From Nodosilinea sp. E11 (GTDB taxonomy: Bacteria > Cyanobacteriota > Cyanobacteriia > Phormidesmidales > Phormidesmidaceae): a DNA stretch of 64,000 nt. The stretch lies in assembly GCF_032813545.1 (NCBI RefSeq), contig NZ_CP136520.1, positions 986,001-1,050,000 of the forward strand, given 5' to 3'. Below, in pieces: positions 1 through 64,000 of this stretch (positions within the stretch are counted from its first letter, which is position 1; every line of letters starts with the position of its first letter). The notes under the pieces were generated by a model, which saw only the letters and a list, made by a program, of their open reading frames with translations, ran no database searches and was not told the origin of the DNA. A program made the position numbers and the translations under genes.

Positions 1-579
1 CCCCAGCTGCCGGGGATAAATCAAAAACGCCACGGTGCTGATCCCCAGGGCCACGATCAGCCAGGGCTGGGTAATAAAAATTTGGCTGATTACCGTAAAC
101 AGCTGGAGCTTGGGCCACAGGGGCAGCGGCGCACTGGTGTCGTAGAGGGTAGTGGACTGTTGCCAAAAGTCTCCGGCAATCTGGCCCTGGTAAATCAGCT
201 GCACACCGACTAAAAAGCTCAGGGTAGTGCCCACCAGCAGCAGCCCACTCAGCCCCAAACTGCGCACTCGGGAAGCGCGATCGCTCGGGATCTCTAAAGG
301 CTTGGCGCGATCGGCAAGGGTGAGGTTGCCCCAGGTAAACAGTAGAGTCGAGAAAATGGGAATTAGACCGAGCACCAGCTGCGACCCCAGCCGCACCCAG
401 AACACATCTAGATAGTTAACCTCGACAAACCAGAGACGCTCGGCCTGAAGGTTAACGATCGCATCGAAAAAGAGCAGGGTGAACAGCCCCAGCCCCATGG
501 CCAGCCACCCCCACCGGGGCACACCCCACTGAGACAGACCCCAGTGAGACAGATTCTTTGCGATCGCCTTGTTTACCAT
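1..579 (-). CDS. UPF0182 family membrane protein, N-terminal part
   Basis: The reverse strand is open from an ATG at 579 to the window edge, so the C-terminal part is missing. The translation begins MVNKAIAKNLSHWG and soon has a hydrophobic segment followed by RLWFVEVNYLDVFWVR, which resembles the conserved N-terminal block of UPF0182 (COG1615). Further hydrophobic segments follow around residues 60-75, 95-120 and 165-190. Family members are large proteins (about 900-1000 residues) with several N-terminal membrane helices and a long soluble part; their function is unknown. The assignment rests on this motif and the helix pattern. Confidence 0.75.
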   Translation of the reverse strand, partial: MVNKAIAKNLSHWGLSQWGVPRWGWLAMGLGLFTLLFFDAIVNLQAERLWFVEVNYLDVFWVRLGSQLVLGLIPIFSTLLFTWGNLTLADRAKPLEIPSDRASRVRSLGLSGLLLVGTTLSFLVGVQLIYQGQIAGDFWQQSTTLYDTSAPLPLWPKLQLFTVISQIFITQPWLIVALGISTVAFLIYPRQLG

Positions 580-899
580 GGCCCTACGGCTAGACAGCTA
601 CCCCAGCAATGCCTAGATTGTAGCGCCGCCGCGCTGAGGCACTAGGACAGGCAGTTGTGAAAGTGAGAGCAGGGTGGCAATGCCTAACGGTTCGGGTCAG
701 TGGTTGCCAGAATCTTTGCATCCTACGCCTCTCATCAACCGAAACTCTTCCAAATCATGATGTTTTCCTCTTTAAAAACCACACCAGAGCTGATCTAAGG
801 GAGTATGCCTATTCCTGTATAAAAAACAACTAGCAAACGATAAATGACAAGCCTCAAATAATAAATGTAAGATCCAGCTTGGGAACCAGTTTGGGATAG
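580..899. other. Intergenic region between divergent genes
   Basis: This is the spacer between the divergent UPF0182 gene and the secreted-protein gene that starts at about 900. It probably carries both promoters. The right half is AT-rich. I see no strong hairpin, RNA gene or convincing small ORF in it. Confidence 0.5.
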
Positions 900-1628
900 A
901 TGATAGTTATGCGACTACCCATTGGCAAACTCATCGTCAGCCTTGGCGTTGTCCTGGCAGTCGGAACGCTACCAGCCCAGGCACAAGTTTCAGAACGTCA
1001 AGTTGCAGCATTGGTCGAGGCGCTTCGTCAAGCAGCTCCTCAAACAGGACGTGCCGATGACGGGCTCTATAGTGACTGGCAGATTATGCCAGGAAACATT
1101 CCCCGGTGGTCAAGGTCATGCATTGGTCGAGAGCTTTCACCGACCGAGTTTGAGGCTAGCCCAGACGTCGCCCGTTCGGTTGTGACCTGTGTGATGCGAG
1201 ATGTGCTGAAAGAGGAATATGGCGCTAGCAATAACAATGAAATACTAGCGGTGCGACGATCCGCTGCCTGGTGGATGCGGGGTGACCCGTCTCAGTACAA
1301 CAGTTCTGAAATCGCAGAATACATTCAGAGGGTCGTGACGGCCTATCAGGGGCAGCAAGGGACAGCAGCGGCGGCGACTGCGCCTCAATCCTCTCCGCCT
1401 TCGGTGCAACAACCGCCCCAGTCATCCGAGTTTGATCGCTATATGGCGGCAGGCTATGAGGCCACCGAGCAACGTGATTATGCAACCGCGCTGCTCTATT
1501 TTCAACGGGCATTAGACGAACGTCCTAATAATTCCTATGCCCAGCAAGCCATCCAAAATGTTGAGCAGTATCGCACGCGCACTCCTGAAGATACGTCTGT
1601 TAGTCAACCTGAGCCCAATTCCCAGTAA
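900..1628 (+). CDS. Secreted protein with C-terminal TPR-like segment
   Basis: I do not recognise a named family. Residues 1-29 form a signal peptide ending LPAQAQ; either the ATG at 900 or the one at 909 could be the start, and the second gives the more usual leader. The middle holds two cysteines (SCIG and VTCVMR), possibly a disulfide in the periplasm. A Gln/Pro/Ala-rich linker of about 30 residues follows. Residues 175-225 read as one tetratricopeptide hairpin (AAGYEATEQRDYATALLYFQ). The next gene starts 3 bp after the stop, so the two probably form one operon of exported proteins. Confidence 0.75.
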   Translation: MIVMRLPIGKLIVSLGVVLAVGTLPAQAQVSERQVAALVEALRQAAPQTGRADDGLYSDWQIMPGNIPRWSRSCIGRELSPTEFEASPDVARSVVTCVMRDVLKEEYGASNNNEILAVRRSAAWWMRGDPSQYNSSEIAEYIQRVVTAYQGQQGTAAAATAPQSSPPSVQQPPQSSEFDRYMAAGYEATEQRDYATALLYFQRALDERPNNSYAQQAIQNVEQYRTRTPEDTSVSQPEPNSQ

Positions 1629-1631
1629 CTT

Positions 1632-2081
1632 ATGAAAACTTTGCTTGTTGGTTTGGCCGCGATCGTTTCTGCTGTCAGTGCTTCTGGTGCGCTGGCTCAG
1701 TCTGCTCCAGTAGAGTGGGTTGAGGTGACGCGCAATGCTGTGGGCGATCGCTTTCTGGTAGAGCGTAACTCCATTCAATTTAGGGCTGGAGCTGTTTGGT
1801 ACTGGGAACATCGCGACTTCCCTGAACCGAACAATGCCTTTGTCGGGGTTGAGCTGGATCAACCCGTTCATAGTGCCATGCTGTATCGCTCTGTCGATTG
1901 TGCAGGCGGTGTTTCTCGGCTTAGGCAAATCATTGCTCGTGATAAAGATGGGCAGGAGATTCAGCGCATTAACTATGGGGATGCTGGTCAATTGACACAA
2001 CCTCAGGCAGGCAGTAGCGCAGCAGCTGTCTTGCGCTTTGTCTGTGACCAACCCCAGGCAGCCCCCCCTGCATCTTCATGA
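1632..2081 (+). CDS. Exported surface-adhesin-E-like protein
   Basis: The product has 149 residues with a clear signal peptide (ending SGALAQS). The body, with WVEVTRNAVGDRFLVERNSI near the front and a Cys pair (DCAGG and FVCDQ), has the layout of the small secreted beta-rich family known as surface-adhesin protein E-like, common in cyanobacteria and proteobacteria. The role is unknown. It lies 3 bp after the previous exported protein and is probably co-transcribed. The family call is by pattern only. Confidence 0.65.
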   Translation: MKTLLVGLAAIVSAVSASGALAQSAPVEWVEVTRNAVGDRFLVERNSIQFRAGAVWYWEHRDFPEPNNAFVGVELDQPVHSAMLYRSVDCAGGVSRLRQIIARDKDGQEIQRINYGDAGQLTQPQAGSSAAAVLRFVCDQPQAAPPASS

Positions 2082-2086
2082 GGGCG

Positions 2087-2160
2087 CTAGAGTGCCGCCC
2101 AATCGGAATCAAGGGTGACCCAGTAGATGTCGCCGCAGTTAATCAACAGGGTTGTTCGGC
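2087..2160 (-). pseudogene. Remnant of a MazF/PemK-type toxin (tentative)
   Basis: On the reverse strand a short open stretch reads TLLINCGDIYWVTLDSDWAAL and then a TAG at 2089-2087. GDIYWVxLD is the usual start of MazF/PemK endoribonuclease toxins, whose next residues are normally P-T-x-G-x-E; here the reading frame breaks instead. It lies beyond the last attC-like site, where a fourth cassette of the integron would be expected. I infer that it is the leftover of a decayed toxin cassette. The match is only about 10 residues, so chance cannot be excluded. Confidence 0.3.
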
Positions 2161-2207
2161 CCTTTAGTGAAGAAGCCCCTCAAGCGACCTCGGATGATCA
2201 TCGAATC

Positions 2208-2294
2208 GTCTAACGTTCGCGCTCACAGAATGCAGATGACCTTTGCAACCGAACCAGTGTCTTGAGACGTTCCGGTGCAGCCCGGTTGTTCGGC
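2208..2294 (-). other. attC-like recombination site 3 (distal cassette)
   Basis: Read on the reverse strand, this 87-bp imperfect palindrome starts with an R''-like box GCCGAAC and ends with R'-like GTTAGAC, which fits the GTTRRRY core. The inner arm GGGCTGCACCGGA pairs imperfectly with the other arm but carries one unpaired G (GCTGCAC against GCTCAC), the extrahelical base typical of attC. It follows the methyltransferase stop by 15 bp, as an attC should, and shares many positions with the site at 3085-3171. Confidence 0.75.
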
Positions 2295-2308
2295 GACTTT
2301 TAGGAAAT

Positions 2309-3010
2309 TTAATCTGGTGCTGTTCGCTTTGAAAACCAAGCGTGAATGAAAAGGGTTTGGAAGAACAATACCGGAGTATCGAAGCCACCCGCTGTGATTA
2401 TTGCTTCGACTTCAGATGGTGTTGAAGTCGTGATGTGTAGATTCCAGCCAGCGCGCATCTTTTCGATGTCTTCCTCACTCCAGCCGGAGCCTCGCATTCG
2501 CAGCCAAACTTCAATTAAGCTCCGATAAACCGGAGGCGACATACCCAGAACCAAATCGGCATTGATCAAAACTCCACCAGGGTGAAGGCGTTGCGCAATT
2601 TGCCCGAAAAAGTGGCTCCGCTCTTCCGCTTGCTTTAAGAACTGAGAGACCAATAGGCAAGTCGCTGCATCGAACAGGTCAGATACGGGAAGTGAATCGA
2701 GATAACCTTCGTGGAACGTGCAACGTGGGGCGATGCCGCTTTCTTCGGCTTTTCGACGACAAATATCCAACATCGCAGGCGCAGGCTCGACAGCGGTGAA
2801 CTGCCATTGTGGAAAGGCTTGCGCCAGAGCGATCATTTCCGTTCCGGTTCCTGCACCGACGCACAGAATCCGTGCATCAGCCGGAAGTTCTGAGAAAATC
2901 AGGCACATTAACGAGAAGAGCGCCTCGCGCCCCACCAAAAGAGCAGTTTGATGGTCGTAGCAAGCAGCAGCTTTTTGGTCAAATAAAATGGGTGGCTGTT
3001 GATTTTGCAT
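2309..3010 (-). CDS. Class I SAM-dependent methyltransferase (integron cassette 3)
   Basis: The 233-residue protein has the Rossmann methyltransferase signature: motif I ILCVGAGTGTEMIALA at about residue 47, an acidic motif II (AVEPAPAMLDICRRK), motif III around LDSLPVSDLFDAATCLLV, and post-I segment LHPGGVLINADL. It resembles CmoA/YecO-like and ubiE-like small-molecule methyltransferases; the substrate is unknown. The gene lies between two attC-like sites and reads away from the integrase, so it is the gene of an 877-bp cassette. Base composition is nearer to the host than that of the other cassettes. Confidence 0.85.
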   Translation of the reverse strand: MQNQQPPILFDQKAAACYDHQTALLVGREALFSLMCLIFSELPADARILCVGAGTGTEMIALAQAFPQWQFTAVEPAPAMLDICRRKAEESGIAPRCTFHEGYLDSLPVSDLFDAATCLLVSQFLKQAEERSHFFGQIAQRLHPGGVLINADLVLGMSPPVYRSLIEVWLRMRGSGWSEEDIEKMRAGWNLHITTSTPSEVEAIITAGGFDTPVLFFQTLFIHAWFSKRTAPD

Positions 3011-3084
3011 GATGAACGCGAATGGGGCGGCGATTCATCATTTTACAGGTTGAATGTTGCGATAACATCTAAGCCGCGCGCAGC

Positions 3085-3171
3085 CGCCAATGTTCCCGCT
3101 CACCGGACGCAGATAACTTTTGCATCTTACCGACAATTTGAGTTCGTTCCGGTGCAGCGGGGTTGTTAGCC
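3085..3171 (-). other. attC-like recombination site 2 (STAND ATPase cassette)
   Basis: On the reverse strand the site runs from GGCTAAC (R''-like) to ATTGGCG, where R' would be GTTGGCG with one G to A change. The arms CCCCGCTGCACCGGA and its partner pair closely except for one extra G, the extrahelical base. Decisive detail: the 12 bases GAACAGGCTAAC at its R'' end are the exact complement of the first bases of the cassette it closes (GTTAGCCTGTTC, at the junction near 6575). That is what circular cassette excision and insertion predicts. Confidence 0.85.
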
Positions 3172-3206
3172 TGTTCAAAATGGTAGTTGCAAACTTCGTA
3201 GCTACT

Positions 3207-6020
3207 TTAAGTGCGAAGCTTTGAAGAACGTTGCCACAGATAGAAAAACAGAGCTACAAATAAAAGAGTAGTAGCTAGAATTATATGTCCTTGAATAAAG
3301 TTGGCTACAATAAATAAAGAGATGAGCATATAAAACGCAATTGAGAAAGATAGTAGTACATCAGAAGTTGAGTTTGAGTTTTCAGATAAAGAATTAATCG
3401 TTGATTGCTCTATATCTCTTAAAGAAGATTTTCTTGAACCTGATTTAGGGTCTGGAATGCTAGGGATTCTAAACTGTGGAACTAATGGATCACTGTGCTG
3501 AAAAACATACTGGCTACTTACAGAATCACAATGCTTTTCTTCATCTTTAATTCCCATTTCCTGAAATAAATCTTTTGCTTTCTGAATTGTTAAAAGCGCA
3601 TTAAATCCATCTCCGGGCTTTGCCAATGAAATTGTTTGAAGGAGATAAGACATAGCTTCATGATGCTTGTATTCTGTCTGTTTTGCAACCTCTATAGCTT
3701 GTTGATAAACTCTCTTTGCTTCCTCGAACTGCTGCATGAAGTCATAGGTGATTCCCAGATCGCATAAGATCCAAATCACGTTTCTTAATTGGGTGCTTTC
3801 ATATGCAATGTCGAGAGCCTGGTTATATAGAATTATTGCATCCTTGTACTCCTTCAATGATCGATAAGCATTGGCATGATGCATTAGAGTCCATGAAAGC
3901 CCTTTACGATCATTGATTTTATATAGGATTTCGAGGGCTTGTTTGTAATACTGAATTGCTTCTTGATATTTATTACAAGCTTGGCAAATGCGACCTAAAT
4001 CAGTTACGACCATTGCCTCCTGTCTTTGGAGACCAATATCTTTAGCAAGTTCTAAGGCTTTATTGTAAAAATCTATAGCATCTGTATATTTTTCTTGAAC
4101 CAGCTTGATGAAACCAAGACCAAATAAAGCATCATATTGATACCTTTTATTTCCAGCAGTTATTGCCAGTAGTAAAAGTTCTTGATGAACTCTTATGGCT
4201 TGTTCATATTCATGTTGCCATTTGTAGGAAACTCCTAAAGCAATAACAATAGACAGTTCTGTTTTCCTGTCCTTTTGAGTTTTTATTCCAGCGGAACGAT
4301 GACGCTTTAACGCTCGTTCATATGCGTCAATTGATTCATTGTATTGACCACGTTCAAAATAAGCATGCCCAAGACCTGAAAGCGTATCAACTTCTATATA
4401 ACGATCCCCTAGTTCTTCTGCAATTTTTAGCGAATATTGATAATGAGAAATTGCTTGATCAAAACTTCCAGGTTTATTGTAATAATCTCCTAGCCCCTTC
4501 ACGGCTAATGCTTCATGTTGCCTTTCTCTAATAATTCGAGAAATTTTAATTGCTTGGTTGTAGCAGTATACGGATGACTCTGCTTGAGCCACATCATGGA
4601 GGATACTACCAAGTCTATTCCAAACCGTACATAGCTCCTTCTGATACGATCCATTGTTTCTCAAAGCCTCTAAAAGAGCTTCGTACATATTGAATGCTTG
4701 TACAGTGTAACCTCTTAAATCTAAAAAATTTACGATATTCTCTACAGTGCTAAAAGCATCTAAATAATTTTCAACTTCATACTGATGGTAAAACAATTCT
4801 AGATTAGCCCTAATATCTTCAATATCAGACCACGGTTCGGGATTAAGTTTTTTGTTGTAATATCTTATCGCTGCTTGGTGATCTGTTAGTTGTATGCCAG
4901 AAATGCTTTTAAGATACCTTTGAATTGAAGGTTGAATATGATAAAACCCCTGCTCTTTAATTATTAGAGAGCGTTGTACAAGAGCTTCTAAAACTTTGAG
5001 TGCTTGAATGGGTTTTGTTTCAGAGGTTATTTCTTTTACTGCATCTCCAGAAAAGGGTAGACGATATACATTTAAGGAAACAAGGCTAGAGCGGCACTCT
5101 TGGGTTAATTTTTCTAAGTGACACTCTAAAACTCTTTCTAAACAGGTTTGTTGACCTCGATGTTCATCTGAAGCTTCCTTAAGAATTTTAGGAAATGTTA
5201 TTAAACCTGCCTGTTTTGCACGAGTTAAAATATTGTCATTTCCACAGTATAAACGTATATAACTCGCTGCCAATCGTAGGGCTAAGGGATGACCATCTAA
5301 CAATTCAGATATAGTTTCGAGAGCTGATTGGTCAGCCTCAGATTTTATTATGCTATTTCCTAACCTCAAGGATAAAAAACTAGCACCATCTATTTTGGGA
5401 AACCCTTTCAATGCAAGCCAATCTTCATACTGAAGAGAAGTCGGAATTTCTTGGCTTGTGAGAAGAATAACGCTATTCTTCCCCTGCTCCTTCCAGCAAC
5501 TGAAAAATTGCCGATACCCATCATCTTTCCATGCCTGGTTATCTAGAAAGACTTCTAAATTATCAACAACAATCAGATAGCGATATTGATTCAAACAACT
5601 GATTAGCTTGTCAACTTGCTCGATGATAGAAAGCTCTAAAAACTCTTCTAAAGATTCATTCGTCAAGGTCTTTAAAACTTGCTCTGCAAAAATTGAGAAC
5701 TCAGGAGCCTGCCTAACATCTGCCCAAAGCTGATTGTGAAATCGTAAATGTGCATACTTTTCCTGCGAAAATTGCTCAGAACTATTATTTGTCTGAGATA
5801 TTTTTTTGATAGCAGTGTAAAAATATGCAGCTAACCAAGATTTTCCAATTCCTCCAATACCCTGAACTCCAATTATCCTCAGTTGTCTGTTATGAAACTT
5901 CTTATGAATAAATGATTCATGTTCACGACGAGACTGCCACTGAGCTAAGTTCGGTGGATTTGTAATAATTCCATTGATACGGGTATTTTTCTTGGTCGGT
6001 GCCCCTCCCGACGACTCTAG
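3207..6020 (-). CDS. NB-ARC/TPR STAND ATPase, part after an in-frame stop (integron cassette 2)
   Basis: The frame is open for 937 codons directly after the TGA of the gene at 6021. It encodes a Walker A motif GIGGIGKS (5838-5861), a Walker B-like RYLIVVDNLEVFL, ILLTSQE (sensor-like) and GHPLAL, which is the NB-ARC order. About eight to ten TPR units follow, then two C-terminal membrane helices and a basic tail. Between the TGA and Walker A there is no ATG, GTG or TTG codon in frame, and a start at the first TTG (5666) would remove the P-loop. Together with 6021-6428 this forms one 1074-codon frame. Such STAND proteins often act in defence or signalling. It is AT-rich, unlike the host genes. 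Confidence 0.75.
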   Translation of the reverse strand, partial: LESSGGAPTKKNTRINGIITNPPNLAQWQSRREHESFIHKKFHNRQLRIIGVQGIGGIGKSWLAAYFYTAIKKISQTNNSSEQFSQEKYAHLRFHNQLWADVRQAPEFSIFAEQVLKTLTNESLEEFLELSIIEQVDKLISCLNQYRYLIVVDNLEVFLDNQAWKDDGYRQFFSCWKEQGKNSVILLTSQEIPTSLQYEDWLALKGFPKIDGASFLSLRLGNSIIKSEADQSALETISELLDGHPLALRLAASYIRLYCGNDNILTRAKQAGLITFPKILKEASDEHRGQQTCLERVLECHLEKLTQECRSSLVSLNVYRLPFSGDAVKEITSETKPIQALKVLEALVQRSLIIKEQGFYHIQPSIQRYLKSISGIQLTDHQAAIRYYNKKLNPEPWSDIEDIRANLELFYHQYEVENYLDAFSTVENIVNFLDLRGYTVQAFNMYEALLEALRNNGSYQKELCTVWNRLGSILHDVAQAESSVYCYNQAIKISRIIRERQHEALAVKGLGDYYNKPGSFDQAISHYQYSLKIAEELGDRYIEVDTLSGLGHAYFERGQYNESIDAYERALKRHRSAGIKTQKDRKTELSIVIALGVSYKWQHEYEQAIRVHQELLLLAITAGNKRYQYDALFGLGFIKLVQEKYTDAIDFYNKALELAKDIGLQRQEAMVVTDLGRICQACNKYQEAIQYYKQALEILYKINDRKGLSWTLMHHANAYRSLKEYKDAIILYNQALDIAYESTQLRNVIWILCDLGITYDFMQQFEEAKRVYQQAIEVAKQTEYKHHEAMSYLLQTISLAKPGDGFNALLTIQKAKDLFQEMGIKDEEKHCDSVSSQYVFQHSDPLVPQFRIPSIPDPKSGSRKSSLRDIEQSTINSLSENSNSTSDVLLSFSIAFYMLISLFIVANFIQGHIILATTLLFVALFFYLWQRSSKLRT

Positions 6021-6428
6021 TCAAATATTGATTGTGTTTTGTTGATTAAGGATTAAGCCTTGGTTTAGGACTCCAATTTTTTCTGCTACCTTAGCTAAAT
6101 TCACAACAGCACCTGGCTGATTTTGTAGTGTATTAGCAATCGCTTGTGTTGCTTCTTGAATTTCAGAATCATTTCTTGCCAGATCTTCTACTTTCTGAAT
6201 TAAAACAGCAGTTCCAAAGTTTTCTGGTTGCTGCTCTGCTAAGTTAGGCTGCTGAGAAACTTTCTCAATAGCAGTTGCAGTATTTGGGTCTTTTCGTCTC
6301 AAAGAAGCTAGAAATTGGCTGACCAACTTCCATGTACTGTCGCTGAGCTTTTCACCCGTTTTCTCTAAGGCTTTTGTAGCGACCAAAACAGCGATCGCCC
6401 CTGCTGACAAACTTACTGGATCAGTCAT
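6021..6428 (-). CDS. Helical N-terminal module of the STAND ATPase, ended by in-frame TGA
   Basis: The product is 135 residues, beginning MTDPVSLSAGAIAVLVATKA and ending ILNQQNTINI. This kind of small helical domain, with a hydrophobic first helix and an N/Q-rich end, is familiar at the N-terminus of cyanobacterial NB-ARC or NACHT-TPR proteins and probably acts as an effector or adaptor. The downstream ATPase is in exactly the same frame after the TGA (codon 136). So this is either a nonsense-split gene, a readthrough product (context TGA-CTA), or a separate small protein. The start is ATG; the cassette junction lies about 145 bp upstream. Confidence 0.7.
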   Translation of the reverse strand: MTDPVSLSAGAIAVLVATKALEKTGEKLSDSTWKLVSQFLASLRRKDPNTATAIEKVSQQPNLAEQQPENFGTAVLIQKVEDLARNDSEIQEATQAIANTLQNQPGAVVNLAKVAEKIGVLNQGLILNQQNTINI

Positions 6429-6568
6429 AGCTTACTTCTCAATATGATCAAGATTTTCTTCGTTATAGCTTCTTCTCAGTAGGAGGCTGTAATCCAGATC
6501 ACCTCCATCATAGATTTTTACTATGTAGTCTAAGAATACAAAGCACGTCCCACCCTAGAGTCAGAACA

Positions 6569-6654
6569 GGCTAACGGTGAAGTTGTGCGGCGGCAGACAA
6601 CACCGCACAAACACAGGTAGCCTCTGTACCGTCCGCACCAACATAGTGTTAGAC
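6569..6654 (-). other. attC-like recombination site 1 (first cassette)
   Basis: This 86-bp imperfect palindrome reads on the reverse strand from GTCTAAC (R'') to GTTAGCC (R'). The inner arms GTTGGTGCGG and CCGCACAAC pair with one unpaired G, as in the other two sites. The R'' side CTGTCTAAC is complementary over 9 bases to the start of the cassette it closes (near 7880). It lies 66 bp after the stop of the upstream cassette gene. Confidence 0.8.
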
Positions 6655-6720
6655 AGTCAATCACCAAAACATATATTATAAAAAACAGTTCACTACCAAT
6701 AGGAAAAGCTTAAACTGCTA

Positions 6721-7746
6721 TCAAGAGTTATCAGATTCATTACGCTCTTCAAATCGAGCCATAAGCTCCCAATATTTGTGAAGGTTGTCCGGCTCTAGCA
6801 AATGCTTTAAAGATTTTTCGGCTTCTCTTAAGTTGTCTGATATATCATTTGATATCGGCTTAAGATCCTGTCTCCTCTCAGTTTTAGAAAATTTAAATAG
6901 ATTTGTTTCATTAAGACTTAGATATGCATGAGAAACCATCCGCGCAATATGAGATAAATCGCTTGTATCTTTGCGACTTCTAAGCAAATAAGAATTATTG
7001 ATTTCTGTAATAAAAAGATTGGCAAGTCTTTGCTTCAGCCTTCCAACATCCTGAATTTCGTCTTTTGCGTTCTTAAAGAGATACGTCAAATATGCAATCC
7101 AGTGCTTCTCATTCCTTATAATATTTTTCAAGTTAGTTTCAATAATGCTGTAAAGATCTCTAAGTGATGACATTACTCTGTAAAACCCTGGTGCATCCAC
7201 TTGATATCGAGCCAAATCAGAGCTAATCATTACCGTCAAGTCATCAAACAAAGATACGGTATCAGAATGGATCGGTGTACTTATAAAAGGAAACCTTTCA
7301 ACAATATAAGCTTTTAACTCTTCTTCTGTAGCTGTATCGGATTTGAAGAAATCATTCAGAATATCTAACAGTGGCAACTCTAAATCTCTTGAGTGAATAA
7401 CACAGTTTACAACTTCATTAGCAAGCTCATAATTCACCAAGGCCTCTAGTCTTGAACACCTTTCTTGATTTAATAAAATACTTGTTCTCAAATTATTTAC
7501 ATACTCATCACGCTTTGACATTTGATAGAGGCGATAGCTTGCCAAAATAGATGCGGCTGATATGCCCACGCCCAAGGCAGTTGCGAACTGAGTCACAAGT
7601 TCCCAGGTCAAAATAAACTTCTGTTGCTGAGGCGGTAAATAAGTTGAAGGAGATTGAGCGGATGCAGAGATATTGCTTGAGCTTGCACCACCGAAAACCG
7701 CAAGAAAAAAGAGAACAATCAAAATTCTTTTGCTGGTATTAAGCAT
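6721..7746 (-). CDS. Unknown membrane-anchored helical protein (integron cassette 1)
   Basis: I do not recognise this 341-residue protein. It has a signal-like first segment (residues 7-30, ending SASAQS) and a second hydrophobic helix at about 48-70 (FATALGVGISAASILASYRLYQ). The rest is a long, mainly helical soluble domain with many charged residues and no enzyme motif that I can see. The layout (membrane helix plus helical domain) resembles DUF4760-like proteins, but I would not assign it. The gene is AT-rich, lies next to the attI-like region, and reads away from the integrase, so it is the first and presumably most recently inserted cassette. Confidence 0.7.
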   Translation of the reverse strand: MLNTSKRILIVLFFLAVFGGASSSNISASAQSPSTYLPPQQQKFILTWELVTQFATALGVGISAASILASYRLYQMSKRDEYVNNLRTSILLNQERCSRLEALVNYELANEVVNCVIHSRDLELPLLDILNDFFKSDTATEEELKAYIVERFPFISTPIHSDTVSLFDDLTVMISSDLARYQVDAPGFYRVMSSLRDLYSIIETNLKNIIRNEKHWIAYLTYLFKNAKDEIQDVGRLKQRLANLFITEINNSYLLRSRKDTSDLSHIARMVSHAYLSLNETNLFKFSKTERRQDLKPISNDISDNLREAEKSLKHLLEPDNLHKYWELMARFEERNESDNS

Positions 7747-7874
7747 AACGTTACTCCGAACCCTACTTTGTAACGCTTGAAATTAATAACGATGCTAATC
7801 CTAATGAGATATAAAAACAAGCCGTTTAAAATTATCGTAACGTTGAGATCGTGTTACGTCTGCGAGTACAGTCT

Positions 7875-8030
7875 GTCTAACAAGTTATTGGACTGATCTA
7901 ATCTGCCTATATCCCCACTACGGAGTAGATAGGCAGATTGTCTGCTGCATAATCACCCCTGGAGGGTAGATAGGCGGCGAATAATCTGCATATTAATCCT
8001 CTCAGGGGTAGATAGGTAGACAAGATCAGC
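7875..8030. other. Candidate attI region with inverted and direct repeats
   Basis: The reverse strand holds a core GTTAGAC (7881-7875) where cassette 1 begins. Beside it are an 11-bp inverted repeat (7900-7910 and 7929-7939) and three direct copies of GTAGATAGG at 7925, 7966 and 8008, 41-42 bp apart, near four helical turns. attI sites of known integrons carry a core plus extra integrase-binding direct repeats, which fits this layout. The promoter of the integrase (right) and of the cassettes (left) should also lie in the 7747-8101 spacer, but I cannot place them with confidence. Confidence 0.5.
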
Positions 8031-8101
8031 ATATCTTCCGGCCCCCCTGAAGTTCACACGTACTATAGTGTTTTAATTGATACCTATGTACGGAGTCTGC
8101 C

Positions 8102-8731
8102 ATGGAACCGCCTCGTCCCAAGAAGCTGCTAGACCAGGTCCGAGATGCCTTGAGGCTCAAGCATTACTCCTACCGGACGGAGCAAACCTATATCTACTGG
8201 ATTCGCCGCTACATCTTGTTCCACAACAAACGTCACCCACAGGAGATGGGTACAGCAGAAGTTACTCAGTTTCTAACCCATCTGGCGGTGCAAGAACAGG
8301 TGGCAGCATCCACTCAGAACCAGGCATTGAGCGCCATTGTATTTCTCTATCGGGTAGTTTTAGAAAAGGAACTGTTGGGGATCAATGCGGTTCGAGCAAA
8401 GCCATCGCGCTATTTGCCAACGGTGCTCACTCCACATGAAGTACAGGCTGTGCTTCAGCAACTGTAAGGAGTGCATAAACTGCTGATTCAACTGCTCTAT
8501 GGCAGTGGTTTGCGGTTGAGAGAGGGGCTACAGTTGCGGGTAAAGGACGTAGATTTTGCTCAACGGCAGCTTGTCTTGCGAAATACCAAGGGAAATGAGA
8601 GCCGAGTAACGGTGCTGCCTCAAACCTTGATCCAGCCATTGCAGACTCACTTAGAGCAGGGCGTAGTCCGCTGGATGGCTAGCCCACCTGGCGTTCTCGT
8701 TGGCTCCACGGTTGACGGGGAGCTTTTGTAA
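8102..8731 (+). pseudogene. intI: Integron-type tyrosine recombinase, broken
   Basis: The first 121 codons match the IntI pattern: LLDQVRDALRLKHYSYRTEQ, YIYWIRRYILFH, TQNQALSAIVFLYR, LPTVLTPHEV. A TAA (8465-8467) interrupts the frame, which continues with LLYGSGLRLREGLQLRVKDV, holding the first catalytic arginine, to LPQTLIQPLQTHL. After about 8660 the similarity ends, so the IntI-specific insert, the HxxR box and the catalytic tyrosine are missing. Two lesions, a nonsense codon and a C-terminal deletion, make it inactive. It reads away from the cassettes, as intI does in integrons. Confidence 0.85.
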
Positions 8732-8964
8732 CAGTATTCTCTTTCCTTAAGCCGTTCAGCAGAACGGTGGCCACGCAGAACTCGAAAATCTTAGCGCTGC
8801 CCGCAGGTGCTCGCAACACCTACGAACAGCTAACCCCGCAAATCTCCGAAGCAGATTGCGAGGCTAGGCCCATGGTACCCTAGCCCCCTCAGTTTGCATC
8901 TCAACTGCGGGTGGCTAGGGTTTTCGCGTTCTGTCTTCCTACACCACAACCGGAGACAGAACCG

Positions 8965-9297
8965 ATGTTTGAATACCTCGAACCAGAGGCCAGCGACGAC
9001 CAGGGGACTCAAGGAACCGGGTCCCTACCGCTTTCATCAGAGATTGGAGGCCAAGGCAAAGGGAGCCGGTCCCTACCCCGGTCCTTAAACCCCGAGAAAG
9101 TGCGCCATCTGCTCTACGGCAGCCGCGCAGCCATAGATCGCACCATCAAAATCCTCCACGCCTACGGCTACACCGACCCCAACGACTGGAGCGATCCTAT
9201 CCCCGTGCCCCCGTCGTCTGGCCCAGTCGCTGACGCCGCTTCCCCAGCGGGCATCACCTGGATGGTCATTCTGACCAAAACCATCCTGCTAGAGTGA
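8965..9297 (+). CDS. Small conserved cyanobacterial protein
   Basis: I chose the ATG at 8965 (MFEYLEPEASDD); the open frame extends upstream to a less likely start at 8911. The C-terminal half, NPEKVRHLLYGSRAAIDRTI, then ILHAYGYTDPNDWSDPIPV and ending WMVILTKTILLE, matches a small hypothetical protein family that I have seen across many cyanobacteria. Function is unknown. The Gly/Ser-rich middle (residues 13-45) looks like a low-complexity insertion. It is the first normal host gene after the integron. Confidence 0.75.
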   Translation: MFEYLEPEASDDQGTQGTGSLPLSSEIGGQGKGSRSLPRSLNPEKVRHLLYGSRAAIDRTIKILHAYGYTDPNDWSDPIPVPPSSGPVADAASPAGITWMVILTKTILLE

Positions 9298-9500
9298 CCT
9301 CACCGAGATAACACCGTCCCCTCCTTAGGAGGGGTGCCCGGAGGGCGGGGTGGGTCAAACCGATGCAAAGGTCAATCCCATCCCCATCCGGTGCCACTGC
9401 TGGGCAAAGATGAGCGCGCTTTTTACCCCGAGGGTGCTTTGGCCCAGGCAAGCTAAAGGTGTAGAGCGATTCTCGTTCCGAGACATTGCATGAACGCACC

Positions 9501-10190
9501 TCAGCACGTCCGATTCTCAAAATCGCACTGAAAGATAAACGGCTCCTGCCAGTGCAGCGGAATTTCGAGCAGGTCGCGCGTGCCGGTAATGCCCTGGCTG
9601 ATAAACAGCAGCACCGCCACCGTATTGAGCACCGCGTGGGTTAGCCGCCAGCGCTTTGACTTGTAGATTTCAGGCAGGGTGGCAAGGGCAAAAATCATCA
9701 GCATGGCCGCCGCCATACCCAGATAAAAGTGCGATACATACCACTCAAAGCCGCGCCGCCACACCCCCGGCTGCATGCCCAACAGCCACAGCCCCATGCC
9801 TGTGAGGCTAGCAAAGACCCCTCGCCATAGCGCTGTCGCTGCCCGGTACAGCATCACCAGACTGACGATCGTGAGGCCAAACATGGCCAACACAAAAATT
9901 CCCCGAAAGGGGTCTTCGGCCCAGGCATTTTCGCGAGCGATGGTCTTAAAGATGGGGTGGGCTAACCCCAGCAGCACCAGCCCTACCACCGACCCCGACA
10001 GCCATTGCCCCACCCGCACATGCTCTTTGCCCACCACCGGCGAAATTGTGGTTTTGACTTGGTTGACCACGGCCAACCGCCGCTGGCGGGTTTGCACAGC
10101 AAAGTAAACAGCAATGCCAATTAGCGGCATTACAACGGTGACGGCTAAAACCGGGTGCAGCAGTCTCAGCAAATCGGGGGCATCTAGCAT
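9501..10190 (-). CDS. DUF4079 family membrane protein
   Basis: The 229-residue protein has about six hydrophobic helices, starting with LLRLLHPVLAVTVVMPLIG and including GQWLSGSVVGLVLLGLAHPI and YVSHFYLGMAAAMLMIFAL. The LHP near the start, the GHxxxG-like spacing, and the end PLHWQEPFIFQCDF are typical of DUF4079, found in cyanobacteria and plastids and distantly like cytochrome b561. It probably sits in the thylakoid or plasma membrane; its function is not established. The start is ATG, with the convergent gene ending about 200 bp away. Confidence 0.75.
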   Translation of the reverse strand: MLDAPDLLRLLHPVLAVTVVMPLIGIAVYFAVQTRQRRLAVVNQVKTTISPVVGKEHVRVGQWLSGSVVGLVLLGLAHPIFKTIARENAWAEDPFRGIFVLAMFGLTIVSLVMLYRAATALWRGVFASLTGMGLWLLGMQPGVWRRGFEWYVSHFYLGMAAAMLMIFALATLPEIYKSKRWRLTHAVLNTVAVLLFISQGITGTRDLLEIPLHWQEPFIFQCDFENRTC

Positions 10191-10335
10191 CAGAGGTCCT
10201 CAGGAGAAACGCGCTTGGGGCAGAATTGTCCTTACTTTAAGCCACCGGCCCAATTCACGCCGTGATCCGCTTAACAGTCGTGGCGTTCATCGGTTTTGGT
10301 TGGGTGCCTTGGCTGGTTCTACCGTAGCGATCGCC

Positions 10336-11103
10336 CTAGGTCCAAAGATTAAAGCGAGATAAATGTTGCTCCAGGGCCTTGGGCAACTGTTTGGCAAGGT
10401 CGCCCTTGGTCTTAAAGCTCAATCGGTTTTGGGCGGGCAGGTCAAAGGGGTACTGGCCAATAATGTCGGGGCGCTCCATCTGGGCCAGCAAAATTTGCTC
10501 GGCGGGCTTGGCCTGTAGGGCGTAGCCCATCTCCACGCACACGTTAGGGCTGGGCACCAGCAGGGTGGTGTTGCCCTCCACCGAGGTAATGGGGGTACCA
10601 TCGGCCACAAACAGCAGTGCCTTGCGAATTTTGCGGGTCAGGGCGCTGTTTAGCCGGGCTGGGCCGTCGCTGAGGCGGTTCGATACCTCCAGCGTGAGGG
10701 CAACCCGCGATGTTTTGTTCAAGTTCTCGATCGCATCGGTCAGCGCCTGGTGCAGCACCGCCGCCGACTCGCCATACTCCTGCTGGTAGCAGAAGTAGAT
10801 CGTCGGCTCCAGGTGGGCCATCACCTCCAGCTTGGTGAAGTAGATCTCGTGGCTGATCAGGTCGATGTTGGCGATGCCATAGCCGCCGCTGCCTTCAATG
10901 TAAAACTCCACCGTTTCGCCATCGAGGTAGCGCTGAAACCAGGCCGATTGCTTCACGTCGGCACTGTCGTCTAAAAAGTCGGCCCGCAGCGCTGACTTGA
11001 GCAGGCTATTTTTGCTCAGCCGCAGGTCATGGGGGCGCTTTTCCAGATCTCGCACCGGCTCATAGGCTTCAAGATACCAGGCTTTGAGGGCAATAATGGC
11101 CAT
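10336..11103 (-). CDS. Conserved hypothetical protein with TIR-like C-terminal pattern
   Basis: I do not recognise a named gene. The 255-residue protein begins MAIIALKAWYLEAYEPVRDL and has no signal or membrane segment. The second half (about residues 160-215) reads LFVADGTPI, then a valine-rich strand, then SPNVCVEMGYALQAKPAEQI and LLAQMERPD. The motif N-V-x-x-E-x-G-Y-A resembles the glutamate-containing strand-helix of TIR-like nucleotide-hydrolase folds, a weak resemblance that a structure prediction could test. Codon use is like the host genes. Confidence 0.6.
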   Translation of the reverse strand: MAIIALKAWYLEAYEPVRDLEKRPHDLRLSKNSLLKSALRADFLDDSADVKQSAWFQRYLDGETVEFYIEGSGGYGIANIDLISHEIYFTKLEVMAHLEPTIYFCYQQEYGESAAVLHQALTDAIENLNKTSRVALTLEVSNRLSDGPARLNSALTRKIRKALLFVADGTPITSVEGNTTLLVPSPNVCVEMGYALQAKPAEQILLAQMERPDIIGQYPFDLPAQNRLSFKTKGDLAKQLPKALEQHLSRFNLWT

Positions 11104-11380
11104 AGCGTGTCATCCTCTGGGGCTGTAGGCTGGCTTTTAGGGGCCAGGCTTTAACGATCGGGCGCGAGTCCGAAATTATCGCTTGATTTTAAGGCCAGAT
11201 AGCGATTCAGGCAGAAACAAAGCCGAAAGAAATCATGCTCCGCAGCCTACCTGAACACTGATTTAATTGTAGCGCTTCCCTTGCATTTATAGTACATACG
11301 ATCTACCATTCCCACGGGGCAACAGACTTCGTTAGGCTAGTCTGAACTGCTCCACTCCCTTGCCCCAAAGGATACTCGCC

Positions 11381-12067
11381 ATGATCGATTTGTACTACTG
11401 GACAACGCCCAACGGCCACAAAATCACTATCTTTCTCGAAGAAGCCGACATAGACTACACCATCCAGCCGATTCACATCGGTAAGGGCGAGCAGTTCGCC
11501 CCCGAGTTTCTTAAGATCGCCCCCAACAACCGCATTCCCGCCATCGTCGACCACGCGCCGGCCGACGGTGGCGACCCCATCAGCCTGTTTGAGTCGGGAG
11601 CCATTTTGCAGTATCTGGGCGAGAAGACCGGACAGTTTCTGCCCCAGGGGCTGCGCGATCGCGCCAACGTCATGCAGTGGCTATTCTGGCAGATGGGCGG
11701 GCTGGGGCCAATGCTGGGCCAAAACCACCACTTCGGTAGCTACGCCCCCGAAAAAATTCCCTACGCCATCAACCGCTACGTCAAAGAAACCGAGCGGCTC
11801 TATGGCGTGCTCAACACCCAGCTTGAAGGTCAGGAGTTTATCGCAGGCGACTACTCGATCGCTGATATGGCCTGCTATCCCTGGATTGTGCCCTACCAAA
11901 CCCAGCAGCAAAACCTGGAGGATTTTCCCCACCTGAAGCGCTGGTTCGAGGCGATCCAGGCGCGACCAGCGGTGCAGCGGGCCTACGAAGTGGCCCAAAC
12001 CATTAGCTCCGAATCAACCATGACCGAGGAGGCGAAAAAGATCTTGTTTGGCCAGGGCAGACGGTAG
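11381..12067 (+). CDS. Glutathione S-transferase family protein, YghU/YfcG type
   Basis: The ATG at 11381 gives MIDLYYWTTPNGHKITIFLEE, the typical start of the YfcG/YghU disulfide-bond oxidoreductase branch, with TPN in place of a catalytic Ser/Cys. The thioredoxin-like half (IAPNNRIPAIVD with the cis-proline, FESGAILQYLGEK) runs to about residue 85. The helical half contains the N-capping segment GDYSIADMACYPWI. Length is normal for the family. It probably acts on glutathione-linked disulfides in the cytoplasm. It lies near the formaldehyde-glutathione genes but is not in an operon with them. Confidence 0.88.
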   Translation: MIDLYYWTTPNGHKITIFLEEADIDYTIQPIHIGKGEQFAPEFLKIAPNNRIPAIVDHAPADGGDPISLFESGAILQYLGEKTGQFLPQGLRDRANVMQWLFWQMGGLGPMLGQNHHFGSYAPEKIPYAINRYVKETERLYGVLNTQLEGQEFIAGDYSIADMACYPWIVPYQTQQQNLEDFPHLKRWFEAIQARPAVQRAYEVAQTISSESTMTEEAKKILFGQGRR

Positions 12068-12077
12068 AGGGAAAGCG

Positions 12078-12143
12078 GGAAAGTTTTGAATGTTGAGTTT
12101 TGAATTTAGACTCTCAACTCAACATTGAACATTCAAACTTTCC
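12078..12143. terminator. Palindromic repeat between convergent genes
   Basis: GGGAAAGTTTTGAATGTT on the left is nearly mirrored by AACATTGAACATTCAAAC and TTTCCC on the right, making a long imperfect hairpin between the convergent GST and TetR genes. The 'ATTCAAAATTCAAAA'-type bases recur in many cyanobacterial spacers and also inside the 5-oxoprolinase gene of this window. It may end transcription from both sides. Confidence 0.55.
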
Positions 12144-12158
12144 CAGTCTCTAGTTTTT

Positions 12159-12767
12159 CTAAGCCAGCACCCCATTCAAAAAGATATCCGTCAAACACTC
12201 CGCCAAGTCTTTCATCGCTTGGGGTGAGGCGGCTTCGTCGCCGAGAGTGTCTTGGCTAAACCCAGCCACTGTAAACATGCCCAGAAAGACTCGCGCCACC
12301 ATGCGGGCATTCATCGGGCGATAGACGCCGCGATCCATGGCGGTTTGAAAGAAGGCTTCGGCAACATCGATCATTTTGCCGATCACTTCAGTCTGAATTT
12401 GCTCGCGCAGCTCGGGGTGAAACTGCGCCTCCATAAAGCACACCCGCATCAGAGCCGAGTTTTTTTGCAGGTTGAGCATACGCCGCTGCATCACCTGGCC
12501 GATCGCCTTGTAGCTGGCCATTTCGCTCAGCTCGGTGAGCAGGTCAGTCAGAATTTCGACCCAGCCCTGGCTGGCCACCGCCACGAGAATAGCTTTCTTA
12601 TTTTCAAAATGGCGAAACAGGGTGCCCTCAGCCACCCCCGCCGCCTGGGCCAGTTCGCGGGTCGTGGTGCCTCCGTAGCCCCGTTTGGCAAAGAGTTTGA
12701 GGGCCGCTTGCAAAATCTTGGTTTCCGTATCGGTTTCCGCAGGGGCGGTCTTAAAGAATGGCACCAT
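12159..12767 (-). CDS. TetR/AcrR family transcriptional regulator
   Basis: The N-terminal DNA-binding domain is clear: ETKILQAALKLFAKRGYGGT, then TTRELAQAAGVAEGTLFRHF and ENKKAILVAV (about residues 16-65). The rest is the helical ligand-binding and dimer domain, not recognisable to a ligand. Length (202) is normal. The neighbouring genes, a GST on one side and a DUF4168 protein on the other, are both in a different orientation and give no clear target; TetR proteins often control their own promoter and an adjacent gene. Confidence 0.9.
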   Translation of the reverse strand: MVPFFKTAPAETDTETKILQAALKLFAKRGYGGTTTRELAQAAGVAEGTLFRHFENKKAILVAVASQGWVEILTDLLTELSEMASYKAIGQVMQRRMLNLQKNSALMRVCFMEAQFHPELREQIQTEVIGKMIDVAEAFFQTAMDRGVYRPMNARMVARVFLGMFTVAGFSQDTLGDEAASPQAMKDLAECLTDIFLNGVLA

Positions 12768-12945
12768 TACAAAAACCCTCTAGAAAGCACAGATTGGCTT
12801 CTTTGGCCCATTGTGCCCCCATTGCCCTAAAGCCTGGGGCGGGGTTCACATAACCTCATAAAACCTGAGATAACTACTCTTAAGGAGGGGCAACGGTTCT
12901 TAGATAGTTACTTGATCAAGAAACGATGACCGATAAAATTGGCAA

Positions 12946-12993
12946 AAAGGTGAAGGCTCACGGTATAGGCATACCCCTTGAGCCCTCACCTTT
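12946..12993. terminator. Hairpin in the spacer upstream of the TetR gene
   Basis: AAAGGTGAAGGCTCA (12946-12960) pairs with TGAGCCCTCACCTTT (12979-12993) with one mismatch, and the bases that follow are TCTGACCC. It stands in a 370-bp spacer between two minus-strand genes. It could be a terminator for the DUF4168 side or a regulatory hairpin. The rest of that spacer holds a short CCCTCCTTAAGGAGGGG-type repeat and a MITE-like element at its right end. Confidence 0.45.
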
Positions 12994-13032
12994 CTGACCC
13001 AACCTGGCAAAAGCAAGGGGGTAGTTGTCAGC

Positions 13033-13140
13033 CTAAGGCGACTTCTGAAAAACTTTACCTCCAATGGTGGGCACTGCCCACCCTACGATAGCGACAGTCA
13101 CCGGATAAAACAGAGATCTTTTTTCTAGAAATCTCCTAGG
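13033..13140. repeat. MITE-like element family A, copy 1
   Basis: The 108-bp element starts CCTAAGGCGACTTCT and ends AGAAATCTCCTAGG, which are imperfect inverted repeats of each other. Its middle has the palindrome GGTGGGCACTGCCCACC. A second copy lies at 38716-38825 with the same ends and middle. The right end CCTAGG supplies the TAG stop (13138-13136) of the DUF4168 gene. Confidence 0.75.
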
Positions 13141-13699
13141 ACGCAGACTCTGCGATCGCCAAAGTCTGTTTGACAATCTCGTCGCTGATCTTCCGTTGCA
13201 GCGCAGTATCGTCGGCAGATTGCTCCAAAATGCCATTGAACGTTTCAATGGCCAAACCGTCGGCCTCGATCGCTTTCTCCATTTCGCCTTCGGTGCTCTG
13301 GCGAATAGCGATAATGCGCTCTACCGCCGCTTCAAACTGTTTGGTTTCTTGTTTAGAAATTTTGGCTTTTGCGGCCACCTTAGCGATGTCATCGGGGCTT
13401 TGGGCACCGCCATCGAGCTGGGTTTCAGCGATCGCATTAAATCGGTCAATGGTTAGCCCTTCGGCCTCTACAGCCTGGGCCATCTCTTGTTCCGCCCGCA
13501 GGCGCAAACCCTGAACTTCTTGATAGGCCTTGGCAAAGGTAGTAATGTCGTCGTCGCTAATGACCATCTGGGTCGCCGTTTCGGCCACTTCAACCCCGTC
13601 TGCCTGGGCAATGAGGGGCGATGACGAGTTAGCCCACGCCGTCCCTGGCACCAGCCACACCAGCATCATTAGTAGAGCGGCAACACAATATCTCACCAT
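13136..13699 (-). CDS. Exported DUF4168 protein with two repeats
   Basis: The 187-residue protein has a signal peptide (ending GTAWANSSS). Residues 47-105 and 113-175 are two related units, FAKAYQEVQGLRLRAEQEMA...LTIDRFNAIAE and FEAAVERIIAIRQSTEGEME...LAIETFNGILE. This is the DUF4168 pattern, helical and secreted, of unknown function. Its stop codon is part of the end of an adjacent MITE-like element, so the natural C-terminus may have been a few residues longer before that insertion. A second DUF4168 gene lies at 42218. Confidence 0.8.
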   Translation of the reverse strand: MVRYCVAALLMMLVWLVPGTAWANSSSPLIAQADGVEVAETATQMVISDDDITTFAKAYQEVQGLRLRAEQEMAQAVEAEGLTIDRFNAIAETQLDGGAQSPDDIAKVAAKAKISKQETKQFEAAVERIIAIRQSTEGEMEKAIEADGLAIETFNGILEQSADDTALQRKISDEIVKQTLAIAESAS

Positions 13700-13749
13700 A
13701 GCGGGTCTCCTAATTACGCGAAACGTCAGCTTGGATACTCTTCCCTAGC

Positions 13750-14601
13750 CTAGCCCTTTGTTAACACATCGGCATGGTGGCGCAAATGGTCGGCCATAAA
13801 GGAAGCGATAAAAAAGTAGCTGTGATCGTAGTCTGGCTGCATACGCAGAATTAACGGCTGGCCCGCTTTTTCACAGGCTTCTGCAAACACGTCGGGCAGC
13901 AGCTGGTTCTGCTTTAAGAAGGGGTCGGCGGTGCCCTGGTCGATCAAAATAGTGCGGTCTTTCTGAGCCTGCTCCTTTACCAATTCGGTGGCATCGTAGG
14001 CCTTCCAGCGCTCGGTGTCTGTACCCAGATAGCCTGTGAACGCCTTTTGGCCCCAGGGGCACTGGGAGGGGGCAGCGATCGGCGCAAAAGCCGAGATCGA
14101 CTTGAACAGGTCAGGGTTGCGTAGGCCGCAGACCAGCGCCCCGTGGCCCCCCATCGAGTGACCCAAAATACCCATGCGATCGCGCCGCACCGCAAACTCC
14201 TGAGCAATCAGCTCGGGCAGCTCGTTCACCACATAACTGTACAGGTTGTAGTGGGTGCTCCAAGGCGACTCCGTAGCATCCACGTAAAATCCGGCCCCAA
14301 CACCAAAATCCCAGGCCTCGGCCTCATCGGGGATACTCTCACCGCGAGGGCTGGTGTCGGGGGCCACCAGCATCAGCCCTTGCTCGGCGGCATAGCGCTG
14401 CGCCCCGGCCTTACTGGTGAAATTGTCCTCGGTGCAGGTCAGCCCCGACAGGTAGAACAGCACCGGCACCGGGCCAGCCTCTGCCTGGGGTGGCACAAAC
14501 ACCGCAAAGCGCATGTCGCAATTACAAGTAGTAGACGGGTGGCTGTAATAGCCCACCGTGCCGCCAAAGCAGGCGTGTTGTTTGTCGAGGGTGAGAGGCA
14601 T
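13750..14601 (-). CDS. fghA: S-formylglutathione hydrolase
   Basis: This esterase D-type alpha/beta hydrolase splits S-formylglutathione into formate and glutathione, the second step of glutathione-dependent formaldehyde removal. The sequence shows the oxyanion segment VLFYLSGLTCTEDNF, the nucleophile motif GHSMGGHGAL with the active serine, an aspartate in IDQGTADPF, and the histidine of YDHSYFFIA near the end. Length (283) is normal. It lies 196 bp after the S-(hydroxymethyl)glutathione dehydrogenase gene on the same strand, so the pathway is clustered. The spacer holds repeats, so co-transcription is uncertain. Confidence 0.95.
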   Translation of the reverse strand: MPLTLDKQHACFGGTVGYYSHPSTTCNCDMRFAVFVPPQAEAGPVPVLFYLSGLTCTEDNFTSKAGAQRYAAEQGLMLVAPDTSPRGESIPDEAEAWDFGVGAGFYVDATESPWSTHYNLYSYVVNELPELIAQEFAVRRDRMGILGHSMGGHGALVCGLRNPDLFKSISAFAPIAAPSQCPWGQKAFTGYLGTDTERWKAYDATELVKEQAQKDRTILIDQGTADPFLKQNQLLPDVFAEACEKAGQPLILRMQPDYDHSYFFIASFMADHLRHHADVLTKG

Positions 14602-14797
14602 GGGAGGCGATGGTGGAAGTTTCGGGTTACAGGTTTCGGCATCCCCTCCTCGGAGGGGCAGGGGTGGGTTAATCGGGTTTCGGGTTTCGGCAGTTTACAG
14701 TTAACGATCTACGGCTGTCGGTACACAATGCATAGTTGCCGTTTGCCTTGCACCGTAAACCTGATGCCCGACACCAAATACCCGTTACCCAACACCC

Positions 14798-15907
14798 CTA
14801 AAACGTCACCACGCTGCGGATGCTTTCGCCTCGGTGCATCAGGTCAAAGGCGGTGTTGATCTCGTCGAGGGGCATGACGTGGGTGATCAAATCGTCAATA
14901 TTGATTTTGCCGTCCATGTACCAATCGACAATTTTGGGCACATCGGTGCGACCTCTGGCCCCGCCAAAGGCGGTGCCTTTCCACTCGCGCCCGGTCACCA
15001 GCTGAAAGGGGCGGGTGCTGATCTCTTCGCCAGCGGCGGCGACACCCACAATCACGCTCACCCCCCAGCCCTTGTGGCAGCATTCCAGCGCCTGGCGCAT
15101 CAGCTTCACATTGCCGACGCACTCGAAGCTGTAGTCGGCCCCGCCGCCGGTTAATTCGACCAGGTAGGGTACCAGGTCGCCCTCGACCTCTTTGGGGTTG
15201 ACGAAGTGGGTCATGCCAAATTTTTCGGCCAGCTCCTTTTTGTCGGGGTTGAGGTCAACGCCGATGATTTTGTTGGCTCCCACCATGCGGCAGCCCTGGA
15301 TCACGTTGAGGCCAATACCGCCGAGGCCAAACACCACCACGTTGGCCCCCGGCTCGACCTTGGCAGTGTTAATCACTGCGCCAATGCCCGTGGTGATGCC
15401 GCAGCCGATGTAGCAGACCTTCTCAAAGGGGGCATCGGAGCGAATTTTGGCCAGGGCAATCTCGGGCACCACGGTGTAGTTCGAGAAGGTGGACGTACCC
15501 ATGTAGTGAAACAACGGTTCGCCGCCGAAGGAAAACCGGCTGGTGCCATCGGGCATGAGGCCGCGCCCCTGGGTGAGGCGAATGGCCTGGCAGAGGTTGG
15601 TCTTAAAGCTGAGGCAGTATTCGCACTGGCGGCACTCAGGCACATACAGCGGAATCACATGGTCACCGGGCTTGAGGCTGGTGACACCGGGGCCAACGTC
15701 GGCCACCACTCCGGCTCCTTCGTGGCCCAATACCGCCGGAAACAGCCCTTCGGGATCTTTGCCAGACAGGGTGTAGGCATCGGTGTGACAAATGCCGGTA
15801 GCTTTGATTTCGACCAGCACCTCGCCCTCGCGCGGTCCGTCGAGCTGAACGGTTTCGACGCTCAAGGGTTGGCCTGGGCCATGGGCAACGGCAGCTCTAA
15901 CATCCAC
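14798..15907 (-). CDS. frmA: S-(hydroxymethyl)glutathione dehydrogenase / class III alcohol dehydrogenase
   Basis: The enzyme oxidises S-hydroxymethylglutathione, formed from formaldehyde and glutathione, with NAD. Seen in the sequence: zinc ligands CHTDAY and GHEGAG, a four-cysteine structural zinc loop (CRQCEYC...C), the NAD-binding [14 protein letters not shown], and the class III C-terminus [10 protein letters not shown]. Length (369) fits. The product feeds the S-formylglutathione hydrolase gene downstream. A strong inverted repeat lies about 50 bp before the start and may bind a regulator. Confidence 0.96.
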
Positions 15908-16224
15908 GGGCGAGTCTCCTTTGGGCAGGGGCAGTGAAGCGATGACTAAATGGCTGTGCTCAACCGGCTATGGTCTGGCGCTAAACACCTGGGCAACATG
16001 GCACGTTAGCCGGTTGAGCAAGAACCAAACAACCCTCTGACCGGGCCATCGCAATACCTTAGTCAGCTTACCGATTTTGCGGCGCTTAGGCTACGTGTCA
16101 GCTTGTTCAGACATTCCTCCGCACAATGACCGATGTTGGGTGCGCTGTCGCCTGTGCTCCTTAGCGGAGGGGCATCTTGACCCCAGCAGGCCCTGTGCAT
16201 CTATTTTCTGTGCATCTATTCACC
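15908..16224. promoter_or_regulatory. frmA upstream region with 14-bp inverted repeat
   Basis: TGCTCAACCGGCTA (15957-15970) is the perfect reverse complement of TAGCCGGTTGAGCA (16007-16020), with 36 bp between. It lies 50 bp upstream of frmA, between frmA and the divergent pilin gene. Such a spaced perfect repeat could be a pair of operator half-sites or a large stem-loop. The rest of the region shows no gene. Confidence 0.5.
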
Positions 16225-16860
16225 ATGACTCAACGCAATAGAACTCGGTTTAACCAGACTCAACTCAATAAAACTCAGTTTAATCAGACTCAACGCTCCC
16301 AGCGATCGCCTAGGTCAGCAGCTGAGTTGGCGGCCCCCGTAGCTGGGTTTACGCTGATCGAAGGGTTGATTGTACTCGTGATCATTGGGCTACTAGCGGC
16401 GATCGCCGCCCCTTCCTGGCTTGATTTTTTGCACCAACGCAAGATCAACGCGACTCAAGACATGCTCTACCAAGCGCTACGGATTACCCAGTCCGACGCC
16501 ATGCAACAGCGTCACGAGCGGCGCTTTAGTCTGCGAGAGCGCGATGGCTACATTGAATGGGCCAACCATCCCGAATCTATCCCGGCAGTGAGGGTGACCA
16601 ATTGGCAGCCTCTAAGCCATGGCGTTGTACTCGCCAACGAAGACAACACTCTCACCAAAAGCAGCGGCATTCACTATACTCGCTTTGACATGCACGGCAA
16701 TCTGAGAGCTAAATGGATTGGTGAGCAGGGCACCATCACGGTCACCGTTACAGGCCAACGACATACCAACCGCTGTGTGATTGTTTCTACAGTGCTTGGT
16801 GCCATGCGCAAAGGCCAGGGCCAGACTAAAGCCAACAGCAATGGACGCTTCTGCTACTAA
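16225..16860 (+). CDS. Type IV pseudopilin (GspH/FimT-like) with long leader
   Basis: The prepilin cleavage motif G-FTLIEGLIVLVIIGLLAA is plain, followed by the usual long hydrophobic helix and a C-terminal head with a late Cys pair (NRCVIV and FCY). It should be processed by the prepilin peptidase and join a type IV pilus or DNA-uptake machine. The leader is unusual: from the ATG at 16225 it has about 41 residues, rich in N, T and Q, made of repeats of the type RFNQTQLNKTQ. The normal pilin leader is about 6-25 residues. The true start could lie further right. Confidence 0.85.
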   Translation: MTQRNRTRFNQTQLNKTQFNQTQRSQRSPRSAAELAAPVAGFTLIEGLIVLVIIGLLAAIAAPSWLDFLHQRKINATQDMLYQALRITQSDAMQQRHERRFSLRERDGYIEWANHPESIPAVRVTNWQPLSHGVVLANEDNTLTKSSGIHYTRFDMHGNLRAKWIGEQGTITVTVTGQRHTNRCVIVSTVLGAMRKGQGQTKANSNGRFCY

Positions 16861-16930
16861 CTTCAACACCCATTCGGCGCAAAAGCGAGTTTAATGGGTT
16901 AGCACCGTGAGTGGTTGAGGAAGCGTGGCC

Positions 16931-17122
16931 ATGACAGAACGAAACGAAGGTTGGTACATCATTCAAACCCGGGACGGCAGCTGTGAGGTGCTGTCTGCCG
17001 AGCACGTCAGTCGTGACAAACTTCAGGATCAACGCCCCGTATGGGGACCCTATGCAACTCAAAACGAGGCGATCGCCCGCCGGGTAGGACTCATTCGCAG
17101 CGGCAAATGTAACCCCGTCTAG
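16931..17122 (+). CDS. Small conserved protein of unknown function
   Basis: The ATG at 16931 gives a 63-residue soluble protein, [20 protein letters not shown] and so on, ending GKCNPV. It looks like a short conserved cyanobacterial protein that I cannot name: W-Y-I-I at the front, a [20 protein letters not shown] block that resembles a beta-hairpin plus helix. Its TAG stop overlaps the stop of the convergent GDP-fucose synthase gene in the shared palindrome CTAG. Confidence 0.6.
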
Positions 17123-18078
17123 GCCTCGGCGGCCTCGCGCCCGCGCAGAGAATCGTAGTTTTGCAAGAACCAGGCGTAGGTCTGTTCAATGCCGGTTTTA
17201 AGATCGGTCTTAGCCTGCCACCCAGCGGAGTTGAGCCGCGACACGTCGAGCAGCTTTCGGGGGGTGCCGTCGGGTTTAGTGGAGTCAAATACCAGCTCAC
17301 CCTCATAGCCCACCACGGATTGCATGGTCAGGGCTAGGGCTTTGATCGAGACCTCTTGACCAGTACCCACGTTAACGAAGTCTACGTCGTCGTAGGTATT
17401 CATCAAAAATATCAGGGCGTCGGCCAGGTCATCGACGTAGAGAAATTCGCGCAGAGGGGTGCCCGTGCCCCAGATAGTCACGGTGGGGTCGCCGTTGACC
17501 TTGGCCTCGTGGAACTTGCGCATGAGGGCGGGCAGTACGTGGGAGTTGGCCAAATCAAAGTTGTCGTTGAGGCCGTAGAGGTTGGTGGGCATCGCTGAGA
17601 TAAAGTTGACCCCGTACTGGCGACAGTAGTTTTCGCAGAGCTTGAGACCGGCAATTTTGGCGATCGCATAGGGCTCATTGGTCGGCTCTAAATTCCCCGT
17701 TAGCAGATACTCCTCTTTCATCGGCTGGGGGCACAGCTTTGGATAAATGCAGGATGACCCCAAAAACAGCAGCTTTTGCGCCCCGTAGCGGTAGGCGCTG
17801 TGAATGATATTGGCCTCAATCATCAAATTGTCGTAGAGAAACTCAGCCCGATAGGTATTGTTGGCCTGAATACCACCGACCTTTGCCGCTGCCAAAAAGA
17901 CGTAATCTGGCTTCTCAGTAGCGAAGAACTCATCCACTGCGGCCTGATTGCGCAGGTCTAGCTCTCGGCTAGAGCGCAGCAGCAAATTCCCATAGCCCTG
18001 GGCCTTGAGTGTTCTGACCAGGGCACTACCAACCAGACCACGGGAGCCAGCAACGTAAATTTTAGAGTGAGTATCCAT
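17119..18078 (-). CDS. fcl: GDP-L-fucose synthase
   Basis: The enzyme makes GDP-L-fucose from GDP-4-keto-6-deoxymannose with NADPH, in nucleotide-sugar supply for surface polysaccharide. The ATG at 18078 gives [20 protein letters not shown], with the Rossmann GxxGLVG motif. [11 protein letters not shown] and the YAIAKIAG box hold the catalytic Ser, Tyr and Lys. Length (about 319) is normal. No GDP-mannose dehydratase gene is adjacent, though it often pairs with fcl. The stop codon overlaps that of the convergent small gene. Confidence 0.95.
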
Positions 18079-18255
18079 AAACGTTAGTTGAGATAGCAAT
18101 TACATCAGCACTCAATTAGACAAGCAGACCCCATTGGCATGAGTCTGGCACTGGCCTTGGGCAATGACAATAGGCTGCCTTTAGAGTTTAGTCGTAGTTC
18201 ACAATGGGCTTGAGGCTACTCTAAAATTTTCCACCCCCTGACGCACTCTGACGCT

Positions 18256-21200
18256 ATGCTCCCATCCTTTCTCTCTGGCCAGCGCTGGCAGTTCTGGATC
18301 GATCGCGGTGGCACCTTTACCGATATTGTGGCCCGCCGCCCCGATGGTCAGATTGCGATCCACAAGCTGCTGTCAGAAAATCCCGATCGCTACGCCGATG
18401 CCCCCATTCAGGGCATCCGCGACCTGCTGGGGCTGGGGCCACAAGACCCTATCCCCGCCGAGGCGATTGAGGCGGTAAAGATGGGGACGACCGTGGCCAC
18501 CAATGCGCTGCTAGAGCGGAAGGGCGATCGCACCCTTCTTCTGACAACGCAGGGATTCCGCGATGCCCTCCGCATTGGCTACCAAAACCGCCCGGATATT
18601 TTTGCCCGCCACATTGAGCTGCCCGAAATGCTCTACGAACGGGCGATCGAGGTGAACGAACGACTCAGCGCCCAAGGTGACGTACTGGTTGCTCTAAATA
18701 CAGCGGAAGAAGAACGGCTGATCGGAGAACTCCAACAAGCCTTTGATTCTGGCATTCGGGCCTGTGCGATCGCGCTGCTCCACGGCTATCGCTACCCCGC
18801 CCACGAGCTGCGCCTGGGGGAACTCGCCCGCCAGGTCGGCTTTACCCAAATTTCTCTTTCCCACCAGGTCAGCCCGTTAATTAAGCTCGTCAGCCGAGGC
18901 GACACAACGGTGGTGGATGCCTATCTGTCACCGATTTTGCGGCGTTATGTGGATCGGGTGGCGGCGCAATTAAGGACTGGGTCTGAGACAGAGCTAGCTC
19001 TGCCTCAGACCCAGTTAATGTTCATGCAATCCAACGGCGGCCTGACCGATGCGGCGCTGTTTCGGGGCAAAGACAGCATTCTCTCGGGGCCAGCGGGGGG
19101 TGTAGTTGGCGCAGTGCAGACCAGCCGCCAGGCTGGGTACGATCGCATGATTGGCTTCGACATGGGCGGCACCTCTACAGACGTGTCCCACTACCGGGGC
19201 GAGTACGAGCGCACCTTTGAAACCGAAGTAGCCGGGGTGCGGCTGCGGGCTCCGATGATGGCGATCCACACCGTGGCGGCGGGGGGCGGCTCAATAGTGA
19301 GTTTTGACGGTAGCCGCTACCGGGTGGGGCCAGAGTCGGCGGGGGCGTATCCGGGGCCGGCCTGCTACCGCCACGGTGGACCGCTGGCGGTGACCGACTG
19401 CAATGTGATGGTCGGTAAGCTTCAGCCCGAGTTTTTTCCCCAGGTGTTTGGGCCGGGGGGGAATCAGCCATTGGATGTCGAGGTGGTGGGCAAGAAGTTT
19501 GCGACCCTGGCGGAGGAAATCCATGCGGCAACAGGGGATGTGCGTAGCCCTGAGCAGGTGGCGGCAGGTTTTTTGGCGATCGCCGTCGAAAAGATGGCCA
19601 ACGCGATCAAAAAAATCTCGGTACAGCGAGGCTACGACGTTTCAGACTATGTGCTGTGCAGCTTTGGCGGGGCCGGGGGCCAGCACGCCTGCCTAATCGC
19701 CGACGCCCTGGGCATGACGGAGATATTTCTGCACCCCTACGCCGGGGTGCTGTCGGCCTACGGTATGGGGCTGGCAGATGTCAGGTCGCTGAACGAGCGA
19801 TCGGTTGAGTTACCCCTGGGTGAAGATACGCTGCCGCAGATTCAGCAAACTGTAGAATCCCTGGCCACCAAAGGTTTAGAAGAACTACAGCAACAGGGCT
19901 TTGCAATTGAAGATTTCCCGATGCCCCTCACCCCTAGCCCCTCTCCCCGAGGGCGAGGGGAACCAGAGCATTCAAAATCCAACCTTCAAAATTCAAAACG
20001 GCCTCTGGTGTTGCCCCGGCTGCTGCTGAAGTATGAGGGCACCGATTCGGTGCTGGCGGTGGAGTTGGCTGGGGTAGAGACGATGCGATCACAGTTCACT
20101 ACCCTGCACCGCCAGCGCTACGGCTTTGCCCAAGACACTAAGCGCCTGATTGTCGATACCGCTGCCGTCGAAGTCGTCGGCCACACCCACAGTCCCGACG
20201 AGCCGGAGATTCACACGGTTCGCACCACCCCTCTGGTGCCAAAAACCACCGTGCCGGGCTACACCGCCGATGCGTGGCACGACACACCGGTTTACCATCG
20301 TGAGGATTTGTGTTCTGGGGATGCGATCGCAGGCCCTGCCCTGATCATCGAACCCACCGGCACCAACGTCGTCGAACCAGGGTGGGAGGCCACTTTCACC
20401 CTCAAAGGGCATTTGATCTTAAAGAAAGACACCTCACGTAAAAGGTCCGTGGGTTTCGCTAGCGAAGAGACTGTGGACCATAGCACAGTGGAAACTAGCT
20501 CAACCCACGCTACCCCTCCAAAATGCAAAATCCAACATCCAAAATTGCCTGATCCCGTCTTGCTCGAAATCTTCAATAACCTCTTTCGCGCCGTAGCCGA
20601 GGAGATGGGGATCACGCTGCAAAACACCAGCTACTCGGTGAATATCAAAGAGCGGCTCGATTTCTCTTGTGCAGTGTTTGATCAAAACGGGCAGTTGGTG
20701 GCTAATGCACCCCACATTCCGGTCCACCTGGGGTCGATGGGCGAGAGCGTGCGGAGTTTGATTGAGGCCAAGGGCGATCGCCTCAAACCCGGCGATGTGT
20801 ATCTGCAAAACAACCCCTACAACGGCGGCACGCATTTGCCAGATATCACGGTGATTACGCCGGTCTTTTTGGGAGAGACCCTCCCCTCCCCCTCCCCAGA
20901 GGGGACAGCCCCCTCCCCGCTCCCCACTCCCCGCTCCCCCCTTTTCTACGTCGCCTCCCGTGGTCACCACGCCGACATCGGCGGCATCACCCCCGGCTCC
21001 ATGCCCTCGCACAGCACCAGCATTGAAGAAGAGGGCGTGCTGCTCGACAACGTGCAGTTGGTGGATCAGGGTCACTTTCTCGAATCTGAGCTTTTAACAA
21101 TCCTTACGACTGCCCCGTATCCCGTGCGGAACTCGACGCAGAACATGGCCGACCTCCAGGCACAGATTGCGGCCAACGAAAAGGGAGCGCAAGAACTGCA

Positions 21201-22134
21201 AAAACTGGTCAATCACTACGGCCTCGACACCGTACAGACCTACATGCAGCATGTGCAAGACAACGCCGAAGCATGCGTGCGGCGGGTAATCGAGCGCCTC
21301 CAGGATGGTCACTTCACCTACCCCATGGATGACGGTAGCCAAATTGCCGTCCAGGTCACCGTCAACCGTGAACAGCGCAGCGCCTGCATTGACTTTACTG
21401 GCACCTCGCCCCAGCGGCCCAGCAACTTCAACGCGCCGACAGCGGTGTGCAAAGCAGCGGTGCTCTACGTGTTTCGCACCCTGGTGGATGACGATATTCC
21501 CCTCAATGCGGGCTGTCTAAAACCGCTAGAAATTGTGATTCCGGCAGGCTCCATGCTGAACCCCAGCTATCCGGCAGCGGTGGTGGCGGGCAATGTGGAG
21601 GTGTCTCAGGCGGTGACCGATGCGTTGTACGGGGCCTTGGGGGCGATCGCCGCCTCCCAGGGCACCATGAACAACGTCACCTTTGGCAATCAGCATCACC
21701 AGTACTACGAAACCATCTGCGGCGGCTCCGGGGCTGGCCCCGGCTTCCCCGGTACCGATGCGGTACACACCCACATGACCAACTCGCGCCTCACCGACCC
21801 CGAGGTGCTGGAGTGGCGGTTTCCGGTGCTGCTGCGGGAGTTTGCCATTCAACCGGGCAGCGGCGGAGCTGGAGAATTTTCGGGCGGCAACGGCATTATC
21901 CGCAGGATCGAATTTCGCGAACCGATGACGGCAGCGATTCTCTCGAACCATCGCCGGGTACCGCCCTTTGGGTTAGCTGGCGGTCAGCCAGGACAGGTGG
22001 GTAAGAATACTGTAATTCGCGCCAATGGCCAGGTGGAGGTGCTACCGGGTCAGGCCACGGTGGCCGTAGAACCAGGGGACTGCATTCAAATTGTGACGCC
22101 GGGGGGTGGCGGCTACGGCTACTCAAACAAGTAA
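18256..22134 (+). CDS. Fused hydantoinase A/B, 5-oxoprolinase
   Basis: The 1292-residue enzyme should hydrolyse 5-oxoproline to glutamate using ATP. The HyuA-like half includes [19 protein letters not shown] and [14 protein letters not shown] with the conserved Gly and Asp residues; the HyuB-like half starts about residue 765 ([12 protein letters not shown]) and includes [10 protein letters not shown]. Three stretches do not belong to the family: about residues 554-582, 723-763 (at the A-B joint) and 874-896. They are encoded by bases that look like intergenic repeats, inserted in frame. The stop codon TAA is the first three bases of a MITE-like element. Confidence 0.9.
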
Positions 22135-22242
22135 TACCAAACCCGAGTCATCACATAACTCCAATTCCCAACAGGCAGATTATGGTGGGCAAACGGTGTT
22201 TGCCCAACCCAACCGGGGCTAGCCAAGTCGGATTCGGTATAA
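22132..22242. repeat. MITE-like element family C, copy 1
   Basis: The element begins TAATACCAAACCCGA and ends TCGGATTCGGTATAA, imperfect inverted ends. The middle has GGGCAAACGGTGTTTGCCC. It is inverted relative to the copies at 43831 and 47513. Its first bases TAA are the stop codon of the 5-oxoprolinase gene. The bases to 22420 hold nothing else that I can name. Confidence 0.7.
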
Positions 22243-22420
22243 AGTGCAAGGCTGAAAATAAACACCTGAAACAATCTGTACGGTGGCTATTTCACTACAT
22301 CCCGTTCGGGTGACATGCTCACGCCAAGACCAATTCACCGCTAAATTTAGCCAACCAAAAATCTCTAATTAGCCCAGATGTTCTACGCTTAAGGCATATT
22401 TTTTCTCTAAGGGCGACTTA

Positions 22421-23236
22421 ATGCGTGTTGAAGCTTGCTGTCAGGCCCTCTTTGAGCACCTACTGCCCGATCTCGACCCCCAGCGACAGGGGCTTTGTAT
22501 TGATGTGGGGGTAGGCACCTTTGCCTTTTACTGCGAACTATTTGCTCGCCTGGGCTATACCACTGTCGCCGTTGAACCTTCCCCTACCGATAAGTTGCGC
22601 GCGGTTTGCCAGCAATACCCCATCCAGCTGATCGAGCAGTGCCTTTCCGATCGCGTCGGCACCCAGACCCTGCATATGGGCCAGTTTGCCAACTTAGCTA
22701 ACAGCAACTTCAGCTCGCTGGCCGCCGACTGGTTTGGGGCCTCGGGCACCACCCGCGAAGTGCCCACCCTCGATCTGTCTACGCTGCTAGAGCAAGTGGG
22801 CGCAACCCGCATCACCGCCGTTAAGATCGATATTGAAGGGTGGGAACCCGTAGTGATTCAACAGTTTGCCGAGCTGCCCCCGGAGCTACTGCCTCAGGTG
22901 GTGATGTTTGAGTACGGCGGCGGCGGCAGTCGTGCCCTAGGCGAAAAGGGTTGGTCGCCCCGGTTTTTTGAGGGCACCATGACCTGCCTCAAGACCCTAC
23001 AACAGTTGGGTTACGACTTTAGCATCATGGTTGACTACGCCTCGGGCACCCAGGCCAAGGTGTTTGACCTGCAAGCACTAGCCTTAGCTCAGGAGTCGCC
23101 CTTTTACCCCAATGGCGTCTACGGCAATATTCTTTGCTTTTATCAACAGCGCTTTGCGGCAGATCCCATTCGCCGCCTCTGTGCTCCCTATGGGGGCGGC
23201 CTGGCCAACTGGCTGGTGAGCAAGCTGGTGTCTTAG
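22421..23236 (+). CDS. FkbM family methyltransferase
   Basis: The protein has the FkbM pattern: CIDVGVGTFAFYCELFARLG as the SAM-binding loop, VAVEPSP as the acidic strand, and KIDIEGWEPVVIQ as the family's characteristic DIEGxE block. It is soluble, 271 residues, and probably methylates a sugar or another small molecule. Neighbours do not fix the substrate; a convergent coiled-coil gene is 13 bp away. Start is the ATG, with no good alternative. Confidence 0.85.
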   Translation: MRVEACCQALFEHLLPDLDPQRQGLCIDVGVGTFAFYCELFARLGYTTVAVEPSPTDKLRAVCQQYPIQLIEQCLSDRVGTQTLHMGQFANLANSNFSSLAADWFGASGTTREVPTLDLSTLLEQVGATRITAVKIDIEGWEPVVIQQFAELPPELLPQVVMFEYGGGGSRALGEKGWSPRFFEGTMTCLKTLQQLGYDFSIMVDYASGTQAKVFDLQALALAQESPFYPNGVYGNILCFYQQRFAADPIRRLCAPYGGGLANWLVSKLVS

Positions 23237-23248
23237 CGACCTGAGCGG

Positions 23249-23896
23249 TTACGCCTTAAACCCTTCGGGCACCTGCTCATCGTAGTAGTAGTGCCCCAGC
23301 GCAGCGACGGGTTCTTCGGCGACCACCTCGCTCCCTGTAGGGGCAGCGGCGACTAGAAAGGCAGCCGGGTCAGATCGGTAAGCCGCTAGCAGCGCTTTTT
23401 CCTCGCTAGAGAGGTCAGGAGAACTGTCTTCTTCAATTTCTTGGAGAGTCGCTTCGATTAGCTCCATCTGCTCTTCGGCGATGCTGAGCTCGTGATGGGT
23501 GTCTGCACTGAGCAGTTGTTCGAGGGGTTGCAGCTCGGCTACATGGTTTGTGAGGGCTTGTAGCTTTTCCTCGTAGGTTTTTGTCAACTGCTGAAGTTCT
23601 TGCCGGTGCTGGGCCTCTTGCTGGGCAAGTGCCGCTTGTAGAGAAGTCTCCTGCTGATTGAGGGTCGTTTGAAGGGCCGCTTTCTCGGCCTCAAGGGCTT
23701 GGAGTTTAGCTTGCTGGGTCTTGAGCGCTTTGAGCAGGGGAACGACCTGTCCCTTGAGGGTCATATGATCGACATCGAGCTGGTGGAATCGTTCCGACAG
23801 GTTGACGTAGGCGCGGCATAGACGGGTATAGCGCTCCACCATCTGATTGACGTGCTGAAAATTTCTCACTGCCGTCTCCAGGCGATCGGTGGCCAT
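23249..23896 (-). CDS. Coiled-coil protein of unknown function
   Basis: I do not recognise this 215-residue protein. Residues 15-130 form a long predicted coiled coil rich in Gln, Leu and Glu (QQAKLQALEAEKAALQTTLN). The C-terminal 80 residues are acidic and then end in ALGHYYYDEQVPEGFKA, which could be a short docking tail. No signal or membrane segment. It is convergent with the FkbM gene; base use matches the host, so it is probably a native structural or adaptor protein. Confidence 0.6.
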   Translation of the reverse strand: MATDRLETAVRNFQHVNQMVERYTRLCRAYVNLSERFHQLDVDHMTLKGQVVPLLKALKTQQAKLQALEAEKAALQTTLNQQETSLQAALAQQEAQHRQELQQLTKTYEEKLQALTNHVAELQPLEQLLSADTHHELSIAEEQMELIEATLQEIEEDSSPDLSSEEKALLAAYRSDPAAFLVAAAPTGSEVVAEEPVAALGHYYYDEQVPEGFKA

Positions 23897-24227
23897 AACA
23901 ACATCCTGCGGGTGGGAGAAATTGGGTCAAGGGGGAATGGCCCTGATGCTGCCCGCGCCACGGTAGCTCGGTTAGACAAAAGGGGCTATCAGTAGTTGCC
24001 AGTAAATTGAGTCGCTCCTTAACTATCATGTTTATCCTCAAAAATTCAAGCGACAGAGGATACATCTAGCCATATCTAGCCATATATTTAGGCAATGTAG
24101 TTAGACGATATAGTTCAGGCCTTTGGAGGCTACCACCGTCAGCCAGCTGAACCAGTGCATCTCCCCGACCCAAACCTCTGCTAGTGACAGGTTGTATTTC
24201 AGTGGCGGTTTTGGTTAATGTGTCAGA
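23897..24227. other. Intergenic region between divergent genes
   Basis: This spacer separates the coiled-coil gene from the small membrane protein gene. The right half is antisense to a possible longer reading frame but I trust none of the ORFs there. Short repeats ATCTAGCCATAT occur twice near 24066-24090. Otherwise nothing is recognised; both promoters probably lie here. Confidence 0.4.
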
Positions 24228-24683
24228 ATGAAGGTGGTTACCAGCCCACCCCGCTCCCCCTTCGGTAGTGCTGTGCGTACCTACAAAAGCCAAAAGATTG
24301 ACCAAAACGCCGACTACCCCTGCCCCTGTCGTCGCAACGGTCGCATTAAGCCGATTACTCTGACTGAAGCCTTTGGCTGCGATCGCTGCCAACAGATTTT
24401 TGTTGTTCAAGACGATGGCTATGTCATTGAGCAGCTTTCTACCCATTACCCCTATAAGCGCATCTGGCGCTGGACCGGCCAACAGTGGCGTTTAGACCGG
24501 TCTTCGCTCAGCGTTAGCTATCTGCCCCTAGTGGTGCTGGCAGCCTTTGGCATTATGGTGTTCTTTTTATTGCTAGCTACCCTACAGACCCCCAACAGCA
24601 CCCCTTCGGCAGCACGGCTGCTGACCACCCTGGCCGTATCGGTGGCCGTGGTAGGGATGTTTTGGCTGGCCTCACGGCGCTAG
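24228..24683 (+). CDS. Small two-helix membrane protein with Cys-rich N-terminus
   Basis: The 151-residue protein has CPCRRNGRI and CDRCQQIF near the front (a four-cysteine zinc-ribbon-like arrangement, CxC and CxxC), then a Trp-rich segment (RIWRWTGQQWRLDRS), then two membrane helices (about residues 97-118 and 127-148). It is probably a membrane protein with a metal-binding cytoplasmic head. The family is known to me only as a cyanobacterial hypothetical. The ProA-like gene follows after 4 bp, so they are probably co-transcribed. Confidence 0.65.
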   Translation: MKVVTSPPRSPFGSAVRTYKSQKIDQNADYPCPCRRNGRIKPITLTEAFGCDRCQQIFVVQDDGYVIEQLSTHYPYKRIWRWTGQQWRLDRSSLSVSYLPLVVLAAFGIMVFFLLLATLQTPNSTPSAARLLTTLAVSVAVVGMFWLASRR

Positions 24684-24687
24684 GCCC

Positions 24688-25944
24688 ATGACACAGTTAG
24701 GCAGCCAGGCAGACTTTAGCGCAGCGGTTGGTCAAGTTCGTGAAGCGAGCCACACCCTAGTGACTGCCGGTGTCGATCTCCAGAGCAAGCTGCTAGAGAC
24801 CGTCGCCACTGAGCTAGAAGCCAGCCTTGACGACATTCTCGAAGCAAATACCCTCGACCTAGAGGCCAGCCTCGATATGGCGGTACCCGATCGGGTGCTC
24901 GACTGGCTCAAACTCACCCCAGAACGCTTACAGACCGCCGCCAAAATTTTGCGCCGCCTTGCCTATTTGGGCGACCCTCGAGGACTGCTGCTCCCGGCTC
25001 CAAGCCGCCTGAGTAAGGCGATATCGGGCTACGGCCAGGTGGTTCCTTTGGGGGTGGTGGCTCTAGTCTATGAAGCGTTTCCCGAACTGGCGGCGATTAT
25101 GGCAGGGCTGTGCCTGCGCACGGGCAATGGCCTGATTCTCAAGGGCGGCAACGAGGCCAGCCAAACCAATCAGGTGATTTTGCAAGCCCTACACCAAGCC
25201 CTCGACCAGCTAGGCCTGCCCCAGCACTGTATTTTCTCCCTCACCGAAGAACAGGGGGATATGGCTCGCACCTGGCTGTTACAAGAGCCAGGCATCGACT
25301 TGATCATTCCCTACGGCAGGCCTGGTCTGGTGCAGCAGGTGGTGCGCCAGGCCGGGGTGCCAGTGCTGCCCACCGCTATCGGCAACTGCTACCTCTACTG
25401 GTCGGCCACCGGCCACCTCGATACCGTTACTCACATGATTATTGATAGCCACCGGGGCGAACCCGATGCCGTCAATGCGATCGAAAAAGTTTTGATCCAC
25501 CGCAGTTGTAGCCCCTCAGCCGTGGTGCAACTCTGCCATACCCTGTGGGATCAAGACTTTGAAGTGCTGGCCGACGGTGCTCTGCTGGCCGATTTGCCCA
25601 ATGTGAAGTCGGCCACTGAAGCCGATTGGCACCGCCCCTTTTTGAGTAAAACCGTCGCCCTTAGTCTGGTCGAAAATGGCCCAGCCGCCGCTGCCTTTAT
25701 CAATCGCCACAGCAGTGGGCACGCCAATGCCCTAGCCACCGAAAGCTACGCCGAAAGCAGCCGTTTTACCCAGCTAACCTGTAGCGCAGTAGTCTATATC
25801 AACACTTCGCCTCGGTTTGTGCGCAACCCGGCCCAGTCGTCTAGCATTGCCCTGGGGATGACAGCCCAGCGGGGCCGTTGCAGCGGATTTGTGGGCCTCA
25901 GCGCCCTGCTCACCACCCAGCACATTTTGCAGGGTCTGGAGTAA
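24688..25944 (+). CDS. proA: ProA-like gamma-glutamyl phosphate reductase paralogue
   Basis: The family reduces gamma-glutamyl phosphate to glutamate semialdehyde for proline. This 418-residue protein has the fold signals VVPLGVVALVYEAFPE, RTGNGLILKGGNEASQTN and the HRGEPDAVNAIEKVLIH block. In standard ProA that block reads CNAxETLLVH, with the catalytic Cys; here the position is Val (AVNA), though a Cys lies nine residues on (HRSCSP). The C-terminal part also departs from the usual NASTRF...GAEIGIST. It may be an inactive or altered paralogue. A small membrane-protein gene is just upstream. Confidence 0.8.
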   Translation: MTQLGSQADFSAAVGQVREASHTLVTAGVDLQSKLLETVATELEASLDDILEANTLDLEASLDMAVPDRVLDWLKLTPERLQTAAKILRRLAYLGDPRGLLLPAPSRLSKAISGYGQVVPLGVVALVYEAFPELAAIMAGLCLRTGNGLILKGGNEASQTNQVILQALHQALDQLGLPQHCIFSLTEEQGDMARTWLLQEPGIDLIIPYGRPGLVQQVVRQAGVPVLPTAIGNCYLYWSATGHLDTVTHMIIDSHRGEPDAVNAIEKVLIHRSCSPSAVVQLCHTLWDQDFEVLADGALLADLPNVKSATEADWHRPFLSKTVALSLVENGPAAAAFINRHSSGHANALATESYAESSRFTQLTCSAVVYINTSPRFVRNPAQSSSIALGMTAQRGRCSGFVGLSALLTTQHILQGLE

Positions 25945-26011
25945 TGTCCTGATTCCCGGCAGTCCTAATATCTCACCTGTAGGTCATTTCTAGCTTGATG
26001 GTTTAGACACG

Positions 26012-26052
26012 AAACAAGCGGGACGTTACCTTTGGCAACGTCCCGCTTGTTT
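26012..26052. terminator. Bidirectional terminator between proA and the desaturase gene
   Basis: AAACAAGCGGGACGTT pairs perfectly with AACGTCCCGCTTGTTT across a 9-bp loop, giving a 16-bp stem with A/T-rich ends. It lies between convergent genes and serves both directions. Confidence 0.9.
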
Positions 26053-26081
26053 AAAGCCCATACTGGCCTAAGAATAACCGT

Positions 26082-26903
26082 TTAACCTTCGCTAGTCCCC
26101 GCTAGTTTGACCTTCTTGGCCAAACCAACAGCCTGTAGCAGGCGAATGGTCATCCAAGTAACGTCAACTTCCCACCACTTAAGACCATGGCGCGCCGAAT
26201 ACTGGTAGGCGTGGTGGTTGTTGTGCCAACCCTCGCCATAGGTGACGACAGCCACCCACCAGCAGTTGGTCGATTTGTCATCGGTTTCGTGGCTGCGATA
26301 GCCGAACTTGTGGGTGGCGCTGTTGACCAACCAGGTGCAGTGGTAAACCACTACCAGGCGCACAAAGATGCCCCACAGCACAAAGGGCCAGCCGCCTAGG
26401 GCATAGAGCACCACGCCCAATGCGATCTGGAGCGGCAGAAAATAATGTTCGCAAAACAAATAGAAGCGATCGTCTTTGATATCGCGGATGAAACGATCGA
26501 CATCGTGGCGAGCCGGAACGTCGCGTAGCATCCAACCCATATGACTCCACCAAAAGCCTTTGTTAGAGTCGTGATGGTCGAGGTTTTGGTCAGAGTAGGC
26601 ATGGTGGTGGCGGTGCAGACCAATCCACATAATCGGACCGTGCTGGCAGGCCAGGGTGCCGCAAAAGACAAAGAAATACTCTAGCCACTTGGGCACGGTA
26701 AAGCTGCGGTGAGAAACCAGCCGGTGCCAACCCAGGGTAATGCCGAGACAGCCGGTGACCCAATGCAGCAGCAGCGCTACCCCAATGGCGGCCCAAGAAA
26801 AGTTGGCGGGCAAAAACGCCAGGGCCGCCATACTGTGGACAAAGATCATAAAGCCAAGGGTGACCCAATCGCGGGACAAACGCTCGGTAGTTATAGCAGT
26901 CAT
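26082..26903 (-). CDS. desC: Acyl-lipid/acyl-CoA delta-9 desaturase
   Basis: The membrane di-iron desaturase shows its three histidine boxes: HRLVSHR (about residue 61), HRHHHAY (about 98) and HNNHHAY (about 235). Hydrophobic segments occur at about 15-55 and 165-190. In cyanobacteria DesC makes the first double bond in stearoyl chains of membrane lipids. Length (273) is normal. Upstream is a large stem-loop at 26997-27061; it may be regulatory, as desaturase genes often respond to temperature. Confidence 0.93.
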   Translation of the reverse strand: MTAITTERLSRDWVTLGFMIFVHSMAALAFLPANFSWAAIGVALLLHWVTGCLGITLGWHRLVSHRSFTVPKWLEYFFVFCGTLACQHGPIMWIGLHRHHHAYSDQNLDHHDSNKGFWWSHMGWMLRDVPARHDVDRFIRDIKDDRFYLFCEHYFLPLQIALGVVLYALGGWPFVLWGIFVRLVVVYHCTWLVNSATHKFGYRSHETDDKSTNCWWVAVVTYGEGWHNNHHAYQYSARHGLKWWEVDVTWMTIRLLQAVGLAKKVKLAGTSEG

Positions 26904-26996
26904 GCAAAAGTCTCAGAATTTTGGACAAATGACCCAGCAGAAATTCTAGGCCAGAATTTTGCGCAGGCGGAGTAAATGTAGGGGAGAATTGTTAAC

Positions 26997-27061
26997 CGAA
27001 TCCAAGTCCAGAAATGGAGGTTGGTCGGTGAGAAACCAACCGATTCTGGGTTGGACTTGAT
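26997..27061. promoter_or_regulatory. Large stem-loop between divergent desC and PLP-lyase genes
   Basis: An outer pair (TCCAAGTCCAGAA with TTCTGGGTTGGACTT) and an inner pair (GGTTGGT with ACCAACC) enclose GGTGAGAA. The structure lies about 90 bp upstream of desC and 50-110 bp upstream of the divergent gene. It could be an operator or a transcript leader hairpin. Confidence 0.5.
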
Positions 27062-27112
27062 ATCCCCCTGTTTCTTAACGAAAAATTTCAACCATTGCAA
27101 CCATCAAACCTA

Positions 27113-28321
27113 ATGATGCCGCCAGACTCGACACTTCTTCCGATTTTTTATGGAATTGACGCTCAGGTCAAGCAAAATCTGTCGCGGGTGCTAGGAGCCT
27201 TTCGACAGCACCGGGTAGGTAGCCACCACTTTAACAGCGTGTCGGGCTATGGCCACGACGACCTAGGCCGTGACACCCTCGATCGCGTGTTTGCCGACAT
27301 TGTGCAGGCAGAAGCTGCTCTGGTGCGATCGCAGTTTGTGTCTGGCACCCATGCGATCGCCTGCGCGTTGTACGGGGTGCTGCGCCCCGGTGATGAAATG
27401 CTAGCCGTAGCGGGCACCCCCTACGACACCCTAGAAGAAGTAATTGGTCTACGCAGCAAAGGCCAGGGATCGTTAGCCGAGTTTGGAGTGTCCTATCGAG
27501 AGTTACCATTGACTGCCGCCCACAACCTTGACTGGGATGCCCTGGCCACAGCAGTCAGGCCCAATACCCGACTGGTGCACATCCAGCGGTCATGTGGCTA
27601 TAGTTGGCGTTCAACCCTTACCATAGCGGAAATCGAAACCATCGTCCGTACGATCAAGGCCCAGAATCCCGACGTTGTCTGTTTTGTCGATAACTGCTAC
27701 GGCGAATTTTTAGAAGACCGTGAACCCACCGCCGTGGGAGCCGATCTGATCGCCGGGTCACTCATTAAAAATCCGGGCGGCACCATTGCGCCCACCGGCG
27801 GTTATGTCGCTGGCCGCGCCGACCTAGTCGCGGCTGCCGCCTGTCGCCTCACCGCTCCGGGTATTGGGGCCAGCGGCGGATCGAGCCTTAACCTCAACCG
27901 GTTGCTATACCAAGGCTTGTTTTTGGCCCCCCAAATGGTAGGCGAAGCCATGAAGGGCAACTATTTGCTGGCCACCACCTTCGATGCCTTGGGCTATCCA
28001 GTCAACCCGGCCCCTAGTGCTCCCCGCGACGTCATTCAGGCCATTCGACTGGGGTCGCCGGAGAAGCTAATTGCCTTCTGCAAGGCTGTACAGCAGCATT
28101 CACCTATTGATGCCTACGTCGAACCCGTGCCGGCCGCCATGCCTGGCTACGACAGCGATCTGGTGATGGCTGGGGGCACCTTTATCGATGGCAGCACCTC
28201 AGAGCTTTCCGCCGATGGCCCCCTGCGGGAGCCCTATATTGTCTACTGCCAGGGCGGCACCCACTGGACCCACGTAGCTTTGGCCCTGGAAGCCGCGATC
28301 GCTGCGATCGGACCGCTTTGA
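27113..28321 (+). CDS. PLP-dependent lyase, aluminium-resistance/YnbB family
   Basis: This family is related to cystathionine gamma-lyase and methionine gamma-lyase. Seen: SQFVSGTHAIACALYGVLRP, VCFVDNCYGEFLE (aspartate facing PLP), and GSLIKNPGGTIAPTGGYV with the Lys that should bind PLP. The ATGs at 27113 or 27116 are better starts than the TTG at 27095. Length about 400, normal. The substrate in cyanobacteria is not established. A terminator shared with the convergent psaL follows. Confidence 0.85.
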   Translation: MMPPDSTLLPIFYGIDAQVKQNLSRVLGAFRQHRVGSHHFNSVSGYGHDDLGRDTLDRVFADIVQAEAALVRSQFVSGTHAIACALYGVLRPGDEMLAVAGTPYDTLEEVIGLRSKGQGSLAEFGVSYRELPLTAAHNLDWDALATAVRPNTRLVHIQRSCGYSWRSTLTIAEIETIVRTIKAQNPDVVCFVDNCYGEFLEDREPTAVGADLIAGSLIKNPGGTIAPTGGYVAGRADLVAAAACRLTAPGIGASGGSSLNLNRLLYQGLFLAPQMVGEAMKGNYLLATTFDALGYPVNPAPSAPRDVIQAIRLGSPEKLIAFCKAVQQHSPIDAYVEPVPAAMPGYDSDLVMAGGTFIDGSTSELSADGPLREPYIVYCQGGTHWTHVALALEAAIAAIGPL

Positions 28322-28357
28322 GGGCACACCTCCTCTCACGCTACGCAACCTAAAAGC

Positions 28358-28393
28358 AGAGGGGGCGATGGACAGTTATCCATCGCCCCCTCT
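28358..28393. terminator. Bidirectional terminator between PLP lyase and psaL
   Basis: AGAGGGGGCGATGG pairs perfectly with CCATCGCCCCCTCT around an 8-bp loop, with T-rich bases after it in the forward direction. Two and a half tandem copies of CAGAGCAAAAGTTG follow at about 28396-28435. Confidence 0.88.
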
Positions 28394-28434
28394 TACAGAG
28401 CAAAAGTTGCAGAGCAAAAGTTGCAGAGCAAACC

Positions 28435-28917
28435 CTAGCTGTGGCCGCCGCTGACCAGCGTGGTCAACATGGGCAAATTAGCCGCCAGCAGGTAGGCGAA
28501 GGTAGCCCCGCCAATGCCGCCGATCAAAAAGCTACCGGCAAACTCACTCCAGCCTTCGTCGGTTTCGAGGCTAGCAGGAGGAGTAAAGGGAGTCGTGGTT
28601 TTGGTGACGGCATCGTTAACGCCAGCACCCGAGTAGATCGAGAGGCAAGCGGTCAAAATTACCACCAGACCCGCCGCACTCAGGAGTCCAGCCAGGCCAG
28701 GAATGTCAGAATCCCGCAGGGGGCCGAGTAGGGCAAAGGGGCCGTAGAGGAAATAGCCGTGGGCCATGCCAATTTCGAGGCCGCGACGCTGGGGCGAAAG
28801 CCCTTTGCGGTAGGCGGGCAGGTTGCCAATAAAAGCCTTAGAAAACCCAGAGGAATTGATCGGCGTCTCTAGATTGCCGATTTGTGGATCCCCAGCGGGC
28901 TGAATTAGATCTGTCAT
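28435..28917 (-). CDS. psaL: Photosystem I subunit XI
   Basis: PsaL is a thylakoid subunit needed for photosystem I trimer formation. The ATG at 28917 starts MTDLIQPAGDPQIGNLETPI, the family's usual front; FIGNLPAYRKGLSPQRRGLEIG and GYFLYGPFALLGPLRD are conserved. Helices follow at about residues 70-95 and 130-155, ending with SGGHS. It lies after psaF and psaJ on the same strand, separated from psaJ by a terminator-like hairpin, so it probably has its own promoter. Confidence 0.97.
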   Translation of the reverse strand: MTDLIQPAGDPQIGNLETPINSSGFSKAFIGNLPAYRKGLSPQRRGLEIGMAHGYFLYGPFALLGPLRDSDIPGLAGLLSAAGLVVILTACLSIYSGAGVNDAVTKTTTPFTPPASLETDEGWSEFAGSFLIGGIGGATFAYLLAANLPMLTTLVSGGHS

Positions 28918-28956
28918 GGGGGAGTATCTCCAACTCAAACAAAATCACAGCAAATG

Positions 28957-29000
28957 AAAAGACGGTTTTTAGAGGCCGTTGAGTCTATAAAAACCATCTC
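28957..29000 (-). terminator. Terminator after psaJ
   Basis: On the reverse strand AGATGGTTTTTATAGA pairs with TCTAAAAACCGTCT and is followed by TTTTC. It should end or weaken transcription of psaF-psaJ before psaL. Confidence 0.7.
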
Positions 29001-29038
29001 TGCTTCAGGTTCAAAACCTGTTTTCTAAGTCGCCTTCC

Positions 29039-29164
29039 CTAGGGATGCAGCAGCAAATCGGGAAAGAAACGGTTGAACTCAATCAAAACACCGGCGGTAA
29101 TCACCATCCACACGGTGGCTAGCACCGGGGCAGAAGACAGATACCGAAGCAAGTTATTGTCCAT
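29039..29164 (-). CDS. psaJ: Photosystem I subunit IX, small
   Basis: The 41-residue protein reads [20 protein letters not shown] and then [21 protein letters not shown], the PsaJ sequence pattern: a single thylakoid membrane helix with a conserved N-terminal LxRYLS and C-terminal EFNRFFPD. It binds next to PsaF. The gene is short. It follows psaF after 38 bp and is surely in its operon. Confidence 0.97.
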
Positions 29165-29202
29165 TGTCTAGTTCTCCTGGATAGTTTTCCTTGGGCTAGG
29201 CG

Positions 29203-29703
29203 CTAGCGAGGAGATACAGTGATCTCGTCGTCTTTGGCAAACATGGCACCGCTAGCAATATCTTTGAAAGCAGCGAGGGGCCAGGCGAACCCAGTCAGCA
29301 TGCACTTAATGGCCAGGGGCACATCAATGATGATCTCATTGTCTTCGGGGTTCTTGCGACCCCGCACTGTAATCACGTAGGCACGACCGACCCAGCCAAT
29401 CCAGCCTGCAATGTACAGAAACAAAAGACTGGGAATGAGAAACTCCCCGGCATGGGCCAGGTCGCCGTCTACAACCAGGTGGGGCAGGCCGTCGCTGCCG
29501 CACAGCAGGGTAGAGCTACCGTAAAAATCGAATCGAGCCTTGGCCGATTCAGTCTTGGCACCAGCGGCCCGCTTCAGAAAAGCCTCGTTTTGGCCACAGG
29601 GGGTCAGACCGGATACATTGTCGCCAGCCAGGCTAGCGGATGCCGGGGCAGTAAACCCAAACCAGAGAAACACTACGAGCGCTACAGCAAAAAACCGTCG
29701 CAT
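29203..29703 (-). CDS. psaF: Photosystem I subunit III (plastocyanin/cytochrome docking)
   Basis: The 166-residue protein starts with a signal peptide for the thylakoid lumen (ending PASAS). The mature part has [15 protein letters not shown] and [20 protein letters not shown] with two cysteines, then a helix ([18 protein letters not shown]) and the family's C-terminal [18 protein letters not shown]. PsaF sits on the lumenal side near the donor site and anchors PsaJ. The start is the ATG; psaJ is directly downstream. Confidence 0.97.
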
Positions 29704-29912
29704 AAACTGTTCCTTTTAATTACCTAAGAAACTAGGGCGCTTTGAACGTAAAGTTAAGTTTTTTGAACAAAAATTCACCCAACTTGGTCGCCATAATACC
29801 CCGCAGCCGAACCCCCGTAAAGCTAAGATCGGTGGGGTGTTTACATCTCTACAAATTACGGCCGGGATCACCCTGATCTCGCTTAACAGTATCTCTTAGT
29901 GTGGCATGGGTA

Positions 29913-30971
29913 ATGGCGACGATATTGGCGTTAGAAACTAGTTGTGATGAAACGGCGGCGGCGGTCGTGCGCGATCGCACCGTACTCAGCAGCGTAGTCG
30001 CCTCTCAAATTAATATCCACCAGCCCTACGGCGGCATTGTGCCCGAGGTGGCCTCTCGGTATCACGTCACCGCCGTAGGAGAGAGTATTAGCGCCGCCCT
30101 AGATCAGGCGGGCCTGCATTGGGCCGAGATTGACGGCGTGGCCACCACCTGTGCCCCTGGCCTGGTGGGGGCACTTTTAGTGGGCCTGACCGCAGGCAAA
30201 ACCCTGGCCATGGTTCACCAAAAGCCGTTCCTGGGCATTCACCATCTCGAAGGGCACATCTATGCCAACTACTTGGCTCACCCCGACCTCCAGCCGCCCT
30301 ACCTGTGTCTACTGGTCTCCGGCGGGCATACCAGCTTGATCTACGTCAAAGACTGTGGCCACTACCAGACCCTGGGCCAGACCCGCGACGATGCGGCGGG
30401 AGAAGCCTTTGATAAAGTGGCTCGACTGCTGGGGTTAGACTACCCCGGCGGCCCGGTGATCGACCGCTTGGCCCAACAGGGCAACCCCCAGGCGTTTCCG
30501 CTGCCCGAGGGCAATATTTCGCTGCCTGGGGGGGGCTTTCATCCCTACGACTCGAGCTTCAGCGGGCTAAAAACGGCGGTGCTGCGCCTAGTCGAAAAAC
30601 TCAGGGCCGAGGGAGTAGACCCGCTGCCCATCCATGACCTAGCCGCCAGCTTTCAAGCCACGGTGGCCCGCAGCTTAACAAAACGGGTAATGGCCTGTGC
30701 CCAAGCCTACGGTCTGACTACCGTAGCCCTAGGGGGTGGGGTAGCCGCCAACAGCGGCCTGCGCCACCAGCTCCAACAAGCGGCTGAGCAACAGGGCCTG
30801 CGGGTGATGATTCCACCGCTGAGTCTGTGCACCGACAACGCGGCCATGATCGGCTGTGCCGCCGCCGACCACCTCAATCGAGGGCACCGCTCGACTCTGG
30901 CGCTCGGGGTACAGTCTCGGCTCGATCTAGCCCGAGTTATGGAGCTCTACCAGCCTATCCCAATGGCTTAA
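29913..30971 (+). CDS. tsaD: tRNA N6-threonylcarbamoyladenosine synthase, TsaD subunit
   Basis: TsaD transfers threonylcarbamoyl to A37 of tRNAs that read ANN codons, with TsaB, TsaC and TsaE. The ATG at 29913 gives [20 protein letters not shown], the classical start; an in-frame GTG lies 12 bases upstream. [10 protein letters not shown] holds the metal-binding histidines, and LLVSGGHT and [11 protein letters not shown] are ASKHA-type nucleotide motifs. About 353 residues, normal. It lies divergent from psaF with a 200-bp promoter spacer. Confidence 0.97.
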
Positions 30972-31049
30972 CGCTAGACTAAAGGGTGTCTGGCAAGAGT
31001 CTGTCTGGCAACCTTCTGAGCTATAGCCCAGAAGCCAAGTCTAATCTCA

Positions 31050-31472
31050 ATGAGTTTTATGATTACATCGCATGATTCTCAGCCTCGGCAGATTTCGTCC
31101 TGGGCGATGGTAGGCGGTCTGGCCCTAGGGTCACTGCTGATTGTGGGCTGTGGCCCCCAGGGGGGTAGCGGCGGCGCAGACAGCGCTAACACCTACGAAG
31201 CCCAGCTAGCCGATCACTTAACCACTACCGGCAGTGTGATGTATGGCACCCACTGGTGCCCCTACTGCGCCGATCAAAAAGACATGTTTCAAGCCGCTGT
31301 CGATCGCGTGCCCTACGTAGAGTGCGACGCCGACGGCGAAAATGCCCAACCAGAACTCTGCCAGCAGCGAGGGATTCAGGGCTATCCCACCTGGGAAATT
31401 GACGGTCAGTTGTATCCTGGGGTGAAATCCCTAGATGAATTAGCCGCTCTATCGCGCTTCTCAGCCCAGTAA
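31050..31472 (+). CDS. Thioredoxin-like lipoprotein
   Basis: The 140-residue protein has a hydrophobic leader with the lipobox-like LLIVGCG, so Cys 34 is probably lipidated. The mature part has VMYGTHWCPYCADQKDMFQ, with the WCPYC redox motif, then a Cys pair (ECDADG and LCQQRG) and GYPTWEIDGQLYPG with the cis-proline. This is like the thioredoxin domain attached to cyanobacterial VKOR-type disulfide enzymes. It may work in disulfide exchange outside the plasma membrane. A metal-sensor gene follows. Confidence 0.85.
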   Translation: MSFMITSHDSQPRQISSWAMVGGLALGSLLIVGCGPQGGSGGADSANTYEAQLADHLTTTGSVMYGTHWCPYCADQKDMFQAAVDRVPYVECDADGENAQPELCQQRGIQGYPTWEIDGQLYPGVKSLDELAALSRFSAQ

Positions 31473-31536
31473 AGTTATCTGGAACTGCCAGACGGCAGAG
31501 ACTAAGGTTTGATGATGTTTATCAAGATCACCTCCC

Positions 31537-31884
31537 TTGCAAAATCCTAGCTCCCAGCCCCATCCTCACCTGCACGAGGTCGACATCAGCGCCGACAGCA
31601 GTGCTCATCCCCACATCCACGACCCTGAGTCGCTGCGGCGGATTGTCAATCGTCTGGCCCGCATTGAGGGTCACATTCGCGGTATCAAGACGATGGTGCA
31701 GGAGAGTCGTCCCTGCCCCGATGTTCTGGTGCAGGTGGCTGCCGTGCGCGGGGCCTTAGATCGGGTAGCCCGCATCATTCTTGACGAACACCTGACCGAA
31801 TGTATTGGCCGCGCCGCCGAAGACGGCAATATTGAGGCCGAAATTGCCGAACTCAAGGCCGCGCTCGATCGCTTCTTGCCGTAG
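31537..31884 (+). CDS. CsoR/RcnR family metal sensor, InrS-like
   Basis: The 115-residue repressor has the DUF156 (CsoR/RcnR) core: RRIVNRLARIEGHIRGIKTMV, a Cys in RPCPDVLVQVAA, then ILDEHLTECI with His and Cys. The His-rich N-terminus (HPHLHEVD, HPHIHDPE) and the Cys-His-Cys set match the nickel sensor InrS of Synechocystis. The only plausible start in frame is TTG, because a TGA lies eight codons upstream. It could control a metal exporter elsewhere; the only near gene on its strand is the redox lipoprotein. Confidence 0.85.
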   Translation: MQNPSSQPHPHLHEVDISADSSAHPHIHDPESLRRIVNRLARIEGHIRGIKTMVQESRPCPDVLVQVAAVRGALDRVARIILDEHLTECIGRAAEDGNIEAEIAELKAALDRFLP

Positions 31885-31950
31885 GTTTGCAGCAGCCGGT
31901 TATCGGGTTGAGGGCAAGCCTGAAACCAATAACCGATCGCTATTTTTTGC

Positions 31951-32364
31951 TTAGGCTGCGATAAATCGTTTGTGCTCACGCAGCAGGTGACGCTCAAATT
32001 GCCTCACCCAATGGCTAAAGCGATCGCTCTCTTGAGCAGTGGCAAAGGTGGGTGGATGGCGCAATAGCAAGGCCACGTACTCTTCTTTGGTACGAACGAC
32101 AATCGCACTCTGCTGGTCTAAGTCAATGGAGATATGGGAAAATCCCTCCAGCTTGAGAGATGCCATCAACAGTGACTTGAGTCCCAGGGCCTGAAACACC
32201 AGCTGCACCCAGCTGGTACTTTCGTTGTCGGCGGTGATGAAATATTCACGGGGGAGACCGCTGAAATCAAAAATAGCAACCCCAATAATATTCTCCAACT
32301 GGGCGTCTTGGGTAGAGAGGGAGGGCGCAGGCTGCGCCGGTACCGATGCCTTAGCCGTAGTCAT
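31951..32364 (-). CDS. Roadblock/LC7-like small protein (tentative)
   Basis: The 137-residue protein has LENIIGVAIFDFSGLPREYF and then ISIDLDQQSAIVVRTKEEYVA; a beta-alpha-beta arrangement of this sort occurs in Roadblock/LC7 and profilin-like proteins that regulate small GTPases. No GTPase gene is adjacent. The adenylate cyclase gene lies 130 bp upstream on the same strand, so a signalling role is possible. The fold call is inferred from pattern only. Confidence 0.5.
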   Translation of the reverse strand: MTTAKASVPAQPAPSLSTQDAQLENIIGVAIFDFSGLPREYFITADNESTSWVQLVFQALGLKSLLMASLKLEGFSHISIDLDQQSAIVVRTKEEYVALLLRHPPTFATAQESDRFSHWVRQFERHLLREHKRFIAA

Positions 32365-32495
32365 AGACCAATGAAGATGACACAGAATGCTGAATAGTCA
32401 GGCCTAGGACAGAACCGGCCTGAAGAGGAACTCCCCTTAACGTTAGCTTACCCAGTCGCCCGATCAAAATCGTGGTTACCGGCTAGACGTTGAGC

Positions 32496-34070
32496 CTAGA
32501 TCGAATGGACGGTAGCTACAAAGGTTTTTTGCCGTAAAAAGTAAGTGCGCATGGGGCCTTTTCCCTTGACCAATACCTCTCCACGCAGGTCAAGATCATA
32601 GCTGTCTTTGAGGCAGTGATAGGTAGTCTCAGTTACCTGAATGTGATCGGCGACGCCGAACGACTCCATGCGGCTCGCCGTGTTGACGGTGTCACCCCAG
32701 AGGTCATAAATAAATTTTTTGGTGCCGATCACCCCAGCCACCACGGGGCCAGTGTTGATGCCAATGCGTAGGCGGAAAGCTTTGCCGGTGCGATCGCTAA
32801 AGGTCTGGGCCATAGCCTGCATATCCAAAGCCATATCGGCTACGGCCTGGGCGTGGTCATGGCGCTCGTAGGGTATGCCTCCCACCGCCATATAGGCATC
32901 GCCAATGGTCTTAATTTTCTCCAGCTGGTGCTGCTCGGCCAGATGGTCAAATTGAGAAAACACATCGTTGAGCAGCGCGACTAGTTCCTGCGGGCTCAGG
33001 GTTTCAGACAGCTGTGTAAACTCTACAATGTCGGCAAACAGCACAGTGACTTCGGCAAAGTGATCGGCAATGGTGCTGCGCCCCTGTTTAAGGCGAGTGG
33101 CAATGGGCAAAGGCAAAATATTCAGCAAAAGCTGCTCCGACTTTTCTTTTTCTGCTTGCAGGGCTTGGCGAGCCTGCTCGCGCTCGGCCACCACACCCGC
33201 TAAGATCAGCGCCGTAAACGTGAGCACACAGAGATAGGCCTGCAAATGCAACAGCGCCAAATTTTGATTGGGGAAAGCGGGCACAAGGGTCCCTGCCGCT
33301 TGGGTAATTCCCCAGGTGGCGATTACGGTGACCAGAGCGGAGCCTAAAGCCGCCCCAAAGGGCCCTAACCGCAACGCTGCCCACATCACGACCGGAAAAA
33401 GCATGTAACTCAAGCTGTAGTGACTGTCGGCGGTACAGAATACATACCAGCTCAGCGCGATTAAAACAGCCAACCACAGCCCGATTAGGGGGGCGTAGCA
33501 ATTACGAAACCGCCGTATACCCTGCTGCCAGGTAATCATCAGAGAGGTAATTAACACGACCCCGGTTACATTGCTAATCCACCAGCTAAACCAGGCCGAG
33601 AAATAGGTCGCCCAGACCATAGGGGTCATCAAGCAAAAGTAGGTGATGCCTACCGTAGCGCTAAAGATAGCTGTGGCTACGGCCCCCAGACCAATGAAGG
33701 CTCCCACATCTTTAACCCGAGCGAGCGAGTTGCTGAAACCGACCCGACGCAACAGCCAAACCCCCATTAGCGGCTGAAGAGTGTTGTTGACGGCGGCAAC
33801 CAGATGCCAGTGCCAGTCTAGATCAGAGGAGGTGAGGGTAAATAAGAGCGACCCCACGGTGATTCCCGGGGTCAGGGGGGCCCCCGTCAGCAGTAAAACG
33901 CCTTGGCTGTAGCCCGCTGGGGGCCAAATGGGTAGAACCGGCTCCCCGTCACCAAATAGAATAGTGAATTGAAGACTGAGTTTGGCCACAATAAAATAGC
34001 CCGCTGCCACAGCTAAAAGCTTGGGCCACCCTCGGCTGAAGTGCTGAACCGACGATAAAGCATTAGCCAT
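32496..34070 (-). CDS. MASE1-type class III adenylate cyclase
   Basis: The 524-residue protein has about eight N-terminal membrane helices (MASE1 type: VAKLSLQFTILFGDGEPVLP and IWPPAGYSQGVLLL). A short coiled coil around residues 295-325 leads to the cyclase domain. There VLFADIVEFTQLS carries the metal-binding Asp, LEKIKTIGDAYMAVGG has the Lys for adenine, and DLWGDTVNTASRMES has the second Asp. The Lys-Asp pair argues for ATP over GTP. It probably makes cAMP in response to a membrane cue. Length and order are normal. Confidence 0.9.
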   Translation of the reverse strand: MANALSSVQHFSRGWPKLLAVAAGYFIVAKLSLQFTILFGDGEPVLPIWPPAGYSQGVLLLTGAPLTPGITVGSLLFTLTSSDLDWHWHLVAAVNNTLQPLMGVWLLRRVGFSNSLARVKDVGAFIGLGAVATAIFSATVGITYFCLMTPMVWATYFSAWFSWWISNVTGVVLITSLMITWQQGIRRFRNCYAPLIGLWLAVLIALSWYVFCTADSHYSLSYMLFPVVMWAALRLGPFGAALGSALVTVIATWGITQAAGTLVPAFPNQNLALLHLQAYLCVLTFTALILAGVVAEREQARQALQAEKEKSEQLLLNILPLPIATRLKQGRSTIADHFAEVTVLFADIVEFTQLSETLSPQELVALLNDVFSQFDHLAEQHQLEKIKTIGDAYMAVGGIPYERHDHAQAVADMALDMQAMAQTFSDRTGKAFRLRIGINTGPVVAGVIGTKKFIYDLWGDTVNTASRMESFGVADHIQVTETTYHCLKDSYDLDLRGEVLVKGKGPMRTYFLRQKTFVATVHSI

Positions 34071-34600
34071 TGATAACCCTAAATGGAAATGACAAACCCT
34101 TCAAGCGACGGGCTCCTATCCGGTGGAGCATAGCGGCTCTAGCCCGTTCGATAGTGGTAATAATGACTCTGATTAAATCAGCAGCAGGACGAAAAACAGC
34201 GCCTCTACATTAAGTCTTAGCGTTGTCAGATTTGGGATAAACCAGGTCATTCGGTCTTAGCGTCGATGAGCCTTGGGTGTAAACCTCACCGTCTCGGCGT
34301 TAAATTCCGCATTGGGGTAGTCGCTAGGCCTGGCCTAGTCCTTTTTGGGGGCCTTTATAGCTGTAGCCAGTTTGGTTACGACATTTCCCCTAAGAACGGT
34401 TGAACGGTTGAACGTTCTTAGATTTCTGGATGTCCTAACCCAGGTGACTATGGCTATAGCTATCAGCCTAAAAACATTAAGGAAACCGTAGACGATGTTC
34501 AAAGGGTCGCTAAAAATCGTATGGTTTTTAGAGGACACCGCACCCCCACAGCGGCTTTCATCTCACGTTATTTGTGTTCGCAAGAGACTCAGCATTGTCT
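34071..34600. other. Long acs upstream region with a MITE-like element
   Basis: This 530-bp spacer between the divergent cyclase and acs genes holds a family B element (34357-34461). The remainder has no gene that I trust; the final 100 bp before the ATG should hold the acs promoter. Confidence 0.6.
34357..34461. repeat. MITE-like element family B, copy 1
   Basis: The element begins TATAGCTGTAGCCAGTTTGG and ends AGGTGACTATGGCTATAG, which are imperfect inverted repeats. Inside are repeated 'GAACGGTTGAACG' palindromes flanked by CTAAG and CTTAG. Copies at 36821 (inverted) and 45664 share the ends and the motif TTTCTGGATGTCCTAACCCA. Two of the copies bracket acs. Confidence 0.8.
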
Positions 34601-36568
34601 ATGGCTTCTCCCACCATCGAATCGATTCTCCACGAAAATCGCCTGTTTTCCCCCAGCGAAGGATTTGTTCAAAAGGCATCCATTCGTAGCCTAGAGGAGT
34701 ATCATGCCCTCAGTGAGCGGGCAGCGGCAGACCCCGCCGGTTTCTGGGCTGAGCTCGCCAGCCAAGAACTGCACTGGTTTAAACCTTGGGATACGGTGCT
34801 CGACTGGCAGCCGCCCTTTGCCCAGTGGTTTGTGGGCGGCAAAATCAATATTTCCTACAACTGTTTAGATCGCCATTTGACCACCTGGCGACGCAATAAA
34901 GCCGCTTTAATTTGGGAGGGTGAACCCGGCGACACTCGCACCCTGACCTACGCCCAGCTGCACCGCGAGGTATGCCAGGTGGCTAACGTGCTCAAGGGAC
35001 TGGGGGTGCAAAAGGGCGATCGCGTTGGTATCTACATGCCGATGGTGCCTGAGGCGGCGATCGCGATGCTAGCCTGCGCCCGCATTGGCGCACCCCACAC
35101 CGTGATTTTCGGCGGCTTTAGCGCTGAGGCCCTTAAAGATCGCCTTAACGATGCCGAGGTCAAGGTGGTGATTACCGCTGACGGCGGCTTCCGTAAAGAC
35201 AAAGTGGTGCCGCTAAAGGCAGCGGTCGATCAGGCCCTAGAGGGGGGCGGCGTACCCAGCGTGTCGAGCGTACTGGTGGTGCAGCGCACCAAAGACAATA
35301 GTCCCATGGTGGAGGGGCGCGACCACTGGTGGCACGAGCTTCAGGCCACCGCTTCGGCGGACTGCCCGCCGGAGGAAATGGATGCCGAAGACCTGCTGTT
35401 TATTCTCTATACCAGCGGCACTACAGGCAAACCGAAGGGGGTGGTGCACACCACCGGCGGCTACAACCTCTACACCCACATGACCTTTAAGTGGACCTTT
35501 GACATCAAAGATACCGATGTCTACTGGTGTACCGCCGATGTGGGCTGGATTACCGGCCATAGCTACATTGTCTACGGCCCCCTGTCCAACGGGGCGACGA
35601 CGGTGATGTACGAAGGGGTGCCTCGACCGTCAAACCCAGGCTGCTTTTGGGACGTGATCGAAAAGTACGGTGTCACCATTTTCTACACCGCACCCACTGC
35701 CATTCGGGCCTTTATCAAAATGGGTGACGAACTGCCCAAAGCCCGTGACCTGTCGTCCCTGCGGCTGCTGGGCACCGTGGGTGAACCGATCAACCCCGAG
35801 GCCTGGATGTGGTATCACCAGGTGATTGGCGGCGAGCGCTGCCCCATTGTCGATACCTGGTGGCAGACAGAAACCGGCGGGTTTATGATTACGCCGCTGC
35901 CGGGGGTGATCGCCACCAAACCCGGTTCCGCTACTCTGCCTTTCCCTGGCATTCTCGCTGACGTAGTAGATTTAGACGGTCACCCGGTGCCCCCCGGCGA
36001 GGGCGGCTACCTGGTGATCAAACACCCCTGGCCCAGCATGATGCGCACGGTCTACGGCGACGACGATCGCTACCGCCGCACCTACTGGGAGCACATTGCC
36101 CCGATTGACGGCCAGTACCTCTATTTTGCGGGCGACGGTGCCCGTAAAGACGAAGATGGCTACTTCTGGGTGATGGGCCGCGTCGACGATGTGATCAACG
36201 TGTCGGGCCACCGTCTGGGCACCATGGAAGTGGAATCGGCGCTGGTGTCTCACCCAGCGGTGGCCGAGGCTGCTGTGGTAGGGCGCAAAGACGAGATCAA
36301 GGGCGAAGATATTTTTGCCTTTGTCATTTTAGAGGGCCACTATAGCGCCAGTGATGAGCTAAAGCAGGCACTAAAGCAGCATGTGGTGAATGAAATTGGC
36401 GCGATCGCCCGACCCGGCGAAATTAAGTTTGCCGATGCCCTACCCAAGACCCGATCGGGTAAGATTATCCGCCGCTTTTTGCGCAATCTAGCCAGTGGTG
36501 AAGCGATCGCTGGTGATGCCTCCACTATGGAGGATCAAAGCGTACTCGATCAGCTGCGTCAGGGCTAA
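34601..36568 (+). CDS. acs: Acetyl-CoA synthetase
   Basis: The enzyme activates acetate to acetyl-CoA via acetyl-AMP. The ATG at 34601 gives [20 protein letters not shown], matching the family front. Seen: the ATP-binding [38 protein letters not shown], and the C-terminal hinge/lysine segment [20 protein letters not shown] with the Lys that is the usual site of regulatory acetylation. About 655 residues, normal. It stands alone between two family B elements and has a clear downstream hairpin. Confidence 0.97.
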
Positions 36569-36600
36569 TCCTCGTCTAAGTCTAGTCATCCCCCGGTTTG

Positions 36601-36626
36601 TAGGGGCATAGCCTGCTATGCCCCTA
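36601..36626. terminator. Hairpin after acs
   Basis: TAGGGGCATAGC pairs perfectly with GCTATGCCCCTA across two bases. Its short loop and the following GATT make it a repeat palindrome or terminator of acs. Confidence 0.6.
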
Positions 36627-36721
36627 GATTGTCGATCGCGCCCGGAGCAAGGGTTCTATTGATGTTCTAATCCCAATTTTCTATCCAGCCGATGCTTAAT
36701 ATGACGGTGCTGGCTAGCGAC

Positions 36722-36773
36722 CAAGCTTGGCCTAGTTAGGGCGATCGCCCCAACTAGGGGATTCGCCAAGCTA
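36722..36773. repeat. Large palindrome centred on a HIP1 site
   Basis: AGCTTGGCCTAGTTAGGGC, the centre GCGATCGC, and mirrored bases through AACTAGG and GCCAAGCT form a long imperfect inverted repeat about 50 bp wide. It may be a cruciform or a remnant of a repeat element. Confidence 0.55.
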
Positions 36774-36820
36774 TAGATAGGGTTACCTCGTGACTATAAA
36801 TCTCGCTTAGCCACCGCCAT

Positions 36821-36920
36821 TTATAGCCATAGTCACTTGGGTTAGGACATCCAGAAACCCTAGAAACGTTCGAACGTTCAAACGTTCTTAGGAGACATGT
36901 CTTAACCGGACTGGCTATAT
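36821..36920. repeat. MITE-like element family B, copy 2 (inverted)
   Basis: The element runs from TTATAGCCATAGTCAC to CCGGACTGGCTATAT. Its middle has ACGTTCGAACGTTCAAACGT. Relative to copy 1 it is reversed. It follows acs by about 250 bp. Confidence 0.8.
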
Positions 36921-37424
36921 CAGAGTCAATGCCCTTCGGCTCTGGACTAAAAGCACCGACGCCTCTACCTCTCACTCCAAAAAGTGTTATCTCAATAAAA
37001 TTATTTTATACCCTAAGAGATAGGCGAAATCGCTCAAAATAGGATAGGAGCATTGAGTTGCATGGGTTTTCTTACAGATCGATCGGGCTACTGATCGCTC
37101 CGCAAGAAAACCCGACAAAGTCCCTAACGATTCAAGGCGCTGTACCGGTGTTTGACCCAAGCCATCTGCTTACAAAGCGTAAAAGCGTAGATACTGATGG
37201 GGTTAAGCGGTAGGCAAATCTAGGAAATTAGCAAGGCTCATTGAAATCATTTGCTTTTTAGGGGCCAGTTTTTAGCGACCTGACTAGAATGAGTTGTGCG
37301 AATCGGCAGGTTTATTTGCTATTATTCTTTTGCTATTCATGAACGGTCGCCAACCTCACTTTCAGAGTCGACCTGTTGTTTTTCAGCACTAGCTTCACGT
37401 CTTACCTAAGGATTTTCACTGACA
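36921..37424. other. abrB upstream region
   Basis: About 500 bp without a gene. A weak inverted repeat (GTTTTCTTACAGATCGATC ... GCAAGAAAAC) lies near 37068-37110. The abrB promoter should be in the last 150 bp; I see no unambiguous -10 or -35. Confidence 0.45.
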
Positions 37425-37802
37425 ATGGCAGAAAAACCCACTCCCCTAACCGGCAAAGCATTGCTCCAAAAGGTTAAAGACCTGTCTGACCTAACCAAAC
37501 GTGAAACCGCTAAAGAATGCGGTTACTATACCCTCACCAAAGACAAGCAGGTGCGGGTCAATTTGTCTGGCTTTTATGATGCATTGCTAGAAGCCAAAGG
37601 TATCAACCTTGATCCTGAAAGCAACAAAGATGGCCGAGGCCGCGAACCGACCTATCAGGTTAGCGTCCACAAAAACGGACAGATTGTTATTGGCGCTACT
37701 TATACCCAAGAAATGGGCCTTAAGTCTGGCGATGAATTTGAAATTAAGCTGGGCTATAAACACATTCATCTAAAACAGTTAGACGTCGATACCGACGAGT
37801 AG
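37425..37802 (+). CDS. cyAbrB transcriptional regulator
   Basis: The 125-residue protein matches the cyanobacterial AbrB family: MAEKPTPLTGKALLQKVKDL, CGYYTLTKDKQVRVNLSGFY, ALLEAKGINLD, and the C-terminal AbrB-like TYQVSVHKNGQIVIGATYTQ with EMGLKSGDEFEIKLG. It binds DNA globally in cyanobacteria and affects carbon/nitrogen balance. Two paralogues are usual; this looks like the cyAbrB1 type. It is monocistronic, with a CPBP gene 77 bp downstream. Confidence 0.93.
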   Translation: MAEKPTPLTGKALLQKVKDLSDLTKRETAKECGYYTLTKDKQVRVNLSGFYDALLEAKGINLDPESNKDGRGREPTYQVSVHKNGQIVIGATYTQEMGLKSGDEFEIKLGYKHIHLKQLDVDTDE

Positions 37803-37879
37803 CAGTACGTATACACCATTCCAACATTGACGATAAAAATGTTAGCGATCGCCCATCTGGTTGTTTTTTTTTGATCTGG

Positions 37880-38692
37880 ATGGCCCTGGGCATTCCAGCT
37901 AGTTTGCTGGTTGTTCGCTTGGGAAAAATTCCCCTCACCTATCCGGTAGCCCCGCAGCACAAACTGCCCCTGCTGCTGCCCCTCTACCTGTTAGCACCCG
38001 TGGCGGTTGAGGGGCATCGCCGCCTAAGCGCAGGCACCTGGGCAGACTACGGCGTGGCCTGGAATGTGCCGTTTTGGCAGCTTGTGGCAGTCGGGTTTGC
38101 GATCGCCACCGGGGGAGTAATAGCTCTGGTAGCCTTACAGATAGGGCTGGGCTGGCGGCGGTGGCAGCCTCACCGGCAAGCCCCCGACGATTTATCTGTC
38201 TCTAAACCCGACCCATCTAACCCAGAGCCGGCGGCTGGGCCAGGGCCAGGGGGTGTGCTACTGGCAGTACTCCCCCTGGCCCTATTTATTGGCTGGATCG
38301 AAGAACTGGTGTTTCGCGGTGTGCTGGTCAATGGTCTGGGGCAGGCGTGGCCTCTCTGGGCAATGGCGATCGCCGTCAGCCTAATTTTTGCCGTCTCTCA
38401 TCTGGTCTGGGATGGCCCCGCCGGAGCCCCCCAACTGCCAGGGCTAGCGATCATGGGGGCCGTGCTGTTGCTAGCCCGCTGGGCAGTTGGCGGCAGCCTC
38501 GGCTTAGCGTGGGGTCTCCATGCCGGTTGGGTGTTTGCGATCGCCGCGATCGACGCCCTGGCCCTAGTTAAACCCGGCAAGGACGGTCCTGCATGGCTGA
38601 TCGGGCTGCCCGATCAACCCCTGACTGGAGTGCTGCCGCTGGCGCTGCTGGTGTTAACGGGGATCGGAGTTTGGGGGTGGAGTGGGCTTTAG
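37880..38692 (+). CDS. CPBP family intramembrane metalloprotease
   Basis: The protein has about seven membrane helices. The CPBP motifs are GWIEELVFRGVLVNGL (EExxxR) and, further on, AVSHLVWDG (FxxxH) and GLAWGLHAGWVFA (HxxxN/B-like). It may cleave membrane proteins or act in a maturation role, which is unknown in cyanobacteria. The start is uncertain: ATG 37880 is best, with TTG 37871 nine bases before. It has a Pro/Gly-rich loop at about residues 105-130. Confidence 0.85.
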   Translation: MALGIPASLLVVRLGKIPLTYPVAPQHKLPLLLPLYLLAPVAVEGHRRLSAGTWADYGVAWNVPFWQLVAVGFAIATGGVIALVALQIGLGWRRWQPHRQAPDDLSVSKPDPSNPEPAAGPGPGGVLLAVLPLALFIGWIEELVFRGVLVNGLGQAWPLWAMAIAVSLIFAVSHLVWDGPAGAPQLPGLAIMGAVLLLARWAVGGSLGLAWGLHAGWVFAIAAIDALALVKPGKDGPAWLIGLPDQPLTGVLPLALLVLTGIGVWGWSGL

Positions 38693-38715
38693 GCCTGGGA
38701 ACTGTGGGATTTGGG

Positions 38716-38825
38716 CTAAGGCGACTTCTAAACCATAGTTTCCCAAATGGTGGGCAGTGCCCACCCTACAGCGGCTACAGTTGATCGGCTAAAGCTGGTA
38801 TCTTTTTGCCTGGAAATCTCCTAGG
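38716..38825. repeat. MITE-like element family A, copy 2
   Basis: This 110-bp copy starts CTAAGGCGACTTCTAAAC and ends GGAAATCTCCTAGG, with the centre GGTGGGCAGTGCCCACC. It is clearly related to the copy at 13033-13140. It lies between convergent CPBP and cobL genes. Confidence 0.78.
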
Positions 38826-38855
38826 TACAACCCACCCTGGGGCCTGATCCTAAAA

Positions 38856-40127
38856 CTAGTCACCTAGCCCCCCTGTTCTCTCCTCATCCCGACTGAGCGT
38901 AATTACCGTAATGGGCGTCAGCGGTTGCCAGCGGGTCAAGGAGCCGACTCGGACGCCGTGCTGTACTTGAATTTGGCGAAGCTGAGCTTGCCAGGCGGTC
39001 GATCGATCGACCCAGGCCAGCACGGTGCCCGTATGCTCTAGGGTGGCGAGGGCAAGCACTATCCGCCCCTTGGCGCTGAGGCGATCGGCACACCGATCTA
39101 AAATTTCGCTCAGGTGACCGCCGCTGCCGCCGATAAAAATGCGATCGGGATCGGGCAAATCGCCCAGAATGTGGGGTGCGGATCCATAGATCGGGTACAG
39201 ATTGGCGTTGCCCAGACGGTGCTGGTTTTGCTGAATCAAACCATGACCAGCGGCGGTTTTTTCGATGGCATAGACCTGGGCCGTGGGGCACAGGCGATTG
39301 ATCTCAATGCTCACAGAGCCGGTTCCAGCTCCGATATCCCAGACGATCTGCTCGGGCTCAGGGGCGAGGTCGGCCAAGATTTGAATGCGAATATCGCGCT
39401 TGGTAATCAGGCCGGGCCGATCGCGGAAGGTCGCAAAGGCGCGATCGGGCAACCCGATCAGCGGCAGCGGGTCTAAGGTTGGGCCGTCCTGGGCTTGTCG
39501 CTGAAGCACGACCACGTTGAGCGGGGCAAAGGTAGCGGCGATCGCCGCCTCTGGGCTGATGCAGCGCACCTGTTCGTCCTCACCGCCCAGGGTTTCGCAG
39601 ACCTTGAGCTGGTAGCGGTAGGGCAACTCCAGGTCGAGAATCAACTGGCCCAGGGCAGCGGGGGTATGGGTAGGGTCGGTGAGTACGGCGATTAACTCAT
39701 CCCCCCGGCCCAGGGCAGCCATCAGTTCATCGGTCGATCGGCCATGAACACTAATCAACGTTGCCCCTTGCCAGGGCAGTTTCAGACGGCTAAAGGCCAG
39801 CTGTACCGAACTCAGGTGCGGGTGAAAGGTCAAGCTCTCGGCGGGGAGCTGTTCGAGTAGCAGCCGTCCCAGGCCAAAAAACAGCGGATCGCCCGAGGCC
39901 AGCACAATGATGGGGCCAGTATGATCAGCGGCGAGCCGCTGACGCAACCGATCGAGGGTGGTTTGTAGGTCATCTAGCGACCAGGTCTCAGCGATCGCAT
40001 CGGCAAAGTAGCTGAGGTGGCGACGGCTCCCCACCAGCACAGCGGCTTGATCGATCAGGGTTTGTACCCTAGGGGCCAAGCCTGATCGACCATCCATACC
40101 GACGCCCACGACTTGAATCGGGGTCAT
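38856..40127 (-). CDS. cobL: Precorrin-6Y C5,15-methyltransferase (CbiE-CbiT fusion)
   Basis: The 423-residue fused enzyme adds methyl groups at C5 and C15 and decarboxylates the ring in cobalamin synthesis. Its first half (1-205) is the CbiE methylase type (TPIQVVGVGMDGRSGL; IIVLASGDPLFFGLGRLLL), the second half (about 220-423) is CbiT (VWDIGAGTGSVSIEINRL). It overlaps cobH by 4 bp (ATGA), so the two are translationally coupled. A CobD gene is 10 kb away; other cob genes are outside the window. Confidence 0.96.
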   Translation of the reverse strand: MTPIQVVGVGMDGRSGLAPRVQTLIDQAAVLVGSRRHLSYFADAIAETWSLDDLQTTLDRLRQRLAADHTGPIIVLASGDPLFFGLGRLLLEQLPAESLTFHPHLSSVQLAFSRLKLPWQGATLISVHGRSTDELMAALGRGDELIAVLTDPTHTPAALGQLILDLELPYRYQLKVCETLGGEDEQVRCISPEAAIAATFAPLNVVVLQRQAQDGPTLDPLPLIGLPDRAFATFRDRPGLITKRDIRIQILADLAPEPEQIVWDIGAGTGSVSIEINRLCPTAQVYAIEKTAAGHGLIQQNQHRLGNANLYPIYGSAPHILGDLPDPDRIFIGGSGGHLSEILDRCADRLSAKGRIVLALATLEHTGTVLAWVDRSTAWQAQLRQIQVQHGVRVGSLTRWQPLTPITVITLSRDEERTGGLGD

Positions 40128-40762
40128 GGCTGTTGTTCCCAGGCCAAGACCAGCAGAGCGTTGAGCATGGCGGCAGCCACTGGCGATCCCCCCTTGCGCC
40201 CCTCTACCCGAATCTGCGGCACGGCGGTCTGGGCCAGGCGCTGCTTCGACGCGGTAACCGCCACAAAGCCCACTGGCGCACCAATGACCAGGGATGGATG
40301 GACGGTACCGGCGTCAATGCGATCGCATAGCGCCATCAGCGCCGTGGGCGCGTTCCCAATCACCACCAGAGCCTCAGGATATTGCTCTAAACACCGCAGC
40401 AGCCCCGTCTCCGTACGAGTGCGCCCCGGCTCAGCCGGATCGCCCACCGTCACCGCCGTCAGCAGCGGATTTTGAAAGGTGCGCTCCACTAGGCCCACCA
40501 CCCCCTGGCGCACCATCGTCACATCGACAATAATGGGGCCGCCCTTAGCCAAGTGCTGGATGGCAGCGGCGATCGCCCCCTCGCCAAAGGTCACCAACTG
40601 CTTAAACTCGAAGTCGCCAGTACTGTGAATCACCCGGCGCACGACGGCATACTCTGCCGGGGTAAACGAGTGAGCCCCAAACTCTTGATCGATCAGCGCA
40701 AAGCTTTCTTCTAAAATAGGGCTTTGCCAAAGCTTCGCCATGGAATACTCGCCGTAGGTCAT
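40124..40762 (-). CDS. cobH: Precorrin-8X methylmutase
   Basis: The enzyme moves a methyl group to form hydrogenobyrinic acid or its cobalt counterpart. Seen: ESFALIDQEFGAHSFTPAEY, VVRRVIHSTGDFEFKQLVTF with the catalytic His, and PSLVIGAPVGFVAVTASKQR. The ATG at 40741 (MAKLWQ) is as good a start as 40762. It is the first gene of a two-gene operon with cobL. I saw no cobalamin riboswitch in the upstream spacer. Confidence 0.95.
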   Translation of the reverse strand: MTYGEYSMAKLWQSPILEESFALIDQEFGAHSFTPAEYAVVRRVIHSTGDFEFKQLVTFGEGAIAAAIQHLAKGGPIIVDVTMVRQGVVGLVERTFQNPLLTAVTVGDPAEPGRTRTETGLLRCLEQYPEALVVIGNAPTALMALCDRIDAGTVHPSLVIGAPVGFVAVTASKQRLAQTAVPQIRVEGRKGGSPVAAAMLNALLVLAWEQQP

Positions 40763-40852
40763 AGAGCTGCTAAGCCGCCAGTTCCGGCCTAGGACGTTCT
40801 ATCATCCCACAGTCCCTAGTCCAAATGATTCATGAAAACAGACGTTGGAGGC

Positions 40853-40930
40853 TGTCATTCCCGCGAATGCGGGAATCCAGTTGGAAGTAGGTTGCTTCGC
40901 ATAGATTCCCGTTTTCATAGGAATGACGGG
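40853..40930. repeat. Inverted repeat of the 'ATTCCCGCGAATGCGGGAAT' type
   Basis: The segment has TGTCATTCCCGCGAATGCGG and, inverted, ATTCCCGTTTTCATAGG followed by AATGACGGG. This is a widespread bacterial REP-like palindrome with TCATTCCCGC ends. It lies in the cobH-holA spacer, which otherwise shows nothing. Confidence 0.7.
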
Positions 40931-41029
40931 CATTGCCTTAGGGTTGTGAATAATGCAGGCTAGCTTGATCAGCTCATTGTCTATCTCCCCCTCACTGCTT
41001 ACCCTTTACCCATCTACGCCCTTCTCCCC

Positions 41030-42016
41030 ATGCCCGCCTACTATTTCTGGGGTGATGACGATTTTGCCCTGCAAACCGCCGTCCACGACCTGCGCCAGCG
41101 CACCCTCAATGAGGACTGGGCTAGCTTCAACTACGACGTGATCCCGGCCGATGCTGCCAATGGCCCCGCCGAGGCCCTCAACCAGGCCATGACGCCCCCG
41201 TTTGGGCAAGGTCAACGGCTGGTGTGGCTGGTGAATACGGGCCTGGGTCAACGCTGTCCTGAGCCCGTGCTGGCTGAGTTCGAGCGCACGCTCCCCAAAA
41301 TTCCTGACACCACAGTACTGCTGCTGACCAGTGTCGCGAAGCCCGATGGTCGAGCTAAATTTACTAAATTTTTTAAGACCTGGGGTGAGGTACGCGAATT
41401 TGCCACCATCCCTCCCTGGAAGACCGACCAGATTCACCAACAGGTGGCGGCGGTGGCCAGCGATCGGGGTATGGCTCTAGAAGCTGGCACCGTAGATCTG
41501 TTGACAGAAGCAGTAGGCAACAACACTCGCCAACTCCACCTAGAACTAGAAAAGCTAGCCCTCTACTGGGGTACAAACCCCCAGCCGATTCCTCCCGCCG
41601 CCGCTGCTGAGTTAGTAACGGTATCGACTCAAACTAGCCTAAAACTTGCCCAGGCCCTCAAGCAGGGCGACACTTCCACAGCCCTGGGGCTGGTGAGCGA
41701 TCTGCTCGATCGCAACGAACCGGCCCTGCGCATGGTCGCAACCCTGGTTAGCCAGTTTCGCCTGTGGCTGTGGCTCAAGGTCTTGGCCGGGGTGGCTAGC
41801 GATGCTGAAGTGGCCGCCGCCGCCGAAATTGCCAACCCCAAGCGCATCTATTTCTTAAAGCAAGAGGTGCGATCGCTAAGTTTAGCCCAATTGCAACAGA
41901 GTCTGCCTTTGCTACTAGAATTAGAATCTGACTTAAAGCAGGGCCGAGATGAGCGCGCCATCCTCCAAACAAAAGTCATAGAACTCTGTCGAGTGTTTAA
42001 ACCGGGCAGCCTCTAG
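41030..42016 (+). CDS. holA: DNA polymerase III subunit delta
   Basis: HolA opens the sliding clamp as part of the clamp loader. The 328-residue protein starts MPAYYFWGDDDFALQTAVHD and includes PFGQGQRLVWLVNTG, the EKLALYWG helical region and a C-terminal collar domain (about 210-328, FLKQEVRSLSLAQLQQSLPL). The family diverges, but the domain order is right. It is followed by a DUF4168 gene. The ATG has no strong alternative. Confidence 0.93.
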   Translation: MPAYYFWGDDDFALQTAVHDLRQRTLNEDWASFNYDVIPADAANGPAEALNQAMTPPFGQGQRLVWLVNTGLGQRCPEPVLAEFERTLPKIPDTTVLLLTSVAKPDGRAKFTKFFKTWGEVREFATIPPWKTDQIHQQVAAVASDRGMALEAGTVDLLTEAVGNNTRQLHLELEKLALYWGTNPQPIPPAAAAELVTVSTQTSLKLAQALKQGDTSTALGLVSDLLDRNEPALRMVATLVSQFRLWLWLKVLAGVASDAEVAAAAEIANPKRIYFLKQEVRSLSLAQLQQSLPLLLELESDLKQGRDERAILQTKVIELCRVFKPGSL

Positions 42017-42217
42017 CCCAAGGTTTGGAACTCATGGGGGGCCTGACCCGTCTGGGCTGGGAGACCCTTTTGGGTTAAAAGACACAGCATCTACGCCGGG
42101 GTCAGCACCCTTACCCTACAAGAGTGGTTTAATTCCCAGCGGTTTTAAGGTTATCGGAGCATGGAATTGGAGCACGGGACCATTCTGGTTAGAACCAGCA
42201 CAGGAGAGACACACCTA

Positions 42218-42760
42218 ATGATTCATCGATTGATTAACGTTTTACCCCTGTCTAATCGCACCCTGGCCTTAGCGGCGGTGGTGGCTAGCCTCACCGTCCT
42301 AGCGGGTGGTGCTGGGGTACCGAGTCCCGTAGCCGAGGGCGTTACCCTCGGGGCTGTAGCTCAAGCCCAAGATAGCGGCATATCACCGGAAGAAGTCATG
42401 GGCTATGCCGCCTCGGTGTTAGAGATGGATAGCCCCCGCAACGAGGCTTTTAGCCAGATCAAAACCCTGCTGACGGGCACAAGTCACGATATCAACGCCA
42501 TTGATATGTCGTGCACAGGAACAGCCAATCTCAACCAGCTGCCCCGCGCCCTGCGCAACAACGTGCGCACCATTGTGGTCAACTACTGCAACCAAGCCAG
42601 CACCATTGTGCAGGCCAATGGGCTGACGGTGCGGCGATTCAACGCCATCACCGCGGCCCACCCCCAAGACCCATCCCTAGCCGAGCAAATTCGCACGGCG
42701 ATGGTACAAATTCAGCAGTCCCAGGGATCTTCCCGCTCGGTTAACGGCGACACGAACTAA
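42218..42760 (+). CDS. Exported DUF4168 protein
   Basis: The ATG at 42218 follows a good ribosome site (AGGAGAG) and gives a signal peptide ([20 protein letters not shown]), cut near VAQAQ. The body has a single DUF4168-like unit ([20 protein letters not shown] at about residue 130) and two cysteines (SCTGT, YCNQ) that could pair. Function is unknown. A longer start at 42161 is less likely. The stop overlaps the start of obg (TAATG), so the two genes may be coupled. Confidence 0.75.
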
Positions 42761-43833
42761 TGCAATTTATTGATCAGGCTGAAGTTGAGGTAATTGCCGG
42801 TGACGGGGGCGATGGCATCGTCGCCTTTCGGCGAGAAAAGTACGTGCCCGCCGGTGGGCCAGCAGGAGGCAACGGTGGCCCTGGAGGGTCAGTCTATTTG
42901 CGAGCGTCTGGGCAACTCCAGACGCTACTCGACTTTCGCTATGCCCACCGATTTAAGGCCGACGATGGCCAGCGCGGTGGTCCCAAAAACATGACCGGGG
43001 CCACGGGGTCCGATTTATATCTAGAAGTGCCCTGCGGTACGGCCATCTACGATGCCCACTCTGACGAGTTGCTTGGCGACTTGGTGACAGCAGGGCAGGT
43101 ACTCTGCGTTGCTCAGGGCGGTAAGGGCGGTTTGGGTAACCGCCACTTTCTCAGCAACCGCAACCGCGCTCCAGAGCATGCGTTACCAGGTTTGCCTGGC
43201 GAAGAACGTCGCCTGCGCCTAGAGCTCAAGCTGCTAGCCGAAGTCGGCATTGTCGGCCTGCCCAACGCCGGCAAGTCGACGCTGATTGCGGCGCTGTCGG
43301 CAGCACGGCCCAAAATTGCCGATTACCCCTTTACCACCCTCATTCCCAACCTAGGAGTAGTGCGTCGGCCAACGGGCGATGGCACGGTGTTTGCCGACAT
43401 TCCAGGGCTGATTGAGGGGGCTCACCAGGGGCTAGGACTGGGCCACGAGTTTTTGCGCCACATTGAGCGCACTCGGGTACTACTGCACTTAGTCGACGCC
43501 ACCGCTGAGCACCCTGTCGAAAACTTCCACACCATTCAGCAGGAACTGGCGGCCTACGGACGCGACTTGATCGATCGCCCCCAGGTGCTGGCTCTCAACA
43601 AAATTGATGCCCTCACCGCCGAAGATTTGGCTGAGCTAACTCAACAGTTTGAAGCCCTAGTGCCGGGGCCAGTCTATGCAATTTCGGCGGTGGCGGGTAC
43701 CGGCACCGCACCCATGTTGCAACACATTTGGACTCTGCTCGATCATGCGGCTGCTGTTGCCGCTGCCGCTGCCGCCGCTGCCGCCGTGGCAACCCCAGAC
43801 TTGTCTCCCCCAGAGCAACTGCAAGATGCCTAA
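42760..43833 (+). CDS. obg: Obg GTPase
   Basis: Obg acts in ribosome assembly and stress signalling. The N-terminal glycine-rich Obg fold covers residues 1-158 ([20 protein letters not shown]). The G domain has [11 protein letters not shown] (P-loop), DIPGLIEG (G3) and LNKIDAL (G4). The C-terminus is an alanine-rich, low-complexity tail with eight or more Ala in a row. The stop TAA is the first bases of a MITE-like element, so the end may have been set by that insertion. Confidence 0.97.
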
Positions 43834-43935
43834 TACTGAATCCTGTTTGGTTGCCCTCGGTTCAGCAGGGCGCATGCCATGCGCCCCTACGGTCTGGCCG
43901 TTTGGGAATCGGGGTTATGCAATTCGGATTGGGTA
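43831..43935. repeat. MITE-like element family C, copy 2
   Basis: The element begins TAATACTGAATCC and ends GGATTGGGTA. The centre has GGGCGCATGCCATGCGCCC, and GGCCGTTTGGGAATCGGGG near the right. It shares this with the copy at 47513 and, inverted, with that at 22132. Its first bases are the obg stop. Confidence 0.72.
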
Positions 43936-44061
43936 CAAGACAAACACTTACCCCAGGGATACTTGGTAAAAAAAGCTACCATCTTGCCCGCACTGCCGTT
44001 ACTTAGGTTGCCCTCCCCGGGCATGCTAAGGCTGTGTTTCAGCAAGGTTTGAGCTTTGGCT

Positions 44062-45522
44062 ATGAGCGTTCCTGTCTTTTCGGCACTGTCTGAGGATAAA
44101 TCTGCCCTTGCTCCCCTGATCTGGCCCTGTTGCCCCCTTCAGGGGTTAACTCAAGCTGAGCAACAGCAGCAGCGCAGCCTGGCAATTTCGGCATTAGCGC
44201 TCATGGGGCCAGGCAGCATACCTGCCTGGGAAGAGGCTGCGCAGATGGCCGCTCAATTACTGCGAATGCCCCTGGCGGTGGCCACCCTAGCGCACGGCCC
44301 CACAGAATATATTCGAGCCGCCTACGGGTTGTCTTCGTTGGGTGTGGGCAACCCGCTGTCGCAGCAACGGCAACTGCCCCTAGAGCAAGGGCTGGGGCTT
44401 TACATTTTAGATAGCGAACAGCCGCTGCTGTTGCCCGATACTACCGATAACCCTGTTGTGGCTCAGAGTCAATGGGTTAGCGCCTACGGTATTCGAGCCT
44501 ATGGTGGCGTACCTTTGATGACCTCCGAGGGCATCTGTATTGGCACCCTGGCGGTGATGGACATGCAGTCGCGCTCGTTCAGTGAGCAAGAGTTGGGGGT
44601 TTTGGCCATGGCCGCTCGCTGGGGCATGAGCGAATACGAACGCCAGCAGGCGACCTCCACCACGGCAACCGCGAAGCTAGGGCTAAGGGTATCCCCGGGT
44701 GGCCAGATCTCGGCCATGGCCACTCCGCCCCTAGAAGCGCTGATCAATGCCGTGCGCCTGAACTTGATCAACCAACTTACCCAAGATTTACGCAGCCCGC
44801 TGACGACGGTGCTGGGCATGGCCACAATGCTAAGCCGGGAAATCTATGGCCCCCTGACCGAAAAGCAGCGAGAATACACCGACATCATGTGCCACAGCAG
44901 CCAAACGCTGATGGCCCTGGTAGACGAAATTCTAGAACTAAATACCTCCCAGCCGGAGCGGCCCGATCTGGTGCCCACCTCCGTCGATATTGCCACCCTA
45001 GGCCAGCAGGTGATTACGGCCCTTACGCCCCTGGCCGAGAAAGCCGCCCAGACCTTGAGGTTTACGATAGAACCGGGGGAACACCACTGGATTTTAGACC
45101 AGCGCACAGTGAAGCAAATCTTGTACCACCTCATCTTTAGCATCATGCAGGTGGCTGGCGACAACAGTGATCTCTGTGTGCATGCCTGTCGTCGAGGTGA
45201 AGCACTTTCGCTAGTGATGTGGTTGGCTAATCCGTGGCTGGGGGAAGGGCTACCGAGCGAAGTGCTGACTGTGTTTCAGCCCCCGACCGATAGAGATGAT
45301 TGGATACAGACCATGCCCCTGCCAAACGCTAGCTCTGCGCCTCAAGAGCTTTTGGGGCTGTTGCTCAGTCAGCACTTGGCCCAGCGTCACGGTGGGCAGA
45401 TTAGGGTGCAGGGTAGTGCAGACAGCGGCTGCCGACTGGCAGTATTGCTACCCGTTCTCGATGGGGCAAAGGTACGGGCTGAGGCCACCCACGTTGCAGC
45501 TGAGGTAGGAGTACTGCGCTAG
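44062..45522 (+). CDS. GAF-domain histidine kinase-like protein with degenerate kinase motifs
   Basis: Residues 60-200 form a GAF domain (YGLSSLGVGNPLSQQRQLPL; GIRAYGGVPLMTSEGICIGT). A dimerisation helix follows with LTQDLRSPLTTVLGMATMLS: the phosphoacceptor His of SHELRTPL is Gln here. The ATPase part (RTVKQILYHLIFSIMQVAGD) lacks the usual N-box Asn, and the G-boxes are weak. So it may be a pseudokinase that senses or scaffolds and does not phosphorylate. The ATG at 44062 is chosen over the TTG at 44056. A response-regulator gene follows on the same strand. Confidence 0.75.
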   Translation: MSVPVFSALSEDKSALAPLIWPCCPLQGLTQAEQQQQRSLAISALALMGPGSIPAWEEAAQMAAQLLRMPLAVATLAHGPTEYIRAAYGLSSLGVGNPLSQQRQLPLEQGLGLYILDSEQPLLLPDTTDNPVVAQSQWVSAYGIRAYGGVPLMTSEGICIGTLAVMDMQSRSFSEQELGVLAMAARWGMSEYERQQATSTTATAKLGLRVSPGGQISAMATPPLEALINAVRLNLINQLTQDLRSPLTTVLGMATMLSREIYGPLTEKQREYTDIMCHSSQTLMALVDEILELNTSQPERPDLVPTSVDIATLGQQVITALTPLAEKAAQTLRFTIEPGEHHWILDQRTVKQILYHLIFSIMQVAGDNSDLCVHACRRGEALSLVMWLANPWLGEGLPSEVLTVFQPPTDRDDWIQTMPLPNASSAPQELLGLLLSQHLAQRHGGQIRVQGSADSGCRLAVLLPVLDGAKVRAEATHVAAEVGVLR

Positions 45523-45663
45523 CACTTGCGGCGTAGATACAGCGGTATAACCCCACTCTAACTCTGGGTCTCGGGTTCGCTTGCGCTGTCAAGGTTGAAC
45601 GTTAGGGTGACTGTTCACTCTCCAGGGAGTAAGGCATCACAGCGGCATGAATTTCTGCTGTTC

Positions 45664-45765
45664 TAGCTGTAGCCAGTCTGGTTGAGACAGTTCCTCAAGG
45701 ACGTTCGAACGTTCAAACGTGCTTGAGGTTTCTGGATGTCCTAACCCAGGTGACTATGGCTATAG
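45664..45765. repeat. MITE-like element family B, copy 3
   Basis: TAGCTGTAGCCAGTCTGG starts the element and CAGGTGACTATGGCTATAG ends it. The centre is CAAGGACGTTCGAACGTTCA; copy 1 reads similarly. It has the same orientation as copy 1. Confidence 0.8.
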
Positions 45766-45895
45766 TTCTGCCCTATTTACGTAAGCTTAACCAGAAACCG
45801 GTCTTGTCTTAAGCTTAGCCCGACACTATGACAACGTGGTGCAGGCGTTGACAGGGTGATTAGCGTTCAGGTCAGAGGCTAATCCGTTGTTTTTA

Positions 45896-45935
45896 GGCAA
45901 TAGTCATTGCTCCACCGTTAGCAATGACTATTGCC
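45896..45935. promoter_or_regulatory. Perfect hairpin ahead of the response regulator
   Basis: GGCAATAGTCATTGCT pairs perfectly over 16 bases with AGCAATGACTATTGCC around an 8-base loop. No T-run follows. It overlaps the left-most possible start of the response regulator gene, which favours the GTG at 45988 as the true start. Confidence 0.65.
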
Positions 45936-45987
45936 CCATGCTTGCCCTGGTCGTTCTGTCGGCGCTCCGTCATGGGGCGTTTCTGCC

Positions 45988-46737
45988 GTGCAAAACACAA
46001 CCCCTGGGCGATCGCCAGCCGCCCATGCCCCAGAGCGCATTTTAATTATTGATGACGAAGACTTGATTCGTGAAACTGTGGCCTTGGCCCTGACCGATGA
46101 GGGCTATCAGGTGGTGGCCATTGAATCGGGGCAGCTTGCCCTGGATTTAATCTTTGCGGCAGCTAACGATCGCGGGCCAGGGCAAACGATTGATCTGGCA
46201 ATTGTTGATTTGATGTTGCCCGGTGTCAACGGGCTGGATATTTGTCGGCTGATGCGTCACCACAACCTAGACATACCCATTTTAATTTTGAGTGCCAAGG
46301 CCACCGAGATGGATCGGGTGGTGGGCTTAGAGGTGGGAGCCGACGATTATCTCGCAAAACCCTTTGGCATGCGGGAGCTAATTGCTCGCTGCCGAGCGCT
46401 ATTGCGGCGACACCAGTGGATGCTCTCGCAGCCCGATACTGCTGTCTTAGCCTATAGAGATATTGTTCTTTACACAGCAGAGTTTAGGGTGATCGTGGGG
46501 GGGCAAGAGGTCAACCTTTCGCCCAAGGAGTTTCGCATTCTAGAACTGTTTTTGCAGAATCCGCATCGGGTTTGGTCGCGGGAGGAGCTAATTCAGGTGG
46601 TATGGGGGGTCGATTTTGTGGGCGATCGCAAAACCGTTGACGTCCACATTCGCTGGCTGCGAGAGAAGATTGAGGCCGATCCGGCCAATCCCCAGTACGT
46701 GACGACGCTGCGAGGGTTTGGCTACCGGTTTGGGTGA
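45988..46737 (+). CDS. OmpR/PhoB family response regulator
   Basis: The receiver domain has IIDDEDLIRETVALAL, the phospho-acceptor Asp in LAIVDLMLPGVNGLDI, LILSAKATEMDRVVGLEVGA and DDYLAKPFG with the conserved Lys. The C-terminal winged helix is typical (NLSPKEFRILELFLQNPHRV and VDVHIRWLREKIEADP). GTG 45988 (VQNTTPGRS) seems the best start. The neighbouring kinase-like gene lacks the phosphoacceptor His, so it may not be a simple partner; a separate kinase may feed this regulator. Confidence 0.88.
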   Translation: MQNTTPGRSPAAHAPERILIIDDEDLIRETVALALTDEGYQVVAIESGQLALDLIFAAANDRGPGQTIDLAIVDLMLPGVNGLDICRLMRHHNLDIPILILSAKATEMDRVVGLEVGADDYLAKPFGMRELIARCRALLRRHQWMLSQPDTAVLAYRDIVLYTAEFRVIVGGQEVNLSPKEFRILELFLQNPHRVWSREELIQVVWGVDFVGDRKTVDVHIRWLREKIEADPANPQYVTTLRGFGYRFG

Positions 46738-46822
46738 GCGGGTAGCCGATGGCAAGCATGAAAGCGGAGGAAGGGTTTGCGATATGATCGAGAAGGTTTG
46801 AATCCTCAAGGGGAGGTAGATT

Positions 46823-47398
46823 TTGCGAGAGATTTTGATTAGCGTGGGCGTGTTGGCGGCCTGCCTGCTGGTGCTAGTGGTAGCTCAGTTTACTAGCCCT
46901 CAGCCAGAGGCAATGGCCTCTAATCTAGGGAACGTTGAGGTGGCCGAAACGGCAGCTACTCTAACCGATACAGCGACCCAAATTGCCCAAGCCGCCGATT
47001 TAGCTCCTAATACTTCTGCTGAGACTGCTGACGCTATGACGAACCCCACCGAAGAAACCCTGGTTACGACTGACTCTGGCCTCCAGTATGTAGATGTGGT
47101 GGAAGGCACTGGAGCCATGCCCCAGGCTGGCCAACGGGTTACGGTGCACTACACGGGCACCCTTGAAGATGGCACTAAGTTCGACAGCTCCCGCGATCGC
47201 GGACGGCCTTTTAGCTTTCAGATCGGTGTCGGCCAGGTGATCAAAGGCTGGGATGAAGGCGTGGGCACCATGCGGGTGGGCGGTCAGCGCAAGCTGGTGA
47301 TTCCGGCTGAGCTGGGCTACGGCAGCCGGGGTGCAGGTGGGGTAATTCCACCTAATGCTACTCTGCTGTTTGATGTCGAGCTACTGCGAATTGGCTAG
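46823..47398 (+). CDS. FKBP-type peptidyl-prolyl isomerase, exported
   Basis: The 191-residue protein has an N-terminal membrane/signal segment ([20 protein letters not shown]) and an Ala/Thr-rich linker. The FKBP domain (about 85-190) has [40 protein letters not shown] and [15 protein letters not shown]. The start is TTG; a strong ribosome site (GGGGAGG) lies about 8 bases upstream, which supports it. It probably folds proteins in the periplasm or at the thylakoid lumen. Confidence 0.92.
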
Positions 47399-47437
47399 GG
47401 CAACCCGTTACAGCTAATCACCGTTTCCAAACTACTC

Positions 47438-47471
47438 AAAGACCGCTGCTGACGATGTCGCAGCGGTCTTT
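47438..47471. terminator. Terminator after the FKBP gene
   Basis: AAAGACCGCTGC pairs perfectly with GCAGCGGTCTTT around a 10-base loop; the stem's second arm ends in TTT. Confidence 0.8.
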
Positions 47472-47512
47472 GGTGTCATTACCCCAAAGGCAATTACACC
47501 AAAGACCACCCG

Positions 47513-47601
47513 GCTACCCCCGATTCAGCCGGGCGTATCCGAAGCGGCCCTACAGGTTGGCCGTTTGGGAATTGGGGGTGTGAGATGGCGAGTCGGTATT
47601 A
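47513..47601. repeat. MITE-like element family C, copy 3 (left end lost)
   Basis: CCGATTCAGCCGGGCG through GGTTGGCCGTTTGGGAATTG to CGAGTCGGTATTA aligns with the copy at 43831. The first inverted end is not clear, so it is probably truncated. Confidence 0.6.
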
Positions 47602-47684
47602 GAGGAAGGCGATCGCTGCAAAGCATGAACAGGCGGCTACGACCCTGGGGCTAAGGGTAGAGACCAGCCTAGCCAGCCCCTACC

Positions 47685-48167
47685 TTAGCGATCGGCCTCT
47701 TGGGACTTTTGAAACTGGCGCAGGGCGCGCTGGGTTTTGGGACCAGCCACGCCATCGACAGGGCCGGGATCGTAACCGCGCTTGGCTAACTGCTGCTGCA
47801 CCTGGCGGGTGCCCTCGGTGAGGCTTTCGTCTAGCTCTTCGAGCAGCTCTAGGGCTTCATCGCCGGGGTTGGCGGTGTGGCTGAGGTCAAGTAGTTCTCG
47901 CAGCCGCGACTTGAGGTTTTCGTTCACCGAGGCATAGACCTTGGTGGCGCTGCCCAGGCCAATAGCGTGGTCGATAAAGTGGTCGGCTTCATTGATCCAA
48001 AAGTCGAGGCGGCCATCGGTTTCGGCCTGGGCTAGCAGCGTGGCCATGCGCTGGCTGTCGGCATCGTTGAGGCTGGGGCGGGTGGCCAGGTGGCAATACT
48101 CCCGCACAAGGGCCAGGCAGTGGGCATTGGCAATGCCTGGAATGTGATGCGCTAACGATTCACCCAT
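47685..48167 (-). CDS. Protein with C-terminal peptidoglycan-binding repeat
   Basis: The 160-residue protein has a helical N-terminal part with no recognised family (HCLALVREYCHLATR, WINEADHFIDHAIGLG). Residues 118-156 are a PG_binding_1 unit: QVQQQLAKRGYDPGPVDGVA and GPKTQRALRQFQ. No signal peptide is apparent, which is unusual for a wall-binding domain; in some cyanobacteria this domain occurs in cytoplasmic or unexported proteins. The function is not known. Confidence 0.72.
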   Translation of the reverse strand: MGESLAHHIPGIANAHCLALVREYCHLATRPSLNDADSQRMATLLAQAETDGRLDFWINEADHFIDHAIGLGSATKVYASVNENLKSRLRELLDLSHTANPGDEALELLEELDESLTEGTRQVQQQLAKRGYDPGPVDGVAGPKTQRALRQFQKSQEADR

Positions 48168-48299
48168 AGTCTGACTCGTGTGGTTCGGTGTGGTATTGAC
48201 GGTACAGTATTCACAAAATCAACGAAGCATTCCCAAGGCTGAATCTGTAGTTTACCCGCTGCATAGGCCGCTCGGCGAGGGGGTAAACCCCCATGGCAT

Positions 48300-49844
48300 C
48301 TAGTGCCCAGCCATTTTGTGACCCAGATCGGCGACGTTGGCGGCGGCAACGGTACTCTCATAGACAAATTGCCCGTCGCTGATCACGAGAATGCGATCGC
48401 CCAGGGCCAGCAGCTCATCTAAATCTTCGCTCACCAGCAACACGGCCACCCCCCGGTTGCGGGCTTCGACCAAAGCATTGTGAATCTGGTCTACGGCAGC
48501 GAAATCTAGCCCAAAGCACGGGTTAGCGGCGATCAGCAGGTTAACGTCGGGGGAAGATAACTCCCGTGCCAGCACCGTACGCTGCACATTTCCCCCCGAT
48601 AGGTTTTGAATGGGGGTTTCGGGGGAGGGGGTCTTAACGCCAAACGCTTGAATTAAACCCAGAGCCGCCTGGCGAATCGCCTTGAGACTGAGCCACAGGC
48701 GACCTCGGGCCTGGGGAGGGCGATCGAAGGTGCGTAGGGCCATATTCTCAGCCACAGACATACCGGGGACGCAGGCGTTGCGCAGGGGTTCTTCGGGCAG
48801 GGCGTAGACGCCGTGGCGCACCATCTCACGGCGGGTAGCGCGGTAGGGGGTGCCGTTGATGCTGACCTGGCCGGCGCTGGCAGGACGCTGTCCGGCCAGC
48901 ACTTCGACGAGCTCCCGCTGACCGTTACCTGAGACCCCGGCAATGCCGACGATTTCACCGCTGTGCACGGTCAGGTCGAGGGGACCAAAGGCGGGCAAGC
49001 CATTGTCTTTAATCGCTTCTAGGGTATTGACGGTCAGCACCGGCTGAGACGCGGCCTGGGGGGTTTTATCCACCGCTTTGGTGACTCGCTCTGACCCCAA
49101 CATCATGCGGGCCATATCGGCCACAGTCAGGTCGACGACGGCTCCGTGGCCCGCCAGTTGCCCCTTGCGCAACACCGTCACCTCGTCGGTAAAGGCCAGC
49201 ACCTCCCGAAACTTGTGGGTGATCAGCAGCACGCTCAGATGTCCGGCCTTTACCTCTTGACGCAGTAGCCCCAGCACCTCGTCGGCCTCGTCGGGGGTAA
49301 GCACCGAGGTGGGCTCGTCAAGAATTAGGATGCGGCTTTGCAGGTAGAGCTGCTTGAGAATTTCGAGTTTTTGCTTTTGCCCCGCCGCCAGCTGGCCCAC
49401 GGGCGTATCAAGATCGACTTGAAAGGGCGATCGCGCCATAAACGTGCGCAGGGCAGCGTATTCTCGCCCCCAGTTAATCACCTGAGTGCGATCGTAGCGG
49501 CTGAGCACCAGGTTTTCGGCAACGGTCATGGCGGGCACCGAGGTGAAGTGCTGATACACCATGCCAATGCCGCAGCCGTGGGCATCTTTGGGACTTTTGA
49601 TCGGGTAGATCTGCTCATTGACTAAGATCTGCCCAGCGGTGGGGGCATAGAACCCCATAATGCATTTCACCAGGGTGCTCTTACCCGCCCCATTTTCGCC
49701 CAGCAGCCCGTGAAACGTACCAGGTTTGAGGGTGAGGCTGACATTCTCAAGGGCCGCCAGGGTGCCAAACCGCTTGGTCATACTGACCACCTTCAGCTCG
49801 GGCGGCGGAGTGAGATGCAGCAGGGGAGGCGCAGTGGCAGTCAT
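48300..49844 (-). CDS. Sugar/nucleoside ABC transporter ATP-binding protein (two ABC domains)
   Basis: The 514-residue protein has two ABC modules. The first has the P-loop GLLGENGAGKST, the signature LAAGQKQ and Walker B LILDEPTSVL. The second has GVSGNGQRELVEVLAG (P-loop weakened) and LSGGNVQ. This is the layout of the BMP-family nucleoside transporters (YufO/NupO-like) and of sugar ones (MglA/RbsA-like). The membrane and substrate-binding genes are not adjacent on the left or right. Confidence 0.9.
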   Translation of the reverse strand: MTATAPPLLHLTPPPELKVVSMTKRFGTLAALENVSLTLKPGTFHGLLGENGAGKSTLVKCIMGFYAPTAGQILVNEQIYPIKSPKDAHGCGIGMVYQHFTSVPAMTVAENLVLSRYDRTQVINWGREYAALRTFMARSPFQVDLDTPVGQLAAGQKQKLEILKQLYLQSRILILDEPTSVLTPDEADEVLGLLRQEVKAGHLSVLLITHKFREVLAFTDEVTVLRKGQLAGHGAVVDLTVADMARMMLGSERVTKAVDKTPQAASQPVLTVNTLEAIKDNGLPAFGPLDLTVHSGEIVGIAGVSGNGQRELVEVLAGQRPASAGQVSINGTPYRATRREMVRHGVYALPEEPLRNACVPGMSVAENMALRTFDRPPQARGRLWLSLKAIRQAALGLIQAFGVKTPSPETPIQNLSGGNVQRTVLARELSSPDVNLLIAANPCFGLDFAAVDQIHNALVEARNRGVAVLLVSEDLDELLALGDRILVISDGQFVYESTVAAANVADLGHKMAGH

Positions 49845-49907
49845 AGGGGAAACGTCAGCGGATGGTTGATCGAAGCTGCGGTCTCAGGTCGCTCAAAGCT
49901 TTGGGCA

Positions 49908-51014
49908 TCATAGCTCCAGAGCCTGGCTTAAAGCTGTGAGCAAGCATTCATTTTCAGCAGAGTGACGTACTGCTACTCGAAAGTAGTGCTCTCCTAGCTC
50001 AGCAAAGCTCAGGCAGTCTCGAATCAGCACCTGATGACTCCGCAGCAGGCGTTCTTGTAGCCCAGGGGCAGGGGTATTGGTGTGTACCAGCAGGTAGTTG
50101 GCGGCCCCAGCCAGGGGAGATAACCCCGGCAGCTGCCGCAGGCCGTCAAATAGGGCCTGGCGGGCGGGGGGCAACCACTGCCAGGTACGAGCCTGAAAGG
50201 CAGTGTCTTGGACAGCGGCGATCGCCGCCGCCGCCGCCAGGGCATTGACGGGCCAGGGGTCGCGCCAGCGCTGCCAGCGCGCCAGCCGATCGGGGTGGCC
50301 CAGCGCATAGCCAATCCGCAGCCCCGGCAGGGTGTAGAACTTAGTCAGCGATCGCAGCACGACCAAATTGGGGTGGTGAGCCATTTCGCCAATCAACGAC
50401 TGCTGCTGGTCGGGGGGCAAAAAATCCATAAACGCTTCATCCACAATGACCGTGGCAAAGCGATCGAGCAGCGGCTTGAGACTAACGGTGCTAAACAGCT
50501 GCCCCGTGGGGTTATGGGGATTGTTGATCAACAGGCCCGCCGCCTGGGGCCAGTCGGTGGCAGCGGGAAAGGCATAGTCAGCGGAGTCTTCACCTAGCGG
50601 CAGCGGCCAGGGATGGACAGGAACCCCAAAGGCAGCCAGCGATCGCCCATAGTCGCTAAAGGCCGGAGTAAGCAGGTGACAACCGCAGGGCTTGTCCGCT
50701 TCGGCTAAGTCGCGGGCCGCCCAGGTGAGCAGCTCAGCCGCCCCGTTACCCGGCAGCACCCAGTCGGGGGGTACCTGGTGGTAGCTGGCCAAGGCCCAGC
50801 GCAGGTCGGTGTACTCGGGGTCGGGGTAGTGGCGCAGCTGACCCAGGGCCTCGGTCATGGCCTCGGTCACCGATGCCGGTGGCCCCAGGGGGTTAATGCT
50901 GGCTGAAAAATCTAAAAGAGAACCGGGGGAACAGTTGGCGATCGCAGCCGCCCAAGCTAAATTTCCCCCGTGAATCGGTCGATTTGAAGGTGTGTGAGGC
51001 AGTGGATGAATCAA
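49908..51014 (-). CDS. cobD: L-threonine-O-3-phosphate decarboxylase
   Basis: This PLP enzyme makes aminopropanol phosphate for cobalamin. It resembles histidinol-phosphate aminotransferase. Front IHGGNLAWAAAIANCSPGSL with HGGN is typical of CobD; DFSASINPLGPPASV, VDEAFMDFLP, and LRSLTKFYTLPGLRIGYALG with the PLP-binding Lys follow. It starts 8 bp after the HU gene on the same strand. With cobL-cobH, 9 kb away, it shows that this organism makes B12-type cofactors. Confidence 0.9.
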   Translation of the reverse strand: MIHPLPHTPSNRPIHGGNLAWAAAIANCSPGSLLDFSASINPLGPPASVTEAMTEALGQLRHYPDPEYTDLRWALASYHQVPPDWVLPGNGAAELLTWAARDLAEADKPCGCHLLTPAFSDYGRSLAAFGVPVHPWPLPLGEDSADYAFPAATDWPQAAGLLINNPHNPTGQLFSTVSLKPLLDRFATVIVDEAFMDFLPPDQQQSLIGEMAHHPNLVVLRSLTKFYTLPGLRIGYALGHPDRLARWQRWRDPWPVNALAAAAAIAAVQDTAFQARTWQWLPPARQALFDGLRQLPGLSPLAGAANYLLVHTNTPAPGLQERLLRSHQVLIRDCLSFAELGEHYFRVAVRHSAENECLLTALSQALEL

Positions 51015-51022
51015 GGGAGTGG

Positions 51023-51310
51023 TTACTTGGCCACTTTTTCTTTAAACAGCTTGCCAGCAGAAAAGGCAGGCACCTTAGTGGCCGGAATCACCATGGTGTC
51101 TCCGGTTTTGGGGTTACGGCCTTCGCGCTCTTTGCGCTCACGGCGCTCAAACGAGCCAAACCCTACCAGGGTGACTTTTTCGCCCGAGGCTACGGCTTCC
51201 ATAATGGCGTCGATGGTGGCAGTGATTACTGAGTCCACATCTTTCTTGGTCATGGCCTTATCGCCAGAGGCTTTCTCAGCCACCTTATCAACGAGTTCAG
51301 CTTTGTTCAT
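51023..51310 (-). CDS. hup: HU-type DNA-binding protein
   Basis: The 95-residue protein is a standard HU: MNKAELVDKVAEKASGDKAM, SGEKVTLVGFGSFERRERKE, RNPKTGDTMVIPATKVPAFS, AGKLFKEKVAK. It bends and packs DNA. It lies 8 bp before the cobD gene, so one mRNA may carry both, an odd pair that may only reflect read-through. Confidence 0.97.
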   Translation of the reverse strand: MNKAELVDKVAEKASGDKAMTKKDVDSVITATIDAIMEAVASGEKVTLVGFGSFERRERKEREGRNPKTGDTMVIPATKVPAFSAGKLFKEKVAK

Positions 51311-51609
51311 AACTGTCTCCTATGGGCAAAGAACAAATATTGGAGTAGCAGCCGCTATCTGACGATAGGCCCAGGGCATAGACAATAGCCCCAGTAGCCA
51401 GAACGGCTGAAACCCCTGTCAATCCAGAATTTCACTGCCCCATTCTAAGGGCATCCCCAGGAAAGTGGATCGCCAAAAGCTTTAATTTATGTGGATTTCG
51501 GGCTTTTTTAAGAAAGTTAACCAAAAAACCTAGGGCCGCCAAAAAAAGGACGACCCTGGACAAGCCGTAACCACCTCAAAAGGCAAGCATTGAGCGCTGG
51601 GGCAAGCGC

Positions 51610-52638
51610 TTAGGTCAGCCAGTTAACCCAGTCTTGGGGCTTGAGAAACACCTCGTAGAGCCGAGCTTCGGGGCTGCTGGGCGCTGGGGTATAGCCATAC
51701 TCCCAGCGCACCAGGGGCGGCAGCGACATCAAAATCGACTCGGTGCGGCCATTGGTTTGCAGGCCAAAAATAGTGCCCCGGTCGTACACCAGGTTGAACT
51801 CTACGTAGCGACCCCGACGGTAGAGCTGAAACTGCCGCTGATGATCGCCGTAGTCGGTGGTATGACGGCGCTCAACGATGGGCACGTAGGCGGGCAAAAA
51901 GGCATCGCCACAGTCGCGGGCAAAGTTAAACAGATCGTCCCAGCTGCGGGAGGGCAGTTCGCCAATGCCCTGGCTGGTCTGGTCGGCGGTTTTGCCCGCA
52001 TCAGGGCCTCGGTAGAGCAAGCCTTGGCCGTCTTGGTAGTCAAAGAAAACGCCGCCTACGCCTCGGGTCTCGTCTCGGTGCTTGAGATAGAAGTATTCGT
52101 CGCACCAGGGCTTAAATACCTGGTAGTAGTGGGGGTTGTGGCGATCGCAGGTCGCCTTTAGGGTTTGGTGAAAATGCACCACATCTTCATCGAAGGGGTA
52201 GTAGGGCGTGAGGTCAATGCCGCCCCCAAACCACCACACCGGCCCCGCCTCAAAATAGCGGTAGTTGAGGTGCACCGTGGGCACGTAGGGGTTGCGGGGG
52301 TGCAGCACCATTGAGGTGCCGGTGGCGTAGAAACGGTGGCCTGCGGCTTCGGGGCGCTGCACCAAAATTGACGGCGGCAGATGGTCGCCCCACACTTCAG
52401 AAAAGTTAACGCCGCCCTGCTCAAACACTTTGCCCTGCTTGATCACGCGCGATCGCCCACCGCCGCCCTCGGGGCGTTCCCAGGCATCTTGCTGAAATTG
52501 GGCTCCGCCGTCGAGGGCCTCTAGCTTTTGACAAATGCTGTCTTGTAGCTGCATCAGCATGGCGCTGACGCGATCGCGCGAATCTGCCGGGGGTGCGGTG
52601 GTTGCGGCAGCAGGTTTAGAAACAGGGGTAGTGGTCAT
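51610..52638 (-). CDS. hemF: Oxygen-dependent coproporphyrinogen III oxidase
   Basis: HemF decarboxylates coproporphyrinogen III to protoporphyrinogen IX in haem and chlorophyll synthesis, using O2. Seen: [68 protein letters not shown] and [20 protein letters not shown]. 342 residues, normal for cyanobacterial HemF. The first 20 residues are Ala/Thr/Pro-rich and non-conserved. A hup gene lies downstream on the same strand. Confidence 0.97.
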
Positions 52639-53015
52639 GGGCGTGGAGAAAACAATATGTTATGTCGGCACCGGGTCGAATATGTCACACTGTGGAATGG
52701 CCTCAGCAGGGGCTTGCGGATCCATTTCTCTCCGGCCACCTGCATTGTGCCCAGTGGCAGCCCTAGGCAAGTCGGCTCTAGACAGCGCCCTTCACGGTAC
52801 CCAGTTTTCACACGCTACCGTGAAACCCGACCCAACACCAACCTGATCCGCCAGGTTGAGAAAAATGTTTAGAAACGCAACGTTCTGTAACGACAGCTCG
52901 GCCTAGGCCAGCGCTCTTTTGCCCCCTGTAAACCCCATGATCGTCTTGCCCATTCCCCTAACCCGCCACCGCCCCAAGTTACTGTCTTGGGGCATTAGCG
53001 ATGGAGGGCATTGCT
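52639..53015. other. Spacer between divergent hemF and SRPBCC genes
   Basis: The 377-bp spacer holds no convincing gene; an ORF on the plus strand near 52657 is in low-quality sequence context. It contains promoters for both divergent genes. CCATGATCGTCTTG near 52936 could be an in-frame start of nothing long. Confidence 0.4.
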
Positions 53016-53546
53016 ATGTTTAGCGCCGAGCGTTTTCCCCGTCCGTTTTTCACCCTCCTGCAGCTAATTCATCGGTGGGTGCAGGTACAGCAGCAGCTCG
53101 AAAAGTCTTACCTCACCGTCAGCACAGCCTCGGTTGACACCCTGTGGCAAACAATTATGAACCTGGCCGATGTCTCCTGGCATCCCCTGCTGACTAGCAC
53201 TAACGCGCCCCAGGGGTTAACCCCTAAGCCAGGGCTGATCTATCGAGCCTTTACTCGCCTCTGTCCAATTCCGGTCAAAATTTTTGTCGAGCGGGTACAG
53301 CCCCACGAACTGATCAGCGTGCGGGTGCTGCCCATTCCCGGCCTAGAAGAGCAGGTCACCTACCACCTTAAATCTACCGTGCGCGGCACCCAGATTTCCT
53401 ACTCGGTGACCTTGCGGGGTTGGCTGTCACCCTTGGCCTGGTCGCTGCTGCGGCCCTACGCCGCCAAAGTAGCCTTGGCCCTAGCGGAGGCAGCTGAGCA
53501 CCCCGATCTATTAGATCGCCCCAGATCCCGCTCCCAGGCCTGGTAA
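53016..53546 (+). CDS. SRPBCC/START-like protein
   Basis: The ATG at 53016 gives MFSAERFPRPFFTLLQLIHR. The 176 residues read as a SRPBCC ligand-cavity fold: SYLTVSTASVDTLWQTIMNL, WHPLLTST, then strands GLIYRAFTRLCPIPVKIFV, QVTYHLKSTVRGTQISYSVT, and a C-terminal helix LSPLAWSLLRPYAAKVALAL. It probably binds a hydrophobic ligand. Its partner is not known. The longer ORF start at 53001 adds five residues without a better ribosome site. Confidence 0.78.
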   Translation: MFSAERFPRPFFTLLQLIHRWVQVQQQLEKSYLTVSTASVDTLWQTIMNLADVSWHPLLTSTNAPQGLTPKPGLIYRAFTRLCPIPVKIFVERVQPHELISVRVLPIPGLEEQVTYHLKSTVRGTQISYSVTLRGWLSPLAWSLLRPYAAKVALALAEAAEHPDLLDRPRSRSQAW

Positions 53547-53741
53547 CGCTTCTTCCTAAGCACTTGTGCTCAAGGGGGGGCGAGGCGGCTTAAGATAGGT
53601 TTTAGCTGGCTTTCTTTCGCCTAAGGCGAGAGAGTGAGCCCGGCCCGAACAGAATGAGCGTCTAGGGAATGATTAAAAGTCATTCTTTGGATGAGCCATT
53701 CTGTTGCGTTTGCAATTTCTCAGCCCCACTTTTGCGACTCC

Positions 53742-54806
53742 ATGAGCCTAACTCTTTCCGAAGCTTCCGTTTTAGACGTACTGCGCCCGGTGCAAGATCC
53801 GGAGCTGCAAAAGAGTCTGGTCGAACTCAATATGATCCGCAATGTGGCGATCGCCGATGGGGCCGTGAGCTTTACCCTGGTGCTGACCACCCCCGCTTGC
53901 CCCCTGCGCGAGTTCATCGTTGAAGACTGCGAGAAGGCCGTGCGCACCCTACCTGGGGTTGAAACCGTCGAGGTTGAAGTCACTGCCGAAACCCCCCAGC
54001 AAAAAGCCCTCCCCGATCGCACCGGCATTAGCGGCGTCAAAAACATCATTGCGGTGTCTAGCGGCAAGGGCGGCGTGGGCAAGAGCACCGTGGCCGTAAA
54101 TTTAGCCGTGGCCCTGGCCCAGATGGGTTCAAAGGTAGGCCTAATCGACGCCGACATCTATGGCCCCAACGCGCCAATCATGATGGGCCTGAGTGAAGCC
54201 CAGGTAGTGGTGAAACAGGGCGAAGTGCTCGAACCCGCCTTTAACCACGGCGTCAAGCTGGTATCGATGGGCTTTCTGATCGATCGCGATCAGCCGGTGA
54301 TCTGGCGCGGCCCCATGCTCAACGGCATTATTCGCCAGTTTCTCTACCAGGTGGAGTGGGGCGAACTCGATTATCTTGTGGTCGATCTACCCCCCGGCAC
54401 CGGCGACGCTCAGCTCACCCTAGCCCAGGCGGTGCCCATGGCCGGAGCGGTGATTGTCTCCACGCCTCAGTCGGTGGCGATCTCCGACGCGCGGCGGGGG
54501 CTAAAGATGTTTCAGCAGCTGCAAGTGCCGGTGCTGGGCATTGTCGAAAACATGAGCGTGTTTATTCCCCCCGATGCGCCGGAGAAGCGCTACGACATTT
54601 TTGGTTCTGGCGGCGGCGAGTTGCTGTCAAAGGAGCTGGGCCTGCCGGTGCTGGGTTGCATTCCTTTAGAAATGGCGGTGCGCGAGGGCGGCGATGCGGG
54701 CATACCGATCGTGGTGCAGCACCCCGACTCTGAGAGCGCCAAGGCGCTGCGGGCAATGGCCCAGCAGGTGGCGGCGAAGGTCTCGGTGGTGGCGTTGGCC
54801 TCTTAG
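53742..54806 (+). CDS. mrp: Mrp/NBP35-type iron-sulfur cluster carrier ATPase
   Basis: The ATG at 53742 gives MSLTLSEASVLDVLRPVQDP, the DUF59/MIP18 front (about 1-90). The ATPase part has the deviant P-loop SSGKGGVGKSTVAVNLA and DYLVVDLPPGTGDAQLTLAQ. Mrp carries Fe-S clusters to apoproteins. In many members a CxxC near the end binds the cluster; I do not see it here, which is common in this family. The neighbour downstream is rodA. Confidence 0.95.
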   Translation: MSLTLSEASVLDVLRPVQDPELQKSLVELNMIRNVAIADGAVSFTLVLTTPACPLREFIVEDCEKAVRTLPGVETVEVEVTAETPQQKALPDRTGISGVKNIIAVSSGKGGVGKSTVAVNLAVALAQMGSKVGLIDADIYGPNAPIMMGLSEAQVVVKQGEVLEPAFNHGVKLVSMGFLIDRDQPVIWRGPMLNGIIRQFLYQVEWGELDYLVVDLPPGTGDAQLTLAQAVPMAGAVIVSTPQSVAISDARRGLKMFQQLQVPVLGIVENMSVFIPPDAPEKRYDIFGSGGGELLSKELGLPVLGCIPLEMAVREGGDAGIPIVVQHPDSESAKALRAMAQQVAAKVSVVALAS

Positions 54807-54923
54807 TAAGTAAGGTTTTGGGTGCTAGGTTTCAGGGTTGAGCTTTAGAGGCAGACCAGAACCTAAAACCCAAAACCCTTCCTGCTTGTCATAATCGATT
54901 GGGTGAACGGGTAGGCGACGGCT

Positions 54924-56183
54924 ATGTTTGTAACCGATGTACAAAAGCGCTGGCGATCGCTGGCAGCGGGCTGGCAAGGCGTTGACTGGGTCCTGATGGC
55001 GCTGCCGGTGCTGCTGACCATCTTTGGGGCTGTGGTCATCTACAGCACCCAGCGCCATACCGATACTGTGGCCTACGGCTTTAACCACGCCATCATGGGG
55101 TCCATTGGCCTGGGGCTGGCCCTATGGATTGCCCGCAGTCGCTACGAAAGGCTGTTGAACTGGCAGTGGATTATCTATGCCGTGGTAAACCTGCTGCTGG
55201 TGGCGGTGATCTTTATTGGCACTGTGGGCCTGGGTGCCCAGCGCTGGATCACCATCGGCGGCTTTAACCTTCAGCCTTCAGAATTTGCCAAGCTGGGGTT
55301 GATTATTACCCTGGCCTCTATGCTCAGCCGCCGCGATGCGTCGACGCTATGGGGGGTAGCCAATGCCTTGGTGGCGACAATTTTGCCTTGGGCACTGGTG
55401 TTTATTCAGCCTGACCTGGGTACCTCCCTAGTGTTTGGGGTGATTACCCTGGCGATGCTCTACTGGGCCAACTGCAACCCCGGCTGGCTGGTGCTGTTTG
55501 TGTCGCCCCTAGTGGCGGCGATTTTGTTTCACCTGTCGCTGCCGGTGTGGCTGCTGTGGAGCGTGGGGATGGGGGCGATCGCCTGGTTTACGCTGCCCTG
55601 GCGCTGGTTTTGTACCGTTGTGGCTACAGCTTTCAGTCTGGTAGCGGGCAAGCTGGGCGATATTTTTTGGAGCCTGCTGCAAGACTATCAAAAAGACCGA
55701 TTAATTCTCTTTCTCGACCCCCACAAAGACCCCCTGGGGGGAGGCTACCACCTGATTCAGTCGCGCATTGCCATTGGGGCGGGCAAGCTGTGGGGCCAGG
55801 GGCTAGGTCAGGGGTCGCAGACCCAGCTAAGCTTCATTCCTGAGCAGCACACCGACTTTATCTTTTCGGCGGTGGGCGAAGAGTGGGGCTTTGTCGGGTC
55901 GATGGTGCTGATTGGGGTCTACTGGCTGGTTTGCTATCGCCTGGTGATTATTGCTCAAAACGCCAAGGATGACTTTGGTTCGCTGCTGGTGGTGGGCGTG
56001 CTGGCGATGATCATGTTTCAGGTGATCGTCAATATTGGCATGACCATTGGTCTGGCCCCGATTACGGGGATTCCGCTGCCCTGGATGAGCTACGGGCGAT
56101 CGGCGCTGCTGACGAATTTTATTGCCCTGGGGATTGTGGAATCGGTGGCTAACTTTCGCCATCGACTCAAGTTTACCGATTAG
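54924..56183 (+). CDS. rodA: Rod shape-determining protein RodA (SEDS)
   Basis: RodA is the SEDS-family glycan polymerase in cell elongation. The 419-residue protein has about ten membrane helices. Conserved pieces: GAQRWITIGGFNLQPSEFAK, FIQPDLGTSLVFG, DKDPLGGGYHLIQSRIAIG-like (here HKDPLGGGYHLIQSRIAI), FIPEQHTDFIFSAVGEEWGF and ITGIPLPWMSYGRSALLTN. Length is normal. It lies 118 bp after mrp; a hairpin follows. Confidence 0.96.
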   Translation: MFVTDVQKRWRSLAAGWQGVDWVLMALPVLLTIFGAVVIYSTQRHTDTVAYGFNHAIMGSIGLGLALWIARSRYERLLNWQWIIYAVVNLLLVAVIFIGTVGLGAQRWITIGGFNLQPSEFAKLGLIITLASMLSRRDASTLWGVANALVATILPWALVFIQPDLGTSLVFGVITLAMLYWANCNPGWLVLFVSPLVAAILFHLSLPVWLLWSVGMGAIAWFTLPWRWFCTVVATAFSLVAGKLGDIFWSLLQDYQKDRLILFLDPHKDPLGGGYHLIQSRIAIGAGKLWGQGLGQGSQTQLSFIPEQHTDFIFSAVGEEWGFVGSMVLIGVYWLVCYRLVIIAQNAKDDFGSLLVVGVLAMIMFQVIVNIGMTIGLAPITGIPLPWMSYGRSALLTNFIALGIVESVANFRHRLKFTD

Positions 56184-56235
56184 GGCGATCGCATGAGTTC
56201 TCTATCCTTACCCTAATAAGTGGTGTTTTTGCATC

Positions 56236-56299
56236 AGGGGTCAGGTGCCTTTGGTGCTGCGACTGATCAGGTCATGGCTATAAAAGGCACCTGACCCCT
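56236..56299. terminator. Bidirectional hairpin after rodA
   Basis: AGGGGTCAGGTGCCTTT pairs perfectly with AAAGGCACCTGACCCCT over 17 bases across a 30-bp loop, between convergent rodA and a small gene. The loop is long for a terminator, so it may be a repeat palindrome. Confidence 0.6.
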
Positions 56300-56307
56300 T
56301 AGAAGCC

Positions 56308-56550
56308 TCAATCTACCTGGCGATCGCGCCTCAGTAAGCTAAACACCTCTCCTTGCTCCGGGGTAATCAAAATTCCGGATGGCGGAATTGTCACGAACTG
56401 GCTCCACTCGCGCTGCTCGGCGTATCTGAGTAAATGCAGGTAGTTAATAGCCCCTCGCACCCCCTCTGGTGTGCCAATTACTGGCAAGGCGCAGGGGATC
56501 GAGACCTCCGAGTTCTTGAAGAACTCGGAGGTCTTGGCGGGTGGTAGCAC
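56308..56550 (-). CDS. Small hypothetical protein, possibly broken
   Basis: The segment GTPEGVRGAINYLHLLRYAE, then QREWSQFVTIPPSGILITPE and GEVFSLLRRDRQ looks like a small cyanobacterial family with the pattern TPEGVxGAIxYLHxLxxAE...GEVMSILxR. That part starts at about residue 26; the first 25 residues include a perfect 15-base palindrome (56503-56533) and are probably a non-native extension. The true start may be a TTG near 56480. Function unknown. Confidence 0.45.
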   Translation of the reverse strand: MLPPAKTSEFFKNSEVSIPCALPVIGTPEGVRGAINYLHLLRYAEQREWSQFVTIPPSGILITPEQGEVFSLLRRDRQVD

Positions 56551-56662
56551 CTTCCAGTGGCGTTAGACCAAATTTTTGGGAAAACAAGCTGCACGCACAC
56601 AGCCTTAGCTCAGTAATTTAGTCCAATGGCGCACTGGACGCAAGTAAGAATTGTTACCGTTA

Positions 56663-56968
56663 CTAGCTAGCCCCCAGCCCAAAGGCAGCGCAGCCTAGAG
56701 CGATACAGACCACCAGCGGCAGCCGCCTGAGGTTGGCCACTACTACGACGGCGCTGGCGACCAGGGCGGCCAGCGTCGTCTGCACGGTAGCTGCCTGCCC
56801 AGTACCCACCAGTCCTGAAACACTGCTCACTGCCATCACCAAAATTACCGCCAGGGGCAGGTAGCCGAGCCAGCGCAACTGCACCACCTGGGCCGGCATC
56901 CAGATGCCGGTGCTACGCATGGCGTAGGTGCCCAGCCCGGCCAGAAAAATCACCCAGCCGATGCTCAT
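56663..56968 (-). CDS. azlD: AzlD-type branched-chain amino acid exporter subunit
   Basis: The 101-residue membrane protein starts MSIGWVIFLAGLGTYAMRST and has four hydrophobic segments, as AzlD does. It overlaps azlC by 4 bases (ATGA). The pair exports branched-chain amino acids or related compounds. A longer frame that reads through here from 57676 is a shadow of azlC. Confidence 0.9.
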   Translation of the reverse strand: MSIGWVIFLAGLGTYAMRSTGIWMPAQVVQLRWLGYLPLAVILVMAVSSVSGLVGTGQAATVQTTLAALVASAVVVVANLRRLPLVVCIALGCAAFGLGAS

Positions 56969-57642
56969 GGCCGATCCTCCCCTAGGGTTTGCAGGCCCGG
57001 CAGCCGCGAGACCACCAGGGCGATCGCCACAATCGCCAGCAGCAGCCCGGTTGCACCAAGGGGTTGAGCGATCAGAGTGAAGGCAATACCCACGGCGATC
57101 GCAACAGCAGCATCTCGGTTCCAGTGGCCTTGCAGACCGCTGCACAGCAGGCAGATAAACAGCGCGGGCAGCGCAAACTGAAGCCACCGCTCGGGCAGTT
57201 GTAGCCCCACCCAGCAGCCCAGGGCCGTGCCCACCACCCAGGCCCCCCAGCACGACAGGTGAATGCCCAGGTAGTAGGGGAACGGGTGGGCGCGATCGCA
57301 CAGCTCTAGGGCAAAGGTTTCGTCGATCATGCCCTGGGCCAGCAGCCACTGCTGCCAGCGGCCAAATTTGCCGTAGAGCTTTTGGGCCGCCAGGCTCATA
57401 GGAATATGCCGCAGGTTGATGATAAAAACCGTGAGCAAAATGCTCCAGCCCGACAGCCCCTGGCGAACGGCCTCGACGGCGGCAAACTGGGCGGCCCCGG
57501 CAAACAGCCAGGCCGACATGCCCACGGCGGCGGTGGCGGGCAGCCCGGCCTGCACCGAGATTGCACCAAAACTCATGGCAATGGGCAAGAACCCGGCCAC
57601 AATGCCCAGGGCGCGGCTGCACCCCTGCAAAAATGCTTTCAT
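56965..57642 (-). CDS. azlC: AzlC-type branched-chain amino acid exporter subunit
   Basis: The 225-residue protein has the AzlC front (CSRALGIVAGFLPIAMSFGA, then AGLPATAAVGMSAWLFAGAA with Q-F-A), NLRHIPMSLAAQKLYGKF, and GMIDETFALELCDRA. About six helices. It overlaps azlD and lies 49 bp after the AraC-type regulator gene on the same strand, so the three form an operon in which the regulator probably controls its own exporter. Confidence 0.93.
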   Translation of the reverse strand: MKAFLQGCSRALGIVAGFLPIAMSFGAISVQAGLPATAAVGMSAWLFAGAAQFAAVEAVRQGLSGWSILLTVFIINLRHIPMSLAAQKLYGKFGRWQQWLLAQGMIDETFALELCDRAHPFPYYLGIHLSCWGAWVVGTALGCWVGLQLPERWLQFALPALFICLLCSGLQGHWNRDAAVAIAVGIAFTLIAQPLGATGLLLAIVAIALVVSRLPGLQTLGEDRP

Positions 57643-57691
57643 AGCGCTGGTAGAGTCTCCAAGTTAGGGGCTTCAAACGGTGAGCTTGGCT

Positions 57692-58546
57692 TTACCCTAG
57701 CGTCGGGCGATCGCCCCGGTCTTGAACAAAATTGCGCTGCTGGTACTGCCCCGGCGTCACCCCCCAGGTGCGCTTAAACTGCCGCGTCAGGTGGCTCTGG
57801 TCGGCAAAGCCGGTCAGGTGGGCCACCGTGGCGATCGCCCTGCCCTGCCCCAGCAGTCGCTTGGCCTGCCGCAAGCGCACCTGGTTGAGGTAGCCGTGGG
57901 GCGGCAGCCCCACCTGCTGGCGAAACACCCGCAAAAAGTAAAAGGGGCTGAGGTGGGCGATCGCCGCCAGGTCCTCTAGGGTGGGGTTCTCGCTGTAGTG
58001 GGCCTCTAGGTACTCGCGCGCCTGGGCAATCGAGCGGGGTTCGTGACCGAGCGATCGCCAGGGGGGCCGGTGGTCGGCGTGGCGGGCAATCATCTGGGCA
58101 AAAGTCCACAGCAGGCGCGAGTCTTGTTCGAGGCGAGGGGCCTGGTGCTCTAGGGCTTGGTGCGATCGCAGCAGCCACCCCCGCAGGGCCGGGTCTTGCA
58201 CCACCGGCTCAGGAAAATAGATCGCGCCCGCCCCAGTTTTCGCCCCGTCCGACATGGACCGTTGCAGCAGGCTGACCGCCGGGTAGAGCATGCGATAGGT
58301 CCAGCCCGAAGCATCGGCGGCGTGGCCGGTGTGGGGTTCGCCGGGGTTGATCAACACCACGCTGCCCATCGGTGCCCGGTGGGTGGCCCCGCCATAGGCA
58401 AACACCTCGGTGCCCTGCTGAATCACGCCTACGGCAAAGGTGTCGTGGGTGTGGCGAGCAAAGCAGTGGCGAATATAGGTGGCCCGCAGCAGCTCTAGAT
58501 CGTCGGCCTCGGGCACCTGCCAAAATTTCACGGTTTCTTGGGTCAT
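57692..58546 (-). CDS. AraC family regulator with cupin-like sensor domain
   Basis: The ATG at 58546 gives MTQETVKFWQVPEADDLELL. The N-terminal sensor half has HCFARHTHDTFAVGVIQQGT and GSVVLINPGEPHTGHAAD, an AraC arm with cupin-like strands. The C-terminal DNA-binding half (about 185-280) has two helix-turn-helix units: LEDLAAIAHLSPFYFLRVFR and IATVAHLTGFADQSHLTRQF. It lies ahead of azlC and azlD; this grouping (AraC with AzlCD) is common. Confidence 0.93.
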   Translation of the reverse strand: MTQETVKFWQVPEADDLELLRATYIRHCFARHTHDTFAVGVIQQGTEVFAYGGATHRAPMGSVVLINPGEPHTGHAADASGWTYRMLYPAVSLLQRSMSDGAKTGAGAIYFPEPVVQDPALRGWLLRSHQALEHQAPRLEQDSRLLWTFAQMIARHADHRPPWRSLGHEPRSIAQAREYLEAHYSENPTLEDLAAIAHLSPFYFLRVFRQQVGLPPHGYLNQVRLRQAKRLLGQGRAIATVAHLTGFADQSHLTRQFKRTWGVTPGQYQQRNFVQDRGDRPTLG

Positions 58547-58868
58547 CGCTGCTGCCTCTGCTGCGATCGGCGTGCTCCCACGATTTTGCCAGACAAAGAT
58601 CTGACCGAGTGCGCTTCGCAATTTGCAATCATCGGTCAAAATAGAAGTTCAGGTCAGGTTGATTATTTACCCTAGACGTTAAATTCAGGTGAGTTGATTG
58701 TTCACCTTGCCCTGAAGGCTTACGCTGGCAAGGTCTTCTAGAAGGTGCATCGCTTTGCGACTGCCCCTACGGTTGACTAAGCATGGTGCATTGCTGCGCT
58801 AATGCACCCTACGATGGATCTTTAGATCTTTAAAGTTGTCCTTTACTCACCCAACTCTTCCCCGTCCC
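58547..58868. other. Spacer between divergent AraC and alaS genes
   Basis: The spacer holds two promoters. A palindrome GGTGCATT ... AATGCACC (58785-58808) and a GTGAGTTGATTGTTCACC-type repeat near 58690-58705 lie in it. No gene. Confidence 0.5.
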
Positions 58869-61523
58869 ATGGCACAGTCCCCCACCTCGATCTCCACCAA
58901 AATGACCGGCGCAGAGATTCGCCAGACGTTTCTGGAGTTTTACGCGGCGCGGGGCCACGCCATCAAACCGAGCGCGTCCCTGGTGCCCGAAGACCCCACC
59001 GTGCTGCTGACCATTGCCGGCATGCTGCCCTTCAAGCCGATTTTTCTGGGCCAGCGCCCGGCGGATGTTGACCGGGCCACCACCTCGCAAAAATGTATTC
59101 GCACCAACGACATTGAGAACGTGGGTCGCACGGCGCGACACCACACCTTCTTTGAGATGCTGGGCAACTTCAGCTTTGGCGACTATTTCAAAGAGCAGGC
59201 GATCGCCTGGGCCTGGGAACTCTCGACCGAAGTATTCAAACTGCCCGCCGATCGCCTGGTGGTGAGCGTCTTTCGCGAAGACGATGACGCCTTTGCCATC
59301 TGGCGCGACCAGATCGGCATTCCGGCTCACCGCATTCAGCGGATGGATGAAGCTGACAATTTCTGGACCTCTGGCCCCACCGGCCCCTGCGGCCCCTGCT
59401 CAGAGATCTACTACGACTTTCACCCTGAGTTGGGCGATAACGATATAGATCTGGAGGACGACTCGCGCTTCATCGAGTTCTACAACCTGGTGTTTATGCA
59501 GTACAACCGGGATGCCGAGGGCACCCTCACCCCGCTGCAAAACCAAAACATCGACACCGGCCTGGGCCTAGAGCGCATGGCCCAGATTTTGCAACAGGTG
59601 CCCAACAACTACGAAACCGACCTGATCTTGCCGATCATCAAGACAGCGGCAGAATTAGCCGGGCTTGATTACGGCAGGTCTGACGAAAAGACTCAGGTAT
59701 CGCTGAAGGTGATCGGCGACCACGTGCGCGCCGTTGTCCACATGATTGCCGACGGCATCACCGCCTCCAACGTGGGGCGGGGCTACATTCTGCGGCGGCT
59801 GATTCGGCGGGTGGTGCGCCACGGACGGCTGATTGGCATTGAGGGCGCATTTATTAGTAAGGTGGCCGAAAGCGCCATTCAGCTAGCGGAGGAACCGTTC
59901 CCCAATACCCGCCAGCGCGAGACAGTGATCAAAGCCGAGTTGGATCGCGAAGAGTCTCGCTTTCTCGAAACCCTGGAGCGGGGCGAAAAGCTGCTGGCCG
60001 ACATTCTTCAGCGAGAAAGCGGCTCAAAGACCAAGCAAATTTCGGGCACCGATGCCTTCGTGCTCTACGACACCTATGGCTTTCCGTTAGAACTGACCCA
60101 GGAGATCGCCGAAGAGCAGGGGCTGATGGTAGATGTGCCGGGGTTTGAAACGGCGATGGCAGAACAGCGCCAGCGCTCGAAGGATGCCCACGAAACCATT
60201 GACCTGACGGTGCAGGGCAGCCTCGACAGCTTGGCGGAGCACATTCACTCGACCGAGTTTTTGGGCTACAAAGACACCAGCAGCACCAGCCAAGTGGAAG
60301 CGCTGCTGCTGGGTGGCAAGTCGGTGGATCGCATTGAGGCGGGCCAAGAGGCTCAGGTGGTGCTCAACCAGACCCCGTTCTACGCTGAGTCGGGCGGTCA
60401 GGTGGGCGATCGCGGCTACCTCTCGGGCGATGACCTGGTGATTCGGGTCCACGATGTTAAAAAAGACGGCGATTTCTTCGTTCACTTTGGCAAAGTCGAG
60501 CGGGGTTCCCTAACAGTGGGCGACCAGGTGACAGCGCAGATCGATCGCGCCTGCCGCCGCCGTGCCCAGGCCAACCACACCGCGACCCACCTGCTGCAAG
60601 CAGCACTGAAAAAGCTGGTCGACCCTGACATTTCTCAGGCCGGTTCGCTGGTGGCTTTCGATCGCCTGCGGTTTGACTTTAACTGCCCCCGCGCCCTGAC
60701 TGCCGACGAGGTGCAGCAGGTCGAAGCCCAGGTGAATACCTGGATTGCCGAGGGCCACCAAGGGGAGATCACCGTGATGGCGCTGGAGGAGGCCAAGGCC
60801 AAGGGTGCGATCGCCATGTTTGGCGAAAAATACAGCGCCGAGGTGCGGGTGATCGACTTCCCTGGCGTGTCGATGGAGCTGTGCGGCGGCACCCACGTCA
60901 GCAACACGGCAGAAATTGGGCTGTTCAAAATTATCGCTGAGGCCGGGGTGGCCTCGGGTACCCGCCGGATTGAGGCCGTCGCTGGCCCCGCCGTGCTGGA
61001 GTATTTGAACGTGCGCGACGCCGTGGTGCGGGATCTGAGCGATCGCTTTAAGGCCAAGCCCGAGGAGTTGAGCGATCGCGTCACCACGCTGCAAACCGAC
61101 CTCAAAACCGCTCAAAAAGAACTGGAGGCGCTGAAGTCGGAGCTGGCGGTACTCAAGTCTGACCAGCTGCTAGAGCGGGCTGAAGCCGTCGGCTCTGTCA
61201 AAATTATCGTGGCCGAGATAGAGGGCGTCAGCGCCGAAGCCCTAAAGACCGCCGCCGAGCGCCTGCTGCAAAAGCTGGGGGCCGGGGCCGTAGTGCTGGG
61301 GTCTGTGCCCGAACCTGAGAAGGTGAGCCTAGTGGCGGCCTTTAGCCCCGAGGTGATCGAGCAAAAGCTGCAAGCGGGCAAGTTTATCGGCGGCATCGCC
61401 AAGCTCACGGGCGGCGGCGGCGGCGGGCGGCCCAACCTGGCCCAGGCGGGCGGGCGCGATGCGGCTAAGCTGCCGGAAGCGTTAGAGAGTGCCAAACAAC
61501 AGCTGCTAGAAACTCTAGGCTAG
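58869..61523 (+). CDS. alaS: Alanyl-tRNA synthetase
   Basis: The class II synthetase charges tRNA-Ala. The ATG at 58869 gives [20 protein letters not shown]; a start at 58836 is possible too. Motif 1 region ([20 protein letters not shown]), [16 protein letters not shown], and [16 protein letters not shown] are clear. The editing domain has [13 protein letters not shown] with its zinc His, and [15 protein letters not shown]. The C-Ala domain ends [17 protein letters not shown]. 884-895 residues, normal. It stands alone. Confidence 0.98.
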
Positions 61524-61954
61524 GGCTTGTCAATCTCACCTTGAGGTGGCTGGGGCGACGGCAAACCTTTCGGGCCGCGCAAGTAGGTTTCTGAAAGGAA
61601 CCCGATTATGTTGTGTTTTACCCGTCCAGATCCCTGGGTTCTTCGAGAACCCAGGGATCTAAATCTCCTGCGCCTGGCAAACCCCAGGCCCCGGCCAGAG
61701 TGGTTGCGCCATTGGGTGACGATCCCGCGATCGGGGATTTTGATTAACCCCAGAGCAGGGCGAGGTGTTTAGCTTCCTACTGCGATATCGACAGTTGAAT
61801 TAGCGGCAAATCAGATCCCTGGGTTCTTGCAGAACCCAGGGATCTTCTCCATAGGCATTAGGTATCCTAGGGGCAGGCTCTCTTGGAGACGACGCCCAAT
61901 GACCTTACCAGAGTCAATACAAGAGGCTCAGCGTACAAGGGATTGGTAAAACCT
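61524..61954. repeat. Spacer with two copies of a perfect palindrome
   Basis: AGATCCCTGGGTTCT and its exact complement occur at 61628-61660 and 61813-61845, each with a three-base loop (TCG or TGC). They are about 185 bp apart. A similar palindrome, with other bases but the same GTTCTT-AAGAAC core form, lies at 56503-56533. A short open frame at 61899-61949 (16 codons, with GGAG upstream) is noted but not called. Confidence 0.65.
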
Positions 61955-62530
61955 ATGATCGCAAGGCTCAACTTCACCCCAATGGCTCCCCAGGAGTACC
62001 TGGAATGGGAATCTACCCAGGACGTTAAGTACGCCTATGTGAACGGGGAAGTCTTTGCTATGACGGGGGGGACGATTCCCCACAACCAAATTGCGCTGAA
62101 TTTAGCGTCTGCGCTTAAAGCCCATCTGCGGGGCAAGGGCTGTCTGGTGGTGATGGCAGATGTCAAGGTGGAGGTTTCTCAAAATGGGCCTTACCACTAC
62201 CCCGATGTGATGGTGAGCTGCGATGGGCGAGACCGCGACGCAATTAAACTCATTCGCTACCCCAGTTTGATTGTGGAGGTGCTGTCGCCGAGTACTGCTG
62301 ACTATGGCCGGGGCGACAAATTTACCCACTATCGCCAAATACCCACCCTGCAAGAATACGTTTTGATCAGTTCTGACAAAATTAGTGTTGATCGCTATCG
62401 CCGGATCTCGTCTCGTCGTTGGGATTTGCAGACTTACATAGAGGCAGAAACTCTGAGCCCTGCCAGTGTGGACTGGCAAGGCCCGATTGAACTGCTCTAT
62501 AAGGAGGTGCGGTTTATTGAGGAGGGGTAG
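61955..62530 (+). CDS. Uma2 family (DUF820) PD-(D/E)xK nuclease-like protein
   Basis: The ATG at 61955 gives MIARLNFTPMAPQEYLEWES, the family front. Seen: YAYVNGEVFAMTGGTIPHNQ, LVVMADVKVEV, YHYPDVMVSCDGRDRD (the active-site D), IKLIRYPSLIVEVLSPSTAD (with E), and FTHYRQIPTLQEYVLISSDK. These proteins are numerous in cyanobacteria; their role, possibly in mobile-element or defence DNA processing, is not settled. 191 residues, normal. The next genes to the right are AT-rich. Confidence 0.9.
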   Translation: MIARLNFTPMAPQEYLEWESTQDVKYAYVNGEVFAMTGGTIPHNQIALNLASALKAHLRGKGCLVVMADVKVEVSQNGPYHYPDVMVSCDGRDRDAIKLIRYPSLIVEVLSPSTADYGRGDKFTHYRQIPTLQEYVLISSDKISVDRYRRISSRRWDLQTYIEAETLSPASVDWQGPIELLYKEVRFIEEG

Positions 62531-62628
62531 AGATTGCGGGAGGAGGTGTTTAGCTACCTACTGAGCGACTGACAGCTGGGTTGAGCCTACAGAAGCAGAG
62601 TTTGGGAATTTTGAAACGTGTCATATAT

Positions 62629-63417
62629 TTAGATAATCCATCTTGAATGTTCAGAAATAGCTAGTGTATAGTCATGACCTGGCATTGCACCTCGCCTCAA
62701 CACCTCTTCCTCTGTAACCCAAATGCAATCGGAAATACCTGTTCGAATAGTATCTTGGAGAAAGCTTTCCTGCTCTCTATCTAAAATTACTTCATATATC
62801 TCTGCTACCAAAATTTCATAGGATTGCGAAAAATCTGAATACCGTATAGGATTTATATGCCTCTTTATAAATTGGTATTTAACAAAAGGGAAAAGTTCTT
62901 CTGGGAAGATTCTAGGCTTTACTAACTCCTCATAAAATTCTCTCCACCCGCAAATCTCTCGATTCTTTCTACTGTCAAACCATTTCATGAATTTAAGGAG
63001 ATACCTACCTTTCAATCGTATGCGCAGATCACGTTTGCTATCCGCATCAATTGGTATCAGATCATCATCTAGTGCATGAATTTCTTGAAAAAAACTGATC
63101 GAAGAATCATAACGCTTAAATACACCGCCGACAGGTTGAAACTGAGGAAATCTTTTCCCCCTAATTAATAAGTATTTGCCCTCAACCTTTATCCTGAATA
63201 GGTAAGAAATTGACATCCTGATATTTTTATCTCTATACAGCAGTCGCACTGAAATAAGCTTGTAATATTCAGAATTAACTACCAAAAGATCTGCTAGCAA
63301 AATTATTATTGATGAAATAACTCCTAGCACTACGCTTACAAAGTACGAGTTTGAGGAAACTAAAAGAGAACAAAGGGCTAGAAAAAGCAGCAAAATATAC
63401 AAAATAACTTTTGTCAT
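62629..63417 (-). CDS. Membrane-anchored SMODS-associated NUDIX-like protein
   Basis: Two membrane helices (residues 3-25 and 28-48) precede a soluble domain. It has ISYLFRIKVEGKYLLIRGKR, then FPQFQPVGGVFKRYDSS, and REFYEELVKPRIFPEELF. PVGGV with a downstream REFYEEL is the shape of the SMODS-associated NUDIX domain, found beside nucleotide-signal defence genes. It is AT-rich, unlike the host, and is divergent from a probable reverse transcriptase. The NUDIX box is incomplete compared with the usual GX5EX7REUXEEXGU, so its enzyme activity is uncertain. Confidence 0.65.
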   Translation of the reverse strand: MTKVILYILLLFLALCSLLVSSNSYFVSVVLGVISSIIILLADLLVVNSEYYKLISVRLLYRDKNIRMSISYLFRIKVEGKYLLIRGKRFPQFQPVGGVFKRYDSSISFFQEIHALDDDLIPIDADSKRDLRIRLKGRYLLKFMKWFDSRKNREICGWREFYEELVKPRIFPEELFPFVKYQFIKRHINPIRYSDFSQSYEILVAEIYEVILDREQESFLQDTIRTGISDCIWVTEEEVLRRGAMPGHDYTLAISEHSRWII

Positions 63418-63583
63418 TGTCGTCAGGCAGAAAGAGTAAGGGTAAAGTAAAGATGGTAGGAGCTAAACTAGTAAATAGTGCTCGCAACCATCTTGCTGCA
63501 ATACCGAATAAGTATAAATTATCAATTTAAGTTTCATTATTTTGTATATCATTTTTAGAGAATATTTGAAGCTAGGATTTTGG

Positions 63584-64000
63584 AATGAAAGTTACTAAAA
63601 GATTTCATATTCTTCGATCCAAAGATTTAGAGTCAGTATTTCATGTTCAGAATTTAGTTGATACTTGGCGAGGTGTTGTCCGTGATCAATTGCGCTCTTT
63701 GGACATACTAGATTTACATGATTATTATGATTTTAACTTTAACATTGAAGATAAGGCGTTGTTAATTCAGAAAAAGATTTTAGATGCTCAGTACAGAATT
63801 ACTGGACCTTTGATATATAAATTAGAAAAAAAATACGGTGTTTGTAGGCACATTTTGCTTTTGAGTCCTTCAGATGCATTGGTCTTACAAACAATAGTTG
63901 ACATGGGTTTAGCTAAGCAGTTGCTGAAGGCTCAACCAACAAGTAGGTCTTATTATACTAGAGATAGCAAAAACCCCAAAAAAATGCCCGATTGGCGGAC
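63584..64000 (+). CDS. Start of a probable defence-type reverse transcriptase
   Basis: The frame is open from ATG 63584 (ribosome-site-like AGGATTTTGG) to the window edge, 139 codons, so the C-terminus is missing. It reads MKVTKRFHILRSKDLESVFH, then WRGVVRDQLRSLDILDLHDY, KYGVCRHILLLSPSDALVLQ and QPTSRSYYTRDSK. The R-x-I-L-L-x-S-P-x-D segment followed by a short helix and a P-S-R-S-Y-Y block is like RT motif 1/2 of UG/Abi-type reverse transcriptases. The catalytic YxDD motif would lie outside the window. AT-rich, divergent from the NUDIX gene. Confidence 0.5.

Follow-up and report, generated by a model that had tools for sequence, protein, structure and literature searches.

We identified, in the genome of the cyanobacterium Nodosilinea sp. 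E11, a small AT-rich cassette in which a complete UG13a reverse transcriptase (RT) gene lies beside a divergently oriented gene for a 2TM-NUDIX protein. Both genes belong to known kinds (UG13a DRT; RTasNUDIX, a Sa_NUDIX 2TM effector), and the combination is one for which our searches found no second example. Our preferred reading, to which we assign a probability of about 0.48, is that a DRT4/DRT6-like self-sufficient, template-independent RT is here accompanied by a Cap16-like 2TM-NUDIX protein acting as accessory effector, the two making up a two-gene cassette in a defence hotspot.

Results

Organization of the locus

The window, that is, the whole stretch of 64,000 nucleotides analysed (G000:C7:986001-1050000, G000 being the Nodosilinea sp. 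E11 genome), ends within the RT gene, the remainder of which is read in the stretch L003 (G000:C7:1046001-1066000; L003 coordinates equal window coordinates minus 60000). The locus comprises the following features:

61883..62530, + strand: left Uma2-family gene (PF05685, 2.1e-37), left bound of the hotspot
62629..63417, - strand: 2TM-NUDIX gene, 262 aa, with Sa_NUDIX and two N-terminal hydrophobic helices; PADLOC RTasNUDIX; Cap16-like architecture
63418..63584, no strand: divergent intergenic region of 167 bp between the NUDIX and RT genes
63585..64000, + strand: 5' part of the UG13a RT gene inside the window (138 aa visible), open at the window end
L003:3585-5435 (G000:C7:1049585-1051435), + strand: complete UG13a RT gene, 616 aa, with its stop at window-equivalent 65435
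L003:5605-6249, - strand: right Uma2 gene, past the window edge (PF05685, 2.7e-31)
L003:17479-19903: psbD/psbC-like genes, named from the sequence by eye, downstream of the cassette

The original prediction had a NUDIX gene read leftward and an RT-like gene read rightward about 165 bp apart, both AT-rich in a GC-rich chromosome, and this layout holds: 167 bp separate the gene at 62629-63417 (-) from the one starting at 63585 (+), and GC content is 32%-40% in six 500-bp steps (L003:2501-5500) as against 50%-65% in the flanking steps. The AT-rich cassette contains the NUDIX and RT genes and no other gene, the next one following 169 bp after the RT stop. AT-richness is, however, not special to this locus, because all 56 RT loci for which 2 kb or more of flank was available, the window locus among them, had a lower GC content in the RT region than in the flanks (median difference of -0.14). 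Elsewhere in the window, a second AT-rich island (3001-8000; 36%-40% GC) encodes an 819-aa TPR-repeat protein and contains two ORFs without a Pfam match.

A complete UG13a reverse transcriptase

The assignment of the first ~139 codons to a UG/Abi-type RT is borne out by the complete gene. The PADLOC model RT_UG13a (DRT, PDLC03749) matches residues 4-613 of 616 over profile positions 3-588 of 589 (636 bits, E = 1.7e-191), and the runner-up models are UG21 (109 bits), followed by UG19, UG20, Drt8 and UG13b. The palm motifs sought past position 64000 are present: the catalytic aspartates are D171, D259 and D260 (motifs A and C), and motif C reads WMDD in place of YxDD. General-purpose models respond feebly to this protein, with a Pfam RVT_1 match to the full RT of 9e-5, below cut-off, and NCBIfam returning weak RT matches alone, far under the cut-offs; a phmmer search of the PDB gave nothing relevant. 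The 138-aa stub by itself had no RT match in Pfam, so that the initial guess was correct yet not demonstrable from the stub in that database.

From the GTDB genome collection, we gathered 60 RT-related loci, the final dozen or so of them distant, and picked 35 sequences for alignment, leaving out broken, partial and near-duplicate ones and retaining three partial sequences (L015, L021 and L024). All 35 share the motif A aspartate, an asparagine three residues further and the motif C MDD, whereas the residue before MDD varies (16 W, 10 F and 9 Y). A D-P-x-Y-like C-terminal end is common in the same alignment; its tyrosine is not invariant, and we do not claim it as a priming site. In a tree of 29 rows, the window RT groups with that of Nostoc foliaceum (support 99/97), the gene of which is truncated to 522 aa. 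The two belong to a ten-member clade (100/100) with hosts in Cyanobacteriota, Bacillota, Pseudomonadota, Campylobacterota and Cloacimonadota as well as a Leptospira plasmid, a spread that speaks for horizontal transfer of the UG13a RT. Seven of the 388 Cyanobacteriia genomes, the window genome included, carry the UG13-type RT family; the 25 other genomes of the window's genus gave no match, nor did the phage records searched. UG13-type RT genes at L011/L012, L015, L016, L025, L026 and L061 are split over more than one ORF or shortened and are apparently decaying. The literature searched describes no mechanism for UG13.

Predicted fold of a homologue

Structure prediction was carried out on the homologue from Bacillus sp. 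RO2 (L017; 604 aa, 40% identical to the window RT), with 35 sequences as input, and yielded a confident model (pLDDT 90.3, pTM 0.88), the C-terminal half of which (residues 295-601) is all-helical. Over most of its length, the model aligns with DRT6 (9wy8; Z 17.6, 443 residues, rmsd 4.1), DRT4 (9vdo; Z 15.8, 442 residues), UG15 (9l9s; Z 14.5, 448 residues) and AbiK (7r07; Z 14.0, 465 residues), the last being also the best row in Foldseek, and with partial cover to AbiA (8oz7; Z 14.1, 378 residues). By contrast, the ncRNA-using DRT9 (9vma; Z 15.7, 252 residues) and DRT2 (9c0i; Z 14.6, 256 residues) align over the RT part only, as do group II intron and DGR RTs, some of them with higher Z, up to 18.2. 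The predicted fold, an RT followed by a C-terminal helical repeat, thus resembles DRT4, DRT6 and AbiK, as judged on a 40%-identical homologue and bearing in mind that helical repeats score easily. With DRT4 (UG15) and DRT6 the homologue model shares this arrangement over ~440 aligned residues, at only 9%-13% identity in the structure alignment; with AbiK, AbiA and Abi-P2 it shares the overall fold (Z 12.7-14.1), the sequences being distant (12%-13% identity in the alignments). In the portions of the literature available to us, DRT4 and DRT6 are single-gene systems, as UG13a seems to be elsewhere, and are mentioned with no NUDIX neighbour, unlike the window locus. The corresponding portions on class 1 RTs report untemplated, protein-primed synthesis (PMC13174585, PMC13275509); by analogy, we infer that UG13a may do the same.

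UG13-type RTs look like stand-alone genes, with no recurrent partner and no detectable ncRNA, bearing in mind that a weak or diverged RNA might escape detection. Rfam gave no match over L003:1500-6500 up to E = 1, and the intergenic and downstream DNA of the window RT, compared with the other RT loci, reached E = 0.33 at best and nowhere fell below 0.3, although within the RT gene the closest relative shows 68% DNA identity over 937 columns. At L019, the RT has 29 bp free upstream and 20 bp downstream, and hence no room for a separate ncRNA gene. Promoter-like sites in L003:3200-3800 were at chance level (3 vs 2.8 expected).

The 2TM-NUDIX protein and its CBASS relatives

The neighbouring gene had been described as encoding a membrane-anchored protein with a SMODS-associated NUDIX-like domain, which agrees with a match to Sa_NUDIX (PF18167) at E = 1.7e-67 (227.7 bits vs a cut-off of 25; residues 65-262) and with two N-terminal hydrophobic segments by hydropathy (1-27 and 22-51); the same hydropathy rule gave one segment only in three of six plasmid homologues. 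G97-G98 and R159-E160-F161-x-E163-E164 are invariant in the seven NUDIX proteins aligned, and the REUXEE glutamates are present. The Nudix signature has a canonical spacing, from which this protein departs by an insertion of ~60 residues after G97-G98 that separates both halves of the signature. Nudix hydrolase activity is possible, judging by these residues. Folded from its single sequence, the protein reached a pLDDT of 42.9 and was left out of the fold search; phmmer against the PDB returned nothing.

The best PADLOC model of the window protein is RTasNUDIX (PDLC03809, filed under DRT; 6.3e-86, 285.6 bits, positions 4-234 of 234), as against 256 bits for the highest-scoring CBASS 2TM effector model. 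The six plasmid homologues, to which it is 29%-34% identical, score the other way: 314-464 bits with a CBASS model vs 172-199 with RTasNUDIX, so that CBASS-effector models are preferred in all six, by 130-271 bits. The original prediction knew of no described system with exactly this pair. PADLOC-DB files an RTasNUDIX model under DRT, and no other model scores higher with the NUDIX protein, so that a pairing of this sort is not without precedent and the statement is half correct. Neither the name RTasNUDIX nor reverse transcriptase, UG13 and NUDIX together were found in the literature searched. The window protein shares with the RTasNUDIX subfamily its top model and an adjoining RT gene, whereas a conserved linkage to UG13 was not seen, which speaks against a fixed UG13-NUDIX system but not against membership of the subfamily.

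The architecture, N-terminal hydrophobic helices followed by Sa_NUDIX, is that of Cap16-type CBASS effectors; Cap16 has been reported to exert its toxicity through oligomerization in the inner membrane, an effect that persists when its NUDIX domain is mutated (PMC10419184). We compared ten NUDIX neighbourhoods outside the window, taken from six of 39 plasmid records (L081-L086), a phage record (L087) and hits in Bacilli (L089-L091). A cyclase or nucleotidyltransferase gene precedes NUDIX on the same strand in nine of them, identified by annotation in L082-L086, by Pfam in L089 and L090 and by tblastn in L087 and L081; the L081 cyclase is split over two ORFs, and that of L087 is identical to the one in L082. 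No cyclase was seen in the neighbourhood of L091, where the NUDIX match is weak. Thus, all six Cap16-like plasmid homologues have a cyclase gene ahead of NUDIX, whereas the window NUDIX gene has none beside it, is divergent from the RT gene and scores best as RTasNUDIX. A tblastn search with eight NUDIX-linked cyclases, which recovered the cyclase in nine of nine control loci, found no relative in 94 kb around the locus (G000:C7:986001-1080000; window, L003 and L004). The SMODS model (PF18144) had no match in the window genome either, but it misses four of the five NUDIX-linked cyclases tested, which are DncV-like (PF21654, AGS_C), and the absence of a cyclase is therefore limited to these 94 kb.

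Occurrence of the NUDIX-RT pair

The original prediction was to fail if NUDIX and RT did not co-occur in other genomes, and within the reach of our searches they did not. Whole-genome profile searches found Sa_NUDIX in none of 22 other genomes or records with a UG13-type RT, a set of at most 21 distinct ones, as G183 and G401 (L009, L027) are apparently one genome with an identical RT, and from which the L018 genome was left out. Nor did phmmer and an iterated profile detect it in any of the 74 other loci of the 75-locus RT set, in which 67 loci have a clear RT and just 35 of these come with at least 5 kb of flanking sequence on both sides; for L005-L012, with flanks of at most ~1.5 kb, it is the whole-genome search that counts and not the neighbourhood search. 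The other UG13a loci thus differ from the window locus in having no NUDIX neighbour. The RTasNUDIX profile matched a single genome, that of the window, both among 388 Cyanobacteriia and among 63 genomes of the window's order, and three of the 250 genomes from the class to which the Bacillus relative belongs. No match was obtained in 291 genomes from the Nostoc relative's order or in 229 from the Variovorax relative's class; such entirely empty searches are not proof of absence. Altogether, a second NUDIX-RT pair was found neither in the 75 RT loci nor in the whole-genome searches (Bacteroidota being outside their scope), the plasmids or the phages, and the viral contigs searched yielded no confirmed relative. 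As adjacency itself prompted the study, no chance estimate is given for it.

In unrelated hosts, no protein family is repeatedly encoded right next to UG13-type RTs. Uma2 was considered as an RT partner and rejected, because among the 75 loci its profile hits are limited to L003, L015, L016 and L009/L027 (the same Pseudanabaena RT twice) and because Uma2 is widespread in the genus (25 of 26 genomes). A plasmid-borne UG13a RT of Leptospira weilii is preceded, 162 bp upstream, by a gene (L013:5239-5832) the 197-aa product of which has two hydrophobic segments; this protein has a weak Mrr-like nuclease match (20.7 bits vs a cut-off of 21) and is perhaps another membrane effector beside a UG13a RT, in this one case.

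A hotspot bounded by Uma2 genes

The NUDIX-RT cassette is flanked by two Uma2 genes, the right-hand one being followed in the window genome by a dynamin-like gene, and we compared stretches from 11 other genomes of the genus. Two of these have both Uma2 genes with other cargo between them. In G023 (L109:2786-7942), the Uma2 DNA is 91.5% and 89.4% identical to that of the window genome, the second stretch continuing through the dynamin-like gene, and the 5.2-kb cargo encodes LeoBC (3.7e-113) and LeoA (3.5e-122). In G008 (L120:2331-6675; Uma2 DNA identity 83.5% and 90.2%), the 4.3-kb cargo encodes Pepco, a caspase-FGE protein and PD-Lambda-1 (3.8e-78). The right-hand Uma2 alone was seen in three further genomes, near an AAA_15/OLD-like ATPase in G010, near a dUTPase and a dCTP-deaminase-like protein in G019 and with PIN, FtsK/PD-DExK and KAP-like genes within ~5.5 kb in G016; in the remaining six (G004, G009, G011, G012, G017 and G025), the dynamin-like gene is present and Uma2 is unmatched in the compared stretch. 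An empty site, with the two Uma2 genes and nothing between, was not found in any genome. On the evidence of three genomes, the NUDIX-RT cassette looks like one of at least three alternative fillings of a defence hotspot.

DNA of the window-type Uma2 occurs mostly at several places per genome. The right-hand Uma2 and the dynamin-like gene are separated in G008 and G019, being on different contigs or more than 40 kb apart, so that the bounded unit does not have a fixed location and may itself be mobile. Beside the right-hand Uma2 of these two genomes (L120 and L119), an acetyltransferase-like ORF, named by eye, replaces the dynamin-like gene.

Two repeats lie close to the left Uma2 gene. A 43-nt repeat occurs at window positions 61755-61797 and 62536-62578 (77% between the two), as well as at 56308-56550, with a copy at G000:C7:5427697; it overlaps an ORF reading ...GILITPEQGEVFS..., similar ORFs are found near the hotspot in L108, L118, L119 and L120, and repeat and ORF are possibly a small mobile element. 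Between alaS and the left Uma2 gene, another sequence, 34 nt long and containing a perfect 15-bp stem, is present in two copies (61627-61660 and 61812-61845).

Discussion

The locus had been put forward as a candidate defence system, and much of that stands: the RT is of the defence-associated UG/Abi kind, its neighbour is a membrane 2TM-NUDIX protein and the site is an apparent hotspot. Conservation of the pair in other genomes was not supported by the searches made. The core of the two-gene arrangement that we favour would be a UG13a RT working alone, like DRT4/DRT6 and the Abi polymerases, and making DNA attached to itself with no RNA template. During infection, the product of the RT or a state of the enzyme would turn toxic or serve as a signal. 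By analogy, the NUDIX domain may sense or hydrolyse a nucleotide or the RT product, and the NUDIX helices may oligomerize and damage the inner membrane, as reported for Cap16; on this comparison, the 2TM-NUDIX protein is probably an accessory effector. Intact RT catalytic residues, the fold of the homologue, the score of the NUDIX protein with RTasNUDIX, the position in a hotspot and the lack of a cyclase in 94 kb argue for this arrangement, whereas the missing second example and the divergent genes, as against NUDIX following a cyclase on the same strand in nine loci, tell against it; the structural support is limited by the modelling of a 40%-identical homologue and by the higher Z of group II intron and DGR RTs over the RT part. 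We put functional coupling of NUDIX and RT at about one half, favoured because of the RTasNUDIX subfamily, the shared small AT-rich cassette and the absence of a cyclase nearby.

Coupling could take another form, in which the RT would have taken over from the CBASS cyclase the switching of a Cap16-like 2TM-NUDIX protein, and template-independent DNA, or its loss on infection (cf. retrons, Panoptes), would hold or release a pore-forming NUDIX protein; this we consider rather unlikely. In Panoptes (OptS/OptE), a gene for a polymerase is described next to one for a 2TM effector (PMC12657218), an adjacency shared with the window locus; the proteins are mCpol and S-2TM-beta there and RT and NUDIX here, so that the analogy is one of logic only. 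A serious contender, at less than even odds, is that two independent defence genes share one hotspot, the UG13a DRT acting by itself and the Cap16-like effector gene being an orphan. The divergent orientation fits such independence, as do the lack of Sa_NUDIX in the 22 other UG13-type genomes and records, the lack of any recurrent neighbour of UG13-type RTs in unrelated hosts and the different cargo filling the interval in other genomes. It sits poorly, however, with a NUDIX protein that prefers RTasNUDIX over the CBASS models, unlike all six plasmid homologues, with a cassette that contains no further gene, with the absence of a cyclase within 94 kb and with the lack of an obvious use for a lone toxic effector without a switch.

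Two further explanations appear far less probable. The NUDIX protein could be a CBASS effector the cyclase of which has been lost or is encoded elsewhere in the genome, the RT being an unrelated neighbour: a cyclase gene does stand ahead of NUDIX in nine of the ten neighbourhoods outside the window, and a genome search with SMODS only would miss a distant DncV-like enzyme. Yet the surrounding 94 kb contain no relative of the NUDIX-linked cyclases, SMODS has no match in the genome, the NUDIX gene is intact and its top PADLOC model is RTasNUDIX and not a CBASS effector, which makes this a poor bet. We hold it just as doubtful that the RT is RNA-templated in the manner of DRT2/DRT9, its ncRNA having been overlooked in one of the two spacers (167 bp between the genes, 169 bp downstream). 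Both spacers are of possible ncRNA size, but neither matches the flank of a relative or, as far as Rfam goes, a known RNA, the L019 spacers are far shorter (29 and 20 bp), and the fold of the homologue model is of the RT-plus-helical-repeat kind.

If, as in the two-gene reading preferred here, the genes work together, a CBASS-type membrane effector would be under the control of a DNA-making enzyme and not of a cyclic-nucleotide cyclase, and the DNA products of protein-primed DRTs would become testable as feed for a separate effector. Even without coupling, the locus offers an intact UG13a gene as well as a cyanobacterial hotspot, mapped within one genus and bounded by Uma2, the defence genes of which can be surveyed from strain to strain.
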